DNA of 64,000 nucleotides from Antedon mediterranea. Taxonomy: Eukaryota; Echinodermata; Crinoidea; Comatulida; Antedonidae. A program made the position numbers and the translations under genes. The notes under the pieces were generated by a model. It searched no databases, had not been told where the DNA came from, and saw only the letters and a program-made list of their open reading frames with translations. Position 1 is the first letter of the stretch. Every line of letters starts with the position of its first letter. Positions 1-64,000 of this stretch are shown piece after piece. Location: the NCBI RefSeq assembly GCF_964355755.1, contig NC_092676.1:24348288-24412287 (forward strand). Reading direction: 5' to 3'.

Positions 1-9
1 TTCTTTTAC

Positions 10-3000
10 CTGAATTTTCCTATCACACACATATGTATTAAAGAAGCTTAGTAAGGTCTTGAAAACATGACTCTGCTGATTGTAAATATAGAAATCATGC
101 TTGTCTCGCAGTCCGTCTATCATGAGCTGCAATAGCCAAGCACGCTCACTTTTATTCTGTTTGGTTTCAAGAAAAAAAAATAAGTTTGTAAATGAGTAAG
201 CAAGAAAGTAAATAAATAAATATAAACAAGAGTGGTACAATAGCTTATAATTAATTAATCAATAGCCTATTATCTTTTTATTATTAGATGTTTATAATCT
301 ATAAAATTGTTAATACTATTTTTGACAAAAATAAATGTAATTTTTATATTTTATCAAATAAATCTTACGTAACACAATTTGTGGAATTAGAGTGTGGACT
401 CATTATTTTGAATGTTACAACTGTATGAAAATAAATAAATATTTGTTTATTCATGTAAAATGTGACTTTAGTTTAACCAATCCATACACTAGGGTGCAAA
501 AGTCATAAAATACTTACTTGCAAATTTGAACTATAAAACAAACGTTGCGTCATGGGAACAGTTTCTAAATTTAGCTCAGGCTTTACAAACAGCATTTTGA
601 ATACTACTTTATACATTGGGTCATCTGGGGTCAAAATCAAATGCAACACACGACCCAACATCATACACATCACATTCGGGATTCTTTGGTTTGGTTTCTT
701 GATCGAGTTGCGAAGGCAATCTAGGACATAGGCAACCTAAAATACAAAAATATACAAAACTTAAAGAGAAAATAATTTTTAACTAATCTTCGACAGAACT
801 ATTAAGAATTCATTGAGATGATTGGTTTATTATTAGTATTTCGAGGTAATTTCCTGAATGTTCGTAAAATCAAAATGGCACTGTGTATGTTCTGCTAGAG
901 TACCTGCTCCGCAGTACATTCATTCATAGAAGCACTGATGAAGAAAGTCTATCTAGCGGTAATTGTATGATTTTAGTTGAAAGAAGATTAAAATGGTTTT
1001 TTTTAACGATCATTTGAGATATTACCCCACGAAGCTACTGTACATAACTAGTTGTACAAGTTTGCTATCTACCAGTTTTAATATACATCATATGAGAAAA
1101 AATATCTACCTAACTAGGATCAATGTTTACCTCTCTTCTACCCCAGAATCTGGCCGTTTCTAAGTGTGTGTAGAATTCTGACAAGCAATGGTAAGCTGCT
1201 GCTCTCATTGCTGAATCTTGGCTTCCAAGGGCAGCAAAGATGTAGTCTATGCATCCAGACTCTATCAACTTTGAGCAGTCTACTAAGGAGGCTTTAAGGA
1301 AGTTTTAAATAAAAAAACTGGGTTAAGATATAGAACATTAAAACAAAACATAATACTGTAATACATTTATGATTTTGTTACATATTATTGAATAGAATAG
1401 AAATTAGCATACAGTAGGTGAACCGATATCTATATATAAATTTACGTAAGGGCAAAAATCGGTAAATCGTGCGTTATTTCTAGAATGTTTACTCGATGGT
1501 ATATAAAGTTGGTTCGTACTTTCGGTACTAATTTTAACCACCTGATGTAACCATGTTTACTAATTAAATTGAGTTCGATAATTAGTTATTGACGATTAAA
1601 ACGAATTTAGGTTCAACGATTTGCCCCAAATAGGGGTGTTTTCCGATCGTGGTATACACTGTCTAATGGATGTCAATTTGAAAAATACCCGCACACAATA
1701 ATACGAGGACGCTTCGCATTTTCCTATCTCCTCCTACGATAATTGTTTTTAATAGCTGAAAACCGGTTGAACAGTTCGAGTACAGTATCATAATGTTGAA
1801 GACAGGCCGATTTTCTTTAAAAAATGCTATTTTGATACATGTAATATACGTTTTTACAAATGTATTGATTTGTGATGAATGGAACATTCCAAATTATTTG
1901 GTTTAACCATAGAGGTATAGATTTAGATTTATGGGCCCCCTTGGAGAATAAACATAAATAGTATTGCAATGCTGTACAATACTGTTAAGGTATTAACCAC
2001 TTTTGATCGCAATTTGAATCGCAAATTTCTTACTGTGAGTGTTGGTACTGTTAGATATAATAACAAATATACAAACAAACGTTATTACTGTGAGTGTGGG
2101 TAGGCCCTACTGTTAGATTATAAACATATAATATACAAATAAATAAACGTTATTACTGACAGTTGCTTCTCAACGTTTGTATTAATTAATAATTTAAAAA
2201 TATATAAACGTACGTAGTGGTGTATCGTTACATGTACTTTACTATTTCAATCGACTATGACAGTGAGAGTTTTAACAAAGTATTAAATCGTAAATGTTTT
2301 ACTGTATTTAGTGGTATATTATTTATAGGCCTATAAAACATTAAAAACAATATTTCGTTACTGAGTGGATAAGAATATATTTTAAAATGTTTCCTCTTTG
2401 TACCTATCTTCTTCCCCCATCCCTCAACCCTTAATGTTACATACAAAACACAAATTGGGTTTGTTTAAATGAGTCCAAATAAAAAAATTTGACTCATTTT
2501 GTTTCTCTCTCGGAAGTAATTCCCAGGGTGCTAATTTTAGCTGACTACATAAATCATCGTGTATATTTATTCGTTTCTGTAAACGACAATGTATTATAGT
2601 CCTGCAGTACGTACATTTGAAATCTCCATTTTTTTCTCGCTGGAAAATACTGTGTATTCGAGAACTATATGTGGGCACGACCTAGATGGTACGCGAGCGA
2701 AGCGAGCGTGCCATCTAGTAATACTAATGGACAAAAAATATTACTAAACCTCTGCCTACACTATCAAACTTTATGCCAAACAAAATGTGCCTATATATAG
2801 ACATGATGATATCGTATCACTAACGTATTTTGCACATAACACTTTTTATTTATTTTTTTATTTACAGCGCTTAAGACTGTGTTTGTTGATATGTCAGGTT
2901 TTATGAATTGGTTTATGTTATTAGTACTGTATTTGAATTTTTAAAATGCAATCATTGTATTACTTGGTGACATCAGGTAGCTAAACATAGGCAGAACACA

Positions 3001-6000
3001 GCATGGATCATAAATACGGCTTGTATCAATACTATCAGTTTCTGTTTCAGGTTCCTTTGTTAAATTACAGTCTTCTTCTTGAGCTTTGGCTCCCATTGGC
3101 TGAAAATTAAACAACAACAAATTATGAAAAAATCAAGAAAAATATTAATATATGGAGGCATTCAACTAAGCCTATCCCCTAACTATCCATCCAACTTATA
3201 ATGATAAAAATGTCTTACTTGAAGTTTTCTCTCCAATGGAAAGTTCAAATATGAATATTTCAATTTCTCTGCATCAAAAAGTGCAATGACCTCTGCCATG
3301 CTTGGTTGGGTCCATAGTGACCTGCCTAGCGATGACCTGGCCATGTGCTGTTCTACAGCGATTTTACCAAACATGAAGGGACTGGGAAAAAAAATTGATG
3401 ATAGTTGAATTTCTTGAACCATGCTCAGCACAGTCACGACTTTATAAGCCAAAGATTCAATAAGATTTAAATACGTATGCATTGATTAAAGAAATGTGAA
3501 ACACTAACCGGAAGCTCCAGACATCAACTTGTTTAATTTCACAAAGATACATAATGTAGAGTAGTTGTTGATCAACAGGTTGCATGGTGGCGCCGTATGC
3601 TCCAAGGAATACAGCAAAATGAGACGGAGTACATGCACTACAATCTAGATCTAATAGCGTACTTATTAACTTCACAAGACTTTCTGTAGAGAGGAAATTA
3701 AATATAATAATAAAGCATCATCGGAACCTACAAAAATTGTAAGCCTAATAATCTCTTAGTCACATGTGACAAATGTTACACAGTCTCAAGAAAATTCCTA
3801 CACTACATTACCTTTGACTTTCTTTAGAGAATCGATATCCTGATCGGCACCAACTTCCAAAAGCATTGTGGGAATAAATGCTGAATGAGAGACGACCATT
3901 TGGAATATGGTAGATGCTGGAATGATGCCCTCGACGAGTGATTGCGATTTAGAGTAGACTCCTACCAACAGGCTACTTAAAAGACTATGAGTCTCTGAAG
4001 TTTGATAATGAGACTTTAAAACATCTTTTACAAATTTATTCCAGGTTTTTACGAATGCAAGTGTCAATCCTATATCAGCGTCAAAATCCTAAAAACATAA
4101 CAAAATTTATTTGAAAAAATATATACAATCTTACTTAACTTGAATTTGGTTGTTATTATGAAACATTTCATTTGCATTTCATTTTTCATTTCAATTTATT
4201 TTCCAAATTGCATAAGAATATAAGATTAGATAAATAGATAAAAAAATACAAAAACTGGAGGGAAAAAACCAAAAGAGCAATGCTTGTTTTAATGGCTACC
4301 CTTATACATATAAAACAGCAATGCTTGTTTTAATGGCTACCCTTATACATATAAAACGAACAGTGACAATAAAAACATGAAAATGCAACAATAGAATAAA
4401 TCTCCTTTTTTTTGCAAAGCATGTGCCACATTGTAAAGTTATTTAAAAAAAAATTATGTCGCCTTTCTTTATTCTAACTTTATAATTTGTTATGTACCCA
4501 ACACAAATAAGTCAACATGTATTTCACGACTGGTTTTCACTCGATAAGATTAAACACACTACCTGAATAGATTGTAATATAACATTGCTATAGTGATGTA
4601 TGTAGGCTTCATTTGAACTCTCTTTGGTCAGTATTATGATACTATGGAGGCAGGAATGTAAGAATTCACACATAACATTACTTGATTGTGATGTGATTTG
4701 GTCTATTAAACCCGAGCAAGCAACAAGCTGAAGTCTAGAATAAAAATTAAAGAACTTTAAAAACACAATAATTCCTGAACAATACTAAAGAAAACTAGTC
4801 TTGATTTTTTTTAAATATATTGGTCGTTCACTGGTAGTCACCATCCAAGCCTGCTTATCTCTATTTATTTTTAAGTATGGCAATCTTCTTAAATTTAACC
4901 AAATAATCATTATGGATGTAGTGGGTCTATTTCCTTAGAACAGGGGTTATACCATCATTTTAATTGGTCAAATTAATGCTACTATTACAATTACCTGTTG
5001 AAAGGAATCTTTGATATGATTGGTCTTTTGCACAATTGTTCTACGAATCCTATTACAACTTCTTCATCCATTGTTTTTGCCAGTTTCTTAAGAACAGTCA
5101 CTCTCAAGAGGCCATCATCATCACACTCTTCAATCCGATTGGAGAGTTCTGGCAGAAAGCTTGCAGACAATTGGTCAGATGATTCTGTGATGCACCAGTG
5201 TGCTAGCCAGTCCCAGAAGAGGTTAGTTAATGAGTCAATACCTATTTTTTAAAGAAAGAACATTTATAGCTTTAATGAACTATTCCAATATCAAAAATCA
5301 AAAGCATGGAACTCTCTGGTTGTACAGAATGTGCAAGTAAAGGTAGGCCTATGTATTGTTAGTTTAAACATTGGATGATACCTGTTGATTCCTTGGTTAG
5401 CAACACATTTATCACTGGTATAAATAATGCTTGATGTTTATTTAACATTTCTTTTGATTTCTTCTTTTTTAGCCAGTCAAGACATTCTGAGCATAAATCA
5501 TCACGCCTCTCCACCAGATACGCTGCTGTTAGCACCTAGAATTAAATTTTTGGCTGAATTTAATGTTTATTTTATCTTTTTATAAGTGAAAACATTATTT
5601 TAAAATATTTTCTACAAAAGTGAATGACTTTATTAAAACTTCAACATGGCCTTTTCAAAGTCGTTTATGTTAATCTTCATACAGTATTTCATGTTTTTAG
5701 GGGACAATACATCTTTAAGTAAATTGTATTTTAAAAAACAGACAAACATACCTTTTGCTTGTTTCCTTCTAGACACCTTAACAGTGTTTTCTTTGTTGCG
5801 ACATCTGTTACTCCCGTATTCTGTCTGATCATGTGACATATCAGACTATCAGCTTTCTCATCATCAGTAGCTTCAAATAAACTCAACAATTTCTTTGCGA
5901 CAGATTTATCAATTTGTTTCTTTCTACCTGATTGGTCTAGACCAGTGGATAATTGCGTTAAAAGAATGAAAAATCTTCCTTTATCGGATAACCCATCCTT

Positions 6001-9000
6001 ATCTGAGTTTAGAAGAGACTTTGTTGGTAGAAGAGCAGTATTTTGTAAAAAGTCTTTAAAATTATCTACTTCCAGTAAGTTCTGCACAGCTTGAAATAAC
6101 TCTGTCAAGCTATTGAAGTCTAACAAGTCATTTACTGTCATGTCACTTGCTTTATCGACAAGTGTGCAAAATACATTTGAAGTCCATCCCTTTAGTAATT
6201 CATTAGACACCGATTGCTTTAATTGTTTCACAGCATCTTTAAGAAATAAACAAATAATCGGACAAGTTCCATGTTTAGAATTTGTGGTACTGCCCTCAAT
6301 GTTCTGTAACCAGACAGTGAAGGTGTTGCTCGTGAAAACGATCTTTGTAAGCTCCAACAAAAATGAACTTTGACCTTCACACAGTGTAGTTTCCTCATCT
6401 GTGGTTAGAGTTTGATCAAATGATTCTTTGTGCTCAGAATGTTGGCTTTGACATTGTTTAAGTGTCTTTAGAACTAGCTGTAAGCAGTTTCTAAGGACTT
6501 GACTTGGTAACTCAAACTAAAAAAAAAAAATATTAGAGTAAAAGACTAAGTTTGATTCTTTGTTTTCATTTCCATCCAACAGCAAGTTAACTCTGCAATT
6601 ACAGGATGGATAAACTATATCATGCTTATAAATTAATACCGTTTTCACACCTGTAAAAGGTAACAGCTTGTAAAAAGTTGTAACCAGGTTTGCATAGTGT
6701 GAAGACAATTTTATGTGAAAAACTTGGGAGAAAAACACACCAATGAGAGGCCTGTTTCTGTTCCGAGATGTTCCAAGTTGTTACTGTGCACGCGTGTATT
6801 GAAATGGTGTTAAACTGACCAATCATCACCATGATCAAATAGCATGCAATTATGCTTTTTTTTCTCACGGTTCGCGTATATGTGTATAAAAACATGTAAT
6901 ACATCGGGAATCAAACCAAAACAACTTGTTACAAGTTATGCAGATGAATAAATATTTTATCCTTACATAAATTGTTTTAATTAGTTTATCTCACCTTTTG
7001 GGGTTGTAGAATTGATGTTCTTGCATATAGCATCAGCTGCTGAATCAATGACTTCATCTGGTCATTATTCAGAGGTTTTTTACAGATAAGTGCAGCAGTT
7101 TTCAGTACAAAATGACTATAGGTTAACTCCTCATGATGCAATAAGAATGTTTTGTACAAAACCTCCAATGCATTACCTTGTGAAGACATCGTGTTTTGTT
7201 TTGCTTTCTTAAAGTTTTTTTTCTTTGGGTTTTATGAAGAAAAAAGAAAAGGTCAACACACTAATAGAACACATTAAAGATGTATTGTCCCCCTGAAAAA
7301 TAATTTGTTTACATTTTTTTGGTTGAATATGCCATTTTAATGTCACATAATAGTTATTGACTTCGACCAAAAATTGGATCGGGAAAAAATTTATTTACCT
7401 AAAAAAATGGAATTTAAACCAAAAAATGGTCAAATTGGCTGCCAGCCAATGGATTTTTGGTTGAATTTAACCATTTATCATGTTATTTTATAAGTGAAAA
7501 CATTTTTTTTTCTACGGATGTGATTCACTTTATTAAAACTACAAAATAACCTATTCAAAGTCTGATTTAATTAATCTTCATTTTTCATGTTTTTGGGGGA
7601 CAATACATCTTTAAAATATGCCTAACAAAAAGTCCATTAGAGCTTATTTAGTGTACAAGTGAAACACATAACATAACATTATTAAAGTAAAAAATGTGAC
7701 ATACTGTAACTTCAATAAATCAATAAAATAAGATTATTACAAAAGCTATATTTTAAAAAACAACATTTTGAATATGATCAGGGGAGAAACTGGTTAGCAT
7801 TAAAAAAAAAATAGACAAGATATTACTTATAAGATAAATTCTTTTTAAAAACATACTTTTGAACTTCCTGGCAACCAAAATGAGCAGTAATTTACAAATT
7901 CTTCAAATTCAGTGTCGTCTGCTTTGCAGTCTTTCATAATCTCTGACACTAGCATACACATTGGCACAGGGTTGTCCTGAGAGTGCAAAATGGCTCTCAA
8001 AACAGAAGTCAAATAGAAGGTAATTGAGGCTGAAATGTAAAGAAAAAAACAATTACCACCAACATTTTGTACTTATAGTAAGGAAATAAAATTAAGCAAA
8101 CATGACAACTTATGATTTACCTTGCTGTAATTTAGTAAATGCAATCCACTCTTGAAGAGCAGCAGGAACAAGAGCACTAAATGGTGAAAGTAACATCTCT
8201 GTAGATGCAGTATCCGTTGTCTGCAGCTGGAGCGCAACTGTCTCATTGGATATGACTGTGGGTGTTTTCATGGGCGTGGGTGTGTCCATAGGCGTGGTAG
8301 CAAAGTAATCTACCTGTGATATAGGTACATCATCCAGTTCCAGAATATCTATAGTATCAAAATATTTAAAAAAATATAAAAATGACACAATTAAAAAAAA
8401 CATAGCACGCAGCCGCAATAGTCTAATGAGAAGGTATATATATGTGTATCAAAGATGTATCGAAGATGCAAGACCGATATATTATATTGAGACATTTTAT
8501 ATCCAAGACGAGGACCTGATTATAGGGCCAAATTGATAGTTGGAGAATATGCAATATAGACAACTATACCTTTAATCTGATTTGTTAAAACCTTCCCATC
8601 TCCATCATTCAAACAATCTTCTCCACCACCATCATCCTTCTGCAATGCTGATACAGTTGCCATGGCAATGTGGTCCATTAGTGGATGTGGATTGCGGACA
8701 ACCTTTGTCAGAATCTTTTGAAGGAACTGGATTTCTATTTTGGTGTTCGATCCAGACTGCTTTGGCAAAAGGTGCTGTAACCAGATATTGATCTCTTGGT
8801 CGCTGCTCTTGAAAATACCAGTTTCCCTGAAGATCTGTATCATTCAAAATAAATTGGAGTTAAATGTCAAATTTTCTAAATCAAAAATTCTCATAATACC
8901 TTTTCAGGTAGCAACACTATCAAATTTGTTTGACAAGTGATGTGTGATGTGTCTAAATATGGTAGTGCTATGATGTCATCGTGTCCATATATGGGCACTA

Positions 9001-12000
9001 CATTTTTTTGTCAAACTAGTTTGATAGTGTAGACAAAGCTTTAGATACTTTCTTTCTTCATTTTCCATCCATCATACTTTGTTGTGAACAAAATTATTTG
9101 CATACCTTATGAAGTAGCACTTTGCTTGCCTCTTGAAGTTTAGTATCAGTTACAGAAGTTAACAGATTCAACAGTAAAGTCACAGTGGACTGTTTGCTTT
9201 TGTCGGTCTTCAGCTATTAGAAGAAATAAACAACATGCGTCAAATATACAGTTCAAACTGTATTGTCTGGCTCATAAAACCCACAACGACCTCACACAAT
9301 TGAAGCTCTTCTGTACTTTGTCAATCTATAAGTTGCCAGACCTTCCAAATGTTTCATTAATACTGGGTATCCAACAATAAACAACATTCCTGGAGGTGTG
9401 GATAAGATTTGTAGACACTGTTATATGTGATAATGAAAGGGAAACCTGTACCTACCTCTTTAAACCATTTTATCTGACCTCTGGGCAGTGTTTCCAGGAA
9501 CCGCAAGGCACTGATCTGCAACGTTGCATCAGTGCACAGCTTCTTCTCTTGCAAGTTGTAGGTGTCATGCAACAGATGTCCAAAATCAAAAGTAGTCTGT
9601 TCCATAGCTGATGGGACACAGACCTGGTAAAGACGAAGCACCTTCAACAGAATGCTCAGCAGGTCAGAGAAGTCAGGATTCTGGAGGCTGTCTTCTGAAA
9701 ATATGAGAGCGTAAAGTAACACATGGTACTTAGGAAACTTAAAAAATATCCAATTATCAGATTGCACCAAGGAATGGCAAGTTTCTCAAACATAATTGGT
9801 CAGTTGTTAAAATATAAGTGGTCAGTTGTTAAAATATGAGTGGTTAGGTGTTTAAATATAAATGGTCAATTGTTCAAACATAATTGGTCAGTTGTTCAAA
9901 TATTAGTGGTCAGTTGTTCAAATATGAATGGTTACAGTATTTGCTTAGATATATTTCATTTTAAAATTATTTAAAATACCTTTAATGTCAGGAACTTGCT
10001 TCCCAGATAGCATATTCATAGTTCTGTGCCAAATTCCAAATAGCAGTGTTACTTCTGGTAATTCCTACAAAACAGAAACAGCAACTGAGTGAAATACATG
10101 GCAAACTAGACAGAGCAATAGAGGGTGTTCTATTTATTATTCCGGAGCTTATTGAAGATAAAGATAACTCAAGATCTGTGACGTCACAAATATATAAATT
10201 TTTCTGAAATTCAAAAGGCATACCTATTCACACCAAAATATTCAAGATAATTTGAAAATTGTGGACGTTATCATGCAAAAAAAAAAAACCTTATAAATAT
10301 CCCCAGTAAAGGCATCTATAAACTCTTTCTTGCTAAATTGAGGAGAAGCTTGCTGAACAAACTGAATCACTTTCAATGACCTCTCCAGAAAAAGAAGCAA
10401 AACATCTAAGGATTGGTAGCAGACCATCAAATTAGCATTCTAAAATATAAGAAAAATTACAATATAATAACATACAGATAGAGCAAAGTCCCAGTCTTGG
10501 TTAAGCAACTAAAGACCTGTGTGCCCTATCAAACTTTATGTGATGTGCCCATATATGGACATGATTATGTCATATCACTACTATATTTGGGTATATCACT
10601 ACCATATTTGGACACCACACTTTTTTGATAGTGTAGATAGAGCTTAAGCCTAAATATTAGTAAAAATATGAATTGTTACCTTTATTCCCTGAATCAAAGT
10701 TGACTTTGAAATTACAACTGGTTTTGTAGTAACCATCGCCATAGCAACAAGTTTGTGAACTGCGACCTTATCAGATTGTATAAGGCAGGGTGGAACATCA
10801 GGCTGTGCTTTATATATCTATGCATAAAACAATTAAAAAAGTTTGTTTAGGTTTAATTTTTATATCTAAATCTTCAAAAAGAAAACTCTAAAAACAGAAG
10901 CTATGAATACTCAAAGCCTAAGTGGCTCATACCTGCTGTATTCACCAATCATAAGTGAGATATTTAACTTAAATATAAAGTATTTCACTTAAGTCAGTAG
11001 ATATTTAAGGATTTTTCACAAAGTGGTATTCCTATTAAGAAGAGAATTTGAATGGCGAAAACAGCCATTTTTATCCCTTTAACTTTCTACAATAAAAAAA
11101 TTTTTTTTTAACCATATTTAATGAGGGTGATCCATCTAGCAATTGCTGATCATTAGGGACCCTCAGAGGTTCACAAGACAAACATATACACAATATGCTC
11201 TACATAAATAAAGTCTTATTACAAGTCTTTGGGAGTGGAGTTGTAATGTTGTCCTTTCTGATCCTTGGAGTGGTAGCCAAGCTCCACTCCTTTATTGTAT
11301 GTTAATAGAAATATAAATACAACATACCTTTGTTAAAAACTTCATGTTAACTACCCATATTTCAGAAGCTCGTGGAAAGAATGAGTAACCAGATGAAGTT
11401 AAATACTTCTGGAGAATATCTGGACAAGTCTTTAAAACCTTCACCACTAATTCCTCGACCAATGAGTCTTTCGTTGCTGTTCTCAATGTTTGAAGAAACT
11501 TAAACAATACAGAGTTCTGATTCCTATAATACATAATACATCGGATAATAATCATTAAAGAAACCTGTTTAGTGATTCCGTCATCAATACTTACTGTAAA
11601 GCTCTGTCCACACTATCAAATTTTATGTGACAAAAAAATTGTGATGTGCCCATATATATGACTTGATGATGTCATATCATTACCATATTTGGCCATATCC
11701 CTATCATATTTAGGCACATTACGTTTTTTTGTTAAACTAGTTTGATAGTGTAGACAGAGCTTAATTTGCAGGAATAGCAATTCTCCTGTAAGAAGACACA
11801 TCGAATTAGGGCTGATATTTATTGTTAAATGAACGAGAGGGCTTTGATACTTACCAATGTAACTTATCTTCTTTTCGAAAGTTAATTAATTAATGATAGT
11901 TTGATAATATTTACTTACATGCCAGACGTCCCATATGTCTTGTCAAAGAAGTTAATTCCATGCCTGTGAGAACATGTGACATCACATAGAAAACAGTGAA

Positions 12001-14684
12001 TAAGCTCTCTGACAATTTCTCTACCTGAAGATATACGTTCTTCTTCATCTTTCTCCTAATACATAATAATAATAAACTGTTACTATATCAATTATAACAT
12101 TTATGGAATATAAATATTTAAAATGTCATATTTCATTTGGTGGGAAAGGGAGGAGATGCAGGGAAAGAGGCAGACAAATAGGATGTAAAAAAGGAAGAAA
12201 AATAGGCAAGAAAATATGAATGAAAACCTGGTTGACGTAACAAATATCTTGCATGTCAAATTTGCACAGTATGGCATTTGAGCTCACAAGAGACTATCTA
12301 CAATTGTGTCAACATTTTTCCACACAAGAAGTAAACAGATAAATAAAAATAAATACCTTATCCGTGTCGATGTCATTTTTTCCATCCCATAGGTAGAGAT
12401 TTGCTAACTGCTGCAATGTGTATTCATTGAACAACCGTAGCTTCTGTGTTTTTTTTATGGCACTGTTCATTACGATCTTATCACGTAATGTTGGGAGAAG
12501 AACTTGAATCAACGACAACCGATCAGACTTAACTGCCTTGAATGTTCCCTTAATAAAATCTTCATATAAAATAAAATTTGATATTTTGTTATAATATTAT
12601 TAAATCTCTGTCTACACTAAAACTATTTTGACAAAAAAAAGTATGATGTGCTTAAATATGGTCATGTTATCTCCAAATATGGTGGTGATATGACATCACC
12701 ATATATGGGCACATCACAGTTGTCACATAAATATAAGAAAAAGAATTTAAAAGACTTTACACCATAATAGAAGTTTTTAACAGAAAAGCAGATTTTCAGG
12801 AAACATACCTTTATGCGACAATAGATCTTCTATCAATTGGCTGTCCCCGACTACTAGAAGTGACAACATGAATCGTATATAACATACACGCACATCCTCG
12901 TCATTCTGAAATATTAAATATTCTTATTTAATCTTTTTTAAAATTATTATGTACTCTAAAAATTCATACATATATTTATAAGAATGTTAGATTTAAATTG
13001 ATTACAACTAGTATAGATGTAGTTAGTGCATTTCATGAAGAAAAAAAAAACAAACTAGTTTTTTGCATTTCCATTTCAAGTACATTGAATCTTTGTAATA
13101 ATACTAATTTTCTCCTATCTTCATGAACTGTTTGTCACACTATATAACAATATTACTATTTCTTTAAAAAAAAATATTTTGATTATATTAATCTAGGCAG
13201 GATGAGGAGTACTGTCTTCTTTTGAAACAATGTGTGTGAAAGGAGTCCTAATTCAAATTTTTACGGGAGAATTGCTATTTTATTATTAAACTAAAATAGT
13301 ATATTATGCAAACCTCTAGATTACATCGATTGACAAGTTTCATAAGAGTCGGATGATCAAACGAGAAGCAACTCATCACGTTTCTTGCTGAGCTAATCCC
13401 CAGCATCACGATTGATGTCAACAGTCGGAAACCAGCCATCGCAACGTTGTTGTGGATGCCAGCGAAGATGGCCCGTTCCACTTGTTTAATGTGCTTCTGG
13501 CATATCTGATGTGCGACACGAACTAAACTGCTGTGGTAGATTGGGTGATTGTCAATGACTGATAAAAATATTTTCTCCAGAACTTCACATATCAACTGAA
13601 GCTGTTTGAATAAAAGCAAAATTAACAAACATTATTCTCAATTTATACAAGAAATGGCTAATTTCTATAATTAACAAATGAACTGTAATTTTTATAATCT
13701 GTAACCAGACTTTTCCACAGAATTTTTTTTCAAAGGTAATTCATCTTTTAGATTTATTTGGCCCCTATATTGTAAGAGAATATTACATTGAATTAAAACG
13801 GACCATGTTTGGCAAAATTTGTGTGTGTGTGAATCATCAGTTATGTTGAGCACTGTTCTAGTTCGGTAGTTTAGCAAAACAATCAATACTGTCAATTATC
13901 ATTTCGAATATTACTTCATATCATAGTATTTTATTAAATAAAATTACCTCTTTTGGCGGTCTTTTGTTCCCATCCAGAAGCTGTATTATTTCTGCGCATT
14001 CTCCTGATATTTTTAAATATGCCTGGATAATATCCTTTTCAGGGTCACTTTTGATTTCAAATTCACCAACCGATGTACGAAAGAGAGTCAATGCTAGAAA
14101 ATAAAACAGTTATGCAAGTTTGTAGAAACTGTAATATAGTTATTAGTTGTAATACTAGTAGAAGACCTCATAAGTAAGATACACCCAACCATACACACAG
14201 TCACACTATAATACTTTAATAGTGCCGTGGTGCTGAACATAATAAATAATTAAAAATATAAAAAACTTGGGAAGCATTATGCAGTTTTGGATTAGTTTAC
14301 TAGTGATATAGAACTGTGCTGAAAATCAGTTATATTTGAGTCAGGTTGGGTTAGGCCAATTAAGCCAGGCTTATTCCGAACGTTCCCTGGCTGATGGATA
14401 CCACTAGCTAGGCCTACATCCCGGTCCGTCCCGCCTGACTGCTGAAAGACTATAGTCTTAGCTAGGCTAGTAGCCTAGAGGCTAGGCTTACCTTGCAAAA
14501 CTTCCCCATTGTTTTCTGAACGTAACTGCTTCTTAAATTGATGAGCAGTAAATGATTGAATATTTTTCTTAATTTTTGTATCCTGTGCAATAACTGAGGA
14601 ACCATCATTTTGTCTTTTTCTCTTCATTTTTGTGAAAGCACAATCTTCTTCGTACACAACATGTGTGTTTTTGTCAAAGGTCAT
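10..14684 (-). CDS. URB1: URB1 (nucleolar pre-ribosomal-associated protein 1, NPA1), 5' 27 exons, partial
   Basis: Large nucleolar scaffold protein needed for 60S pre-ribosome assembly (yeast Npa1/Urb1 family). Coding exons, in transcript order: 14492-14684, 13948-14093, 13314-13601, 12809-12905, 12357-12559, 11919-12055, 11328-11523, 10680-10817, 10290-10439, 9980-10064, 9456-9694, 9106-9213, 8570-8834, 8121-8348, 7857-8029, 6995-7207, 5752-6516, 5382-5535, 4995-5241, 4563-4734, 3812-4088, 3509-3683, 3219-3381, 2964-3099, 1131-1291, 518-736, 10-156. All junctions are GT/AG, phases agree, and they sum to 5475 nt (1825 codons). Human URB1 is about 2270 residues, so roughly 450 C-terminal residues lie beyond the left edge. 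Family recognition rests on blocks such as YLKISGECAEIIQLL (exon 2), KTQKLRLFNEYTLQQLANLY (exon 5), YDPCCVLPMFSYL (exon 24) and DSAMRAAAYHCLSEFY (exon 25). The protein looks helical and repeat-like, with no catalytic motif. An internal Met20 (14625-14627) preceding KRKRQ could be the true start. Confidence 0.93.
1429..2718 (+). mobile_element. Helitron-like non-autonomous element, copy 1
   Basis: Begins TCTATATATAAATTTACG after an A. Ends with a hairpin (stem CTAGATGGTACGC pairing with GCGTGCCATCTAG) closing in CTAG and followed by T. TC start, 3' hairpin plus CTAR end and A/T target are Helitron traits. It lies in the URB1 intron between exons 24 and 25 and aligns along most of its length with 38473-39838 in the same orientation. 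No Rep/helicase ORF. Confidence 0.75.
2746..2847. mobile_element. MITE family 1, partial
   Basis: Left end TCTGCCTACACTATCAAAC is present and the right end is lost. It starts 28 bp after the Helitron-like element in the same URB1 intron. Confidence 0.6.
4278..4359. repeat. 41-bp direct tandem duplication
   Basis: AATGCTTGTTTTAATGGCTA with its following 21 bases occurs twice in a row, essentially without change, so it is recent. URB1 intron. Confidence 0.85.
5547..5718. mobile_element. MITE family 2, right half
   Basis: GGGGACAATACATCTTTAA end and the adjoining half are kept, the other half is lost. It begins only about 12 bp from URB1 exon 18. Confidence 0.6.
7274..7614. mobile_element. MITE family 2 (TTAA-flanked), complete
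   Basis: Ends TTAAAGATGTATTGTCCCC and GGGGACAATACATCTTTAA are inverted repeats, about 341 bp in all. TTAA at both edges suggests a piggyBac-type target. An inner inverted word, GGCTGCCAGCCAATGG, marks the centre. In the URB1 intron between exons 15 and 16. Confidence 0.7.
8907..9042. mobile_element. MITE family 1
   Basis: Right end TTTGATAGTGTAGACAAAGC well kept, left end degraded. URB1 intron. Confidence 0.65.
9785..9935. repeat. 22-bp minisatellite, about 7 units
   Basis: GGTCAGTTGTT or a close variant recurs at 9798, 9820, 9842, 9864, 9886, 9908 and 9930, spaced exactly 22 bp. It lies in a URB1 intron. Confidence 0.85.
10511..10646. mobile_element. MITE family 1
   Basis: Both ends recognisable (CCCTATCAAACTTTATGTGA and TTTGATAGTGTAGATAGAGC). 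URB1 intron, about 35 bp from exon 8. Confidence 0.7.
11597..11763. mobile_element. MITE family 1, near-complete copy
   Basis: Reference copy of a 13-member family. Ends GCTCTGTCCACACTATCAAA and TTTGATAGTGTAGACAGAGC are inverted repeats of each other. The interior has the repeating words ATATCA, TGATGTCATATCA and CCATATTTGGGCACAT. In a URB1 intron. Confidence 0.8.
12602..12735. mobile_element. MITE family 1
   Basis: Left end TCTCTGTCTACACTAAAACT and typical interior; right end degraded. URB1 intron. Confidence 0.6.
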
Positions 14685-15781
14685 TTAAAATACATATTGG
14701 TTAAAAGAGGGCGCTAGACTTTAATTTCTGTAACTTATATTGTACTTACAGCCAATGACATTCGTAGTTAGGGTGGCCTACTAATAAATAAAAAACAAAA
14801 ACGCTTCTTACTGACAATATTAAATGTTATTTTAAGCGTAGGCAACATTTTTGCCTTAGCTTTTTCAAACATAAAAAAAGTTTAAATTGCTGAAGCAGAC
14901 AAAATCTTGCCTTAAAGATCTACTGATACTTACATTCAATCTTTTTAGGCCTACTAAAAGTTAAGGAGGAGTACCCAAATTATGCTTATCATGGTTTTTA
15001 ATTGTGTCCCATGATTTATAGGCTACGTACCACCACAAAAAAATTTAAATGTTAAATTTTAATTTCACTTTAGCCTTTCAGCTATGTTAGGACGGTAATG
15101 TTTTGCGAAAAAAGTTGTTTTCACAGGTCATCATGGGAACCTGCTAGTCATAAGTCAGTATTACTCAACAATAAGAAGGATGACCGACGTACATGTCATG
15201 TGATCAATATCAGTAGGAAATCTTATTTTAATACAGGCGATATTGTTTAGAGTCGAGAGATGCACCCAACCTAACCCAGGTCCATATGTCTGTATCATTA
15301 ATGTTATCGCCTTCACAATCACAGTCTTTTATAGATGTATAGGGCCTACCAGCCTGGGCCTACGTGCTGTACAGTAGTATGATATATAATAGTATTGCAA
15401 CGTATATTTCTTGGATCTGTTGTCGTAACATAAATGTTTTTCAGTCTTTTATAGATTAGAGTATACTCTGCAGGTTTAAATGGCAAAAAAATCGAGGTAT
15501 AGCTTTTATAGTCAATCGTCAACAGTATGTACGTAACTAGACGTGACAACAATAACAGAAGCAAATAAATGCATTTTTAAAATATAAAATTTATTTTTTT
15601 TCAGCAAACATGTATTATACAAACGATACATGAAGCATGTATGGGACGGATATTGTAAAACATAGATATAAAAATACTGTAGCATTTAGTACGGTTTAAT
15701 TTTAATGTTCATAATATGAAAGATTGTCTGATTTATGTGTAGGTCTAAATATACGTGTCAATTCATGATCTGAATCGATGT
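14685..15781. other. Intergenic: URB1 5' flank and 3' region of tubulin gene 1
   Basis: The first ~150 bp should hold the URB1 promoter (minus strand); an inverted CCAAT (GCCAATGAC on plus) is at about 14752. The last ~190 bp are the 3' UTR of tubulin gene 1. Nothing else recognised. Confidence 0.6.
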
Positions 15782-18276
<2,495 letters not shown>

Positions 18277-18365
18277 TTTAGTGTTGAAAGTTGAAGAATT
18301 TGATCTGAAAAATTCGGGAGAATTGACGAATTAATTCGTGGTCTTCGAGCACCGGTACTAACGGT

Positions 18366-18419
18366 CGGTAGGTGAAGAACTGAATGTGTGAAAGCGGTAA
18401 AGGTAAACGTTTATATAAA
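18366..18419 (-). promoter_or_regulatory. Core promoter of tubulin gene 1 (TATA plus TCAGTT initiator)
   Basis: On the minus strand a TTTATATAAA box (18410-18419) lies about 30 bp ahead of ATTCAGTTCTTCACC (18371-18388 region). An inverted CCAAT box (ACCAATCAG on the plus strand, near 18440) sits further upstream. The initiator matches those of genes 5, 7 and 9. Confidence 0.6.
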
Positions 18420-18651
18420 CAGTGATTCAGAGCTGTCGACCAATCAGAAACAAGCGTTGCTATAAGTTCTTGTTCAAATATAAGTAAACATTTCTCGAAA
18501 ACTTACGACGGTAGCTAGGCACCCATGTCTAATTTCCCTTTCACATAGAGCTGTAAGACGGTAATATGATATTGTAATTGGAAGGGAGATTTGTTTGAGA
18601 AGCCTGTCTGACTGCAACTTTATTTCAAGGGTGCAGTCAGTAGGGCCTAAT

Positions 18652-18723
18652 ACAAAATTTTTTCAAAGTCTGATTTTATTAACCTAAATGTTTAATGTTT
18701 TTGGGTGAACAATACATCTTTAG
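18652..18723. mobile_element. MITE family 2, terminal fragment
   Basis: About 70 bp ending in GTGAACAATACATCTTTA. Confidence 0.5.
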
Positions 18724-19956
18724 GCTAACCATAGATGTCTGCTCAAGTATAAAAATCAATTTTGGGACAGGGATCATAATTAATTGGAGGCCTACATCCG
18801 GGTCCTTCCAATTAGACTCTGACTCTTTCTCCAGCAAGGGATTTATTACTACGTGGGGTATAAAGAAAATATCATTATGGTCGTTAAAAAGTACGGGGTA
18901 GAAAGACCCAACAATAACGGTATTCATCACATTGTACAATACCAGGGGTATATAGGCCATAGACCGTTAAAAATATGAGGCGTCAAAATACCTCACAGTC
19001 TGGTGTAACGTGCCTCACACTGATCCTTCAATGGACACTGATCAATGCATTATTCAAAATAAGCAGGGAGAAAAAGAACGCTAGGAAAATAAGTGTTCTG
19101 GAATAGGCCTAGACATGTTTTAAACCAGGACCGCTATCTTATTGGTCGAGATTTCCTGGCGTTGTTAATTTTCTTTCCCTTAAAAGAGTGTGTATATTCA
19201 GTAAGGGTACTTTTATTCTAATATTTCAAATGAACAGTTAGGTCTATATAACACGTTCTATTTTGAGTCTTGGCAAATTATATCCAGAATACATTCAAAT
19301 CGCTTACGTAAAACCCGTATCCTTTTTTACTAGACATATATCAATAATTGCCAGTACACATTAAATGTGTACTGTGACGCTTGTTAAATTTCTTATTGGA
19401 ATAACATAATCGCTTCAGGCAAGTCTTTTATATACAATTGAATTACCTTATCCTTGTTTAAATTGGATTGTACTACCGAACTATAGACATCTAAAATAAT
19501 TAACATTTCGTTTTATTATGTAACTTAAAGGAAATAACCGATCAAAATAAACGTACTGACGTAAATTGTTCAACTGTATTACTTCTCGTTAACAGTGTTA
19601 AAGTTCAATTTTAGTTCAGACTAAGTTTGTGTGTGTTGTGATTTATCTATTAGCAGATCCTTCAGGAAAGATGCATTTTATAAATGAAATATGTTAACAT
19701 TCTTATAAGCAAAGTCAGCCATATAGACTTGGACTTACTGTTTACCTCCGAGTGGGAAGTTTTTTTTATATAAAAAAGGCCCATGTTAAAATATGGCATG
19801 ATAAACCTCAGAAATGTAAGTGGCAAGGTACAAAATATAATAGTATATGATATATTAATTATGAACAAAATAAAATAATTGAATTTCTTAATTGAAATTT
19901 AAAAAAAAAGGGTAAAGCTTGTTGTTTTTTTTTTTATTGTTTGAGCTTTTCATTTG

Positions 19957-20451
19957 GTTTATTTTGTATCTCCATTATCAGTCATTTTCCAGTAATTTGC
20001 CTTTATTGTTTATTTATATATTATAATATACGCTCGAGTGACAAATACAATGAAACTTCTTCTTTTTAACAAATATGTGTGTCGTGATTTTTGTATTTTT
20101 GTTATTTGTATTAAAAATATTTAAATAGGCCTAAGGTTGTTAATTTTAGAATAGAAAGAATAGAAAAAAAAAACAATAGATATATAGAAAGACGTAATCA
20201 TTAAAAAAAAATAAACAGCTTTAAACTTTATTTTGTTTATTTTGTATCTCCATTATCAGCCATTTTCCAGTAATTTACCTTTATTTTAATATTAAAAATT
20301 ATTTATTTGTTATAATATACACGCGCGCGACGAATGCAATGAAACACATTGTCTTCTTTTTAACAAATGTGTGCCGTGATTTTTTAAATTTCTATTGTAA
20401 ATATTCAAATAAAGTTGTTAATTTTTAGAATAGAAAGAATAGAAGAAAAAA

Positions 20452-20509
<58 letters not shown>

Positions 20510-20535
20510 GGACGTAATAATTTTTTCTAAAAAAT
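19957..20535. repeat. ~270-bp tandem duplication with TA microsatellite
   Basis: Copy 1 is 19957-20218 and copy 2 is 20234-20535. Shared words include TTTATTTTGTATCTCCATTA, CATTTTCCAGTAATTT and TTTAGAATAGAAAGAATAGA. In copy 2 the (TA)n has grown to about 25 repeats (20456-20506). Its start also resembles the inverse of 27530-27600. Confidence 0.75.
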
Positions 20536-21947
20536 AAACAAAATACTGTTACAAATAAGGTAATTACCAATCTTTGGAAGCATTGGAAAGTTCAGTATCA
20601 CTGTTGACGACGACAACCTAAAAAAGAAAAACACAATTATTATTGTACAAAGTGTAGTGTAACCAATTACTGATGGCGGTTAAATTCAATTTAGACCATA
20701 TCAATCACATTTATTCTTAGAGAGTTTGCTCTTAGTCAATGTATGCATGACGTCATCATTTTGATGGCGTTGTTGTTTTTTCTCCTCCTCCTCCTGGTGG
20801 TTCTGATGACAAAAGTGTAATCTCTTTCATTTACAAATCACGATTTTCTCCGATTACAACATTCTTTGTTTCTGTGTGTGATGCGAACAACGAAATACAC
20901 ATTCAGCAACTTTTCAGATAGCAACTTGAAAACTACGGTACATTCCTGCTTCAACAGATAGAGATAGGTGAGTTTTTTTTGTTAAAATTGTATAACTAAC
21001 TTCATTTTAATTCTTCTAAATAAATGTTCGTCACAGCTAAATAGTTTTATTAACATTATTCTTATTTCTATATTCAGATTCAATAATATGGTATATCAAC
21101 TGTAGAATCATTAATTTAAAAATAATTAGTTTTATCAATCCTTATAATTCCTTTTCAATTACTTTCCGACATTACAACTAGACTAAAGAAACAAAAACTC
21201 ACAAATTAAAATACTTATTTGAGCTAAAGAAAATTCAGATTTATACAACAAATCAAATAAATGGATTTTTTCAACATAATGTTTAATAGTGCGTACTATT
21301 GTGAATTTATTTAGATGTTATATAATATATGATTTCAAATACATTATTTTGAGAAGAAATTATACATAATAATGTATTTTACATGAATTGGAGCTTTTGT
21401 AAAACTTGTCCAGTTCATCATCATCGTATCACATATAAACAACAATGTATGTGTGTATAGGAACGGACAAATAGAACGTTATTGTACGCCGAGATTAATG
21501 TTTTCATGTTGACGATCTTATAAAGTGGATTGTTGTCTATTAATACGTGGAGACACGACAAATGAAAATTAATACTCTAGGTTTTTATTGTTGAGCTCCT
21601 AAATCTTAAAAGATTTGAGATAATATTGTGATGTTTTTGTGACATTTGTAAAACATAATTGTCACTTTCTTTCAATTATGTTTTAAAAAACAATTACACA
21701 TTGATGGTAAAATGTAAAATGTTCGCTAGTTTCTTTCTCTATAAATTATAGGGGTTCTAGGAAATAGAATTAGGAAAAAAAAACAAGAAAACAGTATATT
21801 TTATAAGATTGATATTATAAGTTTTAATATTGATATCTGGTTCAATTTGAATAGTGTTTTTATTTTCGCTCTACGTAAGAAAAATAATGTGCGCTGCAAG
21901 TTTTATTATATATTTATTTCACACGGTATACCGCTATATTAACAGGA

Positions 21948-22063
21948 CACTGAGCTCGCCTTACCAAGATAGGAACTTGTAACAGTCCTTTGATCTTATG
22001 TATGGTTGCGAGAAATACCAACAGTACTGTACTACATATTCTCCGCGACGCGCGGTGCCTATT
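21948..22063. repeat. Unclassified ~115-bp repeat, copy 1
   Basis: CAGCTCGCCTT-like start, TAGGAACT.GTAACAGT, AAATACCAACAGT and ATATTCTCCG are shared in order with 47478-47583. Confidence 0.6.
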
Positions 22064-23549
22064 TTAAGGGGCGTGGAACTGATCGTGTCGCATCCACAGA
22101 TAAACACTTTGATATTCGGAGCTCTGCATCCTGTTGTTAAGATTGCCTTGGTATAATTAGTATACGTTATTGTTTTTACAATGACTATAGGACCTGCACA
22201 TTTTATTGAAGCGGAGGGAAGGGAACCAACAAAATGTACTTTTTGCTTTCGTAACAAGCACGCGAGAAAGTCAACGCAACCTGGTTGTTCACTACACATC
22301 TGCGCAAACGTGACGCAATTAAAACAAAAAATTGATTAAGGCGACTATATAACTTGTGTAGGCGTGTGGGGTAAATGTGCCGCAACAAAGCAAAACATTG
22401 TTACAACTTTTTATGTAAAATTTACTTTATTCCAAAAATAAGTACTGTTTTCTGTTGTCTAAATCCACGCCACCGTCAAGTAATGAATGGTCCAAGGAGA
22501 TTGCCTCGAATGGACAATCAAATTCACGTTTCCGTCTCCGTAAATCTGAACGTGTACTTAGTTGAACGTACGTGAGGATTCACACGAGCAATTCAATTAA
22601 GAATTTGATTCCTTATGTTTCAAAACATCTTAGAACGTTCACACTGCTAATGATGATAGCCCTCTAAGGACTTAGCGGATCACGCCAACAAATTTGTTTG
22701 TTTCAATGTTACTCAATTTCTCCCGCTTTTATTTTGTTTCACGTGACCTGATAATGGGCGTTAGCATACGTCATCAATATTATTGTTCGCATAATTGCTG
22801 CGTCAACGTTTTTTCACATTAGAAAAATAAAATAGAAATTGAATTGAATTTTTTTTTCTTTGTATGATTCAGTTTGTGGAGGTCATTCGCGTTTCACTCT
22901 ACCGTGATTTCACTTGTCACCATGACATCGAACTTATAATATAAAGTTTTAACCTTTTACGAAAAAGTATAAAAGTTTAGGCTCTATGTCCCGGCATTTT
23001 TGGGTCATTTCTGGGTCACAATTTTGGGTCGATAATGATATTATGAATTAAGAGACACTTACTATATAACTTTAAAATAAAATTTAATGACAAAAAAGAT
23101 CGACGTTTCGGAACCATCATTCTGAAGAACAAATGAGTAAAATTAATAAAAAGAAATAAGACATTTTTTTGATTGAATTATAATTAATTTACCATTTTTA
23201 GGATAAGCACTTTTTAATTCACAGTTGATGACGGATCGGATTGTTTTTTCTAATATTCTAATATTCATTTGAAGTGAAAAAACTATGCGTTTACAAATCC
23301 GAGCCATCAATAACACTGATACAATGATTGTTCATCTCTCTATAATTTAAATCCAAAAATATATCAAGCAATTATATCTGTCACGTTGTTATTTTGTGTA
23401 GTTTTATATTCCTTGGCCGCCGGGTGTCTCGGAGTACCAGTAATCTTTAGTTATTTAGTTTGACTGCAGTTTATGATTTATCACGACACAAAACCACGTC
23501 AATGCTGACACTTCTGCAGAAGTAAAAAAAAAAGGATTTAGTTGATATA

Positions 23550-23640
23550 CATATATGGTAGTGATACGGCATCATCATGTCAAAATATCGCTATATCACA
23601 TTTTTGTCACATAAAGTTTGACAGTGTATAGATAGATTTT
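23550..23640. mobile_element. MITE family 1, degraded
   Basis: Interior words plus TTTGACAGTGTATAGATAGA. It ends about 30 bp before the acceptor of the peptide-precursor exon. Confidence 0.5.
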
Positions 23641-23683
23641 AACAGTACACAACATTATGTTTTACATTTCAGATTGATCTAAC

Positions 23684-23986
23684 ATGAAGAATAGACTGCC
23701 AGCCATCGTGGTCTCAGCGGCGATCATTTTCATCGTTGCCATAAGCATTTCTGTAACACAAACCAATGCGTCGAGACCACTCGGCCAATACCGATTTCTA
23801 GAAGATGACTATCAGTTACAGAGTGAAGTCGAGCCATTGATGGTCTTAAGGATAAAGCAATTACTGGAGGAAAACATCATGAGAATGAAAAAGGGCTCTC
23901 GGCCTAGGCCAACATGCGCACCAGGAAACGTGAGAAGCTGTCATACGGATTGGTGGAAAAGATCAGGCCCAGTTCGCTATCGATGA
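23684..23986 (+). CDS. Putative secreted neuropeptide precursor (100 aa), possibly MCH-like
   Basis: The 100-residue product begins with a hydrophobic signal peptide (residues 1-29, likely cut after TNA). A short acidic spacer follows, then Lys-Lys at 69-70, a candidate 21-residue peptide (71-91) with two cysteines at 78 and 86 and a C-terminal Trp-Trp, then Lys-Arg at 92-93 and a short tail SGPVRYR. Signal peptide, dibasic sites and one cyclic peptide near the C-terminus form the classic neuropeptide-precursor layout. The ring CAPGNVRSC resembles vertebrate MCH (CMLGRVYRPC) in CxxGxV and in being near the C-terminus, but has one residue fewer. A splice acceptor (TTTCAG at 23665-23670) lies just upstream, so a 5' UTR exon is likely. 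Poly(A) signals at 24023-24028 and 24047-24052. The precursor call is reasonable; the MCH assignment is tentative. Confidence 0.6.
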   Translation: MKNRLPAIVVSAAIIFIVAISISVTQTNASRPLGQYRFLEDDYQLQSEVEPLMVLRIKQLLEENIMRMKKGSRPRPTCAPGNVRSCHTDWWKRSGPVRYR

Positions 23987-24052
23987 AATGCGACGAGTTG
24001 GGGACGAGTTTTAAAAATTCATAATAAATCAGCTGTTTTTCTTTTTAATAAA

Positions 24053-24984
24053 TCAAAAGTACTTTTGAACAATATTAATTATGTATGTGTCATTTATGAA
24101 CTCTAGGGGCTGACAGAGTGTTGATAAGAAATTGACTCGAGCTCCAGGCCAGACAATGTCAAGCGCACCAGTCACAACTGTCATGGGATGTTGGGGGAAA
24201 TTCGTTGGTAGAATAGCAAGTTCCAATAACAAAGTGTCATTTCAAATCAAAACGCTGTTGGCTGTTTGATAATATGTATGTAATAGACAAAAAAAAAACT
24301 TATTGACAGTTTTAAGGAATGTATAGGGGGGAAATTCAATTTGACATTTTTCTGGGTAATTGTAGGATTGTAAAATGTTAACTGATAGAATAAAAAAAAT
24401 CAAGACACAACCCTAATCAAAATTTGTAAGTTGTCTTTGGTCACAAAGAATGTCTTCAAATACACTGTATATTTGGAATCAATTATGAACACAAAGGCTA
24501 AAAAAATAACGAAAAAACAACTGATAGTTATAGTTGTAATTAATAAATAATATACAAAACGTTGTGATAAATATTGTCTTATATTTCGTTCTAGTTTGGT
24601 TACGTATTTTACCATCACCTATTTTGCCAAAGCATAACGCCCTCAATCTTGCCAAGATTTCTGTGAACTTTGCCATGATCATGCTCACCAACTCTAAAAA
24701 TAATTCAACACCAAAATGGCATATATACACACAATATGGTTTCTAATTATAATACTAACCAACTTATTCAATTAAAATATTTTTGAAATAAAGTCAGAGA
24801 TATCGATTTTCAAAATAAATGCTTGTTAATTCAACCATTGGGGAACGATACTTTCTTCATGACTTCACTTAATTACAAGCGATAACAAAACCTTATGAAG
24901 CCGTTCTTCCATGTTACCCGTAACTCGATATGTCTTTATCGATATCATTCGAGGAATATGTAAGTAATCAATTTGATAAACTCA
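24053..24984. other. Intergenic between peptide gene and tubulin gene 2
   Basis: No gene or repeat recognised. Confidence 0.5.
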
Positions 24985-25062
24985 TATAAAAGGAGTGTTG
25001 TTGGTTACTGAGACACATTCGACTCCATCCCTATCTTCAAGTAGGACGCTCAGAGTGAGAAG
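24985..25062 (+). promoter_or_regulatory. Core promoter and class-1 5' block of tubulin gene 2
   Basis: TATAAAAG at 24985-24992, then a block from GGTTACTGAGACACATTC to GTAGGACGCTCAGAGT (25003-25056) that is closely matched upstream of genes 3 and 4. Transcription probably starts near CACATTC (about 25014). Confidence 0.6.
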
Positions 25063-25115
25063 GCTCTTTCTTATTATTTTTGTTTGTGACTTAGAATTAG
25101 GAAGCCGAAGTTATC

Positions 25116-26898
<1,783 letters not shown>

Positions 26899-27306
26899 AT
26901 ATATTTAAAAATCTCGATAATCAATTAAAGTAGTATATAAAGTCATATTCTACCGATAAACGGATACATTGTGTTCACCTCATTGTAACATTTGAATAAT
27001 AAAAGCAAATCAACTCGTAAGAATAATTAAAATTGACACAATTTTCAAAATTTACTACTTGTGTTTTTTTTTTATTTTCTCAATTATATTACTTAAGAAT
27101 TTGTCGATGATATTGGGTTAAAACAGACTGATTAAATGGGAAACAAACTGACTCCACCGCCCGACCCATACAAATTTAGACATGAACATTCGTAGTTTGA
27201 TTTATGGATTTTTAATATAGAGTTTTACACTGATGATTATCAAGGTCTTGTGGACTGGTGTAGTGACTAACGAAGCATCCGAGGTAGCCTATACGTCATG
27301 CCACGC

Positions 27307-27409
27307 AAAGCTCTGTCTACACTACCAACTAATTTTGACAAAAAAGGTAGTGATATGACGCCATCGTGTCTATGGGCATATCGCTTTTTTTTGTGTAGAC
27401 AGGGCTTAA
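27307..27409. mobile_element. MITE family 1, shortened
   Basis: Left end GCTCTGTCTACACTACCAAC and right end GTGTAGACAGGGCTTAA; interior shortened. Confidence 0.65.
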
Positions 27410-27524
27410 GAAAAATGCAAGTGTTAGAATTGTGTCTTTTTGAAGTGTATAGAGTTTGACACTAGGTATACTTTTTGCTTTAAACTCACACAAGTCTAAC
27501 TTTAGAGTTAGTTAAATCCAAAGG

Positions 27525-27740
27525 CAAATTACTGAAAAAATGACAATGTTGTGGGTATCAGTGGCTGGATCTAAATGGAGATACAAAAAAAAAGCGAAAA
27601 GCTAAATCAAAACGATAAAATAAAACAGAAAAGTTAGCAGAGCTTTCGGGCAAAACTAGCCCTTCATCAGTGCAAGTTTAGAGTTAGTTAGAGTCGGTCG
27701 AAATACTTGTTAACTCAACCTCAAATCATGATTAAGGAAT
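27525..27740 (-). repeat. Penelope-like or other retroelement remnant with hammerhead-like core
   Basis: On the minus strand 27670-27644 reads CTGATGA, then GGGC-loop-GCCC, then GAAA, the layout of a hammerhead-ribozyme core with stem II. Flanking sequence (AGTAATTTGCCTTTGGATT on the minus strand) is related to the tandem repeats near 19.96-20.3 kb. No clear stem I or III pairing was found, so ribozyme activity is not claimed. Confidence 0.35.
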
Positions 27741-27856
27741 GCGTCATACATGACTTAACATAATTAAAAGCATATAACTCAAGCAAATAGAACTAAATTA
27801 GAAACACAGTAAAATGAAATCTATATTAGAACAAGAAAACAAAGTACAAACTCACG

Positions 27857-27940
27857 TAGAGCGTCCATGGTAACCATCTCAACAACGGTGACTTATGACG
27901 TCACATGACTCACACTTTCAAGTATCCAATCATTTTCGTT
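27857..27940. promoter_or_regulatory. Duplicated non-coding block upstream of gene 3, with CRE
   Basis: AGAGCGTCCATGGTAACCAT through ATCCAATCATTT is repeated at 34733-34812. This copy has a full CRE palindrome TGACGTCA (27896-27903) and an AP-1-type TGACTCA (27906-27912). It lies about 2.3 kb before the gene 3 promoter. Confidence 0.45.
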
Positions 27941-28406
27941 TTGTATGAATATTAATTTCCACATTCACAAACCAGATCAAAATGAAGGTCTCCCTGTTAT
28001 ATAAAATAAATAAATAGATAGAACACGACTATGTTGTACTTGATTGGTATACAATATTTAAATTTAACATATTGTACAATATACGATGGTTAAATAATAA
28101 TTTTATTATACCCCTTTGAGAATTAAACAGTAGGCCAATGTAGGCCTACCTACGTCATTAGGCCTACAGTGTGAGGCCTACACGTTGGATTTTAAAAGTG
28201 AATAATATATTAGGTATCATAATTATATTTCAATTCAATTCAACATTTATTGACCAAAAATATTATATCATAACAATGGTTGGCATATAATATATATAGT
28301 CGAGAGACTACAAAGGCCCATGGGCCTGTCGCTGTAGTCCCTTTTTACATGCATTATACAAATAATAATAATACAACACTTATACTGTAGGCTGCTGTAT
28401 GTTGGA

Positions 28407-29712
28407 CCATGGATTAAAGAATAGAAGGATATGCATCGACGTGAGATCAAGGGTTCCTTGACTCTCGCCGACAGACCGCGGACCGCCCACAATGTTACAG
28501 TTTAATTAACCGCATGGTAACAACGAAACGGTCGCGTGCCTAATATATTGTTTACTGCACATGTGCAACGACATTTAACCTTGTTGGCTACTACGCTTCT
28601 TTCGCGCGTTCTTTGGTGGCATGATGTTTGTAGATGGTCAACTATTGACTATGTTGGTTTCTGCCGCGATTGATCTACGCTAATGATTTTTTTATGATGA
28701 TTAAAGTAGCATTTTATGACCTGTAGTAGCCCTACATCTGAGACAATAACTATTAGTTGTCTCATTTGTTGTAAAATTACAAAATCAGCAAGAATGCTAG
28801 CCTAGCTAGGCCCAGGCCTTGTACTAACTAGGCTAAACTGGGCTAGTAAACCCTATGATTTGCCGACATTGATACTGCCTAGGTAGGCCTAGGCTAATCT
28901 TAAATACTCACCGTTGTCTTACTTCTTGTGTGAATAATAATAATAGGTAGGCCTACTTCGTTTGTTCGTGATCAAGTTTGCCCTGCGTGTACTTTTCAAA
29001 ACGACCGCTAGGTAACGAATCGCAACTATACATAGCCAGCCAATCCCGGATCAGGGATCGCTGTTTTCATTCAATTAGGCCCGGTGATTGGATGTGATGT
29101 GGATGACATAACCACTAGCCAATCACCAGGCACTACAGTTTAAATATAATCACATCGATAATTAAGGAGATTTATGAAGAAACCACTGCTTAGCCATATA
29201 TTAAAAAACACGATTGTTGTATGTCTGAACACCGGCCACGCTAACAACATACATGGTCAAATGCATAATTTAATATTCTATAGATTAACGCAATTTTTAA
29301 TGACAGAAGATGGCAGGCAAATAATGATAATTCAAATATAAAAATGGCATATTTTATTAATATTACCAACTACCTAAAATTACCAGTCGTAAGAAAGTGA
29401 ACTTTTCGTAGTCCGATTGTGATGAAACTAAAACAGAATTATTCAGCAATATATGTTTGTTATCAATTAATCATCGACGCAGACATGTCAATAGAACATT
29501 CAGACTGCGCATACGATTTCTACATGGTTACGTTTTGGTCTAAAAAAATGTAACAGTTGATTCGCAGCGTTTTACAGAGGGCCGCGGTTAGAGACACGGA
29601 GTTCAATGAACGTGTTTGTTTGATTGGCAGCAGTGCTTTAGTATAGGCAAGCGCGTTGTAAAATCGTTTGATGTCACCGTCGATGCATATCCTTCTATTC
29701 TTTAATCCATGG
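28407..29712. mobile_element. DNA transposon, non-autonomous, long terminal inverted repeats
   Basis: The left end begins CCATGGATTAAAGAATAGAA and the right end is its inverse; the match runs about 45 bp with small differences. Both sides are flanked by TTGGA (28402-28406 and 29713-29717), a 5-bp target-site duplication. No credible ORF inside. Superfamily not assigned. Confidence 0.7.
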
Positions 29713-29770
29713 TTGGACCATGGTATTCAAGATTTAACATGTTTTATTAGTAATAGTATATGCCTATCTA

Positions 29771-29895
29771 TAAAGCTCTGTTAGTACACTATCAAACTGT
29801 ATGTATGAGCCCATATATGTGATATGGTGATTTCACACTACCATATAAGTATAACTAACATATTTTGGCACATCACCTAGTGTAGACAGAGCTTT
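29771..29895. mobile_element. MITE family 1
   Basis: Left GCTCTGTTAGTACACTATCA and right TAGTGTAGACAGAGCTTT. Lies 58 bp right of the 1.3 kb inverted-repeat element. Confidence 0.65.
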
Positions 29896-30029
29896 AAACC
29901 TTTCATTGTGGTTCCCAAGGAACCTGCAATCTGTGCTTACAATCATTTTATATAAAACATTGTTGTTTGTATAAAATGATGTGATTGAATTAACAAACAC
30001 GAGGCGTTACTAAGAACCGACAGCATGCT

Positions 30030-30118
30030 TATGAATATTCATTAATACATGGATGGAGAAGAACCAATAAGATTAAATCAATATGACGGTCGTTTATGGT
30101 TACTAATGAATATTCATT
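30030..30118. promoter_or_regulatory. Paired AT palindromes upstream of gene 3
   Basis: ATGAATATTCATTAAT (from about 30030) and CTAATGAATATTCATTAG (about 30101-30118) are near-identical palindromes about 70 bp apart, with a third half-copy near 30166. The TAAT cores suit homeodomain or POU factors; this is inference. Confidence 0.35.
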
Positions 30119-30208
30119 AGACGTGGAATTCGACCATAGAGATACGTTTGTGCTGTTTATTGTTTACTAATGAATATGGTGATGTAAATAATTAATTGGA
30201 AAAATCTA

Positions 30209-30286
30209 TGTATACTGAGGAATATCGGCAACTAAGGCACATTCAACTCCAGTTCTATCTTAAAGTAGGACGTACAGAGTTAGAAA
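30209..30286 (+). promoter_or_regulatory. Class-1 5' block of tubulin gene 3
   Basis: GGCAACTAAGGCACATTC followed by TTAAAGTAGGACGTACAGAG, aligned with genes 2 and 4. A weak TGTATACT TATA-like box is at 30209-30216. Confidence 0.55.
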
Positions 30287-30838
30287 GATTTTTTTTGCAA
30301 TTGAATTTTGTTGTTGACTTTTGAAGACACTCCAAATCAATCATGGTAAGTTTACTGAATTATTTTTATAGGCTTATTTATTTATATATGTTATTTTGTA
30401 TATTGTGTGCGGTAGGCGTAAAACATAAGCGAAAAAATAGTGCAACAGTAATAAATTATCTTTGAGTACATAAATAATTTAGGCTAAAATCAAATTGTTT
30501 TCGACTTATTATAGGTATTTTAATAAGTAAGTAAGTAATGGTAAGTGTCTCAGGCTTGTAAAAAAAAACCCCCCAAAACCGGCTAAATGAATTGATATTT
30601 TTATTTATTATAACGATTATAAAATTAAATTATATTATTAATTTTTTGTAAGTATTAATCATTAATAAAAATTATATTTTAAAATCAATGCGTTTTGAGG
30701 ATCAAGAACAATCTAACGCTTCAAAAAACAGGATTATTAATATAAAATAAATACCACACCTTTAGAAATAATATTTGAAAATAGAAATAATATATGAAAT
30801 TTCATTGTCTTCCTCATCGTTACTCAAGCGTAACAAGG

Positions 30839-30851
30839 GTTGCTAGGTAAC
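30839..30851. promoter_or_regulatory. RFX X-box-like site in intron 1 of gene 3
   Basis: GTTGCTAGGTAAC is close to the RFX palindrome. Flanking ACAATGTATTGATCTGA is shared with 25418-25446 (gene 2 intron) and partly with 34836-34858. Confidence 0.4.
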
Positions 30852-31075
30852 AATGTATTGATCTGAGACTTTTATTGATAAACCGTTTGTGAGAAAACAC
30901 AAAAGAATTGAATAGCAAATTTCAGCATAATCTAACAAAGAAATGTACAGCTTATATTTCAGCTGCCTTATAAAAGCTTCGCTTTTTTGGAATGTTGCCC
31001 CTCTTATTTTAATCATATTTACTGTTAATGTTTATATACTATGAAAGAGAAGAAGAGAAATAAATACTACTTTGA

Positions 31076-31426
31076 TTAAAGATGTATTGTCCCCCAAAAC
31101 ATGAAAAATGAAGATTAATTAAATCAGACTTTGAATAGGGTATTTTGTAGTTTTAATAAAGTTAATCACTTTCGTAGAAAAAAAAACTCTAAAAAATAAT
31201 GTTTCCATTATAAAATGACATAATAAATGGATAAATTCAACCAAAAATCCATTGGCTGGCAGCCAATTTGACTATTTTTTTTGCTTTAAATTACAGTTTT
31301 TCAGGTAAATAATTGTTGTTGATCTAATTTTTGTGGAAGTGGATAACTATTATGTGACAGTAAATTAACATATTCAACAGACAAATTGTTAATAATAATT
31401 TTTTCAGGAGTCAAATACATCTTTAA
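31076..31426. mobile_element. MITE family 2, complete
   Basis: Same ends as the URB1 copy but in inverted orientation (interior AATCCATTGGCTGGCAGCC). It ends about 75 bp before exon 2 of tubulin gene 3. Confidence 0.7.
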
Positions 31427-31431
31427 AATAG

Positions 31432-32859
<1,428 letters not shown>

Positions 32860-32862
32860 TAG

Positions 32863-34732
32863 AGATAGACTTGTCGTGCATAAAAAAATAATTAAATCAT
32901 ACATAACACATTATCGAAATGCATAACCGAGAAAAATTAAATGTTAAATCCACTCTTATCTGGTAACATATAAGTTAAAATAACAAAATTGTGAAATTGT
33001 GCAAATATCTATAAAATTCCTTATATTAAATTAAATTGAAATCATTGAAATCTTTGACTTATAGTTTTATTTGTTATGTTATCATCGTTTGTCGTTGTAG
33101 TACAGTGTGTGTGTGAGTGTGTGTTTTCAAGCCTGATATGACTATGGGGACCATGATAATATGACGAGGCCTACTGTATACCTAATTAAAAAAAAAATGC
33201 ATTTACTATAGGCTTCACCTACGCGTTTTTTTAAAGTGAAATTTGAGGACTATTCAACCTATTTTTGGTTACAAGTATAACTTAACGCTATATTTAATCA
33301 TGACGTTATAACTATTACCCCATCACCACAGGTTGCTATTAGTACTCTCCACTACTGTTGAACAACTTTAATTAAAGTTAATATTAATAATAATATTATA
33401 TTATTTTCATTCGTTACTGTTGAATAATTAAATATTGGACAATCAAACAAGTATTGTAGATATCAAATCAAATATACTTTATTCATCATCGATATAAAGG
33501 AACACTTACAAATTATTGAAAAGGCGGATTCCAGTCGTATTATACAATGGCTATTTTTGTCACGTAGCGTGCGGTGTATTTTGTATCCATGGTACCCCAG
33601 AAGACCTTCAATACAATAAAGATCGACATAGCCGTTTCTATAGGGTTTCCTATTGTTATTAACACAATGGTAGTCTACACTGAGCCTGACAATAAGGGTA
33701 TTTGCATGCATATGAGAACCATTGTACAATATATATTTTGTTATTTGTTACTCTTCGTTACTATGTATTTAATTGAATTTCAGCATATATGCACTATACA
33801 TAACACTGTAAACTGTATCTGTAGGCCTACAGAATGTATTCGAAATGTTAGTGGCCAAGCGGTTAAGACAGTAGAACCGCAATACCTTTCCATATTAACA
33901 TCGGCAAGGGTTCAAGGCTCACTCGCTCCATGGTTCTGGTGGTAGAACGAGTCTTCTCGGATAAGGACTATAAACCGTAGGTCAAGTGTACACATCTGGC
34001 TCATGTGCACTTTAAAGAACCTAGTACATCTTTCGAGACGAGTAGGGGGTTATCCCGGTGTACTAGTATATCACAGCACACTGTCACACACAGACACTTA
34101 TCATAACTCATCAAGAGGGCCCCTTGATTGTCAGCATACGCTGTTTAGGGTCACCCTCTATAAATAAGGTGTAATAAACAAATATTAACTTTAAAACAGA
34201 TTTAAATTCTGTTAATTTCTCAAACTGATTTAAGAACGATTCTGAAAATCGAGTTCTTATATCTATTCACGTCAGGTAGAGAAAAGCTACTATACATAGT
34301 TTACCCTTTTTCTAACGCAAAATGTAATTCTGTATAAAATTAGTTTTGTTTTACTTTATCGGTAATACCCATTTGTTAATGACAAATTCAAGTCGAATAC
34401 AAACATTTATTTGAGTAAACTTAAAGACGGAATAAGGGATATGAAATGTCCACAATATATTAAATTCCTAATTTATTAGTTGCTTTGAAAGTACATTTAG
34501 TAAACAAGGTACCGTATGATATCAGGTTTTGAAATACAGTAATATTATTTGTGAATTATAATGAATGCATTGTAGAAGGGCTGGTGGTATAAATATAATA
34601 CACAGAACAATCGATTTGTAAATATACGAACATTATTAAAGCGCAGATAGTATAATGATTATATATATAACCATGATATAACTTAATAATAAATTCCATA
34701 TTAACTACACAATTATGTAACACTGCCATGAA
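32863..34732. other. Intergenic, tubulin genes 3 to 4
   Basis: Gene 3 3' UTR, then AT-rich sequence and the SINE at 33849-34181. No gene seen. Confidence 0.5.
33849..34181 (+). mobile_element. tRNA-derived SINE
   Basis: A-box TGGCCAAGCGG (33852-33862) and B-box-like GGTTCAAGGCT (33909-33919) form a Leu/Ser-type tRNA head. A body follows with GTGCACTTTAAAGAACC and GACGAGTAGGGGGTTATCCC, words I associate with SINE bodies in marine invertebrates. The end is AT-rich (TAAATAAGGTGTAATAAAC). Confidence 0.6.
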
Positions 34733-34812
34733 TAGAGCGTCCATAGTAACCATCTTAGTAACGGTGACATTGAGTTATGACTCACAATAGTAACTATCCA
34801 ATCATTTCTTCG
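34733..34812. promoter_or_regulatory. Duplicated non-coding block upstream of gene 4
   Basis: Partner of 27857-27940. TGACTCA (34778-34784) is kept but the CRE palindrome is absent. About 1.2 kb before the gene 4 5' block. Confidence 0.4.
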
Positions 34813-34858
34813 TACGAGGTGACTAATCTACAAGTGGTTGCTAAGATACAATGTATGC

Positions 34859-35976
34859 TATATTCACCAACAATATGATCGAAATCAATTAAATCGTATG
34901 TAAGTCCTGATGCAAGTAGGTCTACAGTAAATCGATCGAGCAAGTATGTTCATAAAAAAAATCATTAACATGATGCAGAGACGAATATATCATACGAGAA
35001 AGTATAATAACCATTTTGAAACATAAATGTCTATACAAATCCATGTTGTAACAAGGCAATATTATAGGTTGTACAGTAGCGCATTATGGGAGTTTGGTTA
35101 GGAAAATGATATATCAAAGCATAGAGCATGATCAAAGCATTCTATACTTTACTACGAATGTCCAACTTAAAATTAAAACACCCGATTCCCAGTGCTGTAT
35201 CTCCATATACTATCTATTTTTGAAATCATAGTAATATTTCGTAATACAGCCTAGTAGATACATGTGAAATAATGACATTTCATAATCTTGATATCTTAAA
35301 ATATTCATTAACATGTTATTTCTTAAAGTATTCATATCTAAGCGTATTCATTTTTCTTAATACATTACTTTTCTTAACATATTCATTTCTTAACATAGGT
35401 CATAATTCTAGCATATTCATTTCTTAACATAATCATATTTTAGCGTATTCTTTTTTGTATATCAATTTCCTTGTCATAATAATCATATGTGATGTATTAC
35501 CAAATAATCATAGGGTGCTTCGGAAATAGATACAGTACTGAGAATCTACCGAAAATATACAATAATTTACTAACAAATTCTATCTTTTTCAAATTTAATA
35601 ATGTAAAAGAACAATTAAACATGTTACAGTGTAGTCAATGCTTCGTTGGTTTTCGATCCCAGACAGCAACAATAATAAAACACTTCTAACTCAAACAATT
35701 AAATCGATCGATCATTAAGAGCCCGTGTTAATAATAGTGAATTGAACTCAACAACATTGGGGCTCTGTTACAATAGAGCATTAATCCCACTTGATGAAAC
35801 ACTCTGTAACTAATAGCCAATAAAGTTACAGCAAAACTGTGTATGCTTTCCGTTACTAGGGTACTTTTAAAACTTCATCTCATGAATAATTAATTAGCCA
35901 TTGTAATTCTGATGAATAATTAATTAACCATTGTTATAATGATAATCGGATTTGGGTAAATGCATGGGTATGTTGT
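34859..35976. other. Upstream region of tubulin gene 4
   Basis: 35300-35460 repeats the word TTCTTAACATATTCAT with variants, a degenerate local repeat. 35881-35935 contains two copies of GATGAATAATTAATTA followed by CCATTGT, about 33 bp apart. Confidence 0.5.
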
Positions 35977-36043
35977 AGAATATCGGTAACTAAGGCACAC
36001 TCAACTCCTTCCCTATCTTAAAGTAGGACGTACAGAGTTAGAC
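35977..36043 (+). promoter_or_regulatory. Class-1 5' block of tubulin gene 4
   Basis: GGTAACTAAGGCACACTC followed by TTAAAGTAGGACGTACAGAG, nearly identical to gene 3. No convincing TATA box is seen at -30. A CCAAT box (AGCCAATAAAG) lies at about 35816. Confidence 0.55.
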
Positions 36044-36098
36044 AGACTTTTGCACTTTGTAATACATTTTGTATTTCTGTTTTGAAGCAAAACTAATC

Positions 36099-38084
<1,986 letters not shown>

Positions 38085-38472
38085 ATTACTAACTTGAAAT
38101 TATAAATTAATTTGTTTGTGTAACTTTTTAAAATGTTGATTTTGAATTATGCCATGTATTCATGCCAATGATTGACTGCAATAAATTCGTATGAAAAATA
38201 AAATGTATTTATTTCTGTTTATGTTGAATGTGTAACCATTTTCCACTCTTCTCTGGTGTAACTGTGTCTATAGCTAAAGGTTTCAATCACGTTGCTGGCC
38301 ATAAATTCCTCGGTGAATAATGGTAGAATGTAATAATATCAATGCTATCACACTTATATAACTATCGATGAAAATAAATTAAGATATTATACAATAAGCA
38401 TTCAGAAACTGAGTGAAACACACGGTAGTATGCAGAGGGCGACAGAGGGCGCACTAATATTTCAGCCTATAA

Positions 38473-39838
38473 TCTATATATAAATTTACGTAAGGGCAAA
38501 ATTCGGTAAATCGCGCCTTACTTCTAGAATTTTTACTCGATGGTATATAAAGTTGGTTCGTACTTTCGGTACTGATTTTAACCACCTGATGTAACCCTGT
38601 TTACTAATTAAATTGAGTTAGATAATTAGTTATTGACGATTAAAAAGAATTTAGGTTCAACGATTTGCCCCAAATAGGGGTGTTTTCCGATCGTGGTATA
38701 CACTGTCTAATGGATAATAGGGGTGTTTTCCGATCGTGGTATACACTGTCTAATGGATGTCCATCTTGAAAAATACCCGCCACAAAAATGCGAGGAGGCT
38801 TCGCATTTTCCTATCTCCTCCTACGATAATTGTTTTTAATAGCTGAAAACCGGTTGAACAGCTAGAGTACACCATCATAATGTTGAAGACAGGCCGATTT
38901 TCTTTAAAAAAATACTATTTTGATAGATTTAATATACGATTATACAAATGTATTGATTTGCGATGAATGGAACATCCCAATCTCTCAGTCTGCCAGAGTT
39001 TGGTTTAACACAAGTAGGTAAATTTATGAGCCCTTGGTTTAACACATACGGTAGGTAAATATATGGGCCCTTTGAGAATAAACTTGCAATACTTTGACAA
39101 TACTGTAAATACCTATTAACTATTTTTGGTCCTCATTTGAATCGAACATTTATTACTGTGAATGTTCGTACTGTTAGATGTAATATAAAAATATATACAA
39201 ATAAACTTTATTACTGAGATTGTGGATAGGCTCTACTGTTAGATAGATAAATACATTATGATATACAAATAAACTTTATACTGACAGTTCCTTCTCAACG
39301 TTTGTATTAATTAATAATTACCAATAATATAAATGTCGTAGTGGTGTATCGTGACATGTACTTTAATATTTCAATCGATTATGACAGTGACAGTTTTAAC
39401 AAAGTATTACATCGCAAATGTTTTACTGTATTTAGAGGTATATTATTTATAGGCCTATAAAACATGAACAAATATTTCATTACTGAGTGGATAAAGAATA
39501 TACTGTATTTAAAAATGTATCCTCTTTGTACCTATCCGCTTTCCCGTCCCTCAACCCTAATGTTACATACAAAACACAAATCAAATTTGGTTTCTTTAAA
39601 TGAGTCCAATCATTTTGTGATAAGTTTCTCCTTCGGAAGTAATTCCCAGGGTGCTAATTTTAGTTGACTACATAAATCATCGTGTCTATTTATTCGTTTC
39701 TGTAAACGACAATGTATTGTAGTCCTGCGGTACGTACATTTGAAATCGCCAGTTTTGTTACGCTGAAATTACTGTATTCGAGAACCATCTGTGGGCACGA
39801 CCTAGATGGTACGCGAGCGAAGCGAGCGTACCATCTAG
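38473..39838 (+). mobile_element. Helitron-like non-autonomous element, copy 2
   Basis: Same ends as the copy in URB1 and inserted between A and T. It is about 75 bp longer, partly because a ~45 bp segment containing GGGGTGTTTTCCGATCGTGG is tandemly duplicated at about 38673-38757. Confidence 0.75.
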
Positions 39839-39952
39839 TAACTAATAACTCGAGATGGTGTTAGTCACCAATATATCGATTTCAGTGAAATCCTGAAAAT
39901 AAAATTCCTGGTCTGTTTATATTTAAAGACATTAAAAAAAAAAATCAATCCT

Positions 39953-40064
39953 CAAGCTCTGTCTACACTATCAAACTGTACGTGAAAAAAAGTGATGATG
40001 TCATATCACTACCATATTGGGCATATAACATCACACTTTTGTCAAACTAGTTTGATATTGTAGA
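39953..40064. mobile_element. MITE family 1
   Basis: Left end intact; right end reads TTTGATATTGTAGAGCGCGC, so it is mutated. About 115 bp right of Helitron-like copy 2, echoing the arrangement in URB1. Confidence 0.65.
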
Positions 40065-42060
40065 GCGCGCGTCAAGTTAGTGTTGCCATTTTCTCTTATA
40101 CACGGCAACAGCTCTTAACAATAGTTAGATGGTGAGTCATTTACAAAACATCTGCTGAAGAAAGATGTTTACATTAATGCTTATCATCATAATATAAGCA
40201 GTACAGTAATAACGATCGTTTTTTCGGTTTTTGATGACAGTTTTCACGCTAGGAAATGTATAGAGGGCGGAATAATTAACTTGTTCAACGTGTCTATCAA
40301 TCGAATCCAAGAGATTGCATTGATCATCAAACATTAACTATACTGTAGTTCACTTTAAATAAAAAGCTATCATCCAAGGAAGAAATCAAATTATTAAGCA
40401 AATCGGTGTTTTTTCGCACTGATATATAATTCAGTATTATAGTATCAGTATTTATTCGAATAGACGCCCCGTTTATAGTTTAGGAGTGTTTTCTTTTTTT
40501 CTCTTTTGTGAACCACCACCTTTATTCTTTCATATCATAATTAAATACATTACAAATAAATCAGTAATATATGTCTTCATATGTTCTTTCTTTAATTATA
40601 TTGTTTTCCGTTAATATTCTACATTTTTCTTTATATTTTTCTGCTCAAAAAAAAAAAAAAAAAATATCAGTGATTTTTGTAAATTTTTGTTTTTTCCTCC
40701 TGTTTTCATGGTTTTCTTATATTTATTCACATTGTACACAGAAACCCAAAAATACATTATATATATACATATACATACCGTATTGTTTCATACCCTGTTA
40801 ATTAGTTTAGGAGTGTTTTATTCGAGGGAGACGTTGATTTTTTTTAGCGTAATATGGTAGGCCTAACATTTATAATCAAATAATAAACTCCCCCTAAATC
40901 ATTCAAATCAGGGTTTTTATTCGAATAAATACGATAGTTTAATATTTCACCCACCGTACTCATATCATTACATAAATAATGACGAAAGAAAATACTTATT
41001 ATCTTAATAATTCTCTATGCTAAATCCATATAACAATTGATAGTCCGTTAATTATGATGATCACGGACTGCTATCGTGGTTTGTGCAGCTGCCATGTCCA
41101 GGTGATAGTAAGTATTCAATACAACGGAAATAATAAATGAAGGAATGAATTTCTTAATTTCCTTCATAAGCAAAAAATAAGCATTTAAAATGAAAATGTG
41201 GTCTGTAATAGTATGTATATAAATATATAGAAAGTGGTTCTTTTTGCTACATGTTTATATGCAATGACATGGTTGTACTACACACTACAATTAAGTACCC
41301 ACAAGATGATAGGCCTAGGCATAATTAAACAAACAAAAACCAACAAAAATACCACTTCTCAACACGTTTTCAAATTCAGAATACAAACGTGAAATTAGAT
41401 ATGTATATTTTACTTATAAATGACTAATATTTCAGTGAACAAAAGATTTTATTCATTTCATCATGTAATATAATGTATTGTATTTGATATAAGGGTAACA
41501 ATCTTTTTCTTTAAGCGTGAATGTATCTCAATCAAATTGAATATTTTACTTATACAGTAAATGACTTTGTATTTAATAATGTAAATTTTAATTTAAACTT
41601 TTTTCTATTATTACAATTATTACAGATGACCGATATTAACTAGTACAGAGGCAAATATTTATCTCCATACCACAATGGCCAATATTAACGGTCATTCTTC
41701 TTAAATTTAAATCAATAATTTTTGACAGACATAATATATCCAGTCGTTAGCAAGTTTTCCTTCTACCTTCTTTATATTTCAGTGAACAAAAGATGTTATT
41801 TTATTCCCTTTATGATCCAAACAAAAGGACAGACAAACAAACATCTTGAAAGCAATATGTCTAAACAGTGACTTAATCTTATGTATGTTTACATTACATT
41901 AATAACTGACCAATCAGGTTTTGATATCATTAAGCATTTCTTCTAAACAGAACATTTAAGATTGATCGAATGTCGAGCGTAACTGAGCAACGGGAATTAA
42001 TATGTAGAAACCGTTTGTTAATAATCTCCATACGCAATAACTTACCTTAATGACACCGGT
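40065..42060. other. Intergenic, tubulin genes 4 to 5
   Basis: AT-rich. It holds the tubulin relic (41472-41535) and two copies of ATTTCAGTGAACAAAAGAT (about 41429 and 41778). No gene seen. Confidence 0.5.
41472..41535 (+). pseudogene. Relic of a tubulin intron 1 end and exon 2 start
   Basis: Repeats the end of gene 5 intron 1 (TGTATTGTATTTGATATAAG and TTTTTCTTTAAG) and then 18 nt of exon 2 (CGTGAATGTATCTCAATC, 41516-41533), after which similarity stops. About 1.5 kb upstream of the real exon. Confidence 0.7.
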
Positions 42061-42087
42061 TCACGTTGCTAAGGCGGGAAGACAACA

Positions 42088-42138
42088 TATATTTGAGGAG
42101 ACTGAGTGGCCTTGCGTCAGTTCTTTCTTCGTCTGCCG
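42088..42138 (+). promoter_or_regulatory. Core promoter of tubulin gene 5 (TATA plus TCAGTT)
   Basis: TATATTT at 42088-42094, and GTCAGTTCTTTCTTCGTC starting about 29 bp downstream (42116). Same layout as genes 7 and 9. Confidence 0.6.
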
Positions 42139-42208
42139 TGCATTAATTTCGGTGCAAGAAGAAGCAAGTCGATTTGTCTGCGATTGATTGTATTAGTAAT
42201 TATCTAAA

Positions 42209-44433
<2,225 letters not shown>

Positions 44434-44639
44434 ACTGCTAGTAGTGTTAAAATATACAACATAAAACAAAATAATATAATATTAAATGTCACTATATCAA
44501 CCTATTTAGGCCAAATGATGAATTAACTGAAATATCCATGTTGAATTAAAAAAACAAAAATAATAAAAATTGTTTTGTTATTATAATTATTGAGTCTCCA
44601 AGCTTACAACCTGACTAATGACGATGATAAGATCACAGT

Positions 44640-44738
44640 TAAAACAAGGCCATATACATGAATGCAGTCGCGTGCTCAAATTTGAGTTGACCGACCAACC
44701 GACCGACATAGTGAGCTGTAGAGTCGCAACGCGACTAA
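44640..44738 (+). repeat. GACC-rich repeat with 3' hairpin, copy 1
   Basis: AAAACAAGGCCA, GTCGCGTGCT, a short GACC run and ACATAGTGAGCTGTAGAGTC, then the hairpin GTCGCAACGCGAC ending CTAA. Related to 54932-55056. The hairpin plus CTAA end is Helitron-like. Confidence 0.5.
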
Positions 44739-45424
44739 TAATGACAGTGGTAGTATAAGTATTATTAGTATAGGACTAATACATACAGACCGCGTAAATG
44801 ACGAGAGAAAGAAGTTAATGACACGACACGACTACTATAAAACTAAAATTTACTTTACACTTAAACATACCATTGAAACTCAAGAAAGTCAAAGTCCACT
44901 TACGAATTTAGCTATCGAATTTCATTAAAAAAAATTACATCCGTAAAATCAAGCAAAAGATCAAAACTTCAACTGAAATTTAGGCATATTTCTACCTTTT
45001 ATAAAGGGTTTGAATCGTCAATAATCACTATTATTTATAGCGGTTATTATTATTAGTAGGCTACTACTGTAATTATCATACCTAAACCTTCTCCCCTCCA
45101 CCGTGCTAAGTCCCAGACCCGTATGTAACAATGCCTACCCAGTATTCCAACTGTCATTGCATCGTATACGCCTATTACATTAACGAGTAGGCCTACTTAT
45201 ACTGTACTAATAAATCATACAAAGCGGGCTTAAACATTTCAGTTTATCGAACCTTTTAAAACCACCTACGCTTGGTAACCGTTTAATTTCAATATCATGA
45301 TATTCGATTTATTGAAACTTTGATAAACACCATGACGATGGTGATGTTTATTTAGCTAACAACGGAACCGATTGGTCGATGAACACTCCGATAAAACACG
45401 ATAATGTAATGCAACACCGTAACC
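44739..45424. other. Intergenic, tubulin genes 5 to 6
   Basis: Apart from the GACC repeat just to the left, no feature recognised. Confidence 0.5.
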
Positions 45425-45480
45425 TTTAAAAGGTCCTGCTGATACCGGATTCGACCATTCTTCATCATCCTACCCTCATT
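45425..45480 (+). promoter_or_regulatory. Core promoter of tubulin gene 6
   Basis: A TTTAAAAGG TATA-like box at 45425-45433, then GACCATTCTTCATCATCC at 45453. It shares the TTCTTCAT part of the class-2 initiator but lacks TCAGT. Confidence 0.45.
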
Positions 45481-45558
45481 GCAAGCGGTCCGGTGAGAGA
45501 AAACCATCTAAACGTTTAAATAAAACATTCTGCAGCGGCGAAAAGAAACAGTGAAATC

Positions 45559-49231
<3,673 letters not shown>

Positions 49232-49940
49232 ACACGATCGAATAAGCATGAAAAAATGGCCCGTATATATATTAATAATAGACAACATAATAGGCCTAGT
49301 TAATAGGAACATTCCTATTTCAAATTCTTTACTTGCAATAGTCTGATATATGGTTTGCTTTCACACTACTGTACTAATAAATATTGTTGGTAAATAAAAT
49401 ACTGATAAATTAAGCCTCTGTTCACACTTGCCGTTACTATCAAGAAACTCATCATCAATGACAATAAACATGTTAAGGTTTACGTGTTCGTACTATGACT
49501 TTTGTTCTTGTTTTTAACGAAATACTTATTGCCTAAATTCTTTTAAATAAATCCGCAGGCAAAGGTTTACCTTTTTACTTCTTGAAAACGCATAAACTCA
49601 ATAAACCCATAATACGTCAAAGCATGTGAACGTATGTGTCTCTGCGTCACAATTTATAAATAAATTAATAATAACAAATACCTAAAATTGCTTATTATTA
49701 CAGTATTCTAATCATAATTTCAATTATCATACGCAACTATGTTCCTGACAAGAAAATTTATTAGCCGCATAAGGCTTTTGATAACTATACATAATTATTT
49801 CATATGGCTAAATCACGGATTATCATAATAATTCCAAAAATAGACTTAAACGGAAAGCGTGGCAGGTGGGATGGAACTACACTCAATTTAATATACTGTA
49901 AATGCCAAACCACATGCGGACTAATGTACAAAACATGAGT

Positions 49941-50040
49941 TAAAGCTCTGTCACACTATCAAAAAAGTGTGATGTGCCCAAATATGGTAGTGATACCCAA
50001 ACATGGTAGTGAAATGACATCATGTCATGTCATACTGTAC
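49941..50040. mobile_element. MITE family 1, left part
   Basis: GCTCTGTCACACTATCAAAA and typical interior; right end missing. Confidence 0.6.
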
Positions 50041-50715
50041 AGTTATGGTTGAATTTGACTTTGTGACTATTTATTATTTTACTCCAATTAAAAATATGGC
50101 CAACGTGCCTTTTCCTATTAAACCCCTCTGATTTGGAACTCAATTACAATTTTCTGTTTGTAATTCACCAAATCTATTTCCTTTAAAGTCAACTTAAAAG
50201 CACACCCTTTTCAGAATTTTTATTGACATTGCTTTATTCTCACACAGCCCCTTTGATTTTTGAATTGGCGCTATATAAATTTCTACTGTTAACATTACTC
50301 AACTTGCAAATAAAGGGAAAATCAGTTGTCGTTTGGGTGAGAAGAAACAGCAGTTAACATTATTTGTCCATTTTTTTCTACGACAAATTGCATACATTAA
50401 TGCCTAAAATATATTAGGGTCTAACCTCTCACCATTTCTTTCAAAATCACATGCCTATGGTGTGCACATCACTCCAATGATGTAGGCTACTGGTACATGA
50501 CTTAAAGGCAAGTCACTGGACTGGAAACAATTGTGATGGATATTTTATTGGAAGAAGGGATTTGCATACACAATTAAATACCGTAGCCTATACACTAAAT
50601 TTAAATATACACCTGATAATTTAAAACTTATGGCAAGCTTGTGTAAAATAACCAATACGCATGCGTAAATAAAACATTGGCAAGATCCAAGCGCATGAGG
50701 GCGCTTAACACACAA
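50041..50715. other. Intergenic, tubulin genes 6 to 7
   Basis: 50100-50290 ends in TTGGCGCTATATAAAT, a word typical of SINE/LINE tails, so part may be a decayed retroelement. Otherwise nothing recognised. Confidence 0.4.
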
Positions 50716-50770
50716 TATAAGTTATCAGAATTTTGAAAATTCAGTCATTCTTCATTAGTCCGCCATCGTC
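50716..50770 (+). promoter_or_regulatory. Core promoter of tubulin gene 7 (TATA plus TCAGTC)
   Basis: TATAAG at 50716-50721 and TCAGTCATTCTTCATTAGTC at 50741-50760, about 25 bp apart. Confidence 0.6.
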
Positions 50771-50840
50771 AACGTACTAATTGAAACGAGCTGTGCATTC
50801 CCGTTTTAAGTTCATACTCAATTAATCTATTCCTATAATC

Positions 50841-53131
<2,291 letters not shown>

Positions 53132-53669
53132 ATGTTACTTGCGACAATTTAGGCATATACAAAATGTATGAACACTAAAATAATTTAAAAAGTTACGGTT
53201 AATCATGCCAAATTAATGACCAATTGAGAGTATTCTGAATCGTATGTAACATTGTGTTTATTGCAAATAAAAATATCATTTTCGTAATTCTTAATAATTT
53301 CTTTATTACAAAGTACATGACTACCAAATAACACACTTTTCGCAGGTGAAAAAGAATATAATCCTAATTGATTAAACTAGATGATTTGGCAAAAAAAAAT
53401 CTCTTTCTGCCCACCGGGTAAACTAATTTAGTCCCTACTCTGATTTTATAATTTACCGGAGGCCAAATTAATACTTAGTTTTTACTATTAATGCGTTATT
53501 GTATAAACTGTATACAATAACAGTTCTTCATTAACTTGCTTGATAATAATTAACGACTGTTGTGATAATGAGGGCAATGATAGTCAATATATCATTACTT
53601 GCTCAGTTGGGACCCGTGGACGACTTATGCTGAGACTTTTCACTTAAAAAATAATAAGAAACTGCTAAT

Positions 53670-56495
53670 ATGGTAAGTTATGACTCGTGTTTGTTTTTTG
53701 AAATAGTGTAATTTGACGTTCTTATCTTCTGAATCTAAACGGTCTTTAAAATAGGTAGTTTATATTAAATCTCCCATGACAAAAATAAAACGCGCAAAGC
53801 TGTCATTTATTCGGAAATCTCTATTAACGGATATCTCTATTGCTTGAAAAAATGACGCGCCAATCGACATTTTGATGGTATCGGGAATAGCATATTATAG
53901 TTTTTGCCTGAAATTGCCATCGTTGAATTCATAAGTTCGGAAGACACAATTTTAATTACTCGTTTCTTTTGAATTTGATGTACGCTCAATTATTGATAAA
54001 GTAAAGTAAAGTTACGTTATTCGTATTTAATCTGACCACTCATTTGCAGCGTCGGTACTACGGTTCCACTTATAAACATACCATTGGTCTAAAAACACGT
54101 ACTTTCAAATCTAAATCTTACCTACACATAGCCGATAATAAGATACCATAATACTGTACATCCGAATAACATGATTTGGCACCCCAATGCCTGGCCCGTT
54201 ATTCTGATAAGCATAGAATGTTAATCGTTTTTTAATTTATATTTAATAATTTAATATGTAATCTATATCAATATGCTATTACACTCGAGAGCCAATTGAC
54301 ATAAGAGTGAAATAAAGTCTGTTCTAATAATATTCAATCTATTTTAGTATTGTATTAAGTACTGTACTGTATTTTATAACGTACAATAGGAATAGAGTAA
54401 ACATTGGAGTGCCCTCTAAAAAGTTAAGTAATGAAACTGTTCAGTACTAAAGCAGAGTGACTGAATGTATTGACTCTGAACAGAAAGGTGACATGCGAGC
54501 AATTACTGATTGGATCTTATTTAATTTTGTCAATAAATTATACAATGATATCTTTGCTATACTCTTAAAATACATTTGTGAAAAATTAGTATACATAAAA
54601 ACATTTAAGTTCATAGTTTAGGCCTAAGTTGTCTATAAAATAAAATGGATAATATGTTAATATTTAGCGTGAATGTATCTCAATCCATATTGGCCAAGCC
54701 GGTGTTCAGATGGGCAATGCCTGCTGGGAGTTGTACTGCTTGGAGCACGGTATCCAACCTGATGGGCAGATGCAAAATCTAGGGTTAAGTGACGCTCCCC
54801 TACGAGGAGGCGATGATTCTGTGAGTACCTTCTTCCTCGAGACTAACGCAGGACAGTGGGTTCCGCGAAGTATCTATGTCGATTTAGAGCCTAGCGTTGT
54901 AGGTGAGTTGATTTTGTATTTTAAATCTTTAAAAAACAAGGCCAATAGCCACAAGTCGCGTGCTAAAACGCATAGTGATACCGGACCGACAGACAGACAG
55001 ACCGACCGACCGACCGACCGACATAGTGAACTATAGAGTCGCGTCCACGCGACTAAAAATGCCTATTCATCACTGATGAATCAATTTACAAATATTGAAT
55101 CCCAATCACGTCCATTCAATGTGTCGACTGGTGTCCAGCTGGTTTTAAAGTCGATATAAACTACTGTACCAACCACCAACTATGGTACCAGGAGCCGAGC
55201 TTTTTGTATGTTGAGCAACAAAACAGCCATCGCCAAGGCATGGGCTCGTCTTGATCACAATTTGATTGAATCCTAACATGGTGGTGTGTTTCATTGATCA
55301 GAGGCCCTGTAAGAACATGTATTTGTGAAAATACGTCACCCTAAATGTGTTTTCGTTTTCAGACGAAGTTCGAACTGGTCCATATCGAAAACTCTTCCAT
55401 CCTGAGCAGTTGATTACAGGAAAAGAAGATGCTGCCAACAACTACGCCCGCGGTCACTACACTGTTGGAAAAACACTGATTGACCAAACGGTCAACAGAA
55501 TTCGCAAACTTGCCAACCAGTGTACTGGTCTTCAAGGATTCCTGATCTTCCACAGCTTCGGTGGTGGCACTGGATCCGGATTCACCTCCCTTCTTATGGA
55601 ACGTCTTTCTGTTGATTTTGGAAAGAAGTCAAAGCTTCAGTTTTCAATTTATCCAGCACCTCAGATTTCTACCGCTGTTGTTGAGCCATACAACGCCATT
55701 TTAACAACACACACGACTCTAGAGTTTTCTGACTGCGCTTTCATGGTTGACAACGAAGCAATCTATGGGATCTGTAACAGTAATCTAGACATCGAAAGAC
55801 CAACGTATACCAACCTGAACCGCCTGATTGGCCAAATTGTTTCATCTATCACCGCGTCTCTTCGATTCGATGGCGCATTGAACGTAGACTTGACAGAGTT
55901 CCAGACCAACTTGGTACCATACCCACGTATCCACTTCCCTCTTGCTACTTACGCCCCAGTCATCTCAGCAGAGAAAGCGTTCCACGAACAGCTAACTGTT
56001 GGAGAAATCACCAACTCCTGCTTTCTTCCACAAAATCAGATGGTGAAGTGTAATCCCCGTCACGGCAAATATATGGCTTGTTGTCTGCTGTATCGAGGTG
56101 ACGTAGTACCGAAAGATGTCAACGCAGCTATTTCTGTCATCAAGACAAAGAGAACAATCCAGTTTGTCGACTGGTGTCCAACTGGTTTTAAAGTCGGAAT
56201 CAACTACCAACCACCAACTGTGGTACCAGGAGGTGACTTGGCCAAGGTACAACGTGCCGTATGTATGTTGAGCAACACCACAGCCATCGCCGAAGCATGG
56301 GCTCGTCTTGATCACAAGTTCGATCTGATGTACGCCAAGCGTGCATTCGTACATTGGTACGTTGGTGAAGGTATGGAAGAAGGAGAGTTCATCGAGGCTC
56401 GAGAAAACTTGGCAGCATTGGAAAAGGATTACGAAGAGATGGATATTGATTCATATATAGACCAACAGTATGACTTAGAAGGAGAAGAATATTAA
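53670..56495 (+). CDS. TUBA: divergent alpha-tubulin gene 8 (456 aa, no Lys40, unusual tail)
   Basis: Coding exons: ATG 53670-53672, 54668-54902, 55363-56495; the codon-76 phase-1 intron is kept. The 456-residue product keeps GGGTGSG, Glu254 and terminal EEY, so it should still polymerise. The luminal loop is changed: after DGQM it reads [11 protein letters not shown] instead of PSDKTIG, which adds four residues and removes the acetylated Lys40. Nearby GKHVPR is GQWVPR. Further changes include NSN for RRN before LDIERP and CNPRHG for CDPRHG. The tail [18 protein letters not shown] is unlike any other copy. The first ~105 nt of exon 2 are nearly identical to the sister genes and then diverge abruptly. 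The stop codon lies inside a MITE target site. No near AATAAA was found. A specialised isotype (for example germline or ciliary) is an inference. Confidence 0.92.
54932..55056 (+). repeat. GACC-rich repeat with 3' hairpin, copy 2
   Basis: Same order as the copy at 44640, with GACA/GACC microsatellite and hairpin GTCGCGTCCACGCGAC ending CTAA. It lies in intron 2 of tubulin gene 8, next to the tubulin fragment. Confidence 0.55.
55102..55268 (+). pseudogene. alpha-tubulin exon fragment inside intron 2 of gene 8
   Basis: Aligns with the coding region for about residues 342-397 (GTCGACTGGTGTCC through GCATGGGCTCGTCTTGATCA). It has a 23-nt deletion in the DLAKVQRAV segment, small insertions (CTACTGTACCAACC) and substitutions. 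Same orientation as its host gene, flanked on the left by the GACC repeat. Not coding. Confidence 0.85.
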
Positions 56496-56720
56496 AGATA
56501 TTGTCTCCCTGATAACCATGTTTTTGTTGAATGTAATTTTAATGTCACATAATTATTCGCTTTAACCAAAATTGGATCAACAAAAAAAACCCCACAAATA
56601 TTTACCCAAAAAAACTTTAAGTAAAAGAAAACGATAATCAAATTGACTGGAAGTCAACGGGTTTTTGGTTGAATTAAATTTTTTCTCCTGAAAAGTGTTC
56701 ATGGTCTGATTAAGTCAAAT
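56492..56720. mobile_element. MITE family 2 starting in the stop codon of tubulin gene 8
   Basis: The TTAA target at 56492-56495 contains the TAA stop (56493-56495). AGATATTGTCTCCC and the family interior (AAAATTGGATCAAC, TCAAATTGACTGG) follow. The right terminus is lost. Confidence 0.65.
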
Positions 56721-56783
56721 TTCTAATTATCAGAAAGAACTTGAATTTAACAATAATAACTGTAATACCAGAACCATATAACA

Positions 56784-56877
56784 CAAACTCGATGTGAAAA
56801 AAACAAAATGTGATGATGTTACTATATTTGGGCACATCACAGTTTTTGTCACTAGTGATATTGTAGATAGAGCTTTA
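56784..56877. mobile_element. MITE family 1, right part
   Basis: Interior plus GATATTGTAGATAGAGCTTT; left end missing. Downstream of tubulin gene 8. Confidence 0.55.
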
Positions 56878-57008
56878 GGATGCTTTGTTTGTTTAAATGT
56901 TTTTAACGGTCTAGGTACGCACTTTGTGTTCCGTTTATTTTCATTTTCTATTCATGAAACGGTATGTCTGTATGTCTTTCAATTTAATCAACGCAACATG
57001 TTTGTTTG

Positions 57009-57192
57009 TTAAGCTTGGTTCCCACTAGAACGTAACGCAAGGACGTAAACGCAACGCAAGCGTTTTAACCAATGACAAGCGAAGTTATAGACAGTTAGCA
57101 ATCACAAGCGAATAAGCCATCGCTTGTGATTGGTCAATTCACTTGCGTTGCGTTACGCCCTTGCGTTGCGTCGCTAGTGGGAACCACGCTTA
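57009..57192. mobile_element. MITE family 3, palindromic
   Basis: AAGCTTGGTTCCCACTAG with CGTAACGCAAGGACGTAAAC at the left is mirrored by TTGCGTTGCG and CTAGTGGGAACCACGCTT at the right. Nearly half of each arm is self-complementary. Confidence 0.7.
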
Positions 57193-58378
57193 TGGTATAA
57201 TATATCGGTTTGATTTTTCGGTTGACATGGTTTATATTGTAAACCTTTAATTTAAATTATTTATATATGTTGTGTTTGTTTCTATGGAGAAACAGTTCTG
57301 GTAGGTGAAACGCCTACACTTTTTTTAAACACGATTTTACTATAGTAACTGTATATCAATAGAAAAGAAATAACGGATTAAATAACAAAACTAAAACAAC
57401 CTTTTATTTGTGTGGATATTTATTCTATGGTTACACCATGGTATTCTGTGAAGGATATCTTTGAAAAGTTCTTCTGCATGAAAGCTTCCATTGTGGAAAT
57501 TCGACAAGCCCTTTGCTATCACACGAAGAAGGCTGGTGGCTGTATACGTATTAAGTATTATGTAGGCCTAGGCCCACTTATTAATGGGAGTTAAATTTAG
57601 GCCTATTGTAAAATTCAACATTCTGATTTAGCGTAACGTAACAACCTCACCCCACATTGTTTTACGATGCTTACCTTCATTAATGCAGACTCCAACATGT
57701 TCGATTTAATAAAGATCTTGCAAAGGCCTACAAAAAATTTAAAAAAATAATATTATTCAATGTCAAATGTAAAAACAATTAATATTTTACGTATTAGGCC
57801 TAAATGCTACTGGTGATGATACTAAGTGGATTTAAACCAGGGAAGAGTGAAATAAACTTCCTGATTAAAACATATTAATAACTCGAATATCTTTACTGCA
57901 CAATACTCAATAGACGTTGTTAATTAGAAATGTTTACCACTTCAAAATTAACTAAACAGTCAACATTTGCGATTAGGCCGAGTAGGCTTAAATGCTGATG
58001 ATATTGGATTAACAAATATTAGTAAGTAAATTTACGGCACAATATTGAACAGACGTTATTACATAATTAAAAAGTCTTGCGACTTCAAAACTAACTGGAA
58101 CATATCGATTTATTGCTTTTAAGCTTGCTCTTGTATTTTGGTATATTTAGGTATTGAAATTGATCATTACCAAATAAATGAATGGCATTATGATTAGTAC
58201 TTCGGACAAAAATAAACTAGCATTACATGTTTCACAATATCAAAACCATGGAAACAGATAAACAATTTTTATAACTCCTAATAACTTAGTCTGCATAAAT
58301 ACTGAATTCCATGGAAACCATGAGAAAAGAGCGAATCCTATTCGCTAACGTTGTCGTCTGTTTTGTGTGCTCGGCAGC
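57193..58378. other. Intergenic, tubulin genes 8 to 9
   Basis: No gene supported. A 60-codon ORF at 57412-57594 has no recognised family. RFX-like half sites occur just upstream of gene 9. Confidence 0.4.
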
Positions 58379-58433
58379 AATAAAGGGCGCACTTTCCACG
58401 TCACACTATTCAGTCTTCATTCGTCTGTCATCA
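58379..58433 (+). promoter_or_regulatory. Core promoter of tubulin gene 9 (TATA-like plus TCAGTC)
   Basis: AATAAAGG at 58379-58386 and TCAGTCTTCATTCGTC at 58410-58425, about 30 bp apart. Two RFX-like CCATGGAAAC sequences lie further upstream, near 58250 and 58311. Confidence 0.55.
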
Positions 58434-58520
58434 TAGAAAGACCAGCGTGAAGAAGAGTTAAATCATATTTATATTTTTCATAGCCGATTTTATTGCCGAA
58501 TTGTTTTGAAATCATCAGTC

Positions 58521-62777
<4,257 letters not shown>

Positions 62778-64000
62778 ACTAAACTCAAGTTCAGCATCAC
62801 ACGTTATAGTTACTACACCAAAATGCACATTTTCTTTCATATTCGACAATACCGGTATTATTTATAATAATATAAACATCTTTGACATTTTGTATCGGTT
62901 TCATGTTCGTTATGGTTCTTCTATATTATTATAAAGCAACTCTAGTAATTCCACATCCCGTTATCCTATAAAATACAATACTGTACTGTATTACTTTCGA
63001 TATTTCAATTCACTTACTTACGACAACCGGTAAAATATTTTACGATGTTTGTAGCAAACAATATTTATATTTTCGCGTATTATTTATTAAGTGGTTGTAT
63101 ATTTGATGTACTGTACATGAATATTCATCAGTGAACTTTCACCTCTTTATACAAATATAATTAACGATTGCATTTATAGCTTATAATTACCCAGACGTTC
63201 AAGGCACTTTCAGCCATATAGTGACTACCTCACCTATTTACACAAATACACAACAAACTGTTAACGTGGCCGTTTCTATAACAGATGAAATAAAATATCA
63301 GTATATATCTGCAACTTTGTTTGTGTTTTAATTGTTTATGCCATTGAGGTACGTATAATCTTTTTACCTCCATGCTTATGCTAAGTATAATGGCTAAAGT
63401 TGTTTAAAACGGACGAACCAATCCTTTTGAATACAGTAGGACCAGTATAACTCTTCCCTGGTAGGACCCGGACCTTTGGGACACCCCTATTCAGGGGACA
63501 CCGGTAAATTTGTGTTTTGACACACGGTCAACTCCTATCGGGGAGGCTTTGTTTGGTCCCGAAGGTGTTTCCTTAATAGAGGTTCTATTTATTACATTTT
63601 CAGTACTGTACAGTGTGTAGGTATACACTTAATTCTACACGTTTTGCGTAGAGCTAATAACACAGAATCGATATGTACGCTTACGATGTGTCACCTTAGA
63701 ATTCATGCATAATTCTAAGACCTGCGGAAGATTAATGCATGGCGTGCAGTTGTTGTAATGAAAGATAATGCAATCTGAAAGACATTCGTGAATATCATTA
63801 TCATATGTAATGAATTACGAAATACAAAGAAAACATGACAATAACAAGAATGACAATACGAACATGAAGATAAAGGTATAATGATAGTAAAACCATGGAC
63901 ATAAATAAATGGCTGAATAATCATTTACTTTATTTTTATATTTTACTGATATAAAATATTCGAAAACAAACAAAGGTTGAAATGAATAGTTTACAATAAT
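62778..64000. other. Region after tubulin gene 9
   Basis: Likely 3' UTR up to about 63310, then the possible pogo-type MITE. No further gene seen before the edge. Confidence 0.5.
63432..63592. mobile_element. Possible pogo/Tigger-type MITE
   Basis: ACAGTAGGACC at the left and GAGGTTCTATT at the right resemble the CAGTAGAACCTC ends of pogo-type elements, with GGACCCGGACC and TTTGGTCCCGAAGG inside. The match is imperfect. Confidence 0.4.

Follow-up and report, generated by a model that had tools for sequence, protein, structure and literature searches.

The window analysed here, a 64-kb stretch of one contig (C7:24348288-24412287), lies within a tandem array of alpha-tubulin genes. Few proteins are as conserved as alpha-tubulin, and gene 8 of the window (T8) is a strongly divergent copy. 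Rebuilt from the window, the spliced T8 open reading frame encodes an alpha-tubulin of 456 aa with no internal stops, covered over its full length by the tubulin GTPase and C-terminal domains (Pfam PF00091, PF03953) and aligning end to end with solved alpha-tubulins in the PDB. Both the GGGTGSG motif and the alpha-specific context of the catalytic Glu254 are kept. The candidate initiator codon sits in a separate exon 1, beyond the span 54668-56495 that the initial annotation gave to the gene (Table 1). Intron 2 also holds a GACC tetranucleotide microsatellite (54984-55022), and nested inverted repeats with arms of 19-35 nt, resembling a small palindromic mobile element, lie downstream of T8 (57010-57192); a similar stretch apparently occurs upstream of exon 3 of S3, an alpha-tubulin gene at locus L007. 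No Rfam RNA and no tRNA was found in the 64-kb window.

Table 1. Features of T8, in window positions
Feature	Position	Strand	Evidence
Predicted exon 1, coding part: ATG, then gtaagt donor	53670..53672	+	Best upstream ATG|GTAAGT candidate; ATG-then-intron design as in neighbours
Exon 2, canonical codons 2-75 and first base of codon 76; bears altered K40 loop and GQWVPR	54668..54902	+	Acceptor ATTTAG, donor GTGAGT
Altered K40 loop, lysine-free and extended by four residues relative to the canonical loop	54774..54806	+	Sequence; alignment with paralogues
Intron 2, 460 bp, phase 1 in codon 76	54903..55362	+	GT-AG; position common to T6, T7, T9, T11
Decayed copy of alpha-tubulin codons ~339-393 within intron 2	55109..55265	+	Sequence matches
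Exon 3, remainder of protein through TAA; GGGTGSG, Glu254, tail	55363..56495	+	GT-AG junction; Pfam PF00091, PF03953

The K40 loop and its status across the genome

The luminal loop of T8 was originally described as replaced and four residues longer. Its length and its lack of lysine stand, but the replacement is not wholesale. At the nucleotide level, canonical CAGATGCCAAGTGACAAGACCATCGGA has become CAGATGCAAAATCTAGGGTTAAGTGACGCTCCCCTACGA through a net in-frame insertion of 12 nt before the conserved AGTGAC (Ser38-Asp39), followed by four substitutions (K40A, T41P, I42L and G43R). Position 40 thus aligns with alanine, and no lysine occurs anywhere in the loop. We also confirmed that GKHVPR of the canonical genes reads GQWVPR in T8, and that the unusual tail, Glu254 and the terminal tyrosine are present as claimed. 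The protein ends in GEEY, retaining the terminal EEY, and its tail past KDY carries 5 glutamates, where the other array genes apart from A01 have 7-10. Among the alpha-tubulin genes of this genome, the four-residue extension and GQWVPR are confined to T8. Among the best 60 PDB sequences, all ordinary alpha-tubulins, the top alignment revealed no solved relative with the same loop.

We then considered all alpha-tubulin genes of the 354-Mb, 18-contig genome. The animal is probably an echinoderm, as a bindin-like match and alpha-tubulin introns placed like those of sea urchins (PMC6539552) suggest; the assembly gave no COX1 match. The alpha-tubulin genes number 20, of which 15 form one array (C7, 24.31-24.43 Mb) and 5 lie elsewhere. 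K40 is kept in 15/20 and is absent from T8, A01 (C7:24.319 Mb), S1 (on C10), S4 (C7:30.02 Mb) and S5 (C7:30.03 Mb). Since four other genes also lack it, K40 loss is recurrent in this genome, and this census rules out a loss unique to T8. The view of T8 as a singular K40-less isotype does not hold, all the more as such isotypes are well known (PMC5384676, PMC8987236, PMC9036621). The proposal that T8 is an isotype without an acetylatable Lys40 that can still be detyrosinated agrees with the gene content: the genome encodes an ATAT1-like gene (PF05301), for whose product T8 would offer no loop lysine, and vasohibin exons on C10 (PF14822), for whose product the retained EEY is a predicted substrate end.

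Several other tubulin loci also came to light. A far more divergent alpha-tubulin (L009, C7:30031200-30034500) is 62% identical to T8 and has an intact predicted frame of 446 aa; its loop is shortened and lacks K40, its tail ends in EEQF, and it is close to the K40-less S4. Within the window, T3 (31506-32862) has one A too many in a run (GGCAAAAGAAG) near codon 96, causing a frameshift; it is a pseudogene or an assembly error. A tandem array at C8:9643402-9672632 (G000) holds five very similar genes that are about 39% identical to alpha-tubulin and are probably beta-tubulins, together with one match containing an internal TAG.

Mosaic structure and selection

T8 is not uniformly diverged. The first 109 nt of exon 2 share 89-94% identity with most other array genes, up to the loop. 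In codons 334-374, T8 and T11 agree at 44 polymorphic columns in a row (2000 permutations gave at most 32), and windows spanning codons 326-425 have a mean third-position identity of 0.75-0.82, compared with 0.38-0.66 elsewhere. Codons 2-36 and ~326-400 look homogenised with paralogues, whereas codons 37-325 are diverged. The simplest reading of this pattern is that gene conversion has acted at both ends and left the middle unconverted, which would make T8 a copy whose middle part escaped the homogenisation of the tandem array. The decayed fragment in intron 2 is on the same strand as T8, has gaps and stops, and is equally close to T8 and T11; it matches the stretch in which T8 appears homogenised with T11.

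A mosaic of paralogue-like ends and an unlike middle is also what an artefact of assembly or gene modelling might produce, for example a chimaera of a canonical and a diverged gene. We regard this as improbable: the genome has no second copy of the odd exon 2, with matches either ending at nt 109, at the loop, or going on at 73-78%, and no other copy of the diverged middle from which to build a chimaera. The T8 frame is moreover intact across the junctions, and a tandem array can be expected to contain conversion tracts.

The divergence of T8 is large. It has 42 private residues, against 0-4 in 10 of the 13 other array genes modelled, and its branch in the tree measures 0.19, the median for end branches being 0.027. 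To estimate selection, we wrote a GY94-type branch codon model (F3x4); as a single-tree model, it is only approximate for T8 because of gene conversion and weak tree support. Omega was 0.133 on the T8 branch versus 0.041 in the background (single ratio rejected, p 1.3e-8), and omega = 1 was rejected on the T8 branch (2dL 89.0, p 3.9e-21). Outside the homogenised tracts, in codons 37-325, omega was 0.116 (omega = 1 rejected, 2dL 52.5, p 4e-13), and T8 and T5 differ there at 39/19/116 sites by codon position. Neutrality was rejected in all blocks tested (whole gene, exon 2, exon 3, codons 37-90, 37-325, 91-325 and 326-400), with omega poorly estimated in codons 37-90, where the T8 branch is saturated (t = 12). 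Other fast paralogues have an omega of 0.05-0.08; among the fast-evolving genes, A01 (L001, C7:24318668-24320724) and S1 (L005, C10:16680249-16681718) carry 29 and 30 private residues at an omega of about 0.08. We conclude that T8 is under purifying selection, with constraint relaxed about threefold or redirected; part of the raised omega may reflect relaxed constraint.

These values bear on whether T8 is a pseudogene or a decaying copy, as its divergence, the decayed tubulin fragment in its intron and the frameshift in its neighbour T3 might suggest. The open reading frame and splice sites of T8 are intact, however, differences are in excess at third positions and omega = 1 is rejected, and we judge decay to be very improbable. 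The initial annotation had called for dN/dS on the branch, taking a value near 1 as a sign of decay; at 0.13 with 1 excluded, the T8 branch shows no such sign. The codon models refute decay over the past history of the gene, leaving very recent silencing as its only possible form.

Lateral-contact loops and the case for function

The changes of T8 are concentrated in the K40, H1'-S2 and H2-S3 loops, the socket for the M-loop of the neighbouring protofilament. Residues 37-67 and 80-90 hold an excess of private changes (14/42 versus 19/395, odds ratio 9.9, p 1.5e-7), a descriptive test, as the region was picked after the loop had been seen. Twenty changes affect positions that do not vary among the 16 other genes in the comparison, including G57, K60, H61, R214, E297 and D306. 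The lateral bond is built by H1'-S2, H2-S3 and the M-loop, the first two forming the socket (PMC10519996, PMC5418579), and in ciliary doublets P32-T41 and T56-K60 are contacts of filamentous proteins in the lumen (PMC5418579). In simulations, the microtubule lateral bond includes a pairing of R214 with E330 (PMC10519996). R214, R215 and D306 are conserved positions with phenotypes in yeast and patients, and human tubulinopathy variants are known at S54, K60 and Y161 (PMC10707541). T8 is altered at all six of these last positions. It retains both E55 and H283, an inter-protofilament salt-bridge pair proposed to be under K40 control (PMC10707541). K60 is another reported acetylation site (PMC11006419).

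K40 loss alone need not matter much, because neurite form in C. elegans changed little when MEC-12 carried K40R or K40Q (PMC11216746). The concentration of changes in lateral and luminal contact loops, of which the initial annotation saw only part, is the more telling feature of T8 and a stronger clue than the missing lysine.

Could these changes nonetheless be drift? If T8 were a redundant copy in the array with relaxed constraint, it would be translated and tolerated, its loop and contact changes serving no dedicated role. Such an account would fit an omega about three times the background, the redundancy offered by 20 alpha-tubulin genes and the many changes at normally invariant positions, some of them tubulinopathy sites (PMC10707541). 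It sits less well with an omega of 0.13, far below 1 in each of the blocks tested, with the lack of any stop or frameshift despite a long silent-site distance, with changes that are clustered rather than scattered, and with an intact GTPase and longitudinal core. We therefore consider drift a serious but rather unlikely explanation. The likelier reading of the sequence is that T8 is a working, specialised alpha-tubulin born in the array, whose lateral contacts and luminal surface have been retuned and which cannot be acetylated at K40.

Predicted role and known relatives

As a specialised isotype, T8 would most likely co-assemble with beta-tubulin through its intact GTPase/Glu254 core, while the altered K40, H1'-S2 and H2-S3 loops, together with the changes at R214, R215 and D306, would retune protofilament lateral contacts and the luminal surface. 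Because the luminal loop is rewritten and holds no lysine, the product cannot bear the usual Lys40 acetyl mark, and it is predicted not to be acetylatable at K60 either; its EEY tail should still be open to detyrosination. Without K40, Glu55 may form a permanent bond with His283 on the adjacent protofilament, giving an acetyl-like state as proposed for acetylated microtubules; alternatively, the arginine gained at position 43 may behave like K40R. The changes in its luminal loop suggest that T8 is used in a special, probably non-axonemal array, given that ciliary tubulins have conserved inner surfaces (PMC5418579) and that the Naegleria isotypes, which lost K40 and diverged at lateral contacts, are confined to mitosis (PMC9036621). 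Expression, polymer properties and cell type are matters that we infer for T8. In its strongest form, which we hold to be unlikely, the extended, non-acetylatable loop and the lateral loops would set an unusual protofilament geometry or exclude standard luminal proteins, thereby defining a dedicated array in one cell type of this probably echinoderm lineage. T8 offers a natural test of whether protofilament geometry and resilience are determined by the luminal loop and its acetylation.

Divergent K40-less isotypes are already known elsewhere, and T8 is a further example with an unusual extended loop, probably best read as comparable to vertebrate TUBA8, the K40-less isotypes of C. elegans or the mitotic tubulins of Naegleria. 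TUBA8 is likewise a divergent isotype, changed both in its tail and in its loop, where alanine replaces K40, but it has a lysine two residues on and ends in phenylalanine, whereas the T8 loop has no lysine and four extra residues and its tail ends in EEY (PMC5384676); orthology is not implied, since T8 belongs to a local tandem array. In C. elegans, 8/9 alpha isotypes lack K40 and exist alongside a K40 isotype, in contrast to the 15/20 genes that keep it here, and the likeness rests on K40 status, not loop sequence (PMC8987236). The mitotic alpha-tubulins of Naegleria have lost K40, and their divergent positions are enriched at lateral contacts and the interior surface; they belong, however, to a remote lineage, lack the C-terminal tyrosine and are used in mitosis only (PMC9036621). 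Every alpha-tubulin surveyed in the sea urchin Paracentrotus lividus had K40, although the genes share their intron positions with those described here: after codon 1, at codon 75 in phase 1 and, in some genes, at codon 125 (PMC6539552).
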